Under the pieces are notes generated by a model that was given only the letters and a program-made list of their open reading frames with translations, searched no databases and was not told the DNA's origin. A DNA stretch of 64,000 nt, taken from an uncultured Ruminococcus sp. Lineage in GTDB: Bacteria; Bacillota; Clostridia; Oscillospirales; Ruminococcaceae. The position numbers were made by a program, and so were the translations under genes. Of the stretch, positions 1 through 64,000 are shown piece by piece; position 1 is the stretch's first letter, and each line of letters starts with the position of its first letter. The stretch lies in contig CADCFQ010000016.1 of assembly GCA_902800795.1 (NCBI GenBank), positions 1 to 64,000 on the forward strand, read 5' to 3'.

Positions 1-265
1 CGCTGATTTCCTCCTGTTCACGGAACTCACTGTCTATCTTGTTCATCAGCGACACAACTTCCTCTGCACGTCTGCGGAGCATAACGCCCGAATCGGTCAA
101 CGTGAGTCGCTTGCCTCTGATGAATAACGTTGTGTGAAGCTCGTCCTCAAGCTCCTTCATCTGACGGCTGAGTGTTGGTTGTGTCATATGAAGTACCTCG
201 GCGGCTCTTGATATGTTTTCCTCACGGACTACCGTCAGGAAATATTCCAGTAATCGCAGTTCCAT
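1..265 (-). CDS. LysR family transcriptional regulator, N-terminal part (cut by window edge)
   Basis: Reading right to left from ATG at 265, the frame stays open to the window edge and gives 88 residues. The first 60 are a typical LysR winged helix-turn-helix, beginning MELRLLEYFLTVV and containing SRAAEVLHMTQPTLSRQ, which is the recognition helix region. A good ribosome site (AAGGGGGCG) precedes the start. The effector-binding domain lies outside the window, so the ligand and targets cannot be judged. LysR proteins usually regulate a divergent neighbour; here that would be the S41 peptidase gene, but 426 bases separate them. Confidence 0.9.
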   Translation of the reverse strand, partial: MELRLLEYFLTVVREENISRAAEVLHMTQPTLSRQMKELEDELHTTLFIRGKRLTLTDSGVMLRRRAEEVVSLMNKIDSEFREQEEIS

Positions 266-546
266 TGGTTCGCCCCCTTGTAAGCGGTATATAGACTAAT
301 TATACCATACAACAAGCAAAAGGTCAATCGAATCATCCTTCAATTGCTTATTAATATTGAATCCGCATCGAAAGGCTTTTCGCTGTAAGCAATTATGACC
401 GCAGCAAGTAGAGGACTTTTTCTATATCTTGTTTATGGTGATATATAGCCATTTTTTGATTTGAATGTTAATGCGCCCTATCCACAGTACAGGCTGCACT
501 CGCTGACAAGAAGTAATTCTTGATCAGACTGAGAAAAAGATAACAG

Positions 547-584
547 AGTCCTCACAGCTTCATGCTGTGGGGACTTTTCTTTTT
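547..584 (+). terminator. Rho-independent terminator-like hairpin
   Basis: AGTCC and CACAGC pair with GCTGTG and GGACT across a TTCAT loop, with one mismatched position, and a T-rich run follows. It is oriented to stop plus-strand transcription before the S41 peptidase promoter. Confidence 0.65.
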
Positions 585-623
585 ACATAAAGTAAACAGA
601 GTTACATTCGTCCGTTTTTCTTC

Positions 624-652
624 TTTACTTTGTTAAATATCTATGCTATAAT
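624..652 (+). promoter_or_regulatory. Sigma-A promoter of the S41 peptidase gene
   Basis: A -35 box TTTACT (624-629) and a -10 box TATAAT (647-652) are separated by 17 bases, with an extended TGC before the -10. The start codon of the next gene lies 40 bases downstream. Confidence 0.7.
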
Positions 653-691
653 TATATGAAAGCTGACGAAGCTTAAAAGGAGGTCATATTT

Positions 692-2050
692 ATGCGCACA
701 ATACCGGACGAACTTAAAATATATGAGTTGTCAAGGCTCTGGAAGGAAGCTGAGTATAATTTTGTATTCTGGGACAAGCTTGATATTGACTGGGACGAGG
801 AATATAAAAAGGCACTTTCTCGTGTCCTGTCTGCAAAAGATGTTTATGATTATTACAGGGAGCTCAAACGTTTTACAGCTCTGCTCTGCGACGGGCACAC
901 AGACGTATCCTTCCCCGATGATCTTTATCAGGATTCGGATTGCTTTTCCAGATTTCCCGTGTTTCTTTTCAGATTCGGTCATGACATAGCGGTTATAGGC
1001 GTTTCCGAAGAATACAAGGACGAGATACCTTTATACAGTGTTGTGAAAAAGATTGACGGCATTAATGCGGAAGAATACATAAGGGTGAACTGTTATCCGT
1101 TTATATGGCACGCCAATGAGGATGCCAGCGGTATGACAGCAATGAATGTGCTTATGTTTGGAAGAAATGGCAGCAGTGCGGTCTTTTCCTTTGAAAAAGA
1201 CGGAAAAGAATTCAGCGTCAAGCTTACAAGAGAAGATCCCAACAGCATAAAATGGGTAAGCGCCGAGGCTCCTGCCTCATCAGACTCACAAAGACAGCTT
1301 ATAGTAAGCGGAAATACTTATAAATGTGAGATGACCGAAGATGGTTTTGCAATAATAAAGCTCACTTCGTTTGATGATAACACTATGCCGGAAAAGATCT
1401 ATGAGTATATTGATGAACTTGACAAAGCAAAGGCATATATAATAGATGTCAGAGGGAACATAGGCGGAAACAGTGATAACGCAGATGCCATAGCGTCAAT
1501 GTTTATTGACGGAGACTTTGACAGCTGCGGAGCGGAAACACAGATATATGAACCGACTTATAAGGCCTGGGGTGTGTTCAGAGATGATCTGAATAGTCTT
1601 ACACCTGCCGAGCTGGAAGAGAGATACTCGGACGAAGAAAGCATCAAGATATATAAAATGAGGCGTCACATTTTCTACAAGCGGGAGATCGAAAAGAAAG
1701 AGAATAAAGCTCCCAAAAGGCTCATCGGTCCTGTTGCTGTGCTTATGAATGAGTATACTTTCTCTGCCGGAGAGGACTTTGTAGACGTTATGAAAGCGCA
1801 TACAGATGCGGTGTTTATCGGAAACAACACATCTGGTTCATCCGGTCAGCCCTTACAGGTCAAGCTTGAAAGCGGCGGCTGGTTCCGCATTTGCACAAGG
1901 CGTTGTTTTGCACAGAACGGCGAAGATATCTACAATAAAGGCTTTGCTCCGGATATAAGAATAGTGCATAGTCTTCAGGATCAGATCGAAGGCTGTGACA
2001 AAGCTCTTGATAAGGCGATATTGATCCTGAAAGAAAAAGTTGGATCATAA
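692..2050 (+). CDS. S41 family (C-terminal processing type) peptidase, cytoplasmic form
   Basis: The 452-residue protein has the S41 tail-specific protease fold in its second half. It contains IIDVRGNIGGNSDNAD near residues 250-265 and the nucleophile loop NEYTFSAGED with the candidate catalytic Ser at residue 358, followed by the GNNTSGSSGQ strand-turn. There is no signal peptide or membrane segment, so unlike classical CtpA it should stay in the cytoplasm. No clear PDZ domain is visible in the first half. The start follows a strong AAAGGAGG site. The kinase-like gene begins 26 bases downstream, so the two are probably co-transcribed. S41 members cleave near protein C-termini; the substrate here is unknown. 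Confidence 0.82.
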   Translation: MRTIPDELKIYELSRLWKEAEYNFVFWDKLDIDWDEEYKKALSRVLSAKDVYDYYRELKRFTALLCDGHTDVSFPDDLYQDSDCFSRFPVFLFRFGHDIAVIGVSEEYKDEIPLYSVVKKIDGINAEEYIRVNCYPFIWHANEDASGMTAMNVLMFGRNGSSAVFSFEKDGKEFSVKLTREDPNSIKWVSAEAPASSDSQRQLIVSGNTYKCEMTEDGFAIIKLTSFDDNTMPEKIYEYIDELDKAKAYIIDVRGNIGGNSDNADAIASMFIDGDFDSCGAETQIYEPTYKAWGVFRDDLNSLTPAELEERYSDEESIKIYKMRRHIFYKREIEKKENKAPKRLIGPVAVLMNEYTFSAGEDFVDVMKAHTDAVFIGNNTSGSSGQPLQVKLESGGWFRICTRRCFAQNGEDIYNKGFAPDIRIVHSLQDQIEGCDKALDKAILILKEKVGS

Positions 2051-2075
2051 CGGTAATATCTATGGAGGAATAATA

Positions 2076-2609
2076 ATGAAAATAATAGCTATCGGAGCTG
2101 TAACGGCCGGCGGAAAAACAACAGTTGTAAATGCATTAAAAGCCAGACTCCCAAAAACAGCATCTCTTCACTTTGATGATTATTCATTTGAAGGAGAACC
2201 TGATGATCTTACCGAGTGGGTCTCGAAACATGAAGAATTTTATAATGTATGGGACTTATCGCCATTAAAAGCAGATGTTGAAAGGATCATTAACAGCGGA
2301 GAATATGATTATCTGCTGCTGGATTATCCGTTCGCATATCAGAATACCATGATGAAAGATTATCTGGACTGCTGTATATTTATTGATACGCCGTTAGACA
2401 TTGCAATGGCTCGCAGAGTGCTCAGAGACATGAAAGAGGCTTCTGCGGATGAAATTCGCAATGAAATGAATACATATCTGAAATACTCAAGGCCCTGTTA
2501 TATTGATATGCTTACAGATATCTTGCCTGATTCTGATTATGTGATCGACGGAGCAAAAGAAATTGAAGATATAATCGATGAGACTATGAAGATAATACAA
2601 AGCTGCTAG
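2076..2609 (+). CDS. P-loop nucleoside/uridine kinase-like protein
   Basis: This is a 177-residue protein. A Walker A loop, GAVTAGGKTT, sits at the extreme N-terminus, a DDYSF motif follows near residue 36, and DYLLLDYPF resembles the Walker B strand of uridine/adenylylsulfate kinase-like enzymes. An Arg-rich LID-like segment (ARRVLRDM) follows. The start at 2076 is preferred to a longer frame from 2040 because GGAGGAA stands just before it and the protein then starts directly at the P-loop strand. It probably phosphorylates a small molecule. The substrate cannot be read from the sequence. Confidence 0.78.
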   Translation: MKIIAIGAVTAGGKTTVVNALKARLPKTASLHFDDYSFEGEPDDLTEWVSKHEEFYNVWDLSPLKADVERIINSGEYDYLLLDYPFAYQNTMMKDYLDCCIFIDTPLDIAMARRVLRDMKEASADEIRNEMNTYLKYSRPCYIDMLTDILPDSDYVIDGAKEIEDIIDETMKIIQSC

Positions 2610-2665
2610 AACCATTCTATTGAGCGGTCTTTTATTCTGAAAATGCAGGATAGAGGTGAATATGA

Positions 2666-3775
2666 TTGCCTATCTGGAACCCATGGCATGGTTGTCATAA
2701 GATAAGTCCCGGCTGCCGGAACTGTTATGTTTATCGCCGTGACGAGTCTATCGGCAAGGATGCAAGTATAGTTTCAAAAACCGGATACTACGAGCTTCCT
2801 TTGAAGAAGAACCGTCAGGGAGAATATAAGCTCAGACCGGAAGACGGCGTTGTATACACGTGTATGACCTCTGATTTCTTCCTTGATGTGGCAGATGACT
2901 GGAGACACGGCTGCTGGGATATTATCAGGCAGCGAAGTGATCTTCATTTTCATATAATCACCAAGCGAATAGACAGGTTCGCAGAATGTATTCCCGATGA
3001 CTGGGGTGACGGCTGGGACAATGTGACGATCAGCAGCACCTGTGAGGATCAGGACAGAGCAGACTATCGCTTGCCGATACTTCTTGATCTTCCCATAAAA
3101 CACCGCCGTGTGATCTCGGAACCTATGCTCGAGGAGATAAACATTGAAAAATATCTGGCCACAGGAAGGATAGAGCAGGTTACCTGCGGCGGAGAGTCGG
3201 GGGCAAAAGCACGGCTCTGCGATTTTAATTGGGTCAAAGAGCTAAGAAGACAGTGTATAAGAGCCGGTGTGCCGTTTTATTTCAAACAGACAGGCGCTTT
3301 GTTTCTCAAAGACGGCAGAAAATATCACATAGACAGAAAGATACAGATGTCACAGGCGACTAAGTCGGGTTATAGCTATACACCCGGAGAGAACTCGGGA
3401 GCAGCTATTAGATACACTCTCCCTGACAGGAATACCTTGTTTGCAAGACTTGCCAAGTCTGATTTCAGGAGCAGATTTCATCTGTCCGGGGATGACCGTG
3501 ATTATATCAGTGAAAAGGGCTTGGCGGTCATAGCCTCTCATGCAGCCGACTTCGTTGCAAAGAAACTGGCGCCGGAAAATCCTCCGAAGGACGGCAAGCA
3601 GACGCCTATGAGAGGACATCCTGTGTTTCTTGCACAGCACGCAACAGCCTGCTGCTGTCGGGGTTGTCTTGAGAAGTGGCATAATATTCCATCCGGCAAG
3701 GTGCTGACCGCAGAGGAACAGGAGTATATTGTAAGCGTGATTATGGATTGGATAAAAAGAGAGCTTCACTATTGA
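2666..3775 (+). CDS. DUF5131 (phage Gp37/Gp68-like) fused to DUF4186
   Basis: The N-terminal 230 residues match the DUF5131 family (phage Gp37/Gp68). They contain NPWHGCHKISPGCRNCY with clustered cysteines that could bind a metal or iron-sulfur centre, then FHIITKR and CGGESG motifs. The last 100 residues match DUF4186: DGKQTPMRGHPVF, QHATACCCRGC and a C-terminal EEQEYIVSVIMDWI segment. The two families are often encoded separately, so this 369-residue protein is a fusion. The start is TTG at 2666, directly after an in-frame TGA and 5 bases after AGAGGTGAA; no ATG is available in frame. The function of both domains is unknown. Confidence 0.8.
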   Translation: MPIWNPWHGCHKISPGCRNCYVYRRDESIGKDASIVSKTGYYELPLKKNRQGEYKLRPEDGVVYTCMTSDFFLDVADDWRHGCWDIIRQRSDLHFHIITKRIDRFAECIPDDWGDGWDNVTISSTCEDQDRADYRLPILLDLPIKHRRVISEPMLEEINIEKYLATGRIEQVTCGGESGAKARLCDFNWVKELRRQCIRAGVPFYFKQTGALFLKDGRKYHIDRKIQMSQATKSGYSYTPGENSGAAIRYTLPDRNTLFARLAKSDFRSRFHLSGDDRDYISEKGLAVIASHAADFVAKKLAPENPPKDGKQTPMRGHPVFLAQHATACCCRGCLEKWHNIPSGKVLTAEEQEYIVSVIMDWIKRELHY

Positions 3776-3972
3776 TCGACCTTGTAGTAATTATGTACTG
3801 GCTTATCGCCCGTGAAAACAATATAGAGTTCAGACTTGGGCTTCGCAGTATAATAAGCCTTATCACATATTCCGGTGCCGCAATGTTCGGCGGCTTCTGC
3901 CCGATAGCGGCATTCATCGTCGTTGCTGTGGTATCCTGCTGGTGGATATTCCCCGAAAGGAAAAGAAGCTGA
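3772..3972 (+). CDS. Small hypothetical membrane protein
   Basis: A short frame of 66 residues starts with TTG overlapping the stop of the DUF5131-DUF4186 gene (TTGA); an alternative start is ATG at 3793. It has one or two hydrophobic stretches (LIDLVVIMYWLIA and AAFIVVAVVSCWWIF) and ends in a basic tail PERKRS, typical of a small inner-membrane protein. No family was recognised. Translation would depend on coupling to the upstream gene, since no separate ribosome site is evident. Confidence 0.4.
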   Translation: MIDLVVIMYWLIARENNIEFRLGLRSIISLITYSGAAMFGGFCPIAAFIVVAVVSCWWIFPERKRS

Positions 3973-3990
3973 TAAACGTAATTCTATACA

Positions 3991-4019
3991 TTGACTTTGA
4001 AGCACACCTATGGTATATT
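3991..4019 (+). promoter_or_regulatory. Promoter of the nitroreductase gene
   Basis: TTGACT (3991-3996) and TATATT (4014-4019) are 17 bases apart, with TGG forming an extended -10. The nitroreductase start lies 46 bases downstream. Confidence 0.65.
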
Positions 4020-4064
4020 ATATAATACTAAAAGCACAGCCGGAGCGAAAACGGAGGAATCATC

Positions 4065-4559
4065 ATGAACGAGATATTCACAAGAGTAAGCATAAGAAAA
4101 TTTGATGACAGGCCTGTAGAGCCTGAAAAGATAACACAGCTTCTCAAAGCTGCTATGCAGGCGCCCTCGGCAGGCAATCAGCAGCCCTGGGAGTTCTATG
4201 TGGTTACGGACAAAGATAAGATTAGAGCGCTGTCAGAGATAAGCCCCTATGCGGCTTGTGCTAAAAATGCGCCTGCAGTGATAGTGCCTTGCTATCGCAC
4301 CGAGGGCCTGCGCTGGAGTGAAACTGTCCTTATCGACCTCTCATGTGCTACCGAGAATCTTCTTCTTGAGATAGATTCCCTGGGGCTTGGAGGAGTTTGG
4401 CTGTGTGCAGCGCCGCTGGAGGACAGAATGACAAAAGCGGAAGCTGTCATTGGTAATCCCGAAGGGTTACGTGCCTTTGCTGTTGTGCCTGTGGGCTATC
4501 CTGCGGAGAGCAAAACACAACGGGACAGATTTGATGAGAGCAGGATACATTTTCTATGA
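4065..4559 (+). CDS. Nitroreductase family protein
   Basis: This 164-residue protein belongs to the FMN-dependent nitroreductase family. The N-terminal RVSIRKFDDRPVEPEKI and the APSAGNQQPWEFYVV segment are the usual flavin phosphate- and ring-contacting motifs. LGLGGVWL and the Pro-rich C-terminal VVPVGYPAE are also typical. Family members reduce nitro groups, quinones or flavin with NAD(P)H and act in the cytoplasm as dimers. The start follows ACGGAGGA. The next gene begins close behind, suggesting co-transcription. Confidence 0.9.
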   Translation: MNEIFTRVSIRKFDDRPVEPEKITQLLKAAMQAPSAGNQQPWEFYVVTDKDKIRALSEISPYAACAKNAPAVIVPCYRTEGLRWSETVLIDLSCATENLLLEIDSLGLGGVWLCAAPLEDRMTKAEAVIGNPEGLRAFAVVPVGYPAESKTQRDRFDESRIHFL

Positions 4560-4597
4560 TATTTTCAGTATGCGAAGATAGAAAACAGGAGTCAGGA

Positions 4598-5056
4598 ATG
4601 AATATAAGAAAAGCTGTGAGATCAGATCTTGAAACAGTAAAGGAAATATCGCACACAACGATAAAGAGCATATATCCATATTATTATCCGGCCGGAGCGG
4701 TTGCGTTTTTTCTGGAACATCACAGTGACAAGAATATATCCGATGACATTGAAAACGGAGACGTATTCCTATGCAGTGATATATCCGGAAGCACTGTTGG
4801 TACAGTGACAGTAAAGAAAAATGAGATAACTAGGCTTTTTGTCCTACCTGATCATCAAGGCAATGGTTTTGGAAAAAAACTGCTGGAATTCGCAGAAACG
4901 GCGATATCCAAAAGCTATGATGAGATAAAGATCGATGCCTCTCTTCCGGCTAAAGCTATCTACCTGAAAAGAGGCTATAAGGAAACAGAATACCACACTA
5001 TAATAACAGAGAATAATGATTATCTTTGCTACGATGTTATGATAAAACAGCTTTAG
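4598..5056 (+). CDS. GNAT family N-acetyltransferase
   Basis: A 152-residue GNAT protein begins MNIRKAVRSDLETVKEI. The acetyl-CoA pyrophosphate loop is LPDHQGNGFGKKLL, and the family's C-terminal YLKRGYKETEYH strand is present. A longer frame starts at 4556 and overlaps the nitroreductase stop, but the start at 4598 has a clear AGGAG site 6 bases before it and gives the normal GNAT N-terminus. The acceptor substrate is unknown. A strong bidirectional terminator follows. Confidence 0.85.
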   Translation: MNIRKAVRSDLETVKEISHTTIKSIYPYYYPAGAVAFFLEHHSDKNISDDIENGDVFLCSDISGSTVGTVTVKKNEITRLFVLPDHQGNGFGKKLLEFAETAISKSYDEIKIDASLPAKAIYLKRGYKETEYHTIITENNDYLCYDVMIKQL

Positions 5057-5095
5057 AACGTATTGGATACTGTTATTTGTGTAACTGCATATCAA

Positions 5096-5128
5096 TAAAA
5101 AAGCCGAGGTTTTATACCTCGGCTTTTT
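5096..5128. terminator. Bidirectional Rho-independent terminator
   Basis: AAAAAAGCCGAGGT pairs with ACCTCGGCTTTTT around a short loop. A-run and T-run flank the stem, so it can end both the plus-strand acetyltransferase transcript and the minus-strand MATE transcript. Confidence 0.9.
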
Positions 5129-5165
5129 AGTATGTTCTGGAGCAGGGAAGTCATCCCGGAACTAT

Positions 5166-6503
5166 TTATATAGCCTTTAGCTTCCACTTGCCCTTGAAAT
5201 AGCGATGTATGCTTACAGCGGCGGTAACCACCCAGGTTATGCTGGTAGTTATCCATATCCCCCAGAAGCCTATGGCTGCAATGTTCGTAAGTATCAGAGA
5301 GAAGCCTATCCTGCTTATTACCTCGGCAAGTCCGTTGACGATTGCATAGGCTGTGTCCCCGGCACCGTTGAGAAAGCCCCTTACTGTGTGAATCATTCCA
5401 AGAGGGATGTAAAACGCTCCGGTTATGATCAGCGATCTTCCGGCGATAGCGATGACCTTTTTGCCTGAAACAAAGAACGCGGCTATGTTTCTGCCAAAGA
5501 GCAGGAACACAACAAACATCATAACTGCAAATACAGATGACAGCATAACTCCCGAACGCAGGCCTTTTACAGCTCTGTCTTGCTTGCCTGCACCTATGTT
5601 CTGTCCTGTGAAAGATGATATCGCAGCATTCATCGACATAAACGGCTGCTGCACAAACTGCTCTATCCTCATTGAAACTGTATAGGAAGCCATAACTGTG
5701 TTTCCAAAACTGTTGGTCACCCTCTGCAAAGCGATCATTGAGATAGAAACCAGCCCGTTTTGTATGGCTATCGGAATACCCATAGCCATACACTTTTTCA
5801 TAAGTGACTTGTCAGGTCTGAATTCTTCTCCTCTTGGCCTTATGCTTTTGTTCGAGCCAAAGCAGTAGATGATACATCCGGCGGCTGACAGCCCCTGCGC
5901 CAGTATAGTTGCTGCCGCAGCACCTCCGACACCGAACTCAAAACACATAACGAACAGAAGATCAAGGCCTATATTGAGCAGAGTAGATATGCCGAGAAAG
6001 ATAAGCGGAACGGTCGTGTTCCCGAGAGCTCTCATAATAGCGCTTATCCAGTTATACGCCGCAACACAGATAGTTCCAGAACAGGCGATCCTCATATATG
6101 TCACCGAGCGTCCAAGCAGGTCGCCCGGAACATTGAGAAACTGTAAAACCGGCCTTGCTGCAAGAACAGATATAACGCTGACTGCTATTCCGAAGATCGC
6201 CGTGACTGCACCGGAACTCACTATCGAACGACGAAGCTTTTCTATCTTTCCTGCGCCGAACAGCTGTGCTGCAAGTATCCCTGAGCCTATCGACAGGCCG
6301 ATACACAGCGTGTAAAAGAAATATGTTATCGAGCCCGTTGCGCCGACAGCTGCAAGAGCGTCGTCTCCCAGAAACTTGCCGACTATCATCGTGTCAGCCG
6401 CGTTGTATGTTTGCTGTAGAAGATTTCCTGCCAGCAGCGGCAGCGCAAACCGTATAAGATGCTTAGTCTCGCTGCCTGTTGTCATATCTCTGGTCTTTAT
6501 CAT
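5166..6503 (-). CDS. MATE family efflux transporter
   Basis: This is a 445-residue integral membrane protein with the length and hydrophobic profile of a 12-helix MATE antiporter. The N-terminus carries the NorM/DinF-type FALPLLAGNLLQQTYNAADTMI block, and the second half repeats the pattern (GIPIAIQNGLVSISMIAL, VQQPFMSMNAAISSF). Such proteins export cationic drugs or metabolites with Na+ or H+. The start at 6503 is preceded by a distant AAAGGAGA; ATG at 6485 is an alternative. The GH59-like gene ends 33 bases upstream on the same strand, so read-through from it is possible. Confidence 0.93.
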   Translation of the reverse strand: MIKTRDMTTGSETKHLIRFALPLLAGNLLQQTYNAADTMIVGKFLGDDALAAVGATGSITYFFYTLCIGLSIGSGILAAQLFGAGKIEKLRRSIVSSGAVTAIFGIAVSVISVLAARPVLQFLNVPGDLLGRSVTYMRIACSGTICVAAYNWISAIMRALGNTTVPLIFLGISTLLNIGLDLLFVMCFEFGVGGAAAATILAQGLSAAGCIIYCFGSNKSIRPRGEEFRPDKSLMKKCMAMGIPIAIQNGLVSISMIALQRVTNSFGNTVMASYTVSMRIEQFVQQPFMSMNAAISSFTGQNIGAGKQDRAVKGLRSGVMLSSVFAVMMFVVFLLFGRNIAAFFVSGKKVIAIAGRSLIITGAFYIPLGMIHTVRGFLNGAGDTAYAIVNGLAEVISRIGFSLILTNIAAIGFWGIWITTSITWVVTAAVSIHRYFKGKWKLKAI

Positions 6504-6536
6504 CTTAGTTTCTTTGTCTCTCCTTTAATATAAATG

Positions 6537-9191
6537 CTATTTCTTCTTTCGCCTTTGTCTTATAACTATCGCTGCAGCCGTTCCTGCCGCTGCAATACCA
6601 ACAGCCGCCGCGGCTAGTGCTATGGAAGACAAGGCTTTTTTATCTTTGCTGTCCTGAGTTTTGCTTTCTTCTGTATTGACAGCTTCGGCATTTTTGTTTT
6701 TGCCAAACACCTCAAGTGCATCCAGCTGGATATCTCCTTGCTTGACCGTTATGACCGCTGTGTGCTCACCGTCCCCAAGTCCGTTTGCATAGCAGACTAT
6801 CCCTCTTGCGACGACTCCCGGCGCTTTCAGTTCTTTCGCTTCACCGCCGTCAATACTCATAGTTATAACAGCGGATTTTCTGTTGTTTCCGGTCAGTGCA
6901 AAGCCTGTTCCGCTGAACTTGACCGTTACAGAGCAGCCCTCGGTGCCTTTTGAAAGGGTCCTTCTGAAGTTTACAAAGCCGCTCATACAGTTGTGCACCC
7001 AGCTGCCTTCGTAGCTTAAAGGATCATCCGTTTCGTCGAAGCGTGTTATGTAGCTTTCGTCTCCTACCGGCTCAATTATAAGATCATCAAAGCAGTTCTT
7101 GTTATAAGAACTGTAAAGCGCCGCTCTTCCTGCTGAGCCGACAGCCTCTCCCTCGGGATGGGTATATTCAGCGAGCAGCTCACTGCCGAGATAGACTTTG
7201 ATATTATTAAAAAGCGCTTCTATCTTAACTCTGTTTTTCTCGGGCGTAAAGCTTTCAACTTTGCCGCTTGCAAGGCTTGTCTTGTTATAGAGCAGCTCCC
7301 AGCAGCCATTTTCCCATACCAGGAACCTGTAGCCGCTCTCGCCGTTGGCTCCTACGTTGTACCTGAGACCGATACCTGCATAGTTATCGTCAGGCGAATC
7401 CGAGCTTTCGAGCATTATATCGGCGCTTACAGAATAATTGAACCATCTGTCATCTCCGAAATTTGTTGTAGGCGAAGGTGTTCCACCCCATTCATCAGCT
7501 TTTATATCCGGGGTTATCTTCTGCATAAGCACCTTGTTTCCGTCCTTGTTCACCACCTCAAAAGCGCCGCCCTGATCGGTGGTGTAAAGGGGAGCGCCAC
7601 CTCTTTCAGCGAGAAACTCATCATCATACTCAAAATCGTCTTTATATGGCAGAGAAAGGAGAGTGCTCTCTCTTTTGTTTGTAAAGCTGCTCTCTTCACA
7701 CTCGAGCGTTGTTATGGTCACAAGCGAATAGGGCTTGACTGTCACGCTGTAGGTATATTTGCCGTATTTTTCGGCAGGGGAGACAGTATCGACCCTTTTA
7801 AAATAGTTTTCGTCATAGGCTCCGTCGTCCGGACCTCTGGTTTCCCAGACAAAGACCTTGTCTCCTGCCTTTTCAAGGTTTTCCACTGTAAACTCATAGG
7901 TTATCGGCTTGTCGGTGGTGTTGGTCACAGCCACGGAGTAGTCACCTGTCTCGGTGTCGGTCGCCGTCATATAGGTGTAGGTCGCATCCACAACAGCATG
8001 GCCGTCGCCGCCTTTGACTCCGTCCCCAAAGCACGCTTCATCGATGAATGCCCAGCCTTTTTTGAAAAACTGTGAGAAATGAAGCCCCATAAAATAACCT
8101 GTGTCAAGCAGATAGTATCCGTTCCAGGGCTCATCGGCTCTTATCAGCTGCTTCTGAGTATACTGCGCACCGCTGTAATAGGCTGCTACCGCAGGCTGAT
8201 ACTCGTATAGAGTCATACGTCCGCCGGGATACATGGTGATAAAGCGGTTCGCAACATCAAGCATACCGTTTATCTCGGTAAGACCGGACTTTGTTGCATC
8301 ATATTTATATGTCCCCTGGGCATACTCCATCGGCGGACAAGCCTCGCTGAACCACAGCTCCTTGCCGTATTTATCTGCAAGCTCCTGCGCTTCTTCTGTT
8401 GACCAGCTGGTGTAATGGCTGCCTATGACATCGACAGCATCCCTAAGCTCTTCATCTTCCAGCATCTCATCGGCGCAGTACCAGCTTGTGACCTCTTCGC
8501 CTGCAACTATTTTTATCTTTGAATAGTCATAAGCGCAGTCCTTTTCCTCCTTCAGGCTTTTCGACAGATATTTTATCCATTCATAATCAGCGGCACGCTC
8601 ATTTCTTGTTGCACTTACATAATCAAACTCGAGCCCGTATTTTTCAAAAGCTGCATCAAGCGTTTTCTTATACCATTTATATCTTGCTGCATAGATGTCC
8701 TCTGAATCGGTGACCCACCTGGGCTCGCTCCAGTAGAGCATATCAAGAGTAAGATCGGGGTTTATCGCCTTCGCATCTGCTGCGAGCATAAACCCGGCAC
8801 CACGGGTGACGTCAGGCTCCTCGTCCTCTGTCCTCATTACGTTCGGTTCGGTTCCCGAGGATGAATTGATATCGCTTCCCATTTCGATCTTCAGATGATT
8901 TATCCTGAGGCCGTTCTCGCTGAAAAGATGTTCCATTATCTCCTGATAAGCTTCGGGCGACTGCGTTTTATAATCCATAAGCAGCCTGGAGGTGTTGTTT
9001 GCAGACACCATTGCGTTGCCCTTGTAGAGCATATTCTCTTTAGTGTTTGCCTTGCTCCCGTTGATCGTTACCTTTCTCACATCGTTCACCGCCCCTTCTG
9101 CTCTTATCCTGATATCAGTGAAACCTGCCGCTGTACACAGCGTCATCAGCACAGCAGTTATCGCTGCTGTTATCCGTCTGAGTTTTTGCAT
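6537..9191 (-). CDS. GH59-like glycosidase (galactocerebrosidase family), surface anchored
   Basis: The 884-residue protein begins with a signal peptide (RRITAAITAVLMTLCTAAGF). A catalytic TIM barrel of the GH59/GH30 clan follows. The likely acid/base Glu is in SATRNER (about residue 198) and the likely nucleophile Glu in ELWFSEACP (about residue 282). Residues 510-700 look like a laminin-G/concanavalin-type sugar-binding domain and the next 110 residues like another beta-sandwich. The C-terminus has a hydrophobic helix ending in RQRRKKK, a membrane anchor that keeps the enzyme on the cell surface. GH59 enzymes release beta-linked galactose; the true polysaccharide or glycolipid substrate is not readable. 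An AraC regulator lies directly upstream on the same strand. The start is preceded by GGAGGT. Confidence 0.75.
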   Translation of the reverse strand: MQKLRRITAAITAVLMTLCTAAGFTDIRIRAEGAVNDVRKVTINGSKANTKENMLYKGNAMVSANNTSRLLMDYKTQSPEAYQEIMEHLFSENGLRINHLKIEMGSDINSSSGTEPNVMRTEDEEPDVTRGAGFMLAADAKAINPDLTLDMLYWSEPRWVTDSEDIYAARYKWYKKTLDAAFEKYGLEFDYVSATRNERAADYEWIKYLSKSLKEEKDCAYDYSKIKIVAGEEVTSWYCADEMLEDEELRDAVDVIGSHYTSWSTEEAQELADKYGKELWFSEACPPMEYAQGTYKYDATKSGLTEINGMLDVANRFITMYPGGRMTLYEYQPAVAAYYSGAQYTQKQLIRADEPWNGYYLLDTGYFMGLHFSQFFKKGWAFIDEACFGDGVKGGDGHAVVDATYTYMTATDTETGDYSVAVTNTTDKPITYEFTVENLEKAGDKVFVWETRGPDDGAYDENYFKRVDTVSPAEKYGKYTYSVTVKPYSLVTITTLECEESSFTNKRESTLLSLPYKDDFEYDDEFLAERGGAPLYTTDQGGAFEVVNKDGNKVLMQKITPDIKADEWGGTPSPTTNFGDDRWFNYSVSADIMLESSDSPDDNYAGIGLRYNVGANGESGYRFLVWENGCWELLYNKTSLASGKVESFTPEKNRVKIEALFNNIKVYLGSELLAEYTHPEGEAVGSAGRAALYSSYNKNCFDDLIIEPVGDESYITRFDETDDPLSYEGSWVHNCMSGFVNFRRTLSKGTEGCSVTVKFSGTGFALTGNNRKSAVITMSIDGGEAKELKAPGVVARGIVCYANGLGDGEHTAVITVKQGDIQLDALEVFGKNKNAEAVNTEESKTQDSKDKKALSSIALAAAAVGIAAAGTAAAIVIRQRRKKK

Positions 9192-9295
9192 AATTGACCT
9201 CCGTTGTTTTCAAACGATAGCTTCTGTATAAATACTATCATATACAACGGAGGTGTTCAATCTGATATTTATGTCAAAGTCTTACGATTTGAAAC

Positions 9296-10105
9296 TCAGC
9301 TGCGCCGCAGCCTGAATTCTCTCGGAGAGATCCCGGTGGCTCTTCTGAATACTATGCCAAAATAATTATTATCCCTGAAACCAACTTTAAAAGCGATGTC
9401 TGATATCTGCATATCCCTGGAGACAAGAAGCAGCTTTGCTTCGCTGACTCTTTTATTATTGATATATTCGATAGGTCTCATACCGGTGCTGCTGCGAAAC
9501 ACTCTGCAAAAATATTGTGCTGATACCCCCGAGAGCGAGGCCAGCTCGTCAAGGGTTATATCCTCGCTGTAATGCTCATCAATGTAGCTTATAGCTCTGT
9601 CAGCGATCAGGTTCTTGTTATCATCAGACTGACCGATGAGCATAAGCTCTCTGGCAAGCATAATGAATTCATAAAGCAAGGGTGAGGACCGTTCTCCGCC
9701 GCTGACAGGCTCTTTGACACAGTTTATTATCTGGGAAAAAAGATTAGTCATTCTTTCGCTCACAGGCATATCACATACAACACAGCCGTCAAAGCCCATA
9801 CGCTTCATCATATCATCAGCGTGTTCACCCCTGAACACCAGCCATTTAGTGTTCCACTGGCCGCTATACGCCATATACTCATGGGGCAGTTCAGGTGGCA
9901 GGTAAAATATCGAACCCTCTTTTAGGATATACTCTCTTTCTCCCACGATAAGTTTTCCGCTGCCGGAGGATGTTATAAGAAACTGGTGTGACACAAGCCC
10001 CTGTGGTCTTGAGACCCTGTATTCGGGTTCACAGATTCCTATCCCAGAAACATAGAATGGAAGAGTAGTCTGCTTTCCGAGCACGGGATAAACAGCTTTC
10101 AGCAC
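9296..10105 (-). CDS. AraC family transcriptional regulator with cupin sensor
   Basis: An N-terminal cupin-like sugar-sensing domain (SSGSGKLIVGEREYIL, then LPPELPHEY) is followed by two AraC helix-turn-helices at the C-terminus. These include ITLDELASLSGVSAQYFCRVF and the signature IAFKVGFRDNNYFGIVFRRATG. The GTG start at 10105 is chosen because AGGGAGG stands 8 bases before it; an ATG nine codons upstream has only a weak ribosome site. Position upstream of the GH59-like gene on the same strand suggests it activates that gene in response to a sugar (inference). Confidence 0.88.
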   Translation of the reverse strand: MLKAVYPVLGKQTTLPFYVSGIGICEPEYRVSRPQGLVSHQFLITSSGSGKLIVGEREYILKEGSIFYLPPELPHEYMAYSGQWNTKWLVFRGEHADDMMKRMGFDGCVVCDMPVSERMTNLFSQIINCVKEPVSGGERSSPLLYEFIMLARELMLIGQSDDNKNLIADRAISYIDEHYSEDITLDELASLSGVSAQYFCRVFRSSTGMRPIEYINNKRVSEAKLLLVSRDMQISDIAFKVGFRDNNYFGIVFRRATGISPREFRLRRS

Positions 10106-10146
10106 AGTACCACCCTCCCTTATACGCAGCATATCTCTTTAAATGA

Positions 10147-10620
10147 TTATAGCACACAACTATTTGGCGGGTTTTCTTCAAGATACCTGTCAAGTATCTC
10201 CGCTGCTGTTCTGACAAACTTCACGCAGGGTCTGACCTTGTAGTATTGCTCGGTCCTTTTTTCTGGAGTCGGTTCGCTTGTTACCGCAAGACCTTTCAAA
10301 AGGTCACGGCAGATGATAGTCTCGTGCTTTTTGCGAAACTCCTCTGCGAGATATTGTATCCTCTTATAATGCTCAGTTTTAATGGAATGATCCGTTTCTG
10401 TTCCATCACCGTAAAGTATACCGGCGATCATGAACATTGCCGAACAGGTACCGCACACCTCACGCATACGTCCCATTCCGGCACCAAAGGATGATGACAG
10501 TCTTTTGGCAAGTTCCTCATCTACTCCTGTAACATCGGAGAACGCCACAAAAACAGACTGAGCGCAGTTGTATCCCTGAGTGAAAAGGCTGACCGCCTTT
10601 TCGGTATGGTCGTATTTCAT
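10147..10620 (-). CDS. C_GCAxxG_C_C family (putative redox) protein
   Basis: This 157-residue protein carries the conserved cysteine pattern of the C_GCAxxG_C_C family: GYNCAQSV near residue 17, then FGAGMGRMREVCGTCSAM, then CRDLL, and finally RPCVKFV. Family members are thought to be redox or metal-binding proteins; no reaction is established. The start at 10620 follows an in-frame TAG by four codons and has no adjacent ribosome site. An AAGGAGA lies about 40 bases upstream, separated from the start by a GCAGCT/AGCTGC hairpin (10632-10655). The AraC gene follows on the same strand. Confidence 0.8.
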   Translation of the reverse strand: MKYDHTEKAVSLFTQGYNCAQSVFVAFSDVTGVDEELAKRLSSSFGAGMGRMREVCGTCSAMFMIAGILYGDGTETDHSIKTEHYKRIQYLAEEFRKKHETIICRDLLKGLAVTSEPTPEKRTEQYYKVRPCVKFVRTAAEILDRYLEENPPNSCVL

Positions 10621-10784
10621 AATTGCTTGCCGCAGCTAGAGTCAAAAACAGCTGCTTCTCCTTTTTGATTTTAGTAAATTATATCACTGTTCCATTCTTA
10701 TGTCAAGCCTGACTACTGCTTTAAGAAAAGCGTACAGAGCCGTTTGAAATACTTTTTTGATGTTAAAAATATTTATCAAAGCCC

Positions 10785-10813
10785 TTGACAAGTCATAAAT
10801 TATGTTGTATAAT
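10785..10813 (+). promoter_or_regulatory. Consensus sigma-A promoter of the DUF1854/ABC operon
   Basis: TTGACA (10785-10790) and TATAAT (10808-10813) are 17 bases apart, a perfect consensus. This is among the strongest promoters in the window, and its output must be limited by the downstream elements. Confidence 0.88.
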
Positions 10814-10831
10814 GCAATTGCATTGATGCAA
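10811..10831. promoter_or_regulatory. Operator-like palindromes over the start of transcription
   Basis: AATGCAATTGCATT (10811-10824) is a perfect palindrome overlapping the -10 box and the expected transcription start. It is followed by a third ATGCAA half-site that forms TTGCAT-TG-ATGCAA (10818-10831). Three half-sites in tandem over the start point suggest a dimeric repressor site. The repressor is not identified. Confidence 0.5.
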
Positions 10832-10856
10832 AATTTTAACGAAAGGAGAGCTTATA

Positions 10857-10985
10857 ATGACAAACAATATAATCAACATCACTAATATCATAAAAATGAT
10901 CTATAACACTGACTATACCTATGACAAGATCAGCGGTATAACTATGCGCACATACGTCGGAAGGCTCTCCGGGGGCAGATACTGA
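10857..10985 (+). CDS. 42-residue leader peptide (attenuator ORF) of the ABC-DUF1854-ABC operon
   Basis: A short frame starts with ATG after GAAAGGAGAG and encodes 42 residues, beginning MTNNIINITNIIKMIYNTDY and ending VGRLSGGRY. It has no signal peptide and no recognised family. It lies between a consensus promoter and a terminator, 89 bases before the first ABC gene. Its codons for Val-Gly-Arg-Leu (10956-10965) can pair with the 5' arm of the terminator, so ribosome position on this frame should decide whether the terminator forms. The most economical reading is a regulatory leader peptide; a secreted peptide substrate of the transporters is the alternative. Confidence 0.6.
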   Translation: MTNNIINITNIIKMIYNTDYTYDKISGITMRTYVGRLSGGRY

Positions 10986-11047
10986 CTCTGTCCGTTGGAA
11001 GGCTTGTTCATGCCTCCGACCCTGTGCGGTCGGAGGCATTTTTTATT
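10956..11047 (+). promoter_or_regulatory. Transcription attenuator: terminator with competing antiterminator arms
   Basis: The terminator stem TGCCTCCGACC (11011-11021) pairs with GGTCGGAGGCA (11028-11038) and is followed by TTTTTTATT. Its 5' arm GCCTCCGAC can instead pair with GTCGGAAGGC at 10956-10965, inside the leader ORF, or with GTTGGAAGGC at 10994-11003, each with a single bulged A. Two further small hairpins (CGGA/TCCG at 10958-10971, and GGGCAGA with TCTGTCC just downstream) could keep the upstream arm occupied. This is the arrangement of a translation-coupled attenuator. Confidence 0.7.
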
Positions 11048-11074
11048 GTCCCGAAAGGAAGGGAGGCGGATAAT

Positions 11075-13345
11075 ATGAAATATTTTGATGCGCTGGCAGC
11101 TCTGATAGAAGAAGAGCTGCAAAAGCGTGGCGTAATGACCGATGACCTTAAATACTGCGTCAAGGCTGACCTTGACGGAGAAGGCCGATACATAGATGTG
11201 TATGTAACGTTTACTGATAAGACACTAAGCATAATTTCCGGCTATGAGCATTATGAAAAGCTGAAACGCCGTGAAAAAAGAAAGAGCATGAGCCGTTTTG
11301 ATGTAAGCGGATACGAAGAGCATGAGCTTGAGAGCATCGAAAGGATGTATGTTGACCGGTATGCGGACTCTGCAAGACTGATGATAGAGCCAAAGGACGG
11401 AAAAGATTTCTCAATAGCAAGATTCTCGCTGGGTTTTGCCGATAAGTTTGAAAAGTTCTGCGAGAGAGTCAACAAGACCGTTAAAGGCGAGCCTATCGAT
11501 GATACTCTGCTGGAGGGGGTAAAAACCCATTGTCCTATCTGCGGTGAGCGGTATCCCGACCCTAACCGCCCGGTCTGTCCACGCTGTGTTGACAGGAGGT
11601 CAGTGTTCATAAGGCTTCTGAAGATCTTCGGCGAATTCAAGTGGGCTGTGATAATGATACTGCTTACTATAGTTCTTAGCAACGTCTTTGCTGTACTGAC
11701 GCCTATTTTCGGAGCGCAGATGTTCTACGATGAGGTGCTGACCGAGGGCGGCAAGTACTACGGCGAACTTCTGATGATAGTCCTGCTCCTGCTGGGAGTG
11801 AACCTGGCATCGCTTATAATGAAGATAGCATCCGGCTATATCACCTCAAAGGTCGTGCCGGTAGTCACACACAGACTAAGAGTCAAGATCTTCTCCTCGA
11901 TGCAGAGGCTTTCCCTTGATTTCTTCACCAGCAAGCAGACAGGATCACTTATGTCAAGAGTTGACCGTGACAGCAGCAATATCTACTGGTTTTTCACGGA
12001 TATAGTTCCCTACGGCCTGACAAATGTGGTCAAGGTCATAGGTATAGCTGTGATAATGATCATCCTTTCGCCGCTGTTATCAATAGGTATCATCCTTACT
12101 ATATCCTTGATAGAAATAGTCGAGCACAGGTTTTACCGAAGCCAGCGAAAGCTCTACAGAAAGTATGACGTCGCTATGCGATCGGCAAACTCCGTTCTCT
12201 CGGATGCTATGAACGGCCAGAGAGTCGTCAAGGCGTTTTCAAACGAACAGCGTGAGATAAAGCGGTATCAGAAGCGAAACACCAGTGCATTCGATATCAA
12301 CACTCACATAAACAGCCGTATAGCCAATACTGTGCCTGTTATCTGGACATTCTACAGAATAGTAAACAAGCTGGCATTTTGTCTGGGTGCGGTCCTAGTC
12401 ATAAAGGGCTACATCCTGTTCGGTGCGCTGTCGGCACTGATCTCATACACTGAAATGGCTATCGAGCCCATATATTTCTTCACATGGATCGGAGACCGCT
12501 GGGCAAAGTGTATGGATGCGGCATCAAGAATGTTTGAGATACTTGATGCTCTGCCTTCGGTAAAGCAAGCCGATGCCCCGGTCCATCTTGAACAGGTTAG
12601 AGGCGAGATCGAGCTTCGAGATGTATCATTTGAGTATGAGGCTGGAAGACCGATAATCAAAGATCTGAGTATGAAGGTCGAATCAGGGCAGATGTTCGGC
12701 ATCGTCGGCAAGACCGGAGCAGGAAAGTCCACTATCATAAACCTTATCGCAAGGCTATACGATGTGACAGGCGGCGAGATAACTATCGACGGAGTGCCGA
12801 TAAAGAACATCGCCTTTGAAGACCTCAGACGCAGCATAGGTATCGTTTCTCAGGAAACATTCTTGTTTATGGGCACGATAGCAGACAATATCCGCTATTC
12901 AAACCCCGATGCGACAATGGAAGAGGTCATCGAGGCTGCAAAGAGCGCTAATGCTCATGAGTTTATAACAAAACTGCCTGACAGCTACAATACACGTATC
13001 GGCGAAGGCGGAGTGTCGCTTTCCGGCGGCGAGAAGCAGAGGATATCGATCGCAAGGGCGATAATCCAGAGGCCGGAGATACTTATCCTTGATGAGGCAA
13101 CGGCGTCTATGGATACACGCACAGAACGAAAGATACAGGCTGCTATCGACAGACTAAAGCAGGGAAGAACGATAATCTCTATCGCCCACAGGCTCTCGAC
13201 CCTGCGTGATGCGGACAAGCTCTGCGTCATTGAAAACGGAGAACTCAAAGAGAGCGGAACTCACGATGAGCTTATAAAGCAGAAAGGCAAATACTTCGAG
13301 CTTTACAAGCTCCAGTTCGAGGCTCTGAGATTTATCAACGACTAA
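11075..13345 (+). CDS. ABC exporter half-transporter with N-terminal DUF1854-system domain and zinc ribbon (first)
   Basis: This 756-residue protein has four parts. Residues 1-145 form an unassigned domain. A zinc ribbon with Cys153, 156, 168 and 171 follows. Next comes a six-helix exporter-type membrane domain (about 180-470). The ABC ATPase has Walker A GKTGAGKST at 545-553, LSGGEKQR signature and a consensus ILDEATASMD Walker B. The N-terminal ribbon is unusual for ABC exporters and is shared with the second ABC protein of the operon, so they probably form a heterodimer. The start at 11075 follows AAGGAAGGGAGGCGG; a longer frame would begin inside the terminator. Related ABC proteins next to DUF1854 have been named cyanophycin-associated, but no cyanophycin synthetase is in this window. 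Confidence 0.85.
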   Translation: MKYFDALAALIEEELQKRGVMTDDLKYCVKADLDGEGRYIDVYVTFTDKTLSIISGYEHYEKLKRREKRKSMSRFDVSGYEEHELESIERMYVDRYADSARLMIEPKDGKDFSIARFSLGFADKFEKFCERVNKTVKGEPIDDTLLEGVKTHCPICGERYPDPNRPVCPRCVDRRSVFIRLLKIFGEFKWAVIMILLTIVLSNVFAVLTPIFGAQMFYDEVLTEGGKYYGELLMIVLLLLGVNLASLIMKIASGYITSKVVPVVTHRLRVKIFSSMQRLSLDFFTSKQTGSLMSRVDRDSSNIYWFFTDIVPYGLTNVVKVIGIAVIMIILSPLLSIGIILTISLIEIVEHRFYRSQRKLYRKYDVAMRSANSVLSDAMNGQRVVKAFSNEQREIKRYQKRNTSAFDINTHINSRIANTVPVIWTFYRIVNKLAFCLGAVLVIKGYILFGALSALISYTEMAIEPIYFFTWIGDRWAKCMDAASRMFEILDALPSVKQADAPVHLEQVRGEIELRDVSFEYEAGRPIIKDLSMKVESGQMFGIVGKTGAGKSTIINLIARLYDVTGGEITIDGVPIKNIAFEDLRRSIGIVSQETFLFMGTIADNIRYSNPDATMEEVIEAAKSANAHEFITKLPDSYNTRIGEGGVSLSGGEKQRISIARAIIQRPEILILDEATASMDTRTERKIQAAIDRLKQGRTIISIAHRLSTLRDADKLCVIENGELKESGTHDELIKQKGKYFELYKLQFEALRFIND

Positions 13346-13358
13346 AGGAGGCGGGAAT

Positions 13359-13895
13359 ATGACTGATGAGATCAAAGAAGAGGTCTATGAGGTGGACAAG
13401 CTAACTCTGCTCGACTGCAAAAAGATAGCTCTTAAACAGGAGAAGAGCGGTTTTCTCACCCTTGAATATGACGGAAGAACATACAGCCGTGTTGATCCCA
13501 CAAGGCTCATCCCATTTCTGTCAAAGACAACATACATAAGCCTGTCCTATGAGAATGAGGAAAAAGAATTCAGAGAGATAGGCGTTATAAAGGATATGAA
13601 GGAATTATCCGGTGAACAGTACAAATTATTGGACAATTTCCTCGAGTACAAATACTATATGCCGGAGATCACGAAGGTTTACAGCATAAAGGACAATATG
13701 CGTGGTGCGATTTTTGTGAAGGCAGACACGACATCCGGCGAAAAGACTATCTGTGTCCGTGACTGGTATCAGAATTTCAGGATGCTCAGTGAAAAATATC
13801 TCTATGTAAACGACGCTGACGGAAACAAGTATTTCTGCTCCGACATTGAAAAGCTGGACCGCAAGAGCAGAAACGTTCTGGAGATGTTCACATAA
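13359..13895 (+). CDS. DUF1854 family protein
   Basis: This 178-residue soluble protein matches DUF1854, with the family's GEKTICVRDWYQNFRML-type segment near residues 125-145 and KYFCSDIEKLDRKSR at the end. It lies between two ABC half-transporters, 13 bases after the first, and starts after AAAGGAGG. DUF1854 proteins are known mainly through this association and have no assigned activity. The operon order suggests an accessory or regulatory subunit of the transporter (inference). Confidence 0.82.
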   Translation: MTDEIKEEVYEVDKLTLLDCKKIALKQEKSGFLTLEYDGRTYSRVDPTRLIPFLSKTTYISLSYENEEKEFREIGVIKDMKELSGEQYKLLDNFLEYKYYMPEITKVYSIKDNMRGAIFVKADTTSGEKTICVRDWYQNFRMLSEKYLYVNDADGNKYFCSDIEKLDRKSRNVLEMFT

Positions 13896-13931
13896 TACAT
13901 CACTGCACCAAGGAAAGGAAGGTGATAATCA

Positions 13932-16118
13932 ATGGATCTTAAGATCAAACTCCCCGAAAACGCCACGGATGATATTGTTTATTCTCTGCCGTATAAGTTC
14001 GCAAATGACGGTGAGATGGTAGACGGTATATTCTGTGCAGACAAAGAGTATATCTACATATACGCTGACGGCAAACTCGAAGAACAGTACAAAATTTCGG
14101 ACTTTTCGGAATTTACCTGCCGAAGACAGATAGGCTCATCAATGGCGCAGGGGATAAAAGAAAACGGAGATGCTGTGTGCTTCTGTGCTTTCACCCAGGA
14201 TATGTTCGCCAGGTTTGGCGAGGTAATGAAGCTTCTTGAGCATTATGTGCGGACAGGTGAGCTGATAACCGAGACTGATGAGGACGAGCCTGTTTGCCCA
14301 AGCTGTGGTCTGCCCCTTGAGGGCGGATCCGAATGTGTTTACTGCAAGGGAAAGGGTTCGACTATACTAAGACTTCTCAAACGCATAGGACCTTATAAAA
14401 AGTATTTCATAACTGCTGTTATCTGCACGATAGCATCAGAGCTGGTCTGGGTCTTCATGCCCTATATCGACCGTATCATAATAGATGATTATGTAACACC
14501 AAAGCTTATCGACTGGGGCGGATTCATTGCTATTGTTATAACTATAGTTTCACTTCTGCTTGTGGGCGGAGTTATGGAGCTTCTAAATATGCGAAACTCC
14601 TTTAAGACAGCTTTGAGTATCGGAAGAGACCTAAGACAGGAAGTCTTTGAAAAATCCCAGCAGCTTTCAATGAGCTCTCTTTCAAAGAGAACAGCAGGAG
14701 AGCTTATCAACCGTGTTTCGGGTGATGCAGCAAAGCTGGAGGAGTTTATTACAGCAAACGGCAAGGATGCGATAGTCAAGCTTTTATCTCTTATGATAAT
14801 CGGCGGACTGCTCTTTGTTATGAACTGGCGGCTGGCCCTGATGACCATTGTACCTGTTCCGTTTGTGTTCCTGATAGTCAAGAAGCTCTTCAATGTTATG
14901 GCCCTTCGCTACACGGCTGTCTGGAAGTATTCCAAAAACCATAGTGAGAACCTTCACGATATTTTAAACGGCATAGCTGTTGTTAAATCGTTCGGAAGCG
15001 AAGCAAGAGAGATAGCGCATTACGAAGGCTGTTCGATAAAATGGGCAAAGGCCTGTGTCAGAGCCGAGATAATGTGGTATCTGACTATCCCGTTCTCGGA
15101 ATTCATCCTTACAGTCGGAAACTTTCTTGTTCTCTATTTCGGAGGCTCGATGATACTCGGAAATGAGATGAGCCTTGGTGAACTGATCCAGTTTACAACC
15201 TATGTGGCTATGCTCTACGAGCCGATCATCTGGCTTATCCATATCCCGAGAACACTTGCAGACACATCTGTATCTGCCGGTAAGGTCTTTGAGATACTTG
15301 ATATGCAGTCAGATGTCCGGGATATCGAAGACCCTGTTGAGATCGACATTAAAGGTGACATAGAGTTTGATGATGTTTATTTCGGTTACAAGGCCTATGT
15401 CCCTGTGCTCAAAGGTATAAGCTGCAAGATAAACAAAGGTGAAATGATCGGCATCGTCGGTCATTCAGGAGTAGGAAAATCAACGATGATAAACCTGATA
15501 CTCCGCCTTTATGATTGCACACAGGGCGAGATCAGAATTGACGGTGTGCCTATAAAGAATATCGATCAGCACAGCCTTCGTTCACAGGTCGGTGTCGTTC
15601 TCCAGGAGACTTTTCTCTTCGACGGAAGCATTCTTGACAATATTTCCTACGCCCGTCAGGATGCGCCTTTCGAGGAAATAATCAAGGCGGCAAAGATAGC
15701 AAATGCTCACGATTTCATTGTAAATCTCCCCGACGGATATAACACCCGTGTCGGAAACAAGGGCTATCAGCTTTCGGGAGGAGAGCGGCAGAGGATAGCT
15801 ATCGCAAGAGCACTGCTCCACGATCCTAAGATCATCATTCTCGATGAAGCAACAGCTTCTCTCGATACCCAGACCGAAAAACAGATCCAGGAAGCTCTCG
15901 GAAGACTAACCAGGGGCAGAACAACGATAGCGATAGCCCACCGTCTTTCGACGCTGTCAAATGCTGACAGGTTGATTGTCCTTGATAAAGGCAAGCTTGC
16001 GGAGTTCGGCACCCACAAGGAATTGATGAAGCAGGGCGGAGTGTACTATGACCTGGTAATGGCACAGCGAGAGACAACCAAGATGAAAAACGCACCTCTC
16101 AAAACAGCGCAAGCTTAA
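13932..16118 (+). CDS. ABC exporter half-transporter with N-terminal zinc ribbon (second)
   Basis: This is a 728-residue protein with the same plan as the first ABC gene. It has an N-terminal domain, a zinc ribbon (Cys122, 125, 135, 138), a membrane domain starting near FITAVICTIASELVWVF, and an ATPase with GHSGVGKST, LSGGERQR and ILDEATASLD. All ATPase motifs look intact in both subunits, so both nucleotide sites may hydrolyse ATP. It begins after GGAAAGGAAGGTG, 36 bases behind the DUF1854 gene. The exported substrate is unknown; multidrug or peptide export would fit the family. Confidence 0.87.
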   Translation: MDLKIKLPENATDDIVYSLPYKFANDGEMVDGIFCADKEYIYIYADGKLEEQYKISDFSEFTCRRQIGSSMAQGIKENGDAVCFCAFTQDMFARFGEVMKLLEHYVRTGELITETDEDEPVCPSCGLPLEGGSECVYCKGKGSTILRLLKRIGPYKKYFITAVICTIASELVWVFMPYIDRIIIDDYVTPKLIDWGGFIAIVITIVSLLLVGGVMELLNMRNSFKTALSIGRDLRQEVFEKSQQLSMSSLSKRTAGELINRVSGDAAKLEEFITANGKDAIVKLLSLMIIGGLLFVMNWRLALMTIVPVPFVFLIVKKLFNVMALRYTAVWKYSKNHSENLHDILNGIAVVKSFGSEAREIAHYEGCSIKWAKACVRAEIMWYLTIPFSEFILTVGNFLVLYFGGSMILGNEMSLGELIQFTTYVAMLYEPIIWLIHIPRTLADTSVSAGKVFEILDMQSDVRDIEDPVEIDIKGDIEFDDVYFGYKAYVPVLKGISCKINKGEMIGIVGHSGVGKSTMINLILRLYDCTQGEIRIDGVPIKNIDQHSLRSQVGVVLQETFLFDGSILDNISYARQDAPFEEIIKAAKIANAHDFIVNLPDGYNTRVGNKGYQLSGGERQRIAIARALLHDPKIIILDEATASLDTQTEKQIQEALGRLTRGRTTIAIAHRLSTLSNADRLIVLDKGKLAEFGTHKELMKQGGVYYDLVMAQRETTKMKNAPLKTAQA

Positions 16119-16184
16119 AGCACCATTTTTATCTGACCATCTCGCCATTGCTGATCTGGTACAGACTTAATAAGTTAAAACCAT

Positions 16185-16222
16185 GAAAAAAGGCTCCCGA
16201 TATCAGTATCGAGAGCCTTTAT
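16185..16222. terminator. Bidirectional terminator after the ABC operon
   Basis: AAAGGCTC and CGATA pair with TATCG and GAGCCTTT around TCAG. It lies between the plus-strand ABC operon and the minus-strand flavin reductase gene and can serve both. Confidence 0.85.
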
Positions 16223-16237
16223 ACTATGGTGTGTTAA

Positions 16238-16795
16238 TTATACAAACTTCTTTCCTGCGTCCCATGCGCCGCCTGCAATTTCGCCAATTACACGATAGGC
16301 TTTTGCTGACGAATCATACATGATAGGATCAAGCTTGTCAAGATCTACCTTGTCATCTGTCAGAACGCTCTCGTCGGCAACCATTCCGACTACCTGTGCG
16401 ACTACTCGTGTTTCGCCGTATTCCTCAATGATGTCAATTGCCTTGCATTCGAGAGCGACCGGCAGGTTGTCTATAATGGGAGCGTTGACCTTCTCTGATC
16501 TTGTAACGGTAAAACCGGCTTTATCGAGCTTATCAGGCTCTTTTGCCTGTGATACCAGCCCTACGTAATCACACTCTGCAAGAAAGTCTTTTGTAGCAAA
16601 GCTGACTGTGAATTCTTTGTTTGCCTTTATGTTGTCTGTAGATACATGGCTTCCGAGACTTATCGAGATAAGATCTCTGCCCACCTGTCCTGCCCATGCG
16701 GCATTCATAGCGTTCGGCTTGCCGTCCTTGTCATAGGATGCAATAATAAATACCGGAAGCGGAGTTACAAAACCCTTGTCAAAACTTTTCTTCAT
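16238..16795 (-). CDS. Flavin reductase family protein (flavoredoxin-like), copy A
   Basis: This 185-residue protein belongs to the FMN-binding flavin reductase/flavoredoxin family. MKKSFDKGFVTPLPVFIIAS and the AMNAAWAGQVGRDLISISLG flavin-binding strand are typical. The start at 16795 has AAAGGAGAGATCAAC before it; a longer upstream frame lacks a ribosome site. A close paralog lies at 31535-32095, differing at only a few dozen residues. Likely role is electron transfer from NAD(P)H to flavin. Confidence 0.9.
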   Translation of the reverse strand: MKKSFDKGFVTPLPVFIIASYDKDGKPNAMNAAWAGQVGRDLISISLGSHVSTDNIKANKEFTVSFATKDFLAECDYVGLVSQAKEPDKLDKAGFTVTRSEKVNAPIIDNLPVALECKAIDIIEEYGETRVVAQVVGMVADESVLTDDKVDLDKLDPIMYDSSAKAYRVIGEIAGGAWDAGKKFV

Positions 16796-16847
16796 GTTGA
16801 TCTCTCCTTTAGTATATCTGCTATTTATAGTAAAGTTCATTAAAATC

Positions 16848-16876
16848 ATTATAGCACCATAGATTTATTATGTCAA
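16848..16876 (-). promoter_or_regulatory. Promoter of flavin reductase copy A
   Basis: On the minus strand, TTGACA (16871-16876) and TATAAT (16848-16853) are 17 bases apart. The paralog at 32 kb has an equally consensus promoter with the same spacing. Confidence 0.75.
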
Positions 16877-16879
16877 TAG

Positions 16880-16915
16880 AAACCCCTCTTACTGTTCATA
16901 CGCAATAAGAGGGCT
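16880..16915 (-). terminator. Terminator of the surface protein gene
   Basis: CCCTCTTA (16884-16891) pairs with TAAGAGGG (16906-16913). On the minus strand the stem is followed by GTTTCT, a weak T-tract, just after the stop of the next gene. Confidence 0.6.
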
Positions 16916-16925
16916 CTTGAAACAA

Positions 16926-18098
16926 TTATTTCTTTATGAACCTGTGTCTGTTGACATCGTAAGCTTCTTTGCTTTTTCTTCCAAGAAGGATGAACACGAG
17001 CACACCTGCAAGAACAAGTCCGCCGACAACACCAATAATGATGAGGACTATATTATTACCTGTGGACGAAGAGCTCTCGCCAGTGCTTGAAGCCGCAGCT
17101 TCGGATGTCTGATCTGCAGCGCTTTTCGCAGGCTTTGTAGTAGTTGTAAAGGCTTCTTCCTTCGAGCTTTCATCCGTGACTTCGGGAGTCTCCGGCTCAT
17201 CGGGAGCAAGGGTCTTGCACTTTAATGCGAAGAGATCGGTACAGGTCACTGTTCCCATTCCGGTATCACCTACGTACAAAGTCGAAACACAGCTGAAATC
17301 ATCTGTTCCGTAGGCATCAACTATATCGGCATATTCAAAGTAAGCATACTTTCCTGCGAAGTATGAAGCAGGAACTTTGCCCCACACCGTTCCGTTCTTT
17401 GCTTTCGGCGAAACGTTGTCATCGGTGCTCTGGAGAATGAACTCGACAGGGGAGTTGTATATCTCTTCTTCAGACTCGAAGTCAAAAACGGCCACAACGA
17501 TAGAATCCGGTGTCAGAGAGCTTATGTCAAGCTGATCCACTCCTACTGTAAGGCTCTGCCCCCAGTTCTGGCTGGGCTTAGGGTTATTTGGATGAACACA
17601 TACTGTATGGAGTATCTGTTTTTCTGCAAGTTCTGCCTGTGAATATACATTTGAAGCATCAAAACCCGTGCAGGTCACAGCGCTGCCTGCCGAAACAACA
17701 TCAATAGAATACACCGACGAAAGCTCTGCATCGCCGAGAGCGTCAGTAATATCACTGTAATTATAAACTGCCTTGCCGTTTTTATAATCTGAAGCGGTGA
17801 CTTCAGCAGATGTGGGCTGACCAACGCTGAAGTTGTCCGGAGAAGGTGAACCCCAGTAATTAAGTACCAGCTTTATAGGGCAGCTGTCTGCATCAGCAGC
17901 ATCACAGCTGACTGTCAGAGTTGTATCGGCTGTGAACTGTGAAGCAGAAAGAGAGTTAGAGTTTACGCTAAAGGAAACGCCGTCAGCAGATTCAACCGCC
18001 GTTTTGGTATCGAGAGAAACGTCTGCCGCTGCCGCAGAAACAGTGCCGATAACAAATGCAGCCACAGAACCAATAAGCATAGATAATGCTTTCTTCAT
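16926..18098 (-). CDS. Anchored surface protein with two tandem beta-domain repeats
   Basis: This 390-residue protein has a signal peptide (MLIGSVAAFVIGTVSAAAA). Two related domains of about 120 residues follow; both show a W-rich segment, a KLVLNYWGSPS or EFILQSTDD strand, an AxYNYSDI or YFEYADI motif and a final VTCTxF/L strand. A Ser/Thr/Glu-rich spacer is next, then a transmembrane helix (IVLIIIGVVGGLVLAGVLVF) and a basic tail. It is therefore displayed outside the membrane. The domains resemble carbohydrate- or protein-binding beta-sandwiches, but no family was recognised with certainty. RBS GAAGGAGTAAG precedes the start. Confidence 0.7.
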   Translation of the reverse strand: MKKALSMLIGSVAAFVIGTVSAAAADVSLDTKTAVESADGVSFSVNSNSLSASQFTADTTLTVSCDAADADSCPIKLVLNYWGSPSPDNFSVGQPTSAEVTASDYKNGKAVYNYSDITDALGDAELSSVYSIDVVSAGSAVTCTGFDASNVYSQAELAEKQILHTVCVHPNNPKPSQNWGQSLTVGVDQLDISSLTPDSIVVAVFDFESEEEIYNSPVEFILQSTDDNVSPKAKNGTVWGKVPASYFAGKYAYFEYADIVDAYGTDDFSCVSTLYVGDTGMGTVTCTDLFALKCKTLAPDEPETPEVTDESSKEEAFTTTTKPAKSAADQTSEAAASSTGESSSSTGNNIVLIIIGVVGGLVLAGVLVFILLGRKSKEAYDVNRHRFIKK

Positions 18099-18129
18099 GA
18101 TCTTACTCCTTCTCGTAATTTAAATTCAA

Positions 18130-18553
18130 TAATTTCTAAACTGTTAAGACACTTTTATTATATCATAAGCCCCTGACTCCGTCAATTACTCTATTTGGAG
18201 AATTTATGCAATAATTAGTTATCTGATTGTTAGATTTCCACAACGAACCAGCTTACCTGATCGGATGAGATGTGCATATAGCATAAAATTATGATATATA
18301 AGACAAATATCTGATATTGGATGATATGACAAATGTATACAGATTATTGTTTTCTGTTTTATATACAAGCAAACAGAAAAACGATCTGATCAAAGTGAAG
18401 ATACGCAATACAAGACCAGTTAAGTTAGGTGATTTAGCAAACACAAAAGACAAATGTTTAGAGAATTATTTGATTGTTTTGTGCGCTATGCACAAGAATC
18501 AGGTGTCTGTTTTGTTTGTATGGACAAATTTTTGAATAAGTTTTGAAGATGTA
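18130..18553. other. Intergenic region upstream of araR
   Basis: This AT-rich stretch holds no convincing gene. A 72-codon frame at 18317-18535 lacks a ribosome site and family resemblance. The region does contain AraR-like boxes at 18329-18341 and 18514-18530, which suggests regulatory DNA. Confidence 0.4.
18514..18530. promoter_or_regulatory. AraR-like operator upstream of araR
   Basis: GTTTGTATGGACAAATT resembles the Bacillus AraR consensus ATTTGTACGTACAAAT, with conserved TTTGTA and ACAAA halves. Weaker versions lie at 18329-18341 (ACAAATGTATACA) and at 18557-18570 within the araR promoter spacer. Confidence 0.55.
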
Positions 18554-18582
18554 TTTACAAATGTATATCACTGTGCTATAAT
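18554..18582 (+). promoter_or_regulatory. Promoter of araR
   Basis: TTTACA (18554-18559) and TATAAT (18577-18582) are 17 bases apart. The spacer contains ACAAATGTATATCA, an AraR-like half-box, consistent with autoregulation. Confidence 0.65.
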
Positions 18583-18662
18583 TGTCACAACTAATATAGA
18601 CGTAGTGTGCAGTGATGACTGTACAGCTTTGTAAAACAGATAATTATGATAAGGAGGACGGT

Positions 18663-19754
18663 ATGGATAACTTCAAATACATGGCTATAGTAGATTGGGC
18701 GAAGGATTATATAGCGTCCGAGGGGCTAAAGCCCGATGATCGTTTTCTTACTGAGAAACAGCTCTGCACCATACACGGTGTCAGCAGACAGACTGTCAGA
18801 CAGGCTATGATGAAGCTGGAAAGCGAGAATATCATCAGCAGAGTCCGTGGCAGCGGAACATTTGTAACTGCCAGGGCAGCGGCTTCCAGCGAGAGCCAGC
18901 CTGCCACAGCTAAGAAGAGCATCGGTGTTATCTCGACTTATTTCAGCGACTATATTTTCCCGCATATTGTTACAGGAATTGAGAGCGTTCTCGGTGATGT
19001 GGGCTATACAATGCAGCTGTCTATCACCCATAATCAGGTCCTTGAAGAGACACAGGCTCTGGAAAGTATGCTGTCAAGCGGTGTATGCGGCTTGATCGTT
19101 GAACCCTCGAAAAGTGCTCTTCCGAATCCGAATATCGCTCTTTATCAAAAGATCAAAGAGAGCGGGATCCCCCTTGTTTTCTTCAACGCAAAGTATCCCT
19201 GGGCTTCTTTCCCGTATGCCTCCATGGATGATGTTGCGGCAGGAAGAAAAGTAACGGACTTCCTCTTTGAGTGCGGTCATAAGAATATCGCAGGGATCTT
19301 TGCTCTGGATGATATCCAGGGTCACAAGCGTTACAGCGGATTTATGGAGAGCTGTCTGTCTCATAATGTCAAGGGTTCCGAGAAGAACGTTTTCTGGTTT
19401 GCAACGGCAGACAAGAACAGTATCTTCAAATATGCCAAGGATAAGTTCCTTGATATGTTCTCGAGCACAACAGCAGTTGTTTGCTATAATGATATGATGG
19501 CTATAAACCTGCTTAGGTTCTGCAAGGAGAACGGCATCAAGGTCCCGGAGGATCTGTCGGTGGTCGGTATCGATGATTCAAGGTATGCGACTATCTGCGA
19601 AGTTCCTCTTACCAGTGTACATCATCCTCACAAAAAGCTGGGCAATGCCGCAGCTAAGATGCTTGTAGGAATGATCGAGAGAGGAGATACGGTCTGCGAA
19701 GATGAGATCTTTGAGCCGGAGCTGATCGTCAGAGATTCAGTTATCAGTGTTTGA
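18663..19754 (+). CDS. araR: AraR-type arabinose-responsive repressor (GntR HTH + LacI-type sensor)
   Basis: The 363-residue protein joins an N-terminal GntR winged helix (TEKQLCTIHGVSRQTVRQAM, about residues 30-50) to a periplasmic-binding-protein-like LacI/GalR effector domain starting at SIGVISTYFSDYIFPHIVTG. This architecture is that of B. subtilis AraR, which represses arabinose genes until L-arabinose binds. ATG at 18663 is chosen because AAGGAGGACGGT precedes it. It heads the arabinose locus and is flanked by AraR-like boxes. Confidence 0.88.
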   Translation: MDNFKYMAIVDWAKDYIASEGLKPDDRFLTEKQLCTIHGVSRQTVRQAMMKLESENIISRVRGSGTFVTARAAASSESQPATAKKSIGVISTYFSDYIFPHIVTGIESVLGDVGYTMQLSITHNQVLEETQALESMLSSGVCGLIVEPSKSALPNPNIALYQKIKESGIPLVFFNAKYPWASFPYASMDDVAAGRKVTDFLFECGHKNIAGIFALDDIQGHKRYSGFMESCLSHNVKGSEKNVFWFATADKNSIFKYAKDKFLDMFSSTTAVVCYNDMMAINLLRFCKENGIKVPEDLSVVGIDDSRYATICEVPLTSVHHPHKKLGNAAAKMLVGMIERGDTVCEDEIFEPELIVRDSVISV

Positions 19755-19788
19755 GTCGTTTCGTGAGTTTGCCAGGAGGTGAATCGTT

Positions 19789-20487
19789 GTGAGTACGAAT
19801 TCTTTTGCCGATGAATTCGGGCAAGTCAACCGCATGGACTCGAAGAAGATAGACCATCTGCTTAGAACGGGCTGCCCGGATACTTGCCGGGAAGAGTTTG
19901 GAAAGATGCTTGATGAGATAAGTTTCTACGATTTCAAGTCTATGATCCTCAGAATGTATGTTTGTACAGACATTTATCTTGTTGCAAGAAAATTTGCAGC
20001 GGAGCTGGGCATCAGTGACAGCCGTTTTACGTCGCTGCTGGGAACAGCGGATGATCTTGAAGATCATCTGTCAACTGTTGAAGCTACGGCACAGTATCTT
20101 ATCTCCATTGTTGAGCAATGTATCAAATGGAGGATCGAGAACGCCAAAGACAGCAAGAACTGTGTTGTGGGCAATGCAAAAAGATATATAGAATTCAACT
20201 ATATGCGGGATGATATGTCCCTTGATACTATCGCCAGGGAAGTTGGGCTAAGCCCCACGTATTTCAGCGCCTTATTCAAAAAGGAAACCGGCTGCTGCCT
20301 TACCAATTATCTCAATAAAGTAAGGATAGATAAATCAAAGCAGCTTTTGTGCTGCACATCGAAGATGATCTATGAAATAGCCTTTGAGGTCGGCTTTCAG
20401 GATTACAGATACTTCAGCCAGATCTTTAAAAAGTACACAGGGCAGACACCCAGGCAGTTCCAGAAGCTAGCAAATGTACGTACATAG
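19789..20487 (+). CDS. AraC family transcriptional regulator
   Basis: This 232-residue protein starts with GTG after CAGGAGGTGAATC. It has an N-terminal helical region of unknown fold (residues 1-120) and a C-terminal AraC domain with MSLDTIAREVGLSPTYFSAL and the signature IAFEVGFQDYRYFSQIFKKYTG. No receiver domain is present although the HTH resembles YesN-type regulators. Located between araR and the sugar transporter, it probably provides a second, activating input to the operon (inference). An AraR-like palindrome overlaps its last codons. Confidence 0.88.
   Translation: MSTNSFADEFGQVNRMDSKKIDHLLRTGCPDTCREEFGKMLDEISFYDFKSMILRMYVCTDIYLVARKFAAELGISDSRFTSLLGTADDLEDHLSTVEATAQYLISIVEQCIKWRIENAKDSKNCVVGNAKRYIEFNYMRDDMSLDTIAREVGLSPTYFSALFKKETGCCLTNYLNKVRIDKSKQLLCCTSKMIYEIAFEVGFQDYRYFSQIFKKYTGQTPRQFQKLANVRT
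20474..20485. promoter_or_regulatory. AraR-like palindrome ATGTACGTACAT
   Basis: A perfect 12-base palindrome, ATGTACGTACAT, lies over the end of the AraC gene and upstream of the transporter operon. Its core matches the GTACGTAC core of AraR boxes. Confidence 0.6.
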
Positions 20488-20587
20488 TTGTCAAAAATTA
20501 TAAGATTAGATTATATTTTTGATATTCTGATTAAGTTTCATAATGAATAACGTAAAATATTGAACATTTATAATAAGATTATCGGTA

Positions 20588-20625
20588 TAAATGTACGCAC
20601 CTATTCGTTATAATGTAAGTACAAG
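20588..20625 (+). promoter_or_regulatory. Candidate promoter/operator of the sugar transporter operon
   Basis: A TATAAT -10 box (20609-20614) is preceded by ATGTACGCACCTAT and followed by ATGTAAGTACAAG, two AraR-like boxes flanking it. The -35 region is weak. This fits a promoter needing an activator and blocked by AraR. Confidence 0.5.
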
Positions 20626-20696
20626 TTAAGAACATCGTTTGAATTTAAAACGAAGAAATCAAAAACTTTATATTAGCGGTTTAGGAGGAAAAAATC

Positions 20697-21701
20697 ATGA
20701 AAATGAAGAAGTTACTCGCAGTTCTTTCGTCGGCAGTTCTTTGCGCAGCTATGCTTTCAGCTTGCGGCGACAGCGACAGCAGCAGTGGATCCAAGTCTGG
20801 AGGCAAGTCTTCCGGAGATCTCATCAAGGTCGGCATCATCAACAACGACCCTAACGAGTCCGGATATCGTACAGCTAACGATAAGGATCTTAAGGAAGCA
20901 TTCTCCGAGAAGAATGGTTTCGACGCTTCATTTGCTTACAGCCTGAAGAATGACGAGCAGATCACAGCAGCACAGAAGTTCATCCAGGACGAAGTTGATT
21001 ATCTGCTTCTCTCCGCAGCTGATACAGCTGGTTGGGACAGCGTACTTAAGGAAGCTCAGGATGCAGGCGTAAGGGTTATCCTTTTTGACCGTACAATTGA
21101 TGCTGACGAGAGCCTTTATGAAGCTTCTATCGTTTCTGATATGGAGAAGGAAGGCGACACAGCAGTTGAGTGGCTCAAGGGACAGAACCTTGACAGCTAC
21201 AAGGTGATCCATATCCAGGGCGTTATGGGTTCCGCAGCTCAGAAGGGCCGTTCGGGCGCTCTCGATGAGGCTGCAGCAGCTGATTCTTCCAAGTGGGAGA
21301 TCGTAGCTCAGCAGACAGCAGAGTGGAACGCTGAGAAGGCTCAGCAGATCGTTCAGTCGGTTATCGACCAGGGTAAGGAATTCAATGTTATCTATGCAGA
21401 GAACGACGATATGGCTAAGGGAGCAGTTGCAGCTCTTGACAAGGCTAACATCTCTCACGGTGTAGGCAAAGACGTTATCGTAATGGGCTTTGACTGCAAC
21501 AAGTGGGCTCTTGAGGAGCTCCTTGCTCAGAACTGGAACTATGACGGACAGTGCAATCCTTTCCAGTCCTCTTACATTCTTGACGTTATCGACAAGCTTG
21601 AGAACGACGAGAAACTTGACAAAAAGGTTATTGTCATGGACGAAAAGGGATTTGATGCTTCCACGATCACACAGGATGACGTTGATAAGTACGGAATCTG
21701 A
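20697..21701 (+). CDS. Sugar ABC transporter substrate-binding lipoprotein (YtfQ-like)
   Basis: This 334-residue lipoprotein has a lipobox LSAC with Cys23 as the lipid-modified residue and a Ser/Gly-rich linker. A periplasmic-binding-protein domain follows, starting IKVGIINNDPNESGYRTAND, a sequence typical of the galactofuranose/arabinose-binding YtfQ group. The YAENDDMAKGAVAALDKA hinge motif is present. The start follows TAGGAGG. Linked to araA and a pentulose-type kinase, it probably captures L-arabinose or an arabinose-containing sugar. Confidence 0.9.
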   Translation: MKMKKLLAVLSSAVLCAAMLSACGDSDSSSGSKSGGKSSGDLIKVGIINNDPNESGYRTANDKDLKEAFSEKNGFDASFAYSLKNDEQITAAQKFIQDEVDYLLLSAADTAGWDSVLKEAQDAGVRVILFDRTIDADESLYEASIVSDMEKEGDTAVEWLKGQNLDSYKVIHIQGVMGSAAQKGRSGALDEAAAADSSKWEIVAQQTAEWNAEKAQQIVQSVIDQGKEFNVIYAENDDMAKGAVAALDKANISHGVGKDVIVMGFDCNKWALEELLAQNWNYDGQCNPFQSSYILDVIDKLENDEKLDKKVIVMDEKGFDASTITQDDVDKYGI

Positions 21702-21812
21702 TAGAATTATTTCGACATAATAAATTTCACGAATAAAGAAGTTAGTGCGGAGTGGCATACGGGGAAAATGCTCTTATGTCCCCGCACTATCTTTGTGTCA
21801 GGAGGAAAATGT

Positions 21813-23330
21813 ATGCATGAAGATTCTTTGCTTGAAATGCGTGGGATCTACAAATCTTTCCCGGGCGTTAAAGCGTTACAGAATGTAGACTTCACTCTGC
21901 GCAAAGGCGAGATCCACGCTCTTATGGGCGAGAACGGTGCAGGAAAGTCTACTTTGATCAAGGTCCTGACAGGAGTACATATTAAGGATGAGGGCGATAT
22001 CTGGCTCAAGGGTCATGATAAAGTCCAGATCCACTCTCCTCAGGAAGCGCAGAAACTTGGTATCAGTACAGTTTATCAGGAGATATCGCTTTGTCCGAAT
22101 CTCTCTGTTGCCGAGAACATTTTTATAGGAAGAGGAAAGGGAGGACTTGTAAGCTGGAGAACGATGAACAAGCGTTCTCAGGAGCTTCTGGATTCTCTTG
22201 GAATTGCTGTTTCAGCAACTCAGCAGCTTGCAAGCTGTTCGATAGCTGTCCAGCAGATGGTCGCTATCGCCAGAGCAGTTGATATGGATTGCAGCGTACT
22301 TATTCTGGATGAGCCTACCTCATCTCTGGATGAAACAGAGGTCGAGAAGCTGTTCATCCTTATGCGTCAGCTCAAAGAGCGAGGTGTTGGCATTATCTTT
22401 GTTACACACTTCCTCGATCAGGTCTATGAGGTCTGTGACAGGATAACCGTTCTCCGAGACGGTACTCTGGTCGGAGAATATGAGATCGAAAATCTGCCGA
22501 GAGTACAGCTCGTTTCCAAGATGCTTGGTAAAGAGCTTGACGATATGGCTGATATAAAGAATTCCGTTCCCGAATTTGTAGACAAGGACGAAGCTCCTGT
22601 TTATGAAGTCAAGGGCCTTAGCAGCACAGAGGGCATCAGCCCCTTTGACTTTGAGATCCACCGTGGTGAAGTCAACGGATTTACCGGACTTCTTGGTTCG
22701 GGCAGAAGTGAGTGCGTAAGAGCTATCTTCGGTGCCGATAAGGTAACGAGCGGCACTGTAAAGATTGACGGCAAGAGCGTCAGGATCACCAAGCCCCGTG
22801 AAGCTATGAAACACGGTATCGGATATCTTCCCGAGGACAGAAAGCGTGACGGTATAGTCGGCGATCTTTCCGTTAAGGAAAACATTATCCTTGCTCTCCA
22901 GGTGAAGACCGGTTTCTTCAAGCCTTTCTCTAAGGCAAAGGCAAATGAGTTTGCAGAAGAATATATCAAGCTCCTTGATATCAAGACCGCATCTGTAAAC
23001 ACTCCGATCAAATCTCTTTCCGGCGGAAACCAGCAGAAGGTTATCCTTGCAAGGTGGTTGCTGACTCACCCGAAATACCTTATCCTTGATGAGCCTACAA
23101 GAGGTATCGACGTAGGAACCAAGGTGGATATCCAGAAGCTAGTGTTAAAGCTTGCCTCGGAAGGAATGAGCGTTACATTTATCTCGTCCGAGACAGATGA
23201 GATGCTTCGTACCTGTTCCAGACTGCTTGTCATGAGAGACCGAAAACTTGTGGGCGAACTGACAGGCGACCAGCTGACACAGACCGCTGTTATGAATACT
23301 ATCGCAGGAGGTGATAAGAATGCCGAATAA
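21813..23330 (+). CDS. Sugar ABC transporter ATPase with two ATP-binding domains
   Basis: This 505-residue protein of the RbsA/YtfR class has two ABC domains. The first has Walker A GENGAGKST and a VLILDEPTSSLD Walker B. The second is of the degenerate type usual in this class, with GLLGSGRSE in place of Walker A, LSGGNQQK and LILDEPTRGID. ATG at 21813 is used because CAGGAGG precedes it; the frame extends further upstream without a ribosome site. It energises the two permeases encoded next. Confidence 0.92.
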   Translation: MHEDSLLEMRGIYKSFPGVKALQNVDFTLRKGEIHALMGENGAGKSTLIKVLTGVHIKDEGDIWLKGHDKVQIHSPQEAQKLGISTVYQEISLCPNLSVAENIFIGRGKGGLVSWRTMNKRSQELLDSLGIAVSATQQLASCSIAVQQMVAIARAVDMDCSVLILDEPTSSLDETEVEKLFILMRQLKERGVGIIFVTHFLDQVYEVCDRITVLRDGTLVGEYEIENLPRVQLVSKMLGKELDDMADIKNSVPEFVDKDEAPVYEVKGLSSTEGISPFDFEIHRGEVNGFTGLLGSGRSECVRAIFGADKVTSGTVKIDGKSVRITKPREAMKHGIGYLPEDRKRDGIVGDLSVKENIILALQVKTGFFKPFSKAKANEFAEEYIKLLDIKTASVNTPIKSLSGGNQQKVILARWLLTHPKYLILDEPTRGIDVGTKVDIQKLVLKLASEGMSVTFISSETDEMLRTCSRLLVMRDRKLVGELTGDQLTQTAVMNTIAGGDKNAE

Positions 23331-24417
23331 AAAAGCTATGCCGCCCAAGACACCTCTCTGGGCAAGGCTTACAAAGCACCAGATTATCATACCTATCGCA
23401 GCTCTTCTGCTGCTTGCACTTTTCAATCTTATTGCAGACCCGTCATTCTTTAAGATCACCCTTAAAGACAACTCGAACGGCGACCCCGTTCTTAGCGGTA
23501 ACCTTATCTCTATAATAGACAACGGTTCAGAGCTTGCTATCCTTGCTCTCGGTATGACGCTCGTAACAGCGGCTTCCGGCGGACAGGATATCTCCGTAGG
23601 CGCTGCTATCGCTATCAGCGGAAGCGTTATGCTTCGTGTGCTCTGCGGTTCTGATTCACGTTCTGAGACCCTGCAGGCTCCGATAATCGTAGCATTCCTT
23701 ATGGCTTGCCTCGTTTCTATGGCATTCGGTGCCTTCAACGGCTCATTGGTCGCATTTTTCAAGATTCAGCCAATGGTCGCTACTCTGATCCTCTTTACGG
23801 CAGGACGTTCTATCGCTGCATGGATCAACAACAATGAGCTCCCGATCGTTAAGGATGAAAGCTTTGCTTACTTCGGAAACTACATCCCGGGTATTCCTAT
23901 CCCGACGCCGTTTTTGATAGCAATAGCCTGCTTCATCATTACATGGCTCATAATGAAGTTTACAAACCTCAGCCTTTATGTTCAGTCCGTTGGTATCAAC
24001 GAAAAGACATCAAGACTCAATGGTCTTAATCCTGAATTCATCAAGCTTATGACTTACGTCCTTCTTGGACTCTGTGTTGCAGTAGCAGCATTTATCAAAG
24101 TAAGCCGTATTTCTACTATCAACTACTCGGTAGTTGCAAAGGATATCGAAATGGACGCTATCCTTGCGGTCGCTCTCGGCGGAAATGCCCTCAGCGGCGG
24201 CAGATTCAGCATGGGCGCATCGGTTCTCGGCGCTTATGTTATCCAGTTCCTGACTACCACGCTTTACAAGTTCGAGGTCAATGCAGCGGCTCTTCCTGCT
24301 TACAAGGCAGTCGTTGTTATCATCCTCGTTGTTCTCAGCGCACCCACAGTCAGAGAAAAGCTTTCCAGACTTGGCAAGAAGCTGCACAAGAATAAAGCTG
24401 CAGCCGAAACGGCCTGA
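23320..24417 (+). CDS. Sugar ABC transporter permease (YtfT-like)
   Basis: This 365-residue membrane protein of the RbsC family contains the conserved LALGMTLVTAASGGQDISVGA segment (shown here in part) and many hydrophobic helices. The ATG at 23320 is 8 bases after AGGAGG and overlaps the end of the ATPase gene by 11 bases, so translation is coupled. It pairs with the next permease to form the membrane channel. Confidence 0.92.
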   Translation: MPNKKAMPPKTPLWARLTKHQIIIPIAALLLLALFNLIADPSFFKITLKDNSNGDPVLSGNLISIIDNGSELAILALGMTLVTAASGGQDISVGAAIAISGSVMLRVLCGSDSRSETLQAPIIVAFLMACLVSMAFGAFNGSLVAFFKIQPMVATLILFTAGRSIAAWINNNELPIVKDESFAYFGNYIPGIPIPTPFLIAIACFIITWLIMKFTNLSLYVQSVGINEKTSRLNGLNPEFIKLMTYVLLGLCVAVAAFIKVSRISTINYSVVAKDIEMDAILAVALGGNALSGGRFSMGASVLGAYVIQFLTTTLYKFEVNAAALPAYKAVVVIILVVLSAPTVREKLSRLGKKLHKNKAAAETA

Positions 24418-24440
24418 GCATCACGGAAGGAGGAATAGAA

Positions 24441-25535
24441 ATGCTGAATCTTATGATGACCGGCAACGGCAGATTAAAGCCGCCCGGAAGAAAAATGACA
24501 GATACAAATCTGCTTACAACGATCACAATAGCAGTCTTCTTCGTGATGTATATCGGCTCTATGGTTTTCCTCGGTGAGGGATTCTTAAAGCCGCAGACGA
24601 TGCTTAATCTTATCAGCACCAACGCATACCTTATAATCATAGCCTGTGGAATGAGCCTTGTTATGATAACAGGCGGTATCGATATCTCCGTCGGCGGTGT
24701 TACAGCTCTTGTTTCAATGAGCTGTGCTGTATATCTTGATATGCACGGCGGAAACGTGTATATTTCGATGCTTCTGGCTATCGGAATAGGCCTTGCTTTC
24801 GGAATCATCCAGGGCTTCCTTATCGCATATCTCCAGATACAGCCGTTTATCGTTACTCTTGCCGGAATGTTCTTTGCAAGAGGTATGGTAACGATCGTTC
24901 ATACAAACCCCTTCAACGTTGCAAACAAGGACTTTGTTGAACTCAAGGACACAAGGATCGAGCTTCCTGATTTCCTTGGCTCTACCAACAGAAGAGGCAG
25001 GTTCATCCCTGCAAAGATCGAGATCGGTGTTATCGTTGCTCTTATTATCGTCGCTATTCTGTTCTGCGTTCTTAAATGGACAAAGCTCGGACGTAATTTC
25101 TACGCTGTCGGTGGAAACAAGCAGAGCGCACTTATGCTTGGTATCAACGTAAAGAGAACTACTTTCATCTCTTATGTTATGTGCGGCCTTCTCGCAGGGA
25201 TCGGCGGATATGTATACTTCATGCACGTAGGTTCCGGATCGCCGTCTCATGCTACCGGTGCCGAAATGAACGCTATCGCATCTTCGATCATAGGCGGTAC
25301 GATGCTGACGGGCGGTGTAGGAAATATCGTCGGAACGCTGTTCGGTGTTCTTTCATTGGCTCTTATCCAGAGCATAGTTTCCTCTATTGGTCTTGACCAG
25401 GCATGGTGGACCGGGATAACAATCGCATCAATGCTCTGTATCTTCCTCGTTGTTCAGAGTATCATCATTGCACGCCGCAAGAAGGCTAACCTCAAGAACG
25501 CTGCCGGCAACGCAGCCAAGGAGGTCGCGACATGA
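24441..25535 (+). CDS. Sugar ABC transporter permease (YjfF-like)
   Basis: This 364-residue RbsC-type permease carries the family motif ACGMSLVMITGGIDISVGG and GMFFARGMVTIVH. It starts after GGAAGGAGG and ends with ATGA overlapping the kinase start. Two different permeases per transporter, as here, are characteristic of the YtfQRT-YjfF system, which imports furanose sugars. Confidence 0.92.
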   Translation: MLNLMMTGNGRLKPPGRKMTDTNLLTTITIAVFFVMYIGSMVFLGEGFLKPQTMLNLISTNAYLIIIACGMSLVMITGGIDISVGGVTALVSMSCAVYLDMHGGNVYISMLLAIGIGLAFGIIQGFLIAYLQIQPFIVTLAGMFFARGMVTIVHTNPFNVANKDFVELKDTRIELPDFLGSTNRRGRFIPAKIEIGVIVALIIVAILFCVLKWTKLGRNFYAVGGNKQSALMLGINVKRTTFISYVMCGLLAGIGGYVYFMHVGSGSPSHATGAEMNAIASSIIGGTMLTGGVGNIVGTLFGVLSLALIQSIVSSIGLDQAWWTGITIASMLCIFLVVQSIIIARRKKANLKNAAGNAAKEVAT

Positions 25536-27118
25536 GTGTGAATGATGTTATAAAAGAGGGAAAGACCTTTATAGGTATAGAATTTGGTTCGACCAGGATA
25601 AAAGCGGTCCTTATCGGCGAAGATAATGAACCGCTTGTAGCCGGAGTTCATGACTGGCAGAACACACTTCTTGATGGTGTCTGGACTTATCCTCTTGAAG
25701 AGGTAAGGGCAGGTCTTCAGGATTGTTTTGCAGACCTTATGAAAAATGTCGAGAGCAAATACGGTGTAAAACTTACTAAAGCATCCGGTATGGGTATCTC
25801 GGCAATGATGCACGGCTATCTTGTATTTGATAAAAACGGCGAGCAGCTTGTTCCTTTCAGGACATGGCGCAACACTATGACAGAAGAAGCTGCTGCAAAG
25901 CTTACCAAGGAATTCTCTTTCAATGTTCCTCAGCGCTGGAGCATCGCTCATCTTTATCAGGCGATACTGAAAGATGAGGAACATATCGACAGGATCGCCT
26001 TTATGACGACCCTTGCAGGATATGTTCACACTCTGCTTACCGGAGAAAAAGTCATCGGTATCGGCGATGCTTCCGGTATCTTCCCGATAGACTCGGTTGA
26101 CGGATGCTATAACGAGAAGATGACAATTCGTTTTGATGAGCTCACACAGGGAACACGTTTTTCTGCAAAGCTTATCGACATTCTTCCGAAGATTGTTTCT
26201 GTCGGAGAATGTGCAGGGACCCTTACAGAGGAGGGCGCAAAGATCCTTGACCCCACCGGGGCATTCGGAGCAGGTGTGCCGCTTTGTCCGCCGGAGGGCG
26301 ACGCACAGACCGGAATGGCAGCGACAAACAGCATCGCTCCCAAAACAGGCAACGTTTCTGCCGGAACATCCATCTTCTCGATGATAGTTCTTGAGAAAGC
26401 TCTCAGTGCTGTTCATCGTGAGATCGATATAGTGACCACACCCTGCGGAGATCCCGTTGCAATGGTACACTGCAATAACTGCACCACAGACCTTGATGCC
26501 TGGGTAAAGATGTTCGGCGGACTTCTCACAGCAGCAGGCGCAGAGACCCCAAAGGGCAAGCTCTATGATCTGATCTATTCTCTTGCCGAGAAAGGTGCTC
26601 CTGACTGCGGTGGCATAGTTCTATATAACTACTATGCAGGCGAGCCTGTTACAGGCCTTGATGCAGGAAAGCCCCTGATGTTCAGAAGTCCTGATTCTAA
26701 GTTTACGATCGAAAACCTTGCCCGCAGCCTTGTTTATTCCTGCGTTGCAACATTAAAGATCGGTATGGATATCCTTACATATGAGGAAAAGGTATCCCTC
26801 GAGCGTATCTATGCTCACGGCGGTCTGTTCAAGACCCCTGTTCCGAGCCAGAACATCCTTGCTGCATCCCTTGGTGCCGACATTACTCTTATGGAGTCTG
26901 CCGGTGAGGGCGGCGCATGGGGTATCGCTCTGTTGGCTGCTTTTATGGGAAGAGAAGACAAGTCACAATCTCTGAGCAGCTTCCTCAATGATAAGGTGTT
27001 CAAGGGTATGAACGGCAAGACCGTTGCTCCCGATCCCGCTGATATCGAAGGTGTCAGAGCATATATGGAAATCTATAAGGCAGGTCTGGCCGCTGAACGT
27101 GCGGCATCGCTTGTATAA
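25532..27118 (+). CDS. FGGY family carbohydrate kinase, probable L-ribulokinase
   Basis: The 528-residue protein has the FGGY N-terminal phosphate-binding loop (IGIEFGSTRIKAVLIG) and the C-terminal ATP-binding half with ARSLVYSCVATLKIGMDIL and YAHGGLFK. It overlaps the permease stop by 4 bases (ATGA). Directly before araA, the likely reaction is ATP-dependent phosphorylation of L-ribulose to L-ribulose 5-phosphate. Xylulokinase-like specificity cannot be excluded from sequence alone. Confidence 0.78.
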   Translation: MSVNDVIKEGKTFIGIEFGSTRIKAVLIGEDNEPLVAGVHDWQNTLLDGVWTYPLEEVRAGLQDCFADLMKNVESKYGVKLTKASGMGISAMMHGYLVFDKNGEQLVPFRTWRNTMTEEAAAKLTKEFSFNVPQRWSIAHLYQAILKDEEHIDRIAFMTTLAGYVHTLLTGEKVIGIGDASGIFPIDSVDGCYNEKMTIRFDELTQGTRFSAKLIDILPKIVSVGECAGTLTEEGAKILDPTGAFGAGVPLCPPEGDAQTGMAATNSIAPKTGNVSAGTSIFSMIVLEKALSAVHREIDIVTTPCGDPVAMVHCNNCTTDLDAWVKMFGGLLTAAGAETPKGKLYDLIYSLAEKGAPDCGGIVLYNYYAGEPVTGLDAGKPLMFRSPDSKFTIENLARSLVYSCVATLKIGMDILTYEEKVSLERIYAHGGLFKTPVPSQNILAASLGADITLMESAGEGGAWGIALLAAFMGREDKSQSLSSFLNDKVFKGMNGKTVAPDPADIEGVRAYMEIYKAGLAAERAASLV

Positions 27119-27132
27119 GAAAGGAAGATATA

Positions 27133-28569
27133 ATGAAAACATTCTGGTTTATAACCGGTTCTCAGTTTCTTTACGGTGAGGAGACTCTCCGTCAGGTTGA
27201 AGCTGACTCCAAGGAGATAGTTGCAGGTCTGAAGCTTCCGTTCCCTGTGGAATACAAGCTGACTGCAAAGACAGAGAGCGAGATAGAAAAGGTCGTCAAA
27301 GAAGCTAACTACGATGACGACTGCGCAGGAATCATCACATTCTGCCATACGTTTTCTCCCTCAAAGATGTGGATAAACGGGCTCACTCTTCTCCAGAAGC
27401 CCTGGCTCCATCTCCATACACAGTTTAATGAAACAATACCGAATGAAGCAATAGATATGGACTACATGAACCTGCATCAGTCCGCACACGGCGACCGTGA
27501 GCACGGATTTATCGGTGCAAGGCTCAGAGCGCCCAGAACGGTCGTTGCCGGATACTGGGCAGATCCTGCCGTTCAGGAAAAGATCGCTCAGTGGCAGAGA
27601 GCCTGCATAGGAGCAGAGTTCAGCAGAAGCCTGAAGATAGTCCGTTTCGGTGACAATATGCGTGAAGTTGCCGTTACAGAGGGCGACAAGGTCGAAGTTC
27701 AGATCAAGCTTGGCTGGCAGGTAAATACCTGGCCTGTCGGAGATCTTGTTAAAGAGATGAACGCAGTTACCGATGCCGAGATAGACGCTCTTATGAATGA
27801 ATATGCTTCTCTTTATACCTATGATGAGAAGGACACAGATCCTATCCGTTATCAGGCAAGGGAAGAGATAGCAATTGAAAAGATCCTTGTAAGAGAGGGA
27901 GCTAAGGCTTTCTCGAATACCTTCCAGGATCTTCACGGAATGAGACAGCTTCCCGGTCTTGCTGCACAGCATCTTATGTCGAAAGGCTACGGCTTTGGCG
28001 CAGAAGGCGACTGGAAGACCGCAGGTATGACAGCAATAATCAAGGCTATGTACCCTGACGGAACAGCTTCGTTCATGGAGGATTACACCTATGATTATAA
28101 GCATGAGCTTATCCTCGGCTCTCATATGCTCGAGGTCTGCCCCTCGATTGCAGCCGACAAGCCAAGGATAGAGGTACATCACCTTGGGATAGGCGACAAA
28201 GAGCCGCCTGCAAGACTTGTTTTTGAAGGCAAGGCAGGAAAGGCAAAGGTTCTTTCGCTTGTTGATATGGGCGGAAGACTCAGGCTGATCGCTCAGGATG
28301 TTACCTGTGAAAAGCCGTTCCAGGATATGCCAAATCTCCCTGTTGCAAGAGCAATGTGGAGACCCGAGCCTTCCTTCTTTGAAGGTCTGGAGTGCTGGAT
28401 CATCGCCGGCGGCGCACATCACACAGTTTTGTCCTATGATGTTACAGCCCAGGCACTGCGTGATTTCACACGTATAATGGGTATCGAGCTCGTCGTGATA
28501 GATAAGGATACAACTCCTGTTTCTTTCGAGCGTGACCTCAAGATATCCGACATTATTTACGGAAGATAA
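27133..28569 (+). CDS. araA: L-arabinose isomerase
   Basis: This 478-residue enzyme converts L-arabinose to L-ribulose in the cytoplasm with Mn2+. It starts FWFITGSQFLYGEETLRQV, as AraA does, and has the active-site motifs HTFSPSKMWI, QFNETIPN and EDYTYDY with HMLEVCPSI near the C-terminus. The start follows GAAAGGAAG, 14 bases after the kinase gene. No L-ribulose-5-phosphate 4-epimerase (AraD) gene is present in the window, so the last step is encoded elsewhere. Confidence 0.95.
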   Translation: MKTFWFITGSQFLYGEETLRQVEADSKEIVAGLKLPFPVEYKLTAKTESEIEKVVKEANYDDDCAGIITFCHTFSPSKMWINGLTLLQKPWLHLHTQFNETIPNEAIDMDYMNLHQSAHGDREHGFIGARLRAPRTVVAGYWADPAVQEKIAQWQRACIGAEFSRSLKIVRFGDNMREVAVTEGDKVEVQIKLGWQVNTWPVGDLVKEMNAVTDAEIDALMNEYASLYTYDEKDTDPIRYQAREEIAIEKILVREGAKAFSNTFQDLHGMRQLPGLAAQHLMSKGYGFGAEGDWKTAGMTAIIKAMYPDGTASFMEDYTYDYKHELILGSHMLEVCPSIAADKPRIEVHHLGIGDKEPPARLVFEGKAGKAKVLSLVDMGGRLRLIAQDVTCEKPFQDMPNLPVARAMWRPEPSFFEGLECWIIAGGAHHTVLSYDVTAQALRDFTRIMGIELVVIDKDTTPVSFERDLKISDIIYGR

Positions 28570-28588
28570 CCTCTGTTTGAACTTTTAC

Positions 28589-28634
28589 AACCGTGACCGA
28601 TCCCGGAGAGATCCGTGGTCGGTCACGGTTTTTG
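28589..28634 (+). terminator. Terminator of the arabinose operon
   Basis: AACCGTGACCGA (28589-28600) pairs perfectly with TCGGTCACGGTT (28619-28630), followed by TTTTG. Confidence 0.9.
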
Positions 28635-28646
28635 TAAAGTCCGGGA

Positions 28647-28675
28647 TTGAAAAACTGTGACCAATGTGCTATAAT
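28647..28675 (+). promoter_or_regulatory. Promoter of the AmmeMemoRadiSam genes
   Basis: TTGAAA (28647-28652) and TATAAT (28670-28675) are 17 bases apart, with an extended TGC before the -10. Confidence 0.65.
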
Positions 28676-28713
28676 GCCATTAGGATCATTTTTTATTTGC
28701 AAGGAGGTCTGTT

Positions 28714-30033
28714 ATGTCTATCGAAGCTGCTTTTATTGTTCCTCATCCGCCTCTGATCGTTTCCGAGGTCGGCAAAGGATCAGAACAGAAGGTCATAAAA
28801 ACGATCGAGTCATATAAAACTGTCGCCGATGAGATAGTGGCGATAGCACCGGACACTATTATCATCTCAAGTCCTCACGCCACTCTTTACTATGATTATT
28901 TCCACATCTCTCCCGGCAGGGAAGCTTCCGGCTCATTTTCAGCCTTTTCTGCCCCGGAGGTCAGTTTCCACGAGCAGTATGATACAGAGCTTGTAAGCAG
29001 GATCGAGGCTCTGGCCTCATCCGCAGGCCTGCCAGCCGGAACAAAAGGGGAGCGTGACAGCACCCTGGATCACGGAACTATGGTACCCCTTTATTTCATC
29101 CGCCAGAAATATAAAGGCGCAAAGATCGTGCGTATCGGCCTTTCGGGCCTGTCCTTAAAGGACCATTACAGTCTTGGAAGGCTTATACAAAAGGCTGTCG
29201 ATTCCCTCGGCAGGAAAGCAGTCTACGTTGCCAGCGGCGATCTTTCCCATAAGCTCCAGCCTTATGGCCCTTACGGTTTTGTTCCCGAGGGTCCGGAGTA
29301 TGACAAAAAACTTATGGATGTCTGTGCAAGAGGGGCCATCGGCGAGCTTCTTGATTTTGACGATCAGCTTTGCAGTCTTGTCGCAGAGTGCGGTCACAGG
29401 TCGTTTGTAATAATGTCAGGAGCCCTTGACGGATATGAAATAAAAGCCAAAGCCCTTTCCCATGAAGATGTCACAGGTGTGGGCTACGGTGTCTGTACAT
29501 TTTATCCGCAATGTTCAAAAGCTCCTGACCCTTACGTGGCGCTGGCTGTTCAGACGATCAACAGCTATATCAGAGACAGAAAAGTTCTGAAAGTTCCAAA
29601 AGACCTTCCCGAACAAATGCTGAATACCAAAGCCGGTGCCTTTGTGTCTATACACAAAAACGGCGAATTAAGAGGCTGCATCGGAACGATAACGGCGACA
29701 AAGAGCAGTGTTGCCGAAGAGATAATATCAAACGCAATCAGCGCCTCAACAAGGGATCCCAGATTCAATGAAATAACAGAGGATGAGCTTGATAGTCTTG
29801 AGATAAACGTGGATGTCTTGGGAGAGCCCGAACTTATCGCATCTGCTGACCAGCTGGATGTAAAGCGTTATGGGGTGATCGTCAGCAGCGGATATAAAAG
29901 GGGATTACTGCTGCCTGATCTTGAAGGCGTTGACACAGTCGAACAGCAGATCCGCATAGCGATGATGAAAGGCGGCATAACTCCCGGGGATGATATCACT
30001 CTTCATAGATTTGAAGTCATAAGACACAAGTAG
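28714..30033 (+). CDS. AmmeMemoRadiSam protein: MEMO-like domain fused to AMMECR1 domain
   Basis: The 439-residue protein has an N-terminal MEMO/class III extradiol dioxygenase-like domain (AAFIVPHPPLIVSEVG, ISSPHATLYYD, DHGTMVPLYF, ASGDLSHKL). An AMMECR1 domain occupies the last 170 residues (GAFVSIHKNGELRGCIGTI, STRDPRFNEI). The first domain has His residues of the extradiol dioxygenase fold. The two domains plus the radical SAM enzyme encoded next define the AmmeMemoRadiSam system, whose chemistry is not established. Start preceded by AAGGAGGTC. Confidence 0.92.
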   Translation: MSIEAAFIVPHPPLIVSEVGKGSEQKVIKTIESYKTVADEIVAIAPDTIIISSPHATLYYDYFHISPGREASGSFSAFSAPEVSFHEQYDTELVSRIEALASSAGLPAGTKGERDSTLDHGTMVPLYFIRQKYKGAKIVRIGLSGLSLKDHYSLGRLIQKAVDSLGRKAVYVASGDLSHKLQPYGPYGFVPEGPEYDKKLMDVCARGAIGELLDFDDQLCSLVAECGHRSFVIMSGALDGYEIKAKALSHEDVTGVGYGVCTFYPQCSKAPDPYVALAVQTINSYIRDRKVLKVPKDLPEQMLNTKAGAFVSIHKNGELRGCIGTITATKSSVAEEIISNAISASTRDPRFNEITEDELDSLEINVDVLGEPELIASADQLDVKRYGVIVSSGYKRGLLLPDLEGVDTVEQQIRIAMMKGGITPGDDITLHRFEVIRHK

Positions 30034-30041
30034 GTGGTATA

Positions 30042-30890
30042 ATGGCACAATGCAAGGTATGTTTCAGACACTGTGAGCTTGGCGAGGGTCAGACAGGCTT
30101 CTGCGGCGCAAGGATAAACATAAACGGCGAAGTGACAGCAAAAAACTACGGCAAGCTGACATCCTTAGCACTTGATCCCATAGAGAAAAAGCCCTTGAAC
30201 AGGTTCTTTCCGGGTTCAAAGATCCTTTCTCTCGGAAGCTACGGCTGTGATCTCAGATGTCCTTTCTGTCAGAACAGTGAAATATCCTGGTCAGACAAAG
30301 CGCTTAGCTGTGACGGCCAGCTCAGTTACTATTCTCCGGAGGAGATACTGGCTGCTGCAAAGTGTCATAAAAAGGACGGGAATATAGGTGCAGCTTTTAC
30401 CTATAATGAGCCTCTTGTAGGCTGGGAATATGTCAGAGATACCGCAAAGCTTATCCACAAGGCTGGAATGAAAAATGTCCTTGTCACCGGCGGTACAGCC
30501 GAACTGTGGGTGTTAGATGAGCTATCGGAATATATCGACGCTATGAATATCGATCTTAAAAGCTTCTCTGCTGACACTTACAAAAATGTTTTAAAAGGCG
30601 ATCTTGATATGGTGAAAGCCTTTATCTCAAAAGCAGTTATGAACTGTCATGTGGAGCTCACTACTCTGATAGTTCCCGGCATGAATGACTCCGAGGGAGA
30701 GATGCGGCAAATAAGCAGCTGGATCGCAGAGCTTTGCTATAAAAGCCAAAAAGATATCCCTCTTCATATATCACGCTTTTTTCCTCGCTTTAAAATGACC
30801 GACAGGAAAGCGACAGACATAGGCCTTGTATATCACCTGGCAGATATCGCCCGTGAAAAGCTAAAATACGTTTATACCGGCAACTGCTGA
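30042..30890 (+). CDS. AmmeMemoRadiSam system radical SAM enzyme
   Basis: This 282-residue radical SAM protein has the cluster motif CDLRCPFCQNSE near residue 67 and an N-terminal cysteine-rich segment (CKVCFRHCELGEGQTGFCGA) seen in the PflA-like branch. It starts 8 bases after the MEMO-AMMECR1 gene, after a weak GTGG site. It probably modifies or matures the partner protein or a small molecule; the substrate is not known. Confidence 0.92.
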   Translation: MAQCKVCFRHCELGEGQTGFCGARININGEVTAKNYGKLTSLALDPIEKKPLNRFFPGSKILSLGSYGCDLRCPFCQNSEISWSDKALSCDGQLSYYSPEEILAAAKCHKKDGNIGAAFTYNEPLVGWEYVRDTAKLIHKAGMKNVLVTGGTAELWVLDELSEYIDAMNIDLKSFSADTYKNVLKGDLDMVKAFISKAVMNCHVELTTLIVPGMNDSEGEMRQISSWIAELCYKSQKDIPLHISRFFPRFKMTDRKATDIGLVYHLADIAREKLKYVYTGNC

Positions 30891-30959
30891 AACTAAGCAG
30901 ATATAATAATAGTGCAGTAATATGCCTTCGGGTGTTGACCCTATTTCAATTCAAAAAAA

Positions 30960-31005
30960 CAAAAACGGCACATCTGCGCGTTTTTCGCGTAGATGCGCCG
31001 TTTTC
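30960..31005 (+). terminator. Terminator after the AmmeMemoRadiSam genes
   Basis: AAAACGGCACATCTGCGCG pairs with CGCGTAGATGCGCCGTTTT around TTTTT, with two mismatches. The T-run is carried in the 3' arm. Confidence 0.8.
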
Positions 31006-31169
31006 CAATGTAATCGGAATGTAATGAGACGTCAGAATGGAGATAATCTCCGCGCTGTCATCATTTTACTCATTTTAACTCAATATACTCATTGACGTTT
31101 TCTGCCACTTAATTCAACCGGAGGTCTATATTTAAAAAAACTGAATGAGGGTTTCATTATTATACTTAG

Positions 31170-31259
31170 CTACTCAACGGCGCGACCATCGGCTACAACG
31201 GCGGACTCAGGATCATCGAGGAGATATACAACAGTGTGCTTTCGACCTACAGGAATTGA
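31170..31259 (+). pseudogene. Fragment resembling the C-terminus of a nitrogenase component 1-type protein
   Basis: A 29-codon open stretch after an in-frame TAG reads NGATIGYNGGLRIIEEIYN and stops at 31257. The GYNGGLRxIEEI pattern resembles the C-terminal helix of nitrogenase component 1-type oxidoreductases. There is no start codon, so this is a stub of a deleted gene. The assignment is tentative because so little remains. Confidence 0.35.
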
Positions 31260-31262
31260 TGA

Positions 31263-31490
31263 AAGATGAAAGACGACAATGTCATCTACATAAATACCTT
31301 TTAAAAGACCATAGCGCCGTCAATACTCGCGGGCTATGGGAAACTCCCGAAGCCTATGCTGCCGCTGTATAATGAAACAGCAGGCTTCTACTCCTGCACC
31401 GTCCCGATGCTCGAACAGTTTTTTCTGACCAAATGGCTGAGCAGCGGCGAGTTTGAAAGGAATATCACCCGTATCAGAAAGCGGATATCA
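31263..31490 (+). pseudogene. MocR/PdxR-type regulator fragment with a nonsense codon at the PLP motif
   Basis: In one frame, KDDNVIYINTF is followed by TAA (31302-31304), then KTIAPSILAGYGKLPKPML, and later YSCTVPMLEQFFLT. This is the region around the PLP-binding lysine of MocR-type aminotransferase-like regulators, where the motif is normally NTFSKTIAPS; the Ser codon has become TAA. The N-terminal DNA-binding domain and the extreme C-terminus are missing, so it is clearly dead. Confidence 0.7.
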
Positions 31491-31491
31491 G

Positions 31492-31532
31492 ACAGCAACA
31501 CCCCGATGGTCATCTCATCGGGGTGTTGCTGT
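31492..31532 (-). terminator. Terminator of flavin reductase copy B
   Basis: ACAGCAACACCCCGATG (31492-31508) pairs perfectly with CATCGGGGTGTTGCTGT (31516-31532), immediately after the stop of the minus-strand gene. Confidence 0.85.
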
Positions 31533-31534
31533 TA

Positions 31535-32095
31535 TTATTCTGAGAACTTTTTTCCTGCGTTCCATGCGCCGCCGGCTATGCCGCCTATCACGCGGTAGGC
31601 TCTTGCGGAGGAGTCAAACATCAGCGGGCTGAGCTTGTCGAGATCAACCTTGTCATCGGTGAGAACGCTTTCATCTGCGGTCATGCCCACGACCTGTGCC
31701 ACAACTCTTGTCTCGCCGTATTCCTCGATTATGTCCTTGACATTACACTCCAGTGCAACGGGAAGCTGGTCGATTATCGGCGCGTTGATCTTGTCCGACT
31801 TGGTGACGGTGAAGCCCGCCTTCTCCAGCTTGTCGGGAACTTTAGCCTGCGACACCATTCCTACAAAGTCGCACTCAGCTATAAATTCCTTTGTAGCAAA
31901 GCTTACGGTGAGCGCCTTGTTCAGCTTGATATTCTCGGTGGAAACATGGCTGCCGAGACTTATCGAGATAAGGTCTCCACCTGCCTGTCCCGCCCATGCT
32001 GCATTCATGGCATTGGGCTTTCCGTCCTTGTCATATGTGGCGATGATGAACACCGGAAGTGGTGTTACAAATCCTTTGTCAAAGCTTTTTTTCAT
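31535..32095 (-). CDS. Flavin reductase family protein (flavoredoxin-like), copy B
   Basis: This 186-residue protein is nearly colinear with the copy at 16238-16795, sharing MKKSFDKGFVTPLPVFIIA and AMNAAWAGQ. It should bind FMN and reduce flavin or act as an electron carrier. RBS AAGGAGATGTTCAT precedes the start. Location beside MetQ and other sulfur genes hints at a role in sulfur reduction for this copy, but that is inference. Confidence 0.9.
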   Translation of the reverse strand: MKKSFDKGFVTPLPVFIIATYDKDGKPNAMNAAWAGQAGGDLISISLGSHVSTENIKLNKALTVSFATKEFIAECDFVGMVSQAKVPDKLEKAGFTVTKSDKINAPIIDQLPVALECNVKDIIEEYGETRVVAQVVGMTADESVLTDDKVDLDKLSPLMFDSSARAYRVIGGIAGGAWNAGKKFSE

Positions 32096-32146
32096 ATGAA
32101 CATCTCCTTGATATTATTAAAACCGAACGAGCAGTTTTTCATATTT

Positions 32147-32175
32147 ATTATATCAGACCATACCGCCCGTGTCAA
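32147..32175 (-). promoter_or_regulatory. Promoter of flavin reductase copy B
   Basis: On the minus strand TTGACA (32170-32175) and TATAAT (32147-32152) are 17 bases apart. Confidence 0.75.
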
Positions 32176-32186
32176 CAGACGTCAGA

Positions 32187-32224
32187 CAAAAACAGCAACG
32201 TTCGTTATGAACGATGCTGCTTTT
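32187..32224 (-). terminator. Terminator of the metNIQ operon
   Basis: CAGCA and CGTTC pair with GAACG and TGCTG around GTTAT, flanked by A- and T-runs. In the minus direction it ends in TTTTT after metQ. Confidence 0.75.
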
Positions 32225-32264
32225 AAATGGAAATTTCTATGGCAAGTTGTATTGTTAGCTGTTT

Positions 32265-33119
32265 TTATTCGGATACTTTGGTAACGGGTATCACTGCGCC
32301 GTTGTATTTTTCAAGAATGAACTTTGCAGTGTCCTCAGACTGGAGAACCTCTACCAGTGCTTTCAGACCGGGATCGTCCTTCTTGTCGGGTGTGGTCACG
32401 ATAATGTTTGCATAGGGGGAATCCTCACCCTCGCGGAACAGGAACTTGGTAGCATCAAGACCCGCCTCGATGACCTTGTTGGTGTTGTTGATGTATACAT
32501 CGAACTCGCTGATGTGGGCGTTGATCTGATAGCTGTCAAGCTCGGTGATCTCAATGGGCTTTACGAACTCAGCGATGTCGTCCACGCTTGCACGGGCGTT
32601 CTCTGTCTTGCCAAGCTTTATCCAGCCCTGCTGCTCGAGAATACGGAGCGCTCTGTACTCGTTTGTTGCGTCGTCGGGGATAACGACAGTTGCGCCGTCG
32701 GGAACTTCGTCGGCAGTGGTGTACTTCTCGGAGTATGCAGCGATAGGCTCAACGTGGATATTTCCGATGTTCACCAGATCGCCGCTATTTATCTCGTTCC
32801 ACTCAATGAGATAAGGCTCGTGCTGCATGAAGTTGAAGTCCACCTCTCCGTTTTCCGTCTTTTCGTTCCATGTTGCATCGGAAGCGGTGCTGACGATATC
32901 AACAGTGTAGCCCTTCTTGTTCAGCTCCGGTTCAACGTATTCAAGTATCTCGCTGTGAGGAGTGAGGTCTGCCAGCCCCTTGATGACGGTAAGCTGCTTG
33001 CCGTCGGCGGTCTTCTTGACCTTGCCCTCATCGCCGCTCTCGGTCTTTCCGCATCCTGCGAATGCTGTTAATGCCAGTGTGCCTGCCAGTACAGCTGCTA
33101 AAAATCTTCTTGTTTTCAT
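32265..33119 (-). CDS. metQ: Methionine ABC transporter substrate-binding lipoprotein MetQ
   Basis: This 284-residue NlpA/MetQ lipoprotein has a lipobox FAGC with Cys23. The family motifs GLADLTPHSEILEYV, FNFMQHEPYLIEWN and IPDDATNEYRALRILEQQGW are present. It binds methionine outside the membrane and delivers it to MetI. It is the last gene of the metN-metI-metQ operon, read on the minus strand. Confidence 0.95.
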   Translation of the reverse strand: MKTRRFLAAVLAGTLALTAFAGCGKTESGDEGKVKKTADGKQLTVIKGLADLTPHSEILEYVEPELNKKGYTVDIVSTASDATWNEKTENGEVDFNFMQHEPYLIEWNEINSGDLVNIGNIHVEPIAAYSEKYTTADEVPDGATVVIPDDATNEYRALRILEQQGWIKLGKTENARASVDDIAEFVKPIEITELDSYQINAHISEFDVYINNTNKVIEAGLDATKFLFREGEDSPYANIIVTTPDKKDDPGLKALVEVLQSEDTAKFILEKYNGAVIPVTKVSE

Positions 33120-33198
33120 GTTATTTTTCCTCCTTGATCTTTCTCTTTCATATTTTCTTAATATTTTCCTTTATGTAACAGCCTCAGCCGTTTACAAC

Positions 33199-33909
33199 TT
33201 AAATAAGATGTCTCTTTCTGAGTATCAGATTAGAGAGCAGGTCGCCGAATATCTGTGCTATCTCTACCATTACAATAAGCACAAGCACCGACGCTATCAG
33301 CATATCGTGATAGAATCTGTTGAAGCCGAATCTCACCGCTATGTCTCCGATGCCGCCTGCACCGAAGCTGCCTGCAAGGGCTGTCATGGAGATTATGCCG
33401 ATAAGTGCTACCGTAAATCCCCTGATTATCGAGGGCACAGCTTCCGGGAGCATGACACGGAAAACTATCGTTGCCGAGCTTGACCCCATCGCCTTTGCGG
33501 CTTCTATCTTGCCTTTGGGTATCTCAACGAATGCACCTTGCACAAGCCTTGCATACATCGGTATACAGGATGCCGCAAGAGCTATTATACAGGCGTTCAC
33601 GCCGTAGCTCTGACCCAGTATCATTCGTGCCAGCGGGAGCGTTACAATTATCATTATCATCTGGGGCAGTGAGCGCAGACAGTTGACTATTGTGCCAGCC
33701 GTTTCGTTAAGCACTGGTATGGGTCGGACTCCGTCTTTGGATATCACCGAAAGCGCTATGCCAAGAAGCACACCCAGTACAAGAGTTATAAGCGCACTGA
33801 GCACTACCATATAGAGAGTGTCCCACACCGCCGGCCAGAGGGTGTCCCACACCTCTTTGCTGAAAGCGTGCTTTACTACCTCCCAGAAGGGATACTTGCT
33901 GAAACTCAT
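33199..33909 (-). CDS. metI: Methionine ABC transporter permease MetI
   Basis: This 236-residue membrane protein has about five helices and the MetI-type coupling segment PKGKIEAAKAMGSSS. Its ATG (33909) overlaps the metN stop in an ATGA, indicating translational coupling. Confidence 0.95.
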   Translation of the reverse strand: MSFSKYPFWEVVKHAFSKEVWDTLWPAVWDTLYMVVLSALITLVLGVLLGIALSVISKDGVRPIPVLNETAGTIVNCLRSLPQMIMIIVTLPLARMILGQSYGVNACIIALAASCIPMYARLVQGAFVEIPKGKIEAAKAMGSSSATIVFRVMLPEAVPSIIRGFTVALIGIISMTALAGSFGAGGIGDIAVRFGFNRFYHDMLIASVLVLIVMVEIAQIFGDLLSNLILRKRHLI

Positions 33910-34694
33910 ATTCCACCACCTCCCGAATAAGTGTGTTCCTGCCGGAACTCTCTGTATACCTCAAGGAATATCTTTCCCGTGCTGCTCTTGGGATCCAGGA
34001 AGATATCCCGGGTGTTGCCCTTTTCTGTGATGACTCCGTTTTCCAGTACGGCTATCTTTCCGCATATCCTCTTTGCCGCTTCAAGCTCGTGGGTTATCAT
34101 TATAATGGTAACACCAAGCTCGTCGTTTATCTGCGCCAGCAGGTCGAGTATGGAAAGCGTGGAAACGGGGTCGAGGGCGCTGGTGGCTTCATCGGAGAGC
34201 AGTACATCCGGGTCATTTGCAAGGGATCTTGCTATTCCCACACGCTGCTTCTGTCCGCCGGAAAGGGAACCGGGGTAGGCATTCTTTTTATCCGAAAGCC
34301 CTACAAGCTCCAGCAGTTTATCTACCTTTTTCTCTATCTCTTTTTTTGGAGTGCCCACCAGTTTCAGCGGATAGGCGATGTTCTTAAATACCGTCATGGA
34401 ATCGAAGAGGTTGAACTGCTGGAATATCATGCCGATCTTTTTTCTGCGTTCGGTAAGCTGTTTCTTGTTCAGCGCCGTGATCTCGGTATCTCCTATCCAT
34501 ACCTTTCCGCTGTCTGGTTCTTCAAGGCGGTTGATGCAGCGCACCAGCGTTGACTTTCCCGCACCCGAGAAACCGACTATGCCGTATATCTCGCCCTTGT
34601 TTATACTAAGGTCGATGCCTTTGAGGACTTCGGTCTTTTCATTTTTGTTTTTAAAGGATTTGTGCAAATCTTCTATTCTTATATATGTACTCAT
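33906..34694 (-). CDS. metN: Methionine ABC transporter ATPase MetN, short form without NIL domain
   Basis: This 262-residue ATPase has Walker A GFSGAGKST, signature LSGGQKQRVGIARSL, and Walker B VLLSDEATSALD. Typical MetN proteins are about 340 residues and end in a NIL domain that binds methionine and inhibits uptake; here the protein stops after the ATPase, so that feedback is absent. It is first in the operon, downstream of a promoter with an upstream GATAACGTTATC-type site. Confidence 0.92.
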   Translation of the reverse strand: MSTYIRIEDLHKSFKNKNEKTEVLKGIDLSINKGEIYGIVGFSGAGKSTLVRCINRLEEPDSGKVWIGDTEITALNKKQLTERRKKIGMIFQQFNLFDSMTVFKNIAYPLKLVGTPKKEIEKKVDKLLELVGLSDKKNAYPGSLSGGQKQRVGIARSLANDPDVLLSDEATSALDPVSTLSILDLLAQINDELGVTIIMITHELEAAKRICGKIAVLENGVITEKGNTRDIFLDPKSSTGKIFLEVYREFRQEHTYSGGGGI

Positions 34695-34756
34695 TTATAT
34701 CACCTTGCTGCCATATAAATTTTATCTATCGACCTGTTCTTTTTTGATTGATTTTG

Positions 34757-34785
34757 TTTATATCACAAAAAAACGGTTCCGTCAA
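34757..34785 (-). promoter_or_regulatory. Promoter of metNIQ
   Basis: On the minus strand TTGACG (34780-34785) and TATAAA (34757-34762) are 17 bases apart. A near-palindrome GACAACGTTATC (34797-34808) ends 11 bases upstream of the -35 box, exactly the spacing seen at the sulfhydrylase promoter. Confidence 0.7.
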
Positions 34786-34796
34786 TCTCAAAACGA

Positions 34797-34808
34797 GATA
34801 ACGTTGTC
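34797..34808. promoter_or_regulatory. GATAACGTTGTC regulator site at the metNIQ promoter
   Basis: This copy has one mismatch to the palindrome GATAACGTTATC. Position upstream of -35 suits an activator. Confidence 0.6.
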
Positions 34809-34941
34809 ACGACTGCGGCTGTTCATCTATGATTTTATATCTCATTTGAAATAAACTGTAAACTATTCGCAGATTCCTGATTAAATCTTTCAATCATAGT
34901 TTGCTGATTTTTTAACAATGATCAGATGAACCAATTTTGAT

Positions 34942-34953
34942 GATAACGTTATC
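34942..34953. promoter_or_regulatory. GATAACGTTATC palindrome
   Basis: A perfect 12-base palindrome in the spacer between metN and the LysR stub, centred about 145 bases from the metN-proximal site. Confidence 0.6.
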
Positions 34954-35027
34954 TGTTATATGATACGGTATATTGACGTTTCTGCTTGCCGGAACAGAAA
35001 GGACAGTCGTTGGCAGGCGCGTTTAGA

Positions 35028-35039
35028 GATAACGTTATC
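35028..35039. promoter_or_regulatory. GATAACGTTATC palindrome at the LysR-stub promoter
   Basis: A perfect palindrome, 5 bases upstream of TTGACA (35045-35050), which with TATCTT (35068-35073) forms a 17-base-spaced promoter leading into the truncated LysR gene. Confidence 0.6.
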
Positions 35040-35108
35040 AACGTTTGACATGGTGAGCTTTTTGTGCTATCTTATTTGACAATTATTATATAAAAAAGGG
35101 GCATTGCC

Positions 35109-35180
35109 ATGACAATACAGCAGCTATACTACGCTATTACCATAGCCGACTGCGGTTCCATGAACAAAGCGTCGAAAAAG
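35109..35180 (+). pseudogene. LysR family regulator stub
   Basis: After ATG the frame reads MTIQQLYYAITIADCGSMNK and then loses similarity. The first 22 or so residues are the N-terminal helix of a LysR regulator. The rest of the gene is gone and the frame runs into the terminator of the cysteine desulfurase gene. A promoter and palindromic site upstream remain intact. Confidence 0.7.
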
Positions 35181-35226
35181 CAAAACATCTCCGGCATAAT
35201 AAAAATCCGGAGATGTTTTGCTTTTT
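35175..35226. terminator. Strong bidirectional terminator
   Basis: A perfect 20-bp stem (35175-35194 with 35207-35226), flanked by AAAAA and TTTTT, directly follows the minus-strand cysteine desulfurase stop. Confidence 0.92.
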
Positions 35227-35230
35227 CTGT

Positions 35231-36352
35231 TCAGTTGTTTCTGATAATGCTGTCGAGAATCTCTGTAAACCTGTCCAGTTCTTCATCTGTTGTCAGGTGA
35301 GAAAGACTTATTCGCCATGAGCTTAATGCCCGCTTTCTGTCGTGGAAAAGCGCCATGACCGACCTTGACGGCGTGTTTGCCACGGAGCAGGCGGACTTCA
35401 CAGATACGCATACGTCTTGCTCGTCCAGCAGGCGGCGCATTTCCTCGCCTTTTATGCCGTTCACCGAGATATTCAGTATATGCGGCACGGAATCGGCAGG
35501 GCTGTTTATCGATATCCTGTTATTTCCAGAAAAATACTCCCGCAGCTTTTGGTTGAGCTCTGCCACACGGGTGATGCGCTCATAGTATTCATCAAAGGCA
35601 TACCCAAATGCCGCTGCGCAGGCGGCAGCTGCGGGAGCATCGGGTGTTCCGCTGCGATAAATCGTAGTGCTGGCACCGCCGTGAATAAGGGGTTCCAGTA
35701 TGATATTTTTAGCCTTGTAAAGCACGCCGAAGCCTTTGAGCCCGTAGAACTTGTGCGGCGCAAAGGCGGCGGTATCCACTCCTGTCAGGTCGAGCTTTGT
35801 TTTGCCTATCGCCTGAGTTGCATCAACGTGAAGAACGCAGTTTGGATAGCCTTTTACTATTTCGGCTATCTCCGATATGGGCTGAACAGTGCCAAGTTCG
35901 CTGTCAACGGCGCAAACCGCACAAAGCACAGTGTCCTCACGCAGAAGGCTTTTAAGATGTTCAAGGTCTATTTTTCCATTCGGAAGAATGTTCACAAGGT
36001 CGATCTCCCAGCCCTGTTCCTGCAAATAAGTCAGCGCACCGCTTACGGAACTGTGCTCCAGAAATGTGGAAACGATGTGCTTGCCCTTGCGTCTGCGGCT
36101 GTGGGCTATGCCCTTTATCGCAAGATTATTTGCTTCGCTGGCACCGCTTGTGAATATCAGTTCTTCGGGCAACACTCCCAGAAGTCCCGATATTTTTTCA
36201 AGAGAATCGTCCACTGCGGACTTTGCTTTTCTGCCTTCGCTGTGCATAGAGTTTGGGTTTGCAAAAGCATTTCTCGCTGTTTCGGTGTATACCGAAAGCA
36301 CACGTTCATCGGGTGGCGTATCGGCGGAAAAATCAAGATAGATACTACTCAT
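35231..36352 (-). CDS. Cysteine desulfurase (NifS/IscS family)
   Basis: This 373-residue PLP enzyme has the PLP lysine in FAPHKFYGLKG, the aldimine-supporting HVDATQAIGK, and a catalytic cysteine in SVKSACSV near the C-terminus. It removes sulfur from cysteine as a persulfide. The start overlaps the stop of the TtcA-like gene by 8 bases, so sulfur is probably passed to that enzyme for tRNA thiolation. Confidence 0.92.
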   Translation of the reverse strand: MSSIYLDFSADTPPDERVLSVYTETARNAFANPNSMHSEGRKAKSAVDDSLEKISGLLGVLPEELIFTSGASEANNLAIKGIAHSRRRKGKHIVSTFLEHSSVSGALTYLQEQGWEIDLVNILPNGKIDLEHLKSLLREDTVLCAVCAVDSELGTVQPISEIAEIVKGYPNCVLHVDATQAIGKTKLDLTGVDTAAFAPHKFYGLKGFGVLYKAKNIILEPLIHGGASTTIYRSGTPDAPAAAACAAAFGYAFDEYYERITRVAELNQKLREYFSGNNRISINSPADSVPHILNISVNGIKGEEMRRLLDEQDVCVSVKSACSVANTPSRSVMALFHDRKRALSSWRISLSHLTTDEELDRFTEILDSIIRNN

Positions 36353-37217
36353 CGTTTACCTCCGCCACTGTTCCTCTGACGCTTCTGCCCTCATCAAAAT
36401 CATCCAGAAAATGATGATACTCATCGCCGCGGTGATATGAGATTATGGTCTGTAAATTCACATTCTCAACACTGCGGAATATATTCATGTCTATGGCAGA
36501 ACTTTTCGCTCTCAGCTGTTTAAGCAGAGTTTTAACTTCCTGACGTTTTGAACCGCCTCCACCGTTATCGCACATGGTACAGTTCTCGGTGAAACGACAG
36601 GCGCACTGAATAAACTGCAGGTCGTTGTACTGCTTCCACTTGATTATATCTTCCTCACGCACCATATACATGGGGCGAATAAGCTGCATACCCTCGTAGT
36701 TTTCGCTGTGGATCTTGGGCATCATGGTCTGAACCTGCGAACCGTAAAGCATACCCATGAGGATAGTTTCGATAACGTCGTCGAAGTGGTGTCCCAGTGC
36801 TATCTTGTTGCATCCCAGTTCCTTTGCGGTCTTGTAGAGATAGCCTCTCCTCATCCTCGCACAGAGATAGCAGGGGTGCTGATCCACCTTTGCCACCGCA
36901 TCGAATATCTTAGTTTCAAAGACCTGTATGGGTATCTCCAGAAGCTCGGCGTTGCTCACGATCTTCTGATAGTTGATCTCGTTATAGCCGGGGTTCATCA
37001 CAAGGAACACTACCTCAAATGGTATCTTAGAATACCTTTGCAACCGCTTCATGCACATCGCCATGAGCATTGAATCCTTGCCGCCGGATATACAGACGGC
37101 GATCTTGTCTCCCTCTTTGATAAGCTCATATTCCTTTATCCCTTTCAGGAACTTTGACCATATAGTCCTGCGGAATTTATTTACCACTGAAAGCTCAATT
37201 TCGTTGGGTATCTCCAT
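36345..37217 (-). CDS. TtcA-like PP-loop ATPase, probable tRNA thiolation enzyme
   Basis: This 290-residue protein has the PP-loop CISGGKDSML, a CYLCARMRRG motif and CRFTENCTMCDN near the C-terminus, the cysteine pattern of the TtcA/TtuA group that binds a [4Fe-4S] cluster. The family activates tRNA with ATP and inserts sulfur, for example at cytidine 32. Co-transcription with a cysteine desulfurase supports a thiolation role. Confidence 0.85.
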   Translation of the reverse strand: MEIPNEIELSVVNKFRRTIWSKFLKGIKEYELIKEGDKIAVCISGGKDSMLMAMCMKRLQRYSKIPFEVVFLVMNPGYNEINYQKIVSNAELLEIPIQVFETKIFDAVAKVDQHPCYLCARMRRGYLYKTAKELGCNKIALGHHFDDVIETILMGMLYGSQVQTMMPKIHSENYEGMQLIRPMYMVREEDIIKWKQYNDLQFIQCACRFTENCTMCDNGGGGSKRQEVKTLLKQLRAKSSAIDMNIFRSVENVNLQTIISYHRGDEYHHFLDDFDEGRSVRGTVAEVNDE

Positions 37218-37268
37218 TTTATATCACTCGCTTTATAATATATACTTTTCGGAAAATAACGCAAGATT

Positions 37269-37297
37269 ATTATATCACTTATACCATACCTAGTCAA
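37269..37297 (-). promoter_or_regulatory. Promoter of the ttcA-like/cysteine desulfurase pair
   Basis: On the minus strand TTGACT (37292-37297) and TATAAT (37269-37274) are 17 bases apart. Confidence 0.7.
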
Positions 37298-37395
37298 TAG
37301 GTTTAATATGTTATTTACATAACGGTAATTGAAATATTCATTAAAACAGGCTATCATAGAACTATATAAAAACCAATATGAAAGGTGGAGAAAAC

Positions 37396-37989
37396 ATGAT
37401 AACAAGAGACGAAGCATTTAAACTTCTGAGAAAGTATAATAAGGATCCGTTTCACCTGCAGCACGCGCTGACAGTTGAGGCTGTAATGAAGTGGTATGCC
37501 AACGAGCTTGGCTACGGCGACGATGCGGAATACTGGGGGATAGTCGGGCTGCTGCACGACATAGACTTCGAGCTTTACCCCGATGAGCACTGTCTTAAAG
37601 CGCCCGAGCTGCTGAGAGAGGGCGGTGTGAGCGAGGACATTATCCATGGGGTATGCTCCCACGAATACAAGATAACCGTCGGCTGCGGTGTTACCATAGA
37701 TGTAGAGCCGGTACACGAGATGGAGAAAGTCCTTTTCGCAGCGGACGAGCTTACCGGGCTTATCGGTGCGGCGGCTCTCATGAGACCCTCAAAGAGCACC
37801 AAGGATATGGAGCTTAAATCACTGAAAAAGAAGTACAAGAGCAAGGGCTTTGCTGCGGGCTGTTCGAGAGATGTTATCGAGCGGGGAGCCGACCAGCTGG
37901 GCTGGGAGCTGGAAAAGCTGCTTACCCTCACCCTGAAAGCTATGGCTGAAACGGAAGATACCATAAGCGAAGAAATTGCTGCGCTGTAA
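37396..37989 (+). CDS. HD domain protein
   Basis: This 197-residue protein contains LLHDIDFELYPDEHCLKAPE, the HD metal-binding motif of phosphohydrolases, with a second His in VCSHEYK. The start at 37396 follows AAAGGTGGAGAA. Such proteins hydrolyse phosphate esters or nucleotides; substrate unknown. The C-terminal half is helical. Confidence 0.85.
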   Translation: MITRDEAFKLLRKYNKDPFHLQHALTVEAVMKWYANELGYGDDAEYWGIVGLLHDIDFELYPDEHCLKAPELLREGGVSEDIIHGVCSHEYKITVGCGVTIDVEPVHEMEKVLFAADELTGLIGAAALMRPSKSTKDMELKSLKKKYKSKGFAAGCSRDVIERGADQLGWELEKLLTLTLKAMAETEDTISEEIAAL

Positions 37990-37994
37990 AGAAG

Positions 37995-38027
37995 CACCGC
38001 ACCGGAGGATAGTCCCTCGGTGCGGTG
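37995..38027. terminator. Terminator between the HD gene and the Cys-rich protein gene
   Basis: CACCGCACCG pairs with CGGTGCGGTG. It lies between convergent genes; T-runs on either side are short. Confidence 0.6.
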
Positions 38028-38031
38028 TCTG

Positions 38032-38277
38032 TTATTTGCATGTCTTGCAGGTATACTGCTTCAGCAGGTCTGCCAAAGTCTTGCAGGCGGACTTTTTGCC
38101 TGAGCACTTGCCCTTTTTGCAGCTGCTCTTTTTGGTACAGCATTTATCCGATGTTGATACTGTAACACAAGTCCCGCCGGTGCAGCTGCGCTGTATGCAG
38201 CCTCCGGCGGGTGCTGCCGCTACCGTCAGGCACAATGCCGCCGTTGCCAATGCTGTCGTGATCTTTCTTTTTCTCAT
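38032..38277 (-). CDS. Small secreted cysteine-rich cationic protein
   Basis: This 81-residue protein starts after CTTTGGAGGGATAG, a strong ribosome site. A signal peptide of about 25 residues is followed by a mature part with ten cysteines and many lysines: spaced CxxxxC motifs, a CC pair and a final CKTCK. The lysine and cysteine density suggests a metal-binding or disulfide-rich peptide. GGC after the signal could alternatively be a poor lipobox. No family was recognised. Confidence 0.65.
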   Translation of the reverse strand: MRKRKITTALATAALCLTVAAAPAGGCIQRSCTGGTCVTVSTSDKCCTKKSSCKKGKCSGKKSACKTLADLLKQYTCKTCK

Positions 38278-38520
38278 TTCTATCCCTCCAAAGGTATTTA
38301 TCGGCTTTTGCCGTAATCAAATAATATCACTTAGGTGGGGATAGTTCAATGCAAAAATGTTGGAAGAAAAACAGGCAATTATAGTCATACATTATTACTC
38401 TTTGTAAACTCATTTTATTACCGCGCATGATGATAACGTATTCACGAAGCGGCGGTTTTCATGGCGGCTTTTCGCTCCCTGCTGTTGACGTAATACCCGT
38501 ATCTTAGAGTTTGTCGGGAT

Positions 38521-38532
38521 GATAACGTTATC
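38521..38532. promoter_or_regulatory. GATAACGTTATC palindrome
   Basis: A perfect palindrome about 114 bases upstream of the promoter-proximal copy at 38635. Confidence 0.6.
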
Positions 38533-38634
38533 TGATTTTGCGGTATCGTCTGTATTTATTGTCCGACAAAGACGGGATAGAAATAAGTTATACCGTCAAA
38601 GCTTTGTGAACACTGGGAAAAGGGACGGCTAAAA

Positions 38635-38686
38635 GATAACGTTATCTGAATTTTTCTTTGACTTAAACAGCGGCTTATAATAAAAT
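38635..38686 (+). promoter_or_regulatory. Sulfhydrylase promoter with upstream GATAACGTTATC site
   Basis: GATAACGTTATC (38635-38646) ends 11 bases before TTGACT (38658-38663), which is 17 bases from TAAAAT (38681-38686). The 11-base gap equals that at metNIQ. Confidence 0.65.
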
Positions 38687-38729
38687 AAAGAAAAACGCAG
38701 AAAGCAAATATTTAAAATGGAGGATCATC

Positions 38730-40022
38730 ATGGCTGATTTTGATACTTTGAGGATAAGAGCGGGCTACGACCCGACGGAGCATAACAACTCGGTGAACGT
38801 GCCGATATATCAGACGGCGGCTTTTGAGCTTGGCAGTCTTGACCGAGCGGAGGCTCTCTGGACGATGGAGGAGGAAGGTGCGCTCTACACAAGGGTGGGC
38901 AACCCCACCGTTTCGATACTCGAACAGCGGCTGAAAGCTCTGGACGGCGCATATTCGGCGCTGGCTCTCTCTTCGGGAATGGCGGCGATATCCTATACTA
39001 TCCTTGCGCTGACAGAGGGCGGCGGGAATATCATCGCAAGCAATTCCATCTACGGCGGCAGCGAGGACGCTTTCGCACATTTCTTCCCGAGATTCGGCGC
39101 GCATATAAAATTCGTTGCCGACAGGAACGACCCTAAGTCCTACGAAGCGGAGATAGACGAGAACACCCGCGGCATATACATCGAGACTATCAGCAATCCC
39201 AACGCTGAGCTTTACGATATCGAAGCACTGGCGGAGATAGCCCACCGCCATCATATACCTCTTATAGTAGACAACACAGTGGCAACTCCCTATCTGCTCA
39301 ACCCGATAAAGCACGGCGCGGACATAGTTATCTACTCGGCAACAAAGGCTCTCGGCGGACACGGAAACGCAATTGCAGGTGCTGTGCTGCAAAGCGGCAA
39401 TTTCGAGTTTGACCGTGATAAGTATCCGCAGTTCTATGAGCCCTCCTACAAGATAAAGGATCGTCAGGGAAACCGCCGCTCGGCATATGACGTTGACCCC
39501 AAAGCCCCCCTTGATATACACCTGAGAGCCTACTATCTTGAATTCATCGGCGCAGCCCTTGGACCATTTGAAGCGTACCTGGTGATACAGGGTCTGTCTA
39601 CCATCTCCGAGCGTGTGGAGAAGCAGACAAGAAATGCCGAGAAGATAGCCGCATTCCTTGAAACGAGAAAGGAAGTGGGCTTCGTGAAGTACCCCACAAC
39701 GCAGAACAGCCCTTACAAAGACCTTGCGGCGAAGTATTTCCCCAAGGGTGCGGGCTATCTGCTGTCATTTGGCTTTAACGGCAGCGAGGAGCAGCTGGAC
39801 AGATTCATCAAGCACCTGAACTTCTTCTCCTATCATGTGAACATTGGGGATGTCCGCTCGCTGATAGTGAACTCCCCCAAGACTACCCATGCGGAGCTTG
39901 ATGATGAGCATCGCCGCCGTGCCGGCATCGAGGACAACCTTGTCCGCATATCAGCCGGACTTGAAAACGCTGACGATCTTATAAACGATCTGCGGGATGC
40001 CCTTGATGCGGTGTTTTCTTAA
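38730..40022 (+). CDS. metY: O-acetylhomoserine sulfhydrylase (aminocarboxypropyltransferase)
   Basis: This 430-residue Cys/Met-metabolism PLP enzyme has the N-terminal TLRIRAGYDPTEHNNSVNVP, PLP-lysine motif YSATKALGGHG and the insert ending RSAYDVDPKAPLD that separates O-acetylhomoserine sulfhydrylases from cystathionine synthases. It makes homocysteine or methionine from O-acetylhomoserine and sulfide or methanethiol. Start follows AATGGAGG. It lies in the same regulatory family as metNIQ by its upstream site. Confidence 0.92.
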   Translation: MADFDTLRIRAGYDPTEHNNSVNVPIYQTAAFELGSLDRAEALWTMEEEGALYTRVGNPTVSILEQRLKALDGAYSALALSSGMAAISYTILALTEGGGNIIASNSIYGGSEDAFAHFFPRFGAHIKFVADRNDPKSYEAEIDENTRGIYIETISNPNAELYDIEALAEIAHRHHIPLIVDNTVATPYLLNPIKHGADIVIYSATKALGGHGNAIAGAVLQSGNFEFDRDKYPQFYEPSYKIKDRQGNRRSAYDVDPKAPLDIHLRAYYLEFIGAALGPFEAYLVIQGLSTISERVEKQTRNAEKIAAFLETRKEVGFVKYPTTQNSPYKDLAAKYFPKGAGYLLSFGFNGSEEQLDRFIKHLNFFSYHVNIGDVRSLIVNSPKTTHAELDDEHRRRAGIEDNLVRISAGLENADDLINDLRDALDAVFS

Positions 40023-40087
40023 TGTCCCTTCGACTGCGGGTCTGCATACGTAATGGCAAGATCTCATAAAACGAAGGAAAAGAGCGT

Positions 40088-40591
40088 ATGTCAACGAATA
40101 TAATTATAAAGCAGGCAGAACTTTCCAATCTTGAAAAACTGCATAATATAGAATGTCTTGCTTTCCCTCCGGAAAAGGCTGCTTCAAGAGAAGCCTTTGA
40201 GTATCGTCTTACTCATTTCTCGCAGTGGTTTTTCAAAGCCGAACATGAGGGAAAGATAGTGGGACTCATCGACGGCAGCCGTTCGGATAAGCCTTATATC
40301 ACCGATGACCTCTACGAACAGGACGGCGGCTTTGATGACGATGGAGAACACCTTCTGATATACGGGCTTGCAGTCCACCCGGATCTTCGGCATAAAAAAA
40401 TAGCTCACAGCCTTATGGAACATATCCTGAAAGAAGCGAAAGCGGCAGGGGTAAAACACGTTTCACTGACCTGCAAGGAATCGCTGACAGGCTTCTACGA
40501 GAGCATGGGGTACTCAAATCACGGTATATCCGAGTCGGTGAAGGGAAACGTTGTCAGCTACGATATGGAAGTATATTTTGATAAGGAATGA
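40088..40591 (+). CDS. GNAT family N-acetyltransferase
   Basis: This 167-residue protein has a GNAT fold of the RimI/AANAT type: N-terminal KQAELSNLEKLHNIECLAFP, acetyl-CoA motif VHPDLRHKKIAHSLMEHIL and C-terminal YESMGYSNHG. The arylalkylamine-like N-terminus suggests small-amine acceptors (inference). The next frame begins 9 bases downstream. Confidence 0.87.
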   Translation: MSTNIIIKQAELSNLEKLHNIECLAFPPEKAASREAFEYRLTHFSQWFFKAEHEGKIVGLIDGSRSDKPYITDDLYEQDGGFDDDGEHLLIYGLAVHPDLRHKKIAHSLMEHILKEAKAAGVKHVSLTCKESLTGFYESMGYSNHGISESVKGNVVSYDMEVYFDKE

Positions 40592-40600
40592 CGGCGGAAT

Positions 40601-40912
40601 ATGGGCGATATCACGATACGCAAAGCAACACCGGACGACACAAGGCGTTTGCTGGAGATATATTCCTACTATGTAGAAAACACTGCTATCACATTTGAGT
40701 ATGATGTGCCGTCCGTTGATGAGTTCTCTCGTTCGTATCGTGCATCTATTGACAGGGTTCAAGGCATTACATTTACAGTTCCAAGCAGAGAAGTGCAGGA
40801 TAAAGCCAGCGCAAAGATAGATATACTTGAAAAACAGATTACAGAAGCTCAACAAAAACTTGAAGCTCTATCGAGTAAAATTTCTGATATTCTGTATGAT
40901 TATCTACAATAG
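40601..40912 (+). pseudogene. Chimeric ORF: PAT-type acetyltransferase N-terminus joined to a type I restriction S-subunit-like tail
   Basis: Residues 1-43 are the start of a phosphinothricin-type GNAT acetyltransferase (DITIRKATPDDTRRLLEIYS). From about residue 57 onward the sequence is unrelated: TFTVPSREVQDKASAKID and a heptad-like helix ending DILYDYL, the typical end of an HsdS specificity subunit. No complete domain exists, so the frame is most likely a deletion or insertion junction. A terminator follows at 40916-40955, and tRNA-Ser lies about 220 bases beyond. Confidence 0.6.
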
Positions 40913-40915
40913 AAT

Positions 40916-40955
40916 GAAAAAGGGCATTACTTTTTTGAGGTAATGCCCTTGATTC
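40916..40955 (+). terminator. Terminator after the chimeric ORF
   Basis: AAGGGCATTAC pairs perfectly with GTAATGCCCTT around a T-rich loop. Confidence 0.75.
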
Positions 40956-41082
40956 ATAGATATATTGAGTATGCACAAGTTAGATTTCGTGTGGAATTTT
41001 GTGTGGAATAGCGTTGAAAAAAGCTTCAAAACCCCAATTTTTTCTTCTGAATAGTGAAAAATGCTTCAACGTAAAAAAACGC

Positions 41083-41122
41083 AAAAAAATGCGATATCAC
41101 GTTATTTCCACGTAATATCGCA
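41083..41122 (-). terminator. Terminator of the tRNA-Ser gene
   Basis: On the minus strand TGCGATATTACGT pairs with ACGTGATATCGCA and is followed by seven T residues. Confidence 0.85.
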
Positions 41123-41132
41123 CAATTCTTAT

Positions 41133-41225
41133 TGGCGGAGAAGGAGGGATTCGAACCCTCGATGAGCTATCAACCCATACACGAGTTCCAGTCGTGCGCC
41201 ATAAACCGGGCTAGGCGACTTCTCC
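41133..41225 (-). tRNA. tRNA-Ser(GGA)
   Basis: Read on the minus strand, the acceptor stem GGAGAAG pairs with CTTCTCC. The anticodon arm is CACGA-CTGGAAC-TCGTG with anticodon GGA. A long variable arm typical of serine tRNAs is present, and the T arm has GGTTCGAATCC. The 3' discriminator G and CCA are encoded, giving 93 bases. Confidence 0.95.
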
Positions 41226-41364
41226 ATTGCCTTTCGACTAAGATATTATATCACATCTTTGCTCTCTTGTCAAGTGCTTTTTGAATATTTTTTTATACTA
41301 TACAAATCCGGCTGCTCAAAACTGTGTAAAAGCCCGTAAATAGGCAACTTAATCGTTTAAACTA

Positions 41365-41393
41365 TTGACATTCCGAAGAAAATGTGTTATCAT
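41365..41393 (+). promoter_or_regulatory. Promoter of the pilin-like gene
   Basis: TTGACA (41365-41370) and TATCAT (41388-41393) are 17 bases apart. Confidence 0.65.
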
Positions 41394-41444
41394 TTAACAG
41401 AAAAGTGAAAGCTTTGACTTGGGGAAATCTTACAGGAGGGTATT

Positions 41445-41948
41445 ATGAAAAAGTGCAGAAGCGGTTTTACGTTGGTTGAGCTGGTCGTAGTTATAGCGAT
41501 CATAGGTATTCTGACAGCAATTGTCATACCGACTGTGATGAATTATGTCAAGAAGTCGAGACTGAAACATGCGAATGCAAACGCTAAGCTTGTGTTCAAC
41601 ACTGTTACTGCTGAATCGGCTGTTCTTATATCCGATGGTGTGGAGCTTGATGTTTCGGATTCACTGGCATCCGGTATCGGCATAAGAATAGAGCCTGCGA
41701 TGTATACTTCTTTGTCAGGCAACCAGAAAAAGCTCGCACAAGCTGTGTATAAGGCTTTTGAGCAGAACGGTGACACCTCTGGATATTGTTCATACGTATT
41801 CGGTAATTCGGGTACTCTCAGCTTTGCTCAGTGGTCACAGAATGCAACAGACAGCATTCTCGGTCAGTATCCTGACCCTTGCCGTGATCCTGATGCATCG
41901 ATAAAGTCTTTCAGCTCAACTCCATATAACAAGAATTCCTGGGGCTGA
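41445..41948 (+). CDS. Type IV pilin-like (prepilin) protein
   Basis: This 167-residue protein has a class III signal: basic leader MKKCRS, then GFTLVELVVVIAIIGILTAI, where cleavage is after Gly8 and Phe9 is methylated. The rest of the N-terminal helix and a soluble C-terminal head with two cysteines (YCSY and DPCRD) follow. It stands alone with its own promoter and a terminator at 41969, away from any pilus assembly genes. In Ruminococcus albus, Pil-type proteins are associated with cellulose adhesion, which would fit the nearby cellulase. Confidence 0.87.
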   Translation: MKKCRSGFTLVELVVVIAIIGILTAIVIPTVMNYVKKSRLKHANANAKLVFNTVTAESAVLISDGVELDVSDSLASGIGIRIEPAMYTSLSGNQKKLAQAVYKAFEQNGDTSGYCSYVFGNSGTLSFAQWSQNATDSILGQYPDPCRDPDASIKSFSSTPYNKNSWG

Positions 41949-41968
41949 TCTGTCTGATAACAATAACA

Positions 41969-42005
41969 ACGGCATTTGAAGCTTGTCTTCAGATGCCGCT
42001 TTTTA
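41969..42005 (+). terminator. Terminator of the pilin-like gene
   Basis: CGGCAT and TGAAG pair with CTTCA and ATGCCG around CTTGT, followed by CTTTTTAG. The next gene starts just behind it. Confidence 0.8.
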
Positions 42006-42014
42006 GGTGATGAT

Positions 42015-42578
42015 ATGACTAAGATAAAACTTGCGATGTTTGACCTTGACGGTACGCTGTATGATACCTCGATGTCAAACTTCTATTCCTATAAAGAAGC
42101 GATTTTCAGGCTTTGCGGCCACGAGATAGATAAGTCATTCTTTGTAGAGAAGTGTTTCAGCCGCAACTATAAGTCATTTCTGCCCGATCTTGGCGTAGGG
42201 GAGAATGATATCAAGGCTGTACATGACATGAAGATCGAGCTTTACAACAGCTTCCTTGATACTATAACGGTTAATGAGAAGCTTATCCATATAGCGAGAC
42301 TCCTCAAGGCGGATGGTGTTAGCCTTGCAGTCGTTACGACCGGTTCGGCTGTGAACACAAGGCAGATACTTGATCATTTCGGTCACCGGGATCTTTTTGA
42401 TCTTCTGGTGACACAGGAAACGGTTTGCGCCGCTAAGCCTGACCCGGCCGGATATATTTATGCCATGGACCATTTCAAAGCTGATCCCGACGAGTGCATA
42501 ATATTTGAAGACAGCGAGGTCGGTATAGAGTCTGCGCTGCCATGCAAGACAGGGCTTATGAAAATAATGAAGTTTTAA
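42015..42578 (+). CDS. HAD family hydrolase
   Basis: This 187-residue haloacid dehalogenase-type phosphatase has motif I FDLDGTLYD, motif II VVTTGSA, the Lys of motif III in AAKPDP and motif IV IIFEDSEVGIES. It belongs to the beta-phosphoglucomutase-like branch. ATG at 42015 is preferred to an upstream start because TAGGTGATG precedes it and the protein then begins at the first strand. Substrate unknown. Confidence 0.87.
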   Translation: MTKIKLAMFDLDGTLYDTSMSNFYSYKEAIFRLCGHEIDKSFFVEKCFSRNYKSFLPDLGVGENDIKAVHDMKIELYNSFLDTITVNEKLIHIARLLKADGVSLAVVTTGSAVNTRQILDHFGHRDLFDLLVTQETVCAAKPDPAGYIYAMDHFKADPDECIIFEDSEVGIESALPCKTGLMKIMKF

Positions 42579-42580
42579 AC

Positions 42581-42621
42581 AAAAACCGCTGTGATCGTTA
42601 TTGAATCACAGCGGTTATTTT
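42581..42621. terminator. Bidirectional terminator between HAD and cellulase genes
   Basis: AACCGCTGTGAT (42584-42595) pairs perfectly with ATCACAGCGGTT (42605-42616), with A- and T-runs outside. It serves two convergent genes. Confidence 0.88.
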
Positions 42622-44717
42622 TACAGACCCTTAGCCTTTTTCAGCGTTATTCCGTTGTCTCCTAGAGCTATCTCGTGGTCAAGGCCAACGAATTTGCCGT
42701 TTTCCTGCCAGAGAACTTCCTTTACAAAGTCATATTTCTCTTCGTCCCAGGTGGTGAAGTCGTCCAGCACAAGTCCGCCGGTGTCGCCGGAGTTAGCGTT
42801 GAAGCACCAGAATGTGTGGTTGAGGTGGTTCTCGCTGATAAGCTTTCTCATATAGGTCATCCAGGTTATGTTAGGCTCGGTCATAAAGCCGCCCCATTCA
42901 CCGATGAGCAGGGGAGCGATATCCTTGTTCTTGATGAACAGCCAGTTATCGTTCCAGCAGTCCTTTTTCAGGCTTTCAAAGGTGTAGTCACCCTCGAACC
43001 AGGGCTGCTGATAAACTGTCGGGCCGTAGTCGTGAGGGGAGTAGACCAGCTTATCCTGATACTTACCAAGGTCAATGGGATAATCCTTAACACCTCTAAG
43101 GTTTCCGCCCCACCAGTTGAAGTAGTAGTCATCATTGTCAGTCGAGGAGTAATCGGAGTTCTTTTTCAGGTTCTTCGGATATATCTCGATACCCTCTACC
43201 ATTATAAGTACATTCGGGTTTTTAGCCAGCACCTTAGCTGCTGCTGTCTCGGCAACATATTTCCAGTTGTTTGCATCCTTGGAGTCATTCCATATTGCCG
43301 CCTTGTCGCCCTCGTTGGGTTTTCCGTGAGGCTCATTTTTAAGGTCGAATGCGATGATAGTATCGTTGTCCTTGTATCTGTCAGCCATCCATTCAAGAGC
43401 AGCATAGTATTCCTTTACGGACACCTTGTCTGTACACCACATATTAGCGTTGTGGCCTGCCGCATCTGTCTCGGCAGAATGGATGTCAGGCATTACCTTC
43501 AGACCGTTTTCTTCTGCAAGCTTCAGAAAATAGTCAAATATCTCCAAGCTGTTCATCTGATTAAGGTCCGGGTTATAGGCATTATTATAGTTCGCCTGGG
43601 GGTATTCTCCCGAAGCCCAGTCGTTGATAAGCTCCGCCGAGATAGGCACACGGATAAGGTTAAAGCCGTGGTCTGCTATCGCCTCGACAGTTGAAACAAG
43701 CTCGCTGTTCCAGAGTCCGTCGAATATGTTTGTTCCTGTGTTATATCCAAACCAGTTGACACCGGTGATCCATACTTCCTTGCCGTCAGCATCAAGTATC
43801 TTGCTGCCGTCTGTGTGGAGCCAGTCGTCGCCTTGCTTAGCCTTGGAGGAACGCTTCAGCAGCTCCTTGGTGTCCTTTCCGGAACCCTGATTATTGTTAT
43901 TGTTGTTATTATTATCGTTATTGTTCTGCTGCTCTGCGACCTTGCCTTTTTTAACAGTACACTCTATACCGTTGAGCTTTGCAGACTTGACATTGAGCGC
44001 CTTCGCGGTCCCGATATTGCATCCACAGGTAACAGTAGCGCCCTTTGCGATATCACCATTATAGTCGGCGTTGGTTATAGTCAGCGTGTTTCCACTGGTC
44101 TTGAACGTGCCGTTCCAGCCATCGCAGGATTTAAGCTCTTCGATCTCAAGCTCCAGCTTCCATCCGGAAATAGCATCATCGCTCTTGTTCTTGATGCCGA
44201 TGTCCATACCTGTCATTATCTTGTCGCCGTCTTCCCAGGTGTTATTCCCGGAATAGGTGATGATAATGCCTGTCTCTTTGTCGTCGTCTGACTCCTTTTC
44301 TTCCTTGGAAGATGACTCTTCTGCCTTAGAACTATCTTCTTTCTCTTCATCTGAGCTTTCTTCCTCTTCTTTTTGCGAGGAAGAAACTATATCAGCTTTT
44401 GAAGAAGATGCGGCAGAAGAACTTGAAGTTGACTGTTTCTTCTGGTCATCCTTTTTAGCGTTTGAGATAATAAGCAGAACGATGAGCACAACTATAATGA
44501 TCCCCATAACTGCAATTATAGATATCACAAGTTTGTTGTTCTGTGCCTTTCCGGGAGAAACACAAGTTTCTTCCTTTGGAGCCTCTTCTTTAATATCTTC
44601 TGCTTTATCCTCGCTCTCTTCACTCTCTTGGGAGTGGGTTTTCTCGGGTTCCGGTTCAGGATCGGTGTTCTTTTCATTCTCCTTGTCCAGACCGAGGTCT
44701 TTGTTATTTTCTTCCAT
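42621..44717 (-). CDS. Membrane-tethered GH5 cellulase with a CBM2-like cellulose-binding module
   Basis: The 698-residue protein starts inside the cell with an acidic segment (about 60 residues). One membrane helix ([20 protein letters not shown]) follows, then a Ser/Glu/Asp-rich spacer. A cellulose-binding-type beta-sandwich follows ([31 protein letters not shown]), then a poly-Asn linker, and then a GH5 endoglucanase domain. Acid/base Glu462 lies in FDLKNEPHG and nucleophile Glu607 in LIGEWGG. It is thus a type II membrane protein displaying cellulase outside, rather than a secreted or dockerin-linked enzyme. The start at 44717 follows CGGAGGTAAAT; a longer frame lacks a ribosome site. Confidence 0.87.
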
Positions 44718-44836
44718 ATTTACCTCCGACAGAATAGTTTTTGTAATTATATTAAACATTATAACACAACTGTTTCTAAATTGCAACATATAAAACCTGC
44801 AAAACGTTTAAATTCGCAGGCTTTAGCGTGTTTTGC

Positions 44837-44865
44837 TTGACAAAACCGCATTTATATAGTATAAT
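44837..44865 (+). promoter_or_regulatory. Promoter of greA
   Basis: TTGACA (44837-44842) and TATAAT (44860-44865) are exactly 17 bases apart. Confidence 0.85.
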
Positions 44866-44906
44866 ATATGTTCGTAGAAATATATATCTTTTAGGAGTGT
44901 GTTAAT

Positions 44907-45383
44907 ATGGCTGCAAATTCTAAGACCGTTTCAAAAGCAGGTTACGCTAAATTACAGGAGGATCTCGAGTATCTTGTTACCGTCAAGAGAAGAGAGGTCG
45001 CTCAGAAGCTTAAAGAAGCACGTTCTTTCGGAGACCTTTCCGAGAACGCAGAGTATGATGAAGCGAAAAACGAGCAGGCTATCCTGGAGTCCAGGATCAA
45101 TGAACTTGAGCTGCTCATTTCCAATGCAGTAGTAGTTGAAGACGACGATATCTCTCTTGATGAGATAGGCGTTGGTTCTGTTATAAAGATAAAGGACCTG
45201 GAGCTTGACGAGATCGAGAGCCTTCAGATCGTTGGTTCTACAGAGTCTGACCCCGATGAGGGAAAGATCTCTGATGAGTCTCCTATCGGAAGGGCAGCTC
45301 TCCACCACAAGGTCGGAGACGTATTCGAGGCAGAGACTCCTGCCGGTCTTTTAAAGTTTGAAGTGCTCGAGATCTCCAAGTAA
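44907..45383 (+). CDS. greA: Transcription elongation factor GreA
   Basis: This 158-residue protein has the GreA coiled-coil with the acidic tip (LKEARSFGDLSENAEYDEAK) and the C-terminal FKBP-like domain (ISDESPIGRAALHHKVGD). It rescues backtracked RNA polymerase by stimulating transcript cleavage. Starts after TAGGAGTGTG and is followed 29 bases later by lysS, a common gene pair in Clostridia. Confidence 0.97.
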   Translation: MAANSKTVSKAGYAKLQEDLEYLVTVKRREVAQKLKEARSFGDLSENAEYDEAKNEQAILESRINELELLISNAVVVEDDDISLDEIGVGSVIKIKDLELDEIESLQIVGSTESDPDEGKISDESPIGRAALHHKVGDVFEAETPAGLLKFEVLEISK

Positions 45384-45412
45384 GATCCGAGTGTAAGGAA
45401 AGGAATAGAATA

Positions 45413-46999
45413 ATGAGTGAGGTAAAGGAAAACACTGCTGCGGCAACAGAAGAAAGCGCCGAGCTTTCTGCCGAGGAGATCAATTCCTATAAGAAGATAA
45501 GAATGGACAAGCTCGCTGAGCTTCAGGCCGAGGGCAGAGATCCGTTCAAGATAACAAAGTATGATGTTACATCCAGCTGTGCCAAGGCAAGATCCGATTA
45601 TGAGGCTTGCGAGGCAGAGTGTAAGGCTAAGGTCGGTGAGGATGAGGAGGCTCTTGCAACAGCGCTTGAAGCTAACAGGGTCAATGTGTCTATCGCCGGA
45701 AGAATGATGTCCAAGAGAAGAATGGGCAAGGCCGGATTTATCGATATCCACGACAAGAGCGGAAAGATCCAGGCTTATGTTCGTCTTGATGCTGTCGGAA
45801 AGGAAGCTTTTGACAGCTATATCAAGAAGGGTGATATAGGCGATATCGTTGGTATCAAGGGTTATGTGTTCAGAACAAAAATGGGTGAGATATCTGTCCA
45901 TGCCGAGGAGATGACCCTTCTTTCCAAGAACCTGCTGCCCCTGCCCGAGAAGTGGCATGGCCTTACCAATCAGGATGTAAGATACAGACAGCGCTATACT
46001 GACCTTATCTGCAATCCCGAGGTAAAGGACACCTTTATCAAGCGTTCGCAGATAATCTCCGCTATAAGAAGATATCTTGATTCAAACGGTTTTATGGAAG
46101 TCGAAACTCCTATGCTGGTATCCAATGCCGGCGGAGCTGCTGCCAGACCCTTTGAGACACATTATAATGCTCTTGATGAGGATGTAAAGCTTCGTATCTC
46201 GCTGGAGCTTTATCTGAAGAGACTTATCGTCGGCGGTCTTGAAAGAGTTTACGAGATAGGCAGAGTGTTCAGAAACGAGGGTGTTGACGCAAGACACAAC
46301 CCCGAGTTCACGCTTATGGAGCTCTATCAGGCTTATACCGATTATCACGGCATGATGGATCTTACCGAGGATATGTTCAGAACCGTTGCCCAGGAGGTAT
46401 GCGGTAAGACCTGCGTTCCTTACGGCGAATATGAGATAGATCTTGGAAAGCCTTTTGAGAGAATGACGATGATCGAAGCTGTCAAGAAGTATTCCGGCGT
46501 TGACTTCAATGACGTTGCTGACGATGCTGCTGCTAAGGCTCTTGCCAAGGAGCACCATATCGAGTTCGAGGACAGACACAAGAAGGGCGATATACTTAAT
46601 CTCTTCTTCGAGGAGTTTGTTGAAGAGCATCTGATCCAGCCAACATTTATTATGGATCATCCTGTTGAGATATCTCCTCTGACCAAGAGAAAGCCCGATG
46701 CTCCCGATTATGTTGAGCGTTTTGAGCTGTTTATCACGGGAAGAGAGATGTGCAACGCTTATTCCGAGCTCAACGACCCGATCGATCAGCGTGAGCGTTT
46801 TATGGCACAGGAAGAGGCTCTCAGCCAGGGTGACGAGGAAGCTAACCGCACCGATGAGGACTTCCTCAGAGCTCTTGAGATAGGTATGCCTCCCACAGGC
46901 GGTATCGGCTACGGCATCGACAGACTGGTTATGTTGCTAACAAATTCTCCTGCTATAAGGGACGTTCTGCTGTTCCCGACGATGAAGTCGATAGACTAA
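45413..46999 (+). CDS. lysS: Lysyl-tRNA synthetase (class II)
   Basis: This 528-residue class II synthetase has an N-terminal OB-fold (SIAGRMMSKRRMGKAGFIDI) and the catalytic motifs: motif 2 YEIGRVFRNEGVDARHNPEF and motif 3 GIGYGIDRLVMLLT. It charges tRNA-Lys. Co-transcription with greA from the promoter at 44837 is likely. Confidence 0.97.
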   Translation: MSEVKENTAAATEESAELSAEEINSYKKIRMDKLAELQAEGRDPFKITKYDVTSSCAKARSDYEACEAECKAKVGEDEEALATALEANRVNVSIAGRMMSKRRMGKAGFIDIHDKSGKIQAYVRLDAVGKEAFDSYIKKGDIGDIVGIKGYVFRTKMGEISVHAEEMTLLSKNLLPLPEKWHGLTNQDVRYRQRYTDLICNPEVKDTFIKRSQIISAIRRYLDSNGFMEVETPMLVSNAGGAAARPFETHYNALDEDVKLRISLELYLKRLIVGGLERVYEIGRVFRNEGVDARHNPEFTLMELYQAYTDYHGMMDLTEDMFRTVAQEVCGKTCVPYGEYEIDLGKPFERMTMIEAVKKYSGVDFNDVADDAAAKALAKEHHIEFEDRHKKGDILNLFFEEFVEEHLIQPTFIMDHPVEISPLTKRKPDAPDYVERFELFITGREMCNAYSELNDPIDQRERFMAQEEALSQGDEEANRTDEDFLRALEIGMPPTGGIGYGIDRLVMLLTNSPAIRDVLLFPTMKSID

Positions 47000-47218
47000 A
47001 ACCCCACGTATTTACGTAGTTTCAGAAATTCAAAAACCTCGATTTTTCGTAAATTCCAGGCATTTGTTCGTCAGAAATAAGCCTTAAAAATGTTTTACGA
47101 AAGTCAAAAATCGTAAAACATACGAAGAAAATACGAAAATACGCCGAATCCGAGCATGTACTTCATTTTTTTGGATAAAAACAACATACATATCATATTC
47201 AGACTTATGATAGTATAA

Positions 47219-47252
47219 CAGCCTGCTGCATTGACCAGCAGGCTGTTTTTAT
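47219..47252 (+). terminator. Terminator downstream of lysS
   Basis: CAGCCTGCTG pairs perfectly with CAGCAGGCTG around a short loop, followed by TTTTT. Confidence 0.88.
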
Positions 47253-47508
47253 AACTCAAAACCATAGGTTTTTACAGTGGGTATAATAGTTTTAGTTGGC
47301 GTAGGTTTAGCCGTGAAAGGCACACAGAATCTGCTTAACCTTTAAGAAAAAGAAAACTCACATAGGACGTGCCTATTGCTCCACATATTAAACCTTGTCA
47401 GGCTAATCGGAGCTTAGCGTATGACATAAGAACTCATGCAGTTACAGAAACTTATCCTACGCTCAATGAAAATATTAAAATACCATTTAGAGGCTGTTGC
47501 ACGGAGAA

Positions 47509-47550
47509 GCCCCTCAGAGCCGTGCGAGCCTGCGGAGCGTAAACTTAACC
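47509..47550. repeat. Diverged 42-base repeat, copy 1
   Basis: GCCCCTCA-AGCCGT-CGAG-CTGCG-AGCG-type sequence matches 63518-63559 at 35 of 42 positions by direct comparison. Both copies are followed by a hairpin. Confidence 0.6.
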
Positions 47551-47552
47551 AC

Positions 47553-47596
47553 ATAAAAAACACCCTCAAAACACTTGTAAACGCTTTGAGGGAGTG
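47553..47596 (-). terminator. Terminator of the serine hydrolase gene
   Basis: CCCTCAAA (47563-47570) pairs with TTTGAGGG (47585-47592); in the minus direction TGTTTTTT follows. Confidence 0.8.
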
Positions 47597-47628
47597 CATT
47601 GAGATCAAAATAAGATCGTTTTGGGTGT

Positions 47629-48687
47629 TCATAGCCTTTCGACGATCGGTATTACATTCTTTTCAATGAAATCCACACGGTCGAATATCCTCGGTTTAAA
47701 TGTGCCTGTTACACCGACTGAAATGCTCTTTTCGGGATTGACATAGATAATATTGCCGCCGTCACCGATAGCTGCAAATATCGGTTTATCCTTATACGGT
47801 CTGTACCACAGATAACAATACCCCATATTGCCAAACATCTCACCAAGCTGCAATTTTGGCGAAGTCATCTGACCTATCCATTCATTTGAGACAATTCGCT
47901 TATCGTGATAAACACCACCGTTTATCAGCATCCACCCTATCTTCGCCATATCATAAGCCGAGAGTGTCAGCCCCCATCCTGCGGTAACGGTATTCTGCGG
48001 ATCGGAGTACCACTCATTTCCACGGGGATTCTTATTCATCAGGAAATCAAACTGATCTTCCTTACTGCTGTCACCGTGTATCTTGTGTTCGGGGATGCCC
48101 ATAGGCGCAAAGAGATATCTGTTTGCAAAGTCTATGCACTTCATACCCGATGCGTTTTCGATCACACCTGCGAGTATCTGGATACCAAGCGTCGCATACT
48201 TAAATTCACCTGTTATTCCTTCGATCACACCTGCGAGTATCTGGATACCAAGCGTCGCATACTTAAATTCACCTGTTATTCCCGATCTTCCACCGAGCAG
48301 ATCAAGTGCCGCCTTCGTCCAGTCGTCTGAGGTGCAGACCTTTGTCCACGGCTCTGAACGATATTTGTATGGTTCGGTCATTGTAAGCAAATGCTCAAGG
48401 GTGACATTATAGATGGTCTTTTCGCCCCGCTTCACGGTGTACTCTGGGAAAAAGTCCAGCACTTTCTGATCTGTGCTTTTAATAAAGCCCTTGTCAACGG
48501 CGATCCCTGCAAGCAAAGCCATCACACCCTTAGTGACAGACATTACATTTACAGCACTGTCAATCTGAAAACCGTGCCAATTGTCGCTGTATACCATCTC
48601 ACCGTTTCTGACAGCGCATATCTGACAGATATTGCTCTCGTTTCCCGTGCTTTCTTCTACATACTTATGAAGTTCGTTCTTTGTCAT
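47629..48687 (-). CDS. Beta-lactamase-related serine hydrolase with an exact 21-residue internal duplication
   Basis: This 352-residue class C-like serine hydrolase has the nucleophile motif SVTKG near residue 52, the YxN-type motif around SAYDMAKIG, and a C-terminal GDGGN in place of the KTG. A 63-bp segment is present twice in tandem (48157-48219 and 48220-48282), so GITGEFKYATLGIQILAGVI occurs twice. The copies are identical, which points to a recent event that kept the frame. It probably acts on amide or ester bonds of peptidoglycan or small molecules. RBS CGGAGGTATGCT. Confidence 0.85.
   Translation of the reverse strand: MTKNELHKYVEESTGNESNICQICAVRNGEMVYSDNWHGFQIDSAVNVMSVTKGVMALLAGIAVDKGFIKSTDQKVLDFFPEYTVKRGEKTIYNVTLEHLLTMTEPYKYRSEPWTKVCTSDDWTKAALDLLGGRSGITGEFKYATLGIQILAGVIEGITGEFKYATLGIQILAGVIENASGMKCIDFANRYLFAPMGIPEHKIHGDSSKEDQFDFLMNKNPRGNEWYSDPQNTVTAGWGLTLSAYDMAKIGWMLINGGVYHDKRIVSNEWIGQMTSPKLQLGEMFGNMGYCYLWYRPYKDKPIFAAIGDGGNIIYVNPEKSISVGVTGTFKPRIFDRVDFIEKNVIPIVERL
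48157..48282 (-). repeat. Exact 63-bp tandem duplication inside the serine hydrolase gene
   Basis: Bases 48157-48219 are identical to 48220-48282 with a period of 63; the match ends at both flanks. It adds 21 codons without a frameshift. Confidence 0.95.
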
Positions 48688-48744
48688 AGCATACCTCCGA
48701 CAATAAGTTCTGTATATTCGATCGAAGTTTCATACAGTATCTAT

Positions 48745-48773
48745 ATTGTATCAAATCAAATTTTTAATGTCAA
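48745..48773 (-). promoter_or_regulatory. Promoter of the serine hydrolase gene
   Basis: On the minus strand TTGACA (48768-48773) and TACAAT (48745-48750) are 17 bases apart. Confidence 0.7.
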
Positions 48774-48827
48774 CAGCTATTTCAAGATAATTTGACGGAA
48801 TCCTGCAAATGCCTGTATGAAAAGAAA

Positions 48828-48866
48828 AAGCCTTCAGAAACGCTTTCAGGGCGGTTCCGAAGGCTT
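48828..48866 (-). terminator. Terminator-like hairpin upstream of the serine hydrolase promoter
   Basis: AAGCCTTC-GAA pairs with TTC-GAAGGCTT with one mismatch. On the minus strand it is followed by a T-rich run, so it insulates the serine hydrolase promoter from transcription entering from the right. Confidence 0.6.
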
Positions 48867-48881
48867 ACGGTTTGTATTCTG

Positions 48882-48985
48882 TTTCATTTGGGTATGTGCT
48901 GATTGTGGTATGCTCCAAAATGCTGAATTGGACTTGTGTGGGACAGTTTATAGGTGCGCCAATAGACTACGCGCTATTGGCATTA
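48882..48985 (+). repeat. Diverged repeat related to 63614-63712, with coding-like character
   Basis: The stretch shares runs such as GTATG, ATTG, AATGCT and TGGA with 63614-63712 in the same frame. The deduced peptides align (CSKMLNWTCVGQFIGAPID and RAIMLKWICIERITDVPIG) with shared ML, W, C and PI. It overlaps no gene and may be the tail of a lost mobile-element gene. Confidence 0.45.
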
Positions 48986-49004
48986 CAACTGATTAGAAAT
49001 GTAG

Positions 49005-49033
49005 TTGACTTTTTAGCTCAAATCATATATAAT
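49005..49033 (+). promoter_or_regulatory. Promoter of the glutamine amidotransferase gene
   Basis: TTGACT (49005-49010) and TATAAT (49028-49033) are 17 bases apart. Transcription should start at about 49040, right at the leader hairpin. Confidence 0.8.
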
Positions 49034-49040
49034 AGAACCA

Positions 49041-49079
49041 GCAATGGTGCTGTCATGACTCCGACAGCACCATTTTTGA
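49041..49079 (+). promoter_or_regulatory. Shared leader hairpin, unit E (amidotransferase gene)
   Basis: AATGGTGCTGTC (49043-49054) pairs perfectly with GACAGCACCATT (49063-49074), followed by TTTGA. It begins GCAATGGTGCT, matching the four leaders on the minus strand. It looks like a terminator but lies between the promoter and the gene. Confidence 0.75.
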
Positions 49080-49096
49080 TTTCAGGAGGTCATAAT

Positions 49097-49792
49097 ATGA
49101 AAACAATCGGAGTTATCCCACTTATAGATTACGGCAGAAACAGCTACTGGATGATACCGGGCTACCTAAATGGCTTGCAAACTGTCGGAGCATTGCCGAT
49201 CATATTGCCTGTCATAGATAAAACCAGTGCGATTCAAGCGGTTATGGAAATGTGTGACGGCTTTCTGTTCACAGGCGGTCAGGACGTTGCTCCGGCTTTG
49301 TACCATTCGGAAAAAAGCCCTTTGTGCGGAGAGTGCAGCCCTGAGCGTGACAAAATGGAAATGCTTATCCTTGACGAAGCCATGAAAAGAGACAAGCCGA
49401 TACTCGGAATCTGTCGTGGGATACAGTTTATCAATGCCGCTTTGGGCGGTACACTCTGGCAGGATATTCCGACAGAACTTCCGAGTGATGTAAAACATTG
49501 TCAAAAACCACCTTATCATATTCCTTCTCACGATGTTGAGATCAAACCTGATTCACCGCTTTATTCTCTCTTGAAAAGGAAAAATATATCCGTCAACAGC
49601 TATCATCATCAAGGTGTTCGTGAGCTGTCTTCACAGCTTATTTGTATGGCTGCCGCCCTTGACGGACTGATCGAAGCGGTGTATGCACCCGATCAGAAAT
49701 TCTTATGGGCGGTACAATGGCATCCCGAACTTGCCTATCAAACCGATGAAAACAGCAGAATGATATTTAAGGAGTTTGTGCGGAATTGTTAG
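49097..49792 (+). CDS. Class I glutamine amidotransferase-like gamma-glutamyl hydrolase (PuuD-like)
   Basis: This 231-residue protein has the class I GATase fold. The nucleophile Cys is in PILGICRGIQFINAALGG and the His and Glu in AVQWHPELAY near the C-terminus. The length, the lack of a synthetase domain and the N-terminal IGVIPLIDYGRNSYWMIPGY place it near the gamma-glutamyl-GABA hydrolase PuuD family, which hydrolyses gamma-glutamyl amides. The start at 49097 follows CAGGAGG; the open frame upstream of it is the untranslated leader. It converges on the RelA/SpoT-like gene with a 4-base overlap of stops, and its leader hairpin matches those of the ATP-grasp operon. Confidence 0.85.
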   Translation: MKTIGVIPLIDYGRNSYWMIPGYLNGLQTVGALPIILPVIDKTSAIQAVMEMCDGFLFTGGQDVAPALYHSEKSPLCGECSPERDKMEMLILDEAMKRDKPILGICRGIQFINAALGGTLWQDIPTELPSDVKHCQKPPYHIPSHDVEIKPDSPLYSLLKRKNISVNSYHHQGVRELSSQLICMAAALDGLIEAVYAPDQKFLWAVQWHPELAYQTDENSRMIFKEFVRNC

Positions 49793-50778
49793 TCGATCAG
49801 GTCATTTTGAAAGCGTGACAGATGCTCAAAAGGCAGGATCTGCCGACCTCTGAATAAACCACATCCGTCATTGATCAGTTGGTTATTGAACGCCTTGAAC
49901 ATATTTACATTGACAGTAGAAAGGTCAAGCTCCTGCAACTTCGAAAAACGCTCGTATGCTTCATCAAAATATCTGCATTCACCGACAGGGATATTATCAC
50001 GTCTTGTTCTGCTTTCCTCCTGCTGGCGTTCATATCCGAAATGATTAGCCGTACCTATCTCCGCAAGATCGTCCATATCCTTTGTTCTGAGCTGTACCTC
50101 AGTATAGCACCTTGCAAGGTTGTCATAAAAAGTGATATGAAGTGATTGGTAGCCTGAAGGACGAGGAAATGCGACATAATCTCTGTAATATGGTCGGTTA
50201 TTGCTTATGATCCGTTCGTCTGTTTTATCATGTGCAGAACCGGAAAGTTCAGCCGTAAAGCCTCTTACTTCCAGAAATTCTGGCAATGTATTAGCAATCT
50301 CATAAAGAAAGATCCTTTCTACTTCGTCTTGTGTCATGCCTTCTTCCAAGTGACATAAAGGCATAGAGATCACGATGCGGTATGCGATCAGATCTCTGAA
50401 ACAGGTCAGATTACTTTTGATCTCAGCTTCATTCGGATACCGGCTGTGCTTTTGATAATAGTCATAGATATACTCCAAAATATAGCCGTTGAATTTTTCC
50501 TCGGCTCTTATCAGAGATTTGATCCTACCCTTGAAAGTAAATGCGAGAAACGGATATTTCTGTGTCATGTATTTGTAAAATTCCTTTATCCTCTGTGACT
50601 GAGAGGTAAGGAAGTCATTATGTTCGAGCAATTCAATGATCTGTATCAGAAAATTACAATGGGCAAGGTCAATTGGGTTATTGGTATCGATTGACGATTT
50701 TCTCAGATCACCCGAATACTGGTGCAGTATTTTAAGCACAGTATCACCTGAAAATAAATAGTCATTTAATGTGACCAT
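49789..50778 (-). CDS. RelA/SpoT-domain (p)ppGpp synthetase-like protein
   Basis: This 329-residue protein has the RelA/SpoT synthetase domain in its middle: FRDLIAYRIVI, then YVAFPRPSGYQSLHITF, and EVQLRTKDMDDLAEIGTANH. There is no HD hydrolase domain before it and no ACT/TGS after it, so it resembles a single-domain alarmone synthetase with helical extensions on both sides. RBS TGGAGGATATGT. It is the last gene of the ATP-grasp operon. Whether it makes pppGpp or has been recruited to another pyrophosphate transfer is open. Confidence 0.8.
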   Translation of the reverse strand: MVTLNDYLFSGDTVLKILHQYSGDLRKSSIDTNNPIDLAHCNFLIQIIELLEHNDFLTSQSQRIKEFYKYMTQKYPFLAFTFKGRIKSLIRAEEKFNGYILEYIYDYYQKHSRYPNEAEIKSNLTCFRDLIAYRIVISMPLCHLEEGMTQDEVERIFLYEIANTLPEFLEVRGFTAELSGSAHDKTDERIISNNRPYYRDYVAFPRPSGYQSLHITFYDNLARCYTEVQLRTKDMDDLAEIGTANHFGYERQQEESRTRRDNIPVGECRYFDEAYERFSKLQELDLSTVNVNMFKAFNNQLINDGCGLFRGRQILPFEHLSRFQNDLID

Positions 50779-50837
50779 ACATATCCTCCATAATATGGAG
50801 CTGTTGCCTGAATCCTCATAGCAGCAGCTCCACTTTA

Positions 50838-51011
50838 TTATTGTTTTGTATTAACTGTTGTTGTAATGGTGTTACCGCCGTTTGTAACAGTTGTAGTGAC
50901 CGATGATGTTGTAGTTGATGATACTGACGAGCTGCTGCTTGTAATGCTGCCGCTGACAGACACCGTAGTTACCGTTTTCCCGTCATCGGAAATCATTGCT
51001 TTTTGTTTCAT
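50838..51011 (-). CDS. 57-residue Ser/Thr/Val-rich peptide, candidate substrate of the ligase operon
   Basis: A complete 58-codon frame starts at ATG 51011, 33 bases after the stop of the second M14-type gene, and ends at TAA 50838. The peptide begins MKQKAMISDDGKTVTTVSVS and is then almost only Ser, Thr, Val, Gly and Asn, with TNGGNTITTTV near the end. It has no signal peptide or membrane segment. The ribosome site is weak (AAGGA about 14 bases upstream). No family was recognised. Its place inside an operon encoding an ATP-grasp ligase and two amidase-like proteins suggests it is a peptide to be modified or used as a scaffold (inference). Confidence 0.55.
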   Translation of the reverse strand: MKQKAMISDDGKTVTTVSVSGSITSSSSSVSSTTTSSVTTTVTNGGNTITTTVNTKQ

Positions 51012-51044
51012 GAAATTCTTTCTTTTCCTTTTTCTTTATCTTCC

Positions 51045-51968
51045 TCACTTGATGATCTTGAAGCACACAGTCTTAGCATTTATCAGCGGACTGTTATAGG
51101 CAAAATACACTGTCCCCGATACAGGTGTTCTGATCTCTGCAACAAGCTCCCCATCAAGGGGATCGTAAATACTGCCCAGCACATCGCCGTGTTCTACTGT
51201 TTTGCCGATCTCTGCCGTTCTGAAAAACAGCCCTGCCGCTTCAGATTGTATCTGCTTTGTTTTACTCTCGTTTAGTATCTCGGTGATATATCCTGGCGGT
51301 GTTTTTGCCGTAACGATACCACGGTTATTCATAAAGCGCAGAATCGCATTGACAGCTTCATCTGCCGCCTTGACATCTATCTCATCGGTTGCATTTGCGT
51401 AGACCGAGAACGCCTTAGTCTCCCACACCTGCCAGTTGTAGTTGAGCGTAGTCGTATCATAAGGTCTTGGCTTGCGGATTATGCCAAATTCAAGCCCGAA
51501 ATCCTTCATGATCTCAGGGTCGGTGAAGTCCGTGTCCATGATCTTGACATGGGGCAGGAAGATACCCGGCTGATAGAAGCTCGCAAGCTGTATGCCGTAC
51601 TCATAGCCTTGTAATTTACTAAACACGCCGTCAGCGATACGCTGTGTTGTCTCACCCAGAGCATAGCCGGGGAACATTCTGTTGATGTCCGTATTGTCCA
51701 TTGCCCAGAAACGCTTACCGATATTCATGGAATAATAATTCACGCAGGGAACGACAAGTATTTCTGTGTCCTCAGCGATCTTGCCCTCTGATTCAAGTTT
51801 TTTGAGTGCCTGCACCATTCGGGAGCAGACATACATCTGCTGTACTTCGTTTCCTCGCATAGCCCCCACGATTGCAAGAGCCTTTTTGCCGTGACCGAAG
51901 CGAAAACCTATAATATCAAGCTGTTCACGGTAAGGCGATTTGAGTGAAAATAGTATATTCTTTTTCAT
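51045..51968 (-). CDS. Succinylglutamate desuccinylase/aspartoacylase-like protein, zinc site lost
   Basis: This 307-residue protein aligns along its length with the neighbouring M14-type protein but has lost the active site. The zinc HxxE motif GTHGDE becomes GAMRGNE (Arg38 for His, Glu41 kept), the DVHSS zinc His becomes IQLASF, and the catalytic VEMG Glu is replaced by VYANA. It keeps the fold and a biotinyl/lipoyl-like C-terminal beta domain (EHGDVLGSIYDPLDG). It is probably a non-catalytic partner. It overlaps the previous gene by 4 bases. Confidence 0.82.
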   Translation of the reverse strand: MKKNILFSLKSPYREQLDIIGFRFGHGKKALAIVGAMRGNEVQQMYVCSRMVQALKKLESEGKIAEDTEILVVPCVNYYSMNIGKRFWAMDNTDINRMFPGYALGETTQRIADGVFSKLQGYEYGIQLASFYQPGIFLPHVKIMDTDFTDPEIMKDFGLEFGIIRKPRPYDTTTLNYNWQVWETKAFSVYANATDEIDVKAADEAVNAILRFMNNRGIVTAKTPPGYITEILNESKTKQIQSEAAGLFFRTAEIGKTVEHGDVLGSIYDPLDGELVAEIRTPVSGTVYFAYNSPLINAKTVCFKIIK

Positions 51969-52903
51969 TCGGCATCACCTCCCGCAGGCTGTAAAATTCT
52001 TGCAAGGAGTGAACCGCCGTATACCACGGGATATTCACGGAGCGTAAATATCATTCCGTCACAAACAGCAAGCACCCGTTCGACCACCTTTGAGGTAAGC
52101 GGATCGACCACATCTCCGATATGATCGCCCTGCTTGACGTGATCGCCAAAGTTGGCACACGGCACAAATATCCCTGCTGCATCGGAATTGACAAAGCCTA
52201 CCTCTCGTCCCTCCGAGATAACAGGCTCTCGCACAGGAGAAGTCTCGCCCTGCCACATTCCAAGCTCTTTCATCATATTCAGCACACCATCAAAAAGCTG
52301 TTTGCAGTATTCCTTTGTGATACGCATACCAACTCCCATTTCCACCACAAGTGTCTTTGTCCCCCTGCTGTTGAGGGTGTGAGCAAGTGTTGATTCCAGC
52401 ACCGTTGCGGCATCGTGTATCCATACAAAATCCACATTCAGCATTTTGGCGTAAGGGACAAGTGTTTCTGCTGTTGGCACGCTAATGCGTATCTGCGGTA
52501 TTTCTTTTAGAAAGATATTGCTGGAATGCACATCAATGCATACGTCCGATCCGCTCAGATCGTCAACGATAGAGGAGCATATTACTTCCACCATAGTTCC
52601 ACGCTTTGTGCCGGGGAAAACTCTGTTCATATCAAGGTCAAACATGGGTATGCCTCTTGTAATACTGTCGATACCCATAGGGTTAAGGGCAGGATATATG
52701 TCAACAATGCCGTCAAGCTGTTCGATATGCTCGTCCATATAACTGCCGACCATGTAGGCAAGATACTGTCCCTCCAGCTCATCGCCGTGGGTGCCTGTTA
52801 CAAAGCTAAGTCTTGTCTTGCTCCTGCCGTTTTGTATCCGCCGTTTCTGTATATTCAAATTCTCATTCACTGCAAGCGGTATGCTTGCAACGATTTCACA
52901 CAT
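51965..52903 (-). CDS. Succinylglutamate desuccinylase/aspartoacylase family amidohydrolase (active form)
   Basis: This 312-residue M14-related zinc enzyme has zinc ligands His39 and Glu42 in GTHGDELEG, and His126 in CIDVHSSN. It has the substrate arginine in DLDMNRVFPG and the catalytic Glu in LVVEMGVG. A C-terminal lipoyl-like beta domain (DHVKQGDHIGDVVDPL) follows. The family hydrolyses N-acyl amino acids. Start at 52903 follows AAAGGA; a TTG at 52921 is part of that ribosome site. It lies between the transglutaminase and its inactive paralog. Confidence 0.85.
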   Translation of the reverse strand: MCEIVASIPLAVNENLNIQKRRIQNGRSKTRLSFVTGTHGDELEGQYLAYMVGSYMDEHIEQLDGIVDIYPALNPMGIDSITRGIPMFDLDMNRVFPGTKRGTMVEVICSSIVDDLSGSDVCIDVHSSNIFLKEIPQIRISVPTAETLVPYAKMLNVDFVWIHDAATVLESTLAHTLNSRGTKTLVVEMGVGMRITKEYCKQLFDGVLNMMKELGMWQGETSPVREPVISEGREVGFVNSDAAGIFVPCANFGDHVKQGDHIGDVVDPLTSKVVERVLAVCDGMIFTLREYPVVYGGSLLARILQPAGGDAE

Positions 52904-52917
52904 TGGTATCATTCCTT

Positions 52918-53688
52918 TCAAGTCAGTACGCTTCTTACAAGCTGTAGCTGTTTCGTGTATTTTCCGAACATCACACCCCTGTCAATGGCACAGTCACGGA
53001 AATCTCTGCCCTGTGAGATCACAAGGTAATCATCGCTGACGGGGCAGTTGTTGGCAGGGTCAATGCCCTCCCAGTGATCGCCAGTCCAATACTCCACCCA
53101 TGAATGTGTTTCCCCGTCGCAGAACGCGAGTCCTGCAATGTATCTTGCGGCGATACCATCCATCCTGAGAAGCGAGATCAGGATATGTGAAAAGTCCTGA
53201 CATACCCCTTTATTCAGAGCAAAAGCCTGTGCAGCCGTAGTTGTTGTATCTGTAAAGCCCTTTTTATATTCTATCGTATCCGAGAGAATATTGCAGAAAT
53301 ACTCTGCTTTGTCAGAAGCCGTACCGGTGCATTTGCCCTTAATGCTGTCATAAAACGATCTCAGTCCGTCATCGGGCTTTGTATACTGCGACTGATAGAA
53401 ATAGCAGGGCAGTAAGTCCAGACGGTGCTTTGTGTGATCGACCTCTGCCGAGCCTTTGATCTCATAATCAAGGAAGCGGTGATCGTCTCTCATGTAACCG
53501 GCTGTAACGTTGTTTCCGAACGCATCAACCGTCTGCTGTGTAGGAACAAATGGCGAGATATTCAGGCTGCACGACAGGATATGCTGGGTGTCTGTTTCAG
53601 GGGGCATGATACGGAGTGCAAAGCTGTGATTGTGAACATAATCATCAAATGTCAGCTTGGTAGAATAATAAAAATTCACACGCTTCAT
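52918..53688 (-). CDS. Transglutaminase-like cysteine peptidase
   Basis: This 256-residue protein has the bacterial transglutaminase N-terminal beta domain (residues 1-90) and the catalytic core with Cys163 in NKGVCQDFSHIL, His in ETHSWVEYW and Asp in GIDPANN. Such proteins act as peptidases or amide transferases and are regularly found next to alpha-E and circularly permuted ATP-grasp genes. Start overlaps the alpha-E stop (ATGA). Confidence 0.92.
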   Translation of the reverse strand: MKRVNFYYSTKLTFDDYVHNHSFALRIMPPETDTQHILSCSLNISPFVPTQQTVDAFGNNVTAGYMRDDHRFLDYEIKGSAEVDHTKHRLDLLPCYFYQSQYTKPDDGLRSFYDSIKGKCTGTASDKAEYFCNILSDTIEYKKGFTDTTTTAAQAFALNKGVCQDFSHILISLLRMDGIAARYIAGLAFCDGETHSWVEYWTGDHWEGIDPANNCPVSDDYLVISQGRDFRDCAIDRGVMFGKYTKQLQLVRSVLT

Positions 53689-54386
53689 GCCATTACCTCC
53701 GAAGTATCAAACAGATGACCGAGACTTTCGATCGCTTTATCAGAATGCAGCAGATATTCTTCCTCGCTGCCAAGGATCTCCACGATATGAGAAAGATATC
53801 TTGTATTGTAGCGATACGGAGTATCCTTTGGAACACGGCGGAGATTCTTGCACAGCCTTACATATTCTTTATGAACCGCTTCATAAGGATATTTCATTCG
53901 CATATACAGATCCAGCCTTTCAAGCGTCTTGCCGATGTAGATGATATTTCTTATCTCATCATCATAGATGTGCTCGTTGACGCTGCCCCAGAAGCTGTAA
54001 AGAATATCCTTCAGCGGCAGAAGCGAGAGCCTGACATTCGCCTTGTCATTTGACCGGGTAAGGGTGTCTTTTGCCATTTGCAGAAATGACAGAGATTTTG
54101 TTGATATCTCCTCACGCAGTACTATGCCGTTGTCGTATGCCCTTTCAAGACAGTACGCCGCCGAGTTCGGGTTGAATTCATCATACAGAAAACTGCGAAT
54201 AAAATCAATGCTGTCAGTATATGTGTCCGTCAGCCCAAAATAGCCGAGATACTCTCTGTAGCCGTATTTATCGTCGATCATTTTATCATACAGCTTATCA
54301 AGCGACCTGAGCGTGATAAAAAATCTTTCCGTATAGCGTCCCAGCCAGTAAAGGCGGTCGCTGTGTTCTATCGAGATAGTACCCAT
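53685..54386 (-). CDS. Alpha-E domain protein
   Basis: This 233-residue all-helical protein is of the alpha-E family: the N-terminal SDRLYWLGRYTERFFITLRSLD is characteristic. It is shorter than the roughly 310 residues usual for the family. Alpha-E proteins are the constant partner of circularly permuted ATP-grasp ligases and may hold the substrate. It overlaps both neighbours (19 bases with the ATP-grasp gene, 4 with the transglutaminase gene). Confidence 0.9.
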   Translation of the reverse strand: MGTISIEHSDRLYWLGRYTERFFITLRSLDKLYDKMIDDKYGYREYLGYFGLTDTYTDSIDFIRSFLYDEFNPNSAAYCLERAYDNGIVLREEISTKSLSFLQMAKDTLTRSNDKANVRLSLLPLKDILYSFWGSVNEHIYDDEIRNIIYIGKTLERLDLYMRMKYPYEAVHKEYVRLCKNLRRVPKDTPYRYNTRYLSHIVEILGSEEEYLLHSDKAIESLGHLFDTSEVMA

Positions 54387-55699
54387 GTGTCTTTAAAGCC
54401 TCCTCCTTGTGATGAGTTTACTACGAATGAATCGGGGTTGCGTGAGAAACGGGTAAGACCCGATGCCCACACCTTTGTTTTCTCACCCGACAGCACGAAT
54501 GCTCTCAGGTCTGCTTTTCGCATTACCGTTTCGCCGTTATCAAGTATCGGCAGGTCGAGAAAGTCAATTACCTCCTGTGCGATGAAACGCCTCGGCTCTG
54601 CTATGATAGTTTTACGGAATTCCTCCAGTTTTTCCTTTGTGAGGTCACTTCCGAACACCACGCCGTAGCCGCCTGCTTCTGCAACGTCCTTGATGACGAG
54701 CTTTTCGAGGTTGTCCATAACATACTTCATATCCTCATCATAGAACGGCAGATATGTCGGTGCGTTTTTGAGTATCGGCTCTTCGCCGAGATAGTATTTT
54801 ATCATCTTCGGCACGAAATAGTATATGCCCTTGTCGTCCGCAACACCGTTGCCGGGGGCGTTGACAATTCCTACATTTCCGCTGCGGTAGGCTTCCATAA
54901 GATTTGGTATGCCGATGAGCGATTCGGGCAGGAACGTCAGCGGGTCGAGGTATTCGTCTGCTATACGCCGATAAAGCACGCCTATCCTTGTTTTGCTTCC
55001 TGAATAGGTACGCTGATACAGGATATTGTCCTCAACAAAAAGCTCATCGTTCTGTACCAGCACCGAACCTGTATGCTCCGCAAGGTATGAATGCTCAAAA
55101 TACGCCGCATTGTAGCGCCCCGGGGTAAGTATAGCCCTGATGCCTCCGCAGTTAGAATACTCCATTGTCTCTTTCAGCAGCTCTGCATAACCTCTGTTGT
55201 CAACGATATGGTTTTCAGAAAAAGCCTGCGGTGCGGCGATGCGGGTAAGCTCTCTTGCTATAAGGGGATATGATGCGCCCGAGGGTATCCGCAGGTTATC
55301 CTCTAAGATATACCATTCGCCGTCCTTTGCCTGCACAAGGTCTATCCCCGAAATGTGACTGTACACCTTGTTTTTCGGCGTAATGCCCTCGCACTCGGCA
55401 AGATAGCCCTTTGAGATATAGATAAAGTCCTCCGGTATGATGCCGTCACGCACGATCTTTTTTTCGTGGTAAATATCAAAAAGGAACTCATTCAGGGCGT
55501 TTACACGTTGAACAAGTCCCTTTTCCATACTCTGAAAATCTTCCGCCGAAATGACTCGTGGAATTGGATCGAACGGGAAAAACTGTTCATTGAACACGCC
55601 GTCTTTGTATATACCGAACTTGACACCATATCTTCTGAGAAGTTCATTGATCTCGCTTGCATTACCCACTGCCTTATTGAACTGCTTCTGCTGTGTCAT
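54368..55699 (-). CDS. Circularly permuted ATP-grasp ligase
   Basis: This 443-residue protein has the circularly permuted ATP-grasp features GIDLVQAKDGEWYILEDNLR, PGRYNAAYFEHSYLA, NAPGNGVADDKGIYYFVPKM, LVIKDVAEAGGYGVVFG and RFIAQEVIDFLDLP. The enzyme family is thought to form amide or peptide bonds through acyl-phosphates. It is first in an operon with alpha-E, transglutaminase, two M14-type proteins, a Ser/Thr-rich peptide and a RelA-like synthetase. RBS GGAGTGATAAC. Confidence 0.92.
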   Translation of the reverse strand: MTQQKQFNKAVGNASEINELLRRYGVKFGIYKDGVFNEQFFPFDPIPRVISAEDFQSMEKGLVQRVNALNEFLFDIYHEKKIVRDGIIPEDFIYISKGYLAECEGITPKNKVYSHISGIDLVQAKDGEWYILEDNLRIPSGASYPLIARELTRIAAPQAFSENHIVDNRGYAELLKETMEYSNCGGIRAILTPGRYNAAYFEHSYLAEHTGSVLVQNDELFVEDNILYQRTYSGSKTRIGVLYRRIADEYLDPLTFLPESLIGIPNLMEAYRSGNVGIVNAPGNGVADDKGIYYFVPKMIKYYLGEEPILKNAPTYLPFYDEDMKYVMDNLEKLVIKDVAEAGGYGVVFGSDLTKEKLEEFRKTIIAEPRRFIAQEVIDFLDLPILDNGETVMRKADLRAFVLSGEKTKVWASGLTRFSRNPDSFVVNSSQGGGFKDTWVLSR

Positions 55700-55741
55700 T
55701 TGTTATCACTCCAATCATCAAAAATTTATCAGAAAAACAAA

Positions 55742-55779
55742 AACGGCGCTTACTCCGATGGAGGAGAAGCACCATTGCT
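55742..55779 (-). promoter_or_regulatory. Shared leader hairpin, unit D (ATP-grasp operon)
   Basis: On the minus strand GCAATGGTGCTTCTCC pairs with GGAG and AAGCGCCGTT, ending in TTTTTG. The 10-bp outer stem (55742-55751 with 55767-55776) includes G-U pairs. Start codon lies 42 bases downstream. Confidence 0.75.
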
Positions 55780-55797
55780 CTTTGTTTTCATAATACT

Positions 55798-55826
55798 ATT
55801 TTATCACTAATGATCTCACTTGTCAA
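55798..55826 (-). promoter_or_regulatory. Promoter of the ATP-grasp operon
   Basis: On the minus strand TTGACA (55821-55826) and TAAAAT (55798-55803) are 17 bases apart. Confidence 0.8.
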
Positions 55827-55940
55827 GCACTTCGGAGAATTTGTCTTAATTTTATGGGTTTCGTAATAAATCGACCATATTCCTTTAATAACAAAAGTGA
55901 ACAATTTGATTTTTTAGATGTTATTACTGTCTATTTTCAT

Positions 55941-57143
55941 TTACACCAAACGTCTGGCAATCTCATCAAGGAATGTGGCGGTATCAACAGTCTGCTTGTT
56001 TTCCAAAGACGAAATAGCAGCCAGATCGCCTGTCATAATGCCGTCACTGATCGTTTTGAGGACTGCCGATTCGAGCTTATCGGCAAACTTACACAGCTCC
56101 GAAATGCCGTCAAGTTCACCTCTCTTGCGCAAAGCCCCCGTCCACGCATAGATCGTGGCGACGGGATTCGTAGAGGTCTTTTCGCCTTTCAGATATCTGT
56201 AATAATGGCGCTGTACCGTACCGTGAGCTGCTTCATATTCATAGATACCGTCAGGCGAAACAAGCACGGAGGTCATCATTGCAAGGCTGCCGTATGCCGT
56301 TGCCACCATATCGGACATTACATCGCCGTCATAGTTTTTGCAAGCCCAGATATAGCCGCCGTTTGAGCGAATAACTCTCGCCACTGCATCATCAATCAAC
56401 GTATAAAAATACTCAATGCCCACTGCGGTAAATCTGTCCTTGTAGTCTTTTTCAAATACATCTGCAAATATATCCTTGAACCTGTGGTCATACTTTTTTG
56501 AGATAGTATCCTTTGAAGCAAACCATATATCCTGCTTAGTATCAAGTGCATAATTAAAGCAGGAACGTGCAAAGCCCTCTATCGACTTATCCTTATTGTG
56601 AAGTCCCTGAATCATTCCGGCGCTGTCCTCAAAATCATATATAAGCTCAAAAGTCTCATTTCCTTCTTTGTCGGTCACTTTAAGCTCTGCCTTGCTGCCC
56701 TGATCCACACGAAGCTCAGTATTCTTATATACATCACCGTAAGCGTGGCGGGCAATCGTGATAGGCTTTGTCCATGTGGGGATATACGGCGTTATACCGT
56801 CCACAATGATCGGCGCACGAAATACTGTACCATCAAGGATTGCCCTGATCGTACCGTTAGGTGACTTCCACATCTCTTTGAGATTGTACTCCGGCATCCT
56901 CGCTGCATTCCGGGTGATAGTCGCACATTTTACGGCAACTCCGTACTTTTTTGTAGCTTCTGCCGACTCAACTGTTACCTTATCGTCTGTCTCATTTCTG
57001 TGTTCAAGTCCGAGGTCGTAATATTCGGTTTTCAGGTCAATAAAGGGAAGAAGAAGTTTGTCCTTTATCATCTTCCATATCACCCTTGTCATTTCGTCTC
57101 CGTCCATTTCGACCAAAGGAGTGGTCATTCTGATTTTTTCCAT
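55941..57143 (-). CDS. icd: NADP-dependent isocitrate dehydrogenase
   Basis: This 400-residue enzyme is of the type also found in eukaryotes: [14 protein letters not shown] at the N-terminus, [14 protein letters not shown] and [14 protein letters not shown] with substrate-binding residues, and the NADP region [13 protein letters not shown]. It converts isocitrate to 2-oxoglutarate, the carbon skeleton for glutamate. It follows the citrate synthase gene by 50 bases on the same strand. Confidence 0.95.
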
Positions 57144-57193
57144 AGTGATCAGCCTTTCCTTTTATTATCAAAGCCTTTGCAGACTTTAACTGC

Positions 57194-58534
57194 TTATCTG
57201 TCTTTAATATCCACATACTTCTTTTCGTGTGAGACAGATTTGTATGCAGGACGGATAATACGTTTGCCACTGTTTATCTCTTCAAATCGGTGAGCGCACC
57301 AGCCTGCCATTCTTGAAACAGCAAACAGGGGAGTGAACAATTCTTCGGGGATACCGAGCATTCTGTATACAAATCCGCTGTACATATCAATATTGGCACA
57401 CATGACCTTGCCGGAATGTTTTACTTCCTCAAATACGAGAGGAGTCAGCCGTTCTATTGCTTCAAGCAGATGATACTCTTTTTCAAACTCCGTTCCCTCA
57501 GCCATTTTTCCTGCGTATTCCTTCAGTATCACAGCCCTGGGATCGGAAAGGGTATATACTGCATGACCCATTCCGTAAATCAGACCGCTGCCGTCTCCTG
57601 CTTCTTTTTCGAGTATCTTCCTCAAATATTCGCTGAGTTCATCTTCATTTTCCCAATCGGAGACATTTGCCTTGATATATTCGTGCATCTCCGTGACCTT
57701 GCGGTTTGCTCCGCCGTGTCTTGCACCTTTCAGTGAGCCGATAGCTGCCGCATAGGTCGAATAGGGATCTGTTCCCGATGAAGTGAGTACACGGCATGAA
57801 AAAGTTGAATTGTTGCCCCCTCCGTGTTCGGCGTGGAGCATCAACATCAGGTCAAGGAGCTTAGCTTCCTCATGGGTGAATTTTCTGTCAGGTCGCAGGG
57901 TGGATAATATGTTTTCAGCGGTCGTCTGTCCTTTTATCAGGGGGTGCATGATCATGGAGCTATCGCTGAAATATCGCATTTTTGTTTCGTATGCACATAT
58001 CATGATAACGGGCAATTTGGCTATCAGCGATACAGCCGTATCTATCTCGTGTTCGGGCGACAGGGATTCCGGGTCACTGTCATAAGAGTAAAGTGCAAGA
58101 GTGGACCTTGCCATTTTGTTCATAATATCCCGTGAAGGTGCTTTGAGTATCATATCCTCAAAGAAATTTTCCGGCAAAGCTCGGTTATCTGAAAGCAGTG
58201 AGATAAACTCCGTAAGCTCGTCCGTTGTTGGCAGTTTACCTGTCAGCAGAAGATAGACTATCTCCTCAAAGCCGAAGCGCTCCTCTGAGGCAACTTTGCC
58301 AATAAGCTCTCTGATACTGTATCCTCTGAAGATCAGTTTTCCTTCGGCAGGCTTTCTCTCGCCGTCATCAACAACATATCCATGAACATTGCAGATATTT
58401 GTCACACCTGCCATAACACCTGTGCCGTCTGCGTTTCGCAGTCCTCGCTTTACGCTGTATTTGTCAAAATAATCAGGAGCGATCGTATTGTTCTCACGAA
58501 ACGCTTTATACATTGTTTCCTTGAAGCCTTTCAA
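57194..58534 (-). CDS. Citrate synthase
   Basis: This 446-residue citrate synthase has the active-site His residues in LMLHAEHGGGNNSTF and IYGMGHAVYT, and the Asp in NIDMYSGFVY. It condenses oxaloacetate and acetyl-CoA. The start is a TTG at 58534, 7 bases after AAAGGAG; an ATG seven codons in is less well placed. Downstream icd completes a short oxidative path to 2-oxoglutarate. Its leader carries hairpin unit C. Confidence 0.95.
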   Translation of the reverse strand: MKGFKETMYKAFRENNTIAPDYFDKYSVKRGLRNADGTGVMAGVTNICNVHGYVVDDGERKPAEGKLIFRGYSIRELIGKVASEERFGFEEIVYLLLTGKLPTTDELTEFISLLSDNRALPENFFEDMILKAPSRDIMNKMARSTLALYSYDSDPESLSPEHEIDTAVSLIAKLPVIMICAYETKMRYFSDSSMIMHPLIKGQTTAENILSTLRPDRKFTHEEAKLLDLMLMLHAEHGGGNNSTFSCRVLTSSGTDPYSTYAAAIGSLKGARHGGANRKVTEMHEYIKANVSDWENEDELSEYLRKILEKEAGDGSGLIYGMGHAVYTLSDPRAVILKEYAGKMAEGTEFEKEYHLLEAIERLTPLVFEEVKHSGKVMCANIDMYSGFVYRMLGIPEELFTPLFAVSRMAGWCAHRFEEINSGKRIIRPAYKSVSHEKKYVDIKDR

Positions 58535-58558
58535 ATCGGGGACTCCTTTCCAACAAAC

Positions 58559-58595
58559 AAGGCGCCCCTCCGCAGATTGGAGAAGCGCCTTTGCT
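58559..58595 (-). promoter_or_regulatory. Shared leader hairpin, unit C (citrate synthase-icd)
   Basis: On the minus strand GCAAAGGCGCTTCTCC pairs with GGAG and GCGCCTT, leaving two mismatched bases on each side. The T-tract is interrupted (TTGTTTG), weaker than in the other four copies. Confidence 0.65.
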
Positions 58596-58611
58596 TGCTT
58601 TTCTGTCTATT

Positions 58612-58640
58612 ATTATATCATTACTCATCTTGCTTGTCAA
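58612..58640 (-). promoter_or_regulatory. Promoter of citrate synthase-icd
   Basis: On the minus strand TTGACA (58635-58640) and TATAAT (58612-58617) are 17 bases apart. Confidence 0.85.
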
Positions 58641-58686
58641 TAACCATTCTGTAAATATAACAAAAACGTCAATGTTCTACTGTATT

Positions 58687-59970
58687 TCAATGGTAAATAT
58701 CGTTTCGGTACAACTTTTTCAATTTTTTGATCGTTACATTTCCACCGCCGTCGCTGATATATACATCATATTTGCCCTCAATACTTCCAATCGTTACCGT
58801 TTTTTTACAGCCTGTGTGTTTTTTGAGTTTCACAAGCATATGCTCTTTTGAAGCAATGGGTGAAAAGACTTTCAGGTATTGATAGCCGTCATATTCCGAA
58901 TCGGCAACGGTTATTCTTGCAAAACTGCTCAGTTCATGAGCAAGATGTTTTTCCAGAACAGCTATTTTTGCACTCTCATCAAGCACTGTAAGATAGAGAA
59001 CACGTTCCGAAGCATCGTGCCGTCTGAATATTTCACGGACATAGTTTCTGTATGGGGAATGCTTGTGCGTTTTATATAAGTCTTTCTCGGCAGAATTCCT
59101 TAGTTTACCGTAGAAAATCAGCAGAGTGACATCATACATAACGTTCACAAAACAGTGCATACCGTGATCTGCAATGATCCTTTCAGCCTGTTCGCATATA
59201 TCAGCCTGCAAAAACTCTGCTTCAAGGTACTCTCTTTCATTCAAATCATACATAGCAGCTCCGTCCATGACGATAATCGGCAGTTTTAGGTCAACACCCT
59301 TCATAAGTGATTTGACCTCAGCAGGGGTACGGATAGTTGAGATTGTGAACTTTACTCCAGATTCTATCATTCTGTTAAGCTCGACCTTGTTGAAAGCATT
59401 TGCTGAATGATCATCGGGTATCAGAACGGAGTCGATACCGCTGACATAAAGAGATTCGCTGTCGTGTTTTATTGGCAAATGAAAGTTATTGACCGCAAGA
59501 CCGATACCAATTCCGATAAATGTATCAAGAACTCGATTGAATACAAACAGATAAGGGTTTTCATCGAAGGAATGCGTCAGTGCGATACTCAGAAAGACCA
59601 CGCAAGAAAAGAAAGAGGCATTTCGTTTATTCAGTATGACCGTGAGATATATCACAGGAATGATCATAATCGATGCCAGCAGATAAACAATAACAGGTTC
59701 TATCAAACTGAAAAAACGAAGCAATACGATAAATGCGAGCCCATACACAGCACCAACAAAAGTGCCTATTGAACGCTGTCCTGCATTATTCTTAGTAGAA
59801 ACAGTGTAAGGCTGTAAGCACCAAAGTGCTGCAAGAGCGCTGTAAAACGGTATGCCGTTCCCGATAGGCAGAAGTGTGCGGAAGAAATATATTACCATAC
59901 ATAATGCTACTGCAACAGATGATTTAATGATCCTCGCTCCGATAGGTGGGAATTTTATGGGAATAGCCAT
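58687..59970 (-). CDS. FUSC/aromatic acid exporter-like membrane domain fused to a HAD-like domain
   Basis: The 427-residue protein begins with about six hydrophobic helices of the FUSC/ArAE type (residues 10-170; IGNGIPFYSALAALWCLQPY and GQRSIGTFVGAVYGL). A Cof-type HAD-like domain of about 250 residues follows. The HAD motif I is altered (SGIDSVLIPDDH instead of DxDGT), so phosphatase activity is doubtful and a sensory role is possible. Start at 59970 follows GAGGTGATACC; a GTG three codons earlier is part of that site. It carries hairpin unit B in its leader. Confidence 0.72.
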   Translation of the reverse strand: MAIPIKFPPIGARIIKSSVAVALCMVIYFFRTLLPIGNGIPFYSALAALWCLQPYTVSTKNNAGQRSIGTFVGAVYGLAFIVLLRFFSLIEPVIVYLLASIMIIPVIYLTVILNKRNASFFSCVVFLSIALTHSFDENPYLFVFNRVLDTFIGIGIGLAVNNFHLPIKHDSESLYVSGIDSVLIPDDHSANAFNKVELNRMIESGVKFTISTIRTPAEVKSLMKGVDLKLPIIVMDGAAMYDLNEREYLEAEFLQADICEQAERIIADHGMHCFVNVMYDVTLLIFYGKLRNSAEKDLYKTHKHSPYRNYVREIFRRHDASERVLYLTVLDESAKIAVLEKHLAHELSSFARITVADSEYDGYQYLKVFSPIASKEHMLVKLKKHTGCKKTVTIGSIEGKYDVYISDGGGNVTIKKLKKLYRNDIYH

Positions 59971-59991
59971 AGGTATCACCTCAAAAACAAA

Positions 59992-60023
59992 AACGGCACT
60001 GAAATATATCAGCGCCGTTGCTT
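59992..60023 (-). promoter_or_regulatory. Shared leader hairpin, unit B (FUSC-HAD gene)
   Basis: On the minus strand AACGGCGCTGA pairs with TCAGTGCCGTT (one G-U) around a 6-base loop, with TTTTTG after it and GCAACGG at its start. The start codon lies 21 bases downstream. Confidence 0.78.
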
Positions 60024-60038
60024 ATTTAAGATGATTCT

Positions 60039-60068
60039 ATTATACCATAGCCATTGCATAGATGTCAA
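60039..60068 (-). promoter_or_regulatory. Promoter of the FUSC-HAD gene
   Basis: On the minus strand TTGACA (60063-60068) and TATAAT (60039-60044) are 18 bases apart, with an extended TGG. Confidence 0.8.
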
Positions 60069-60102
60069 TATGTGTATTGAACAATTATCGCTGAACAAAT
60101 CT

Positions 60103-62673
60103 TTAGATTGTTATCATCATTTCCTCATTTTCAATATTGTGGTAGATATGACTTTCGTTATGTTCAATTGTGTATACTTTAACAACATCGGAAAGTTCAT
60201 TGCCGTCTTCAAATTTGCTCACGATATTTCTGAATTTTTCAAGTCTTTCAGGAGCATACTGTATCACTTTTTCATTGTGAAATACAGCAGTATAGAATAT
60301 TTCCGCTTCCACAAGATCCTGGAAAATATGGCTGCCGTAGGAAAGCTCGGGATTGTACCCTGCTTTTGTCTCCTCAACCTCACAGACGACAGAAAATGTA
60401 CTAATATCCGAGAACGCTGTAGGTACGCCAAGTTCGGGTGATGAAGTCCCGACTCTGCCTGGAACTATCAGCATCATTTTCTTGCCTTCGTTTCGATAAT
60501 ACCAGTTGATACGCCCGATCAGATTTGCAACGAGTGTTTTCTTTTTGTAGGGCATATGATAGTATGCAATGGGGTCAACATAAACGATCAGATCAAGCTC
60601 CGATGTCTTAGACATTCCCATCGATGCACCCTTGCTGTGCAGCAATATCCTTTCCGGCGGGAAGTCCTTCGGTACGGATATACCCGCTGTTCCTTTGATA
60701 AGCTGTAACGGACGGCACTGCAAAAGATCTATCGTGTATTCTCCGTTTTCGGACAGATTGATCGTAAATTCCGTATCTACGGGATATTCATATTCTTCCT
60801 GGATACTGTGCAGCATTCTTTTCATTTGCTCCATCAGTATCTGATGATCTACCAGCCCTTTGCAGGAAATGAATTTGACATTTCGTCCATGTCCCATGTC
60901 ACGGAGTCTGCTTTCTGCATCAAAATCATGTTCAAGAAGAATCTTATCCAGATAATTCGGGATAACAGGCTCTAACTTTTCAAACGGCAGTTTTTCGAGA
61001 CACAGCGAAGTTGTGTTGATCACCTCCGCTTTTCCCTGTGAAAATCTGTGTTTATCAGCCGAGGAGGAATAGAGCGAGCGCTGAGGCATATCCAGATTCA
61101 CGATACGGGGATATGAGCCTTCGGTGCGGTCAACTGCCGATGTGCCGAGTCCCATGACAAGTCTGAGCATACCGGCGTTTGGATCACAGTCTTTCATAAT
61201 TCGGTATGGACTATAGGAATATCCCACACCAGCCGCACAAGGCATATAGTAATTTCCATAGTAAGAGCCTGAAACACGCTGTATCAGAAGCGCCATCTGC
61301 TCATCACGCTTATCAAGCCCACGCCTTTTTCTGTAATCCAGTGCGGAAAGGCTCATCGTGCTTGCATATACGGTTTTTACTGCTCTTTCAAACTCTGCAA
61401 GACGTTCTTCGTCTGTTCCTCTGTTGGTGCAGAATACCGATTCATACTTGCCTGCAAACGCATTCCCGAATCCGTCCTCAAGAATACTGCTCGAACGAAC
61501 GATATACGGGTCATGTCCGTAATACTCGATAATCCTCATGAACTGCTCTTTCAGTCCGTCGGAAAAGACACCGTCCATCAACTTTACGGAAAAAACATCT
61601 GCAAGAGAGAAATAGCCTTCCTCCGTTCTTTGTCGTATACGCATATCCCAGAATTCATTGTCAACTATATAGGTGTAGTAAACGTCCGAGCCAACGTAAA
61701 ACGAGTCATGAGGCTCAAGCACATCAGCGATGTCAGGCTCCTTGTTGCCGATGATAGCCCTTGCAAGGAGCATTCCGCAAGCCTTGCCGCCTATCATGCC
61801 CGTTCCTACCATGTGATCCCTTACCTCAAAATAATCCTTCGGCTTAAAATGTTTTTTCACCAGTAAACGCATTTTGGAATCCCTGCTCATCATGATATTG
61901 CACATTTTATCGCAGTCGGCAGATATATCTTGTCCGTTGTCATACAACATCTTTGCGCGAGTAAAGAATCTGTCCCAAGAGTCCGAATATTGCTCATCAG
62001 CAGAACGCTGTGCCTGACCAAGTGCCTGATAGAATCTACTTGATCTTACTCCGTCAAGTATCGGTCGAAAAGTACCGCTGTCCTTATCGTATGTATGGGG
62101 CAGAAACATGGTATCTGAATTTCTGTTCCAAACCTTTTCAGGACGGACATACACAGTTTTGCTGTCAGAATAAACATCTAAAAACAGCTGCGTCGTGTCC
62201 AATATCTTATTGATCGAATGCACGGAATGCTTTCCACGAATGATAGGAAAAAAAGCGACCGTATCAAGTTCAAACAAAAAAGGACAGGTGACACGGAAGA
62301 AGTTTCCCATCATAAGGTCAGTCGCCCAAGCCGCCTGCAACTCAGATAGGCAGTCAAATACATAGAAAGTATCCTTGCCCTCTTGCTCAATGATAGAATG
62401 TATATCTACTGTGAAAGTTTCAAAACGATGTGAAAGCGGTATCTGTTTTATTTTCACACCCGGCATATCAGTGATCAGTGGCTCATGACTGGCAAAACGA
62501 AAATAGATAATATTTCTTTGGTCTGCGATAGCTTGCTTCAAATATGGTCGCATGAACAAGACGAATTCCTCAATTTTGGAAACACGCCATACTACATTAT
62601 CACCAAGTCTGATATGATCAAGTGCCGTATCCATTTCGGAAATACCGGAACTGATTTTATCAAATGCTGCCAT
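60103..62673 (-). CDS. PEP/pyruvate-binding-domain protein
   Basis: This 856-residue protein has an N-terminal domain with a RecA/KaiC-like feel (MDTALDHIRLGDNVVW; FYVFDCLSELQAAWATDL). The second half resembles the nucleotide-binding half of PEP synthase/pyruvate phosphate dikinase (GTGMIGGKACGMLLAR, PYIVRSSSILEDGFGNAFAG, LLQCRPLQLI). The phosphohistidine and PEP-binding domains of true PEP synthases are missing, so it is not a full enzyme of that type. The start at 62673 follows AATGGAGGTGTCA. It shares leader hairpin A with the FUSC, citrate synthase and ATP-grasp units. Confidence 0.78.
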   Translation of the reverse strand: MAAFDKISSGISEMDTALDHIRLGDNVVWRVSKIEEFVLFMRPYLKQAIADQRNIIYFRFASHEPLITDMPGVKIKQIPLSHRFETFTVDIHSIIEQEGKDTFYVFDCLSELQAAWATDLMMGNFFRVTCPFLFELDTVAFFPIIRGKHSVHSINKILDTTQLFLDVYSDSKTVYVRPEKVWNRNSDTMFLPHTYDKDSGTFRPILDGVRSSRFYQALGQAQRSADEQYSDSWDRFFTRAKMLYDNGQDISADCDKMCNIMMSRDSKMRLLVKKHFKPKDYFEVRDHMVGTGMIGGKACGMLLARAIIGNKEPDIADVLEPHDSFYVGSDVYYTYIVDNEFWDMRIRQRTEEGYFSLADVFSVKLMDGVFSDGLKEQFMRIIEYYGHDPYIVRSSSILEDGFGNAFAGKYESVFCTNRGTDEERLAEFERAVKTVYASTMSLSALDYRKRRGLDKRDEQMALLIQRVSGSYYGNYYMPCAAGVGYSYSPYRIMKDCDPNAGMLRLVMGLGTSAVDRTEGSYPRIVNLDMPQRSLYSSSADKHRFSQGKAEVINTTSLCLEKLPFEKLEPVIPNYLDKILLEHDFDAESRLRDMGHGRNVKFISCKGLVDHQILMEQMKRMLHSIQEEYEYPVDTEFTINLSENGEYTIDLLQCRPLQLIKGTAGISVPKDFPPERILLHSKGASMGMSKTSELDLIVYVDPIAYYHMPYKKKTLVANLIGRINWYYRNEGKKMMLIVPGRVGTSSPELGVPTAFSDISTFSVVCEVEETKAGYNPELSYGSHIFQDLVEAEIFYTAVFHNEKVIQYAPERLEKFRNIVSKFEDGNELSDVVKVYTIEHNESHIYHNIENEEMMITI

Positions 62674-62710
62674 ATTGACACCTCCATTAACTTTTCGTGA
62701 ATATGCAAAA

Positions 62711-62740
62711 AACGGCACTGAAATAATCAGCGCCGTTGCT
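62711..62740 (-). promoter_or_regulatory. Shared leader hairpin, unit A (PEP/pyruvate-binding gene)
   Basis: On the minus strand AACGGCGCTGA pairs with TCAGTGCCGTT (one G-U) around TTATT, followed by TTTTGC; it begins GCAACGGCGCT. Start codon lies 37 bases downstream. Confidence 0.8.
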
Positions 62741-62754
62741 TATGTTATACTGTT

Positions 62755-62783
62755 ATTATACCATATGTGCGTTTTCGTGTCAA
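62755..62783 (-). promoter_or_regulatory. Promoter of the PEP/pyruvate-binding gene
   Basis: On the minus strand TTGACA (62778-62783) and TATAAT (62755-62760) are exactly 17 bases apart, with an extended TGG. Confidence 0.88.
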
Positions 62784-62815
62784 GTAATAAAATAGATATT
62801 TAAAGTAATCATTCA

Positions 62816-63112
62816 ATGTCGGAGTATATTTTTAACTCGATTCTTGCCACACCGATCATTGAGTTGACGGACGAGGAACTTGCGCCCGAAAAGGCAAGAT
62901 TCAAAGAGATTGCCGACCGCATAAATTCCATAGCAATTCAGGTCAATCAGACGGGAAATATTTATCCCGAAGATATGGAAGAAATTTGTCAGGGAGTTGA
63001 GAAAATCTCGGCAAGACTTGCAGAGTATCAGGCAAAATTGGAACGCTTTGCAGTGACACCGCAGACGTTCAGAGCGATAGTCGATAAGGCTCACGAGGAC
63101 GTAAAGAAATAG
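62816..63112 (+). pseudogene. MobC-like relaxosome protein fragment
   Basis: A 98-codon frame ends with a helix-rich segment, KEIADRINSIAIQVNQTGNI and YPEDMEEICQGVEKI, like the C-terminal half of MobC plasmid-mobilisation proteins (NNLNQIA..NxTG pattern). The N-terminal ribbon-helix-helix part is missing and there is no ribosome site, so this is probably a remnant. It begins right beside the divergent promoter of the PEP/pyruvate-binding gene. Confidence 0.5.
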
Positions 63113-63186
63113 GAGAAAAATGCAACGAGAAAAACGCTTTTATTGCTGCACCCTGCACAAGATTTATTACAAATATTTCGCAGGGC

Positions 63187-63224
63187 TGGACTCCGAAAAC
63201 GGAAGTAGCTATAATATAGCTACT
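63187..63224 (+). promoter_or_regulatory. Promoter with a palindrome over the -10 box
   Basis: TGGACT (63187-63192) and TATAAT (63210-63215) are 17 bases apart. The -10 sits in the centre of a perfect inverted repeat, AGTAGCTATA / TATAGCTACT (63204-63224), an obvious place for a repressor. Confidence 0.6.
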
Positions 63225-63245
63225 ATGAAATTGGAGGTGCTTCAA

Positions 63246-63458
63246 ATGTTAGCAATACCAGAATTGGCAATGCCGAGATCACGCAAGGTCATGACTATCT
63301 GCAACGGCAAGCGTGAGGTCTGGACAGACTACAAACAGGCAAAGGCGTATTTCCTTGAACTCATGATGTCTACGGACGGCGAGGAGCGTGACCGAGCAGA
63401 GTGCGTTTACATTCAGCTACTGTACGAACTGGACGAGTGCAGTGACGAGGACGAATAA
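63246..63458 (+). CDS. Small conserved mobile-element-type protein, 70 residues
   Basis: The start at 63246 follows TTGGAGGTGC. The protein begins MLAIPELAMPRSRKVMTICN and contains FLELMMSTDGEERDRAECVY before an acidic tail. Small proteins of this look occur in Firmicute conjugative elements, but no function is known. Together with the MobC-like fragment it marks this spot as mobile-element debris. A terminator follows at 63465. Confidence 0.65.
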   Translation: MLAIPELAMPRSRKVMTICNGKREVWTDYKQAKAYFLELMMSTDGEERDRAECVYIQLLYELDECSDEDE

Positions 63459-63464
63459 TCAACA

Positions 63465-63499
63465 GGGCGAGTTGTTTCGGCAACTCGCCCTTGCTATGT
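63465..63499 (+). terminator. Terminator of the 70-residue protein gene
   Basis: GGGCGAGTTG pairs perfectly with CAACTCGCCC around TTTCGG, followed by TTGCTATGT. Confidence 0.8.
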
Positions 63500-63517
63500 C
63501 CTGTGACGAAAGGAAAT

Positions 63518-63559
63518 GCCCCTCACAGCCGTCCGAGACTGCGAAGCGGAAAACTAACC
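63518..63559. repeat. Diverged 42-base repeat, copy 2
   Basis: Matches 47509-47550 at 35 of 42 positions. As in copy 1, a hairpin follows (63571-63610). Confidence 0.6.
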
Positions 63560-63570
63560 GTCCGAAAAGA

Positions 63571-63610
63571 AAAGACCTGAGAAATGCTTATTAGCTAATC
63601 TCAGGTCTTT
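63571..63610. terminator. Terminator-like hairpin
   Basis: AAAGACCTGAGA pairs perfectly with TCTCAGGTCTTT. It is oriented for either strand. Confidence 0.75.
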
Positions 63611-63613
63611 GTC

Positions 63614-63712
63614 TGTTATTCAGTTCCAAAAGAGTATGCTGTCATTGAGGTGCGTGCCATAATGCTAAAATGGATTTGTATTGAACGGATTACGGATGTT
63701 CCGATAGGCTAA
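63614..63712 (+). repeat. Diverged repeat related to 48882-48985
   Basis: The frame reads CYSVPKEYAVIEVRAIMLKW and continues ICIERITDVPIG, ending at TAA 63710. It aligns in frame with the segment upstream of the amidotransferase gene. No start codon context is seen. Confidence 0.45.
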
Positions 63713-63747
63713 GGTTTATGGTGTTTCTGTATTGTGTAAATCAAATA

Positions 63748-64000
63748 TTATAACTGATACCTATGTCGTACCGCAAATTCGGGCGCAAACTCCACCGCCG
63801 CAGTCCGCTTTGTGAGATTGAACACCACCGAGTAATTCTCATCACCGGGGATATGGTTCTCGTGAAGAAGCCTGAACGCCGTGTCCTCATCGACAATGCC
63901 CTCATGTGTGTCGAGGTATTCCTGATGGGCAAGATACCTGTCCTTGCCGAAGCCATCCATTTCGGGGTTGTCGTAAATGAGAAAATTCGAGCAGACCTGA
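63748..64000 (-). CDS. Linear amide C-N hydrolase / C45-type acyltransferase, C-terminal part (cut by window edge)
   Basis: The frame enters from the right edge and ends at 63748, giving 83 residues. Segments FLIYDNPEMDGFGKDRYL, ENYSVVFNLTKRTAAVEF and the end AVRHRYQL match the C-terminal strands of Ntn-type linear amide hydrolases (choloylglycine hydrolase / C45 peptidase). The catalytic N-terminal cysteine lies outside the window. Confidence 0.7.
   Translation of the reverse strand, partial: QVCSNFLIYDNPEMDGFGKDRYLAHQEYLDTHEGIVDEDTAFRLLHENHIPGDENYSVVFNLTKRTAAVEFAPEFAVRHRYQL

Follow-up and report, generated by a model that had tools for sequence, protein, structure and literature searches.

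The window analysed here is a stretch of 64,000 nucleotides that carries on its minus strand an operon in which Pfam matches and the peptide ORF give the order CP_ATPgrasp, Alpha-E, transglutaminase, M14a, M14b, peptide and RelA_SpoT. The first three genes encode a circularly permuted ATP-grasp ligase (54368–55699), an Alpha-E protein (53685–54386) and a transglutaminase-like protein (52918–53688). They are followed by the genes of two AstE/AspA-like proteins, M14a (51965–52921), which retains its HxxE and DxH ligands, and M14b (51045–51968), a pseudoenzyme in which HGDE has become RGNE, DVHS has become QLAS and the glutamate of VVEMG is absent. As the metal ligands are missing from M14b, the initial annotation was right to call it an inactive M14 protein and to place the peptide between this gene and a RelA-like one, the downstream protein having a RelA_SpoT domain (49789–50778; the gene is called rel below). 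A gene for a Peptidase C26/class-I glutamine amidotransferase lies on the plus strand (48872–49792), convergent with the operon. Divergence is much faster in the Alpha-E gene than in its operon neighbors: its DNA differs from that of the related locus L105 by 25%, compared to 8–13% for the ATP-grasp, transglutaminase, M14a and M14b genes. Elsewhere in the window, in a beta-lactamase-like ORF (47629–48687), a stretch of about 20 residues (GITGEFKYATLGIQILAGVIE) occurs twice in perfect tandem, a duplication that is either real or an assembly artefact.

The subject of this work is a 57-codon ORF on the minus strand (50838–51011) with the translation MKQKAMISDDGKTVTTVSVSGSITSSSSSVSSTTTSSVTTTVTNGGNTITTTVNTKQ. 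Threonine (16 residues), serine (13) and valine (7) make up 63% of this sequence, the highest combined share among the 198 ORFs of at least 50 amino acids in the window, where the second reaches 44%; the Ser/Thr/Val-rich frame of 57 residues originally reported here is therefore present as described. Between the ORF and rel is a GC-rich hairpin on the minus strand (50795–50833; MFE of the spacer −22 kcal/mol). The same hairpin is found behind the peptide gene in locus L116, where rel is absent and a T run comes next, and it may therefore be the terminator of the operon. Both sides of the hairpin differ between the window and locus L104, by a change of U-A to C-G.

Scanning GTDB genome contigs for M14b gave 80 named loci, the best 80 relatives, and in 20 of these a homologue of the peptide is encoded directly behind M14b, the gene that stands immediately upstream wherever a homologue occurs. 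These include Ruminococcus flavefaciens FD-1 (L127) and 007c (L136), as well as a more distant homologue in another genus (G080, locus L144). The family is absent behind M14b in the R. albus loci L112 and L168; these and a third locus of the same type, L122, have a spacer of 181–188 nt between M14b and rel that contains a hairpin and no ORF. An M14b-anchored survey within the genus returned 12 operon copies, the majority having no ORF between M14b and RelA, and in four copies the gap is 13–20 nt. With the window peptide as query a search of 61 genomes found only one other copy, and a search of genome contigs gave no match, although the low complexity of the sequence may defeat pattern and tblastn searching. 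Using the longer N-terminus of a sister copy as query recovered homologues in other genera, all of them directly behind M14b.

A family HMM gave 18 matches in 17 whole genomes, all 18 at the operon and none elsewhere; UBA1190 has two operons and two family copies, and the three genomes lacking the family at the operon have no copy in the rest of the genome. Samples of approximately 390 genomes each at the order and class level added one operon-borne member (G646) and a second match (G449, E 4.6e-4, within a 386-residue frame) that was rejected as spurious. No copy in a phage or plasmid turned up in a tblastn search whose query was a hand-made consensus. On the M14b tree, presence and absence of the family requires 9 changes, all within one large clade, compared to a mean of 18.7 for shuffled labels, a distribution that fits an old gain followed by repeated loss, or some transfer. 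The family is almost certainly genuine, and very probably bound to the operon. It is previously unnamed and new to Pfam and NCBIfam, and belongs to one lineage's version of the amide-ligase operon, that of Ruminococcus and related gut bacteria.

Several loci differ in what lies beside the peptide gene. In L147, L061, L065, L067, L068 and L075 a membrane protein judged by eye to be FUSC/aromatic-acid-exporter-like is encoded directly after M14b or the peptide gene, which suggests that the product of the operon may be exported. At 7935–8105 and downstream in L114, the peptide gene is closely followed by recombinase/integrase-like genes of opposite orientation, apparently the result of a mobile element inserting at the operon's end. 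In L144 the place of rel behind the peptide is taken by class-II glutamine amidotransferase-like and C26 genes.

Canonical members of the family are 48–64 amino acids long. Their start codons usually lie 7–14 nt after the M14b stop (range −1 to 78), in most cases with a good Shine-Dalgarno sequence. They share a head with the consensus MEKKEFSETKTxVSxDGKT, followed by a Ser/Thr tail. In six canonical pairs, the pooled dN/dS of the head (alignment columns 1–32) is 0.10, compared to 0.385 in the tail and 0.041 in M14b; these ratios indicate purifying selection on the head of the canonical copies and less constraint on the tail. Start spacing, Shine-Dalgarno sequences and dN/dS values together identify the canonical gene as protein-coding. 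Two of the checks proposed with the initial annotation, for homologues at equivalent loci and for dN/dS across them, came out in favor of an overlooked small gene in the ligase operon, dN/dS being well below 1 in the canonical copies. The C-terminus is not conserved across the family, and no Asp/Glu, Cys or GG position of the tail is conserved in the 18-member consensus. Sequence searches of Pfam, NCBIfam and the PDB gave no significant match, and Rfam no credible one. A likeness to PipB2_N (PF21684) is confined to the tail of two of the 18 members (E 0.0018 and 0.0074; 18.7 bits against a curated cut-off of 27), and this weak match was rejected as an effect of composition.

The structure of the intact L104 peptide was predicted using AlphaFold2 with an alignment of 18 rows, giving a mean pLDDT of 93.8 and a pTM of 0.71. 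The model has four antiparallel strands (residues 2–13, 19–32, 35–50 and 53–62), with DG and NGG turns at the ends of the hairpins. It is reasonably likely that canonical members form a flat four-stranded antiparallel beta-sheet of this kind, but the prediction may be idealised given the low complexity of a sequence rich in Thr, Ser and Val. The predicted sheet has almost no hydrophobic core, which makes a stable monomer doubtful. The Foldseek results were limited to antiparallel sheets of a generic kind, and no match reached E ≤ 0.001. Folding the window peptide from its single sequence gave a weak model (pLDDT 68.5), which is not comparable with the 18-row one.

The copy in the window lies directly behind M14b like the others, and differs from them at its 5′ end. 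DNA alignment with L104, L105 and L106 shows that the region homologous to the canonical N-terminus occupies 51000–51030 on the minus strand, where KEKKEFHETK can still be read in another frame. The position of the canonical start codon (51030–51028) is AAG, and a single base at 50999 that the three nearest loci lack splits the frame of the canonical head from that of the tail, the latter running from ISDDGKT. The ATG of the window ORF is out of frame in the relatives. As a consequence the ORF lacks about 11 conserved N-terminal residues and most of strand 1; the family motif M-x-K-K-E-F-x-E-T-K-T-x-x-S-x-D-G-K-T is not present, being in frame only from ISDDGKT, from where the peptide is homologous to canonical members and matches the family HMM with an E-value of 2.8e-18. 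The frame had been described as complete; the ORF does exist, but it begins at a noncanonical ATG and is shorter than the canonical copies at its N-terminus. That the copy is altered at its 5′ end is highly likely, a sequencing or assembly error being a possible cause, and judged on its sequence it appears to be a derived, damaged member of the family.

Comparison with the nearest relatives points in the same direction. Between the window and L104, dN/dS is approximately 1 for the peptide and 0.026 for M14b, the peptide value coming from some 13–20 substitutions with head codons misaligned by the frame change. L105 and L106, the two closest relatives of the window that have the full operon, are the two stop-interrupted copies among the 20 homologues, with a TAA after codon 34; both have the same M14b protein as L104. 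The intact L104 peptide comes from a MAG with a second copy of the operon, and the contig that encodes it is 4.4 kb long. The initial annotation had let its proposal depend on homologues at equivalent loci and on a frame preserved between strains; the homologues exist, while in the window clade the frame is broken. In this clade the gene is probably in decay, or has at best a weak secondary start for its translation, and we consider the window copy to be probably nonfunctional, the ORF being a remnant or a re-started copy.

Two other explanations of the window ORF have to be weighed. The ORF could be a low-complexity frame arising by chance, and its length is weak evidence to the contrary, since a sense ORF of at least 57 codons arises in 99 of 3000 first-order Markov versions (3.3%) of the 266-nt intergenic stretch. 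Whether it is genuine is therefore decided by homology: orthologues occupy the same position at approximately 20 loci, E-values against the family HMM go down to 1e-29, alignment gaps are whole codons and the canonical copies are under purifying selection. Together these refute a chance origin at the level of the family and leave it a negligible probability. Alternatively the new start and a compensating frame change could yield a shorter but useful protein, as a single length change brings an existing out-of-frame ATG into the old tail frame and the tail contains no stop. This seems unlikely given the loss of the conserved KKEFxETKT strand, the near-neutral dN/dS and the nonsense codons in the sister copies, and given a Shine-Dalgarno sequence so weak that 25% of random ATGs have an equal or better one.

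The role of the intact family is also open to more than one explanation. A Thr/Ser-rich short ORF followed in the window clade by a stable hairpin before rel could encode a thrL-like leader peptide, which would regulate the downstream RelA_SpoT gene in response to charged tRNA, and peptide and rel do co-occur across loci (15/6 against 9/31, Fisher p 0.0003). This association is lost under phylogenetic independent-pair testing, and the head is conserved as protein. The spacer is also at odds with a terminator/antiterminator arrangement: a hairpin is found in other loci, but at nine loci of the R. flavefaciens group only 1–4 nt separate the peptide stop from the rel start, too little for an attenuator to fit. 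As six loci (L114, L116, L128, L142, L144 and L147) moreover hold the peptide without rel, attenuation is largely excluded and must be regarded as very improbable. The peptide could instead be a ribosomally made acceptor, to which the ATP-grasp/Alpha-E ligase would add amide-linked residues that the AspA-like and transglutaminase-like proteins would trim, in the manner of a RiPP. The strict linkage to the ligase operon is in keeping with this, as is the fourfold difference in dN/dS between conserved head and variable Ser/Thr tail, which resembles a leader and core, and operons of the related Anbu type have been suggested to serve in protein tagging or peptide synthesis, their substrate being unknown (PMC5666114, PMC6376114). 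Set against these points, the peptide is missing from most operon copies, its C-terminus, a possible site of residue addition for such ligases, is not conserved, and the tail offers none of the constant Asp/Glu, Cys or GG sites noted above. A substrate role is consequently possible but not the likelier reading, and it is less likely still that the family serves the circularly permuted ATP-grasp/Alpha-E module as a dedicated ribosomal substrate specific to the lineage, or as its assembly platform, and is the first target identified for it.

We tentatively favor a role for the small protein as a nonenzymatic accessory partner of the ligase/AspA-like module, a reading we hold at a little under even confidence. 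The canonical fold, with Thr, Ser and Val as nearly its sole residues, would consist of a conserved first hairpin, the head, and a free-running second hairpin, the tail. A sheet with hardly any hydrophobic core, doubtful as a stable monomer, would be expected to work bound to a partner, and for this reason a partner-bound role is preferred. The head might dock on proteins of the operon as an accessory subunit or scaffold, the first candidate being the AspA-like pseudoenzyme M14b, whose gene precedes that of the peptide in every case. The retention of the peptide without rel, the frequent presence of rel without the peptide and the result of the pair test all place the natural partner on the ligase/M14b side. 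Any such role must be dispensable, since the operons of most genomes lack the small protein, and the suggestion that it might be a carrier does not hold for an obligatory one. Taken as a whole, an operon-bound beta-sheet family with a partner role and an altered copy in the window is the best explanation available, and we give it an even chance of being correct.

A small protein that is under selection and confined to one lineage's version of the operon is the sole shortlisted partner or substrate for the module. The family can be tested in a culturable species, R. flavefaciens (FD-1 or 007c), and it is an example of the small genes that gene callers and database families miss. If the substrate reading were true, this would be the first identified target of a widespread enzyme system without a known substrate.

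Three known systems invite comparison. Attenuation leaders of the thrL type consist of a Thr-rich short ORF, then a hairpin, then a gene of amino acid starvation physiology, and the window locus resembles them in all three respects; the family differs in its length of about 60 amino acids, its conserved head sequence, its occurrence without the downstream gene and its lack of an attenuator spacer in R. flavefaciens. Graspetides are ATP-grasp RiPPs with a leader motif Phhx(1,2)h or a relative of it, and a core in which conserved pairs of Thr/Ser and Asp/Glu (or Lys) give a product with lactone or lactam cross-links (PMC8939145). The likeness to them lies in a short peptide that is rich in Thr/Ser and conserved in its N-terminal part, with an ATP-grasp gene adjoining. 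In contrast to graspetides, the ligase here belongs to the circularly permuted family CP_ATPgrasp, the leader motif is absent from the consensus of 18 members, and the many Thr/Ser residues of the tail are accompanied by few acidic residues, which are not conserved, and by no constant GG site. The Anbu-type operon comprises ATP-grasp, Alpha-E, transglutaminase and peptidase genes (Iyer et al. 2009, as summarised in PMC5666114 and PMC6376114), and the ATP-grasp/Alpha-E/transglutaminase module is found in many bacteria, with substrate and product given as unknown (PMC5666114, PMC6376114). The window and its related loci have the same core in the same order; the Anbu peptidase gene is not seen in the window operon, its place being occupied by the AspA/AstE-like genes. 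The window-type operon differs further in often having a RelA_SpoT gene next, and in the small predicted beta-sheet protein, which would be an addition made in Ruminococcus-type bacteria.
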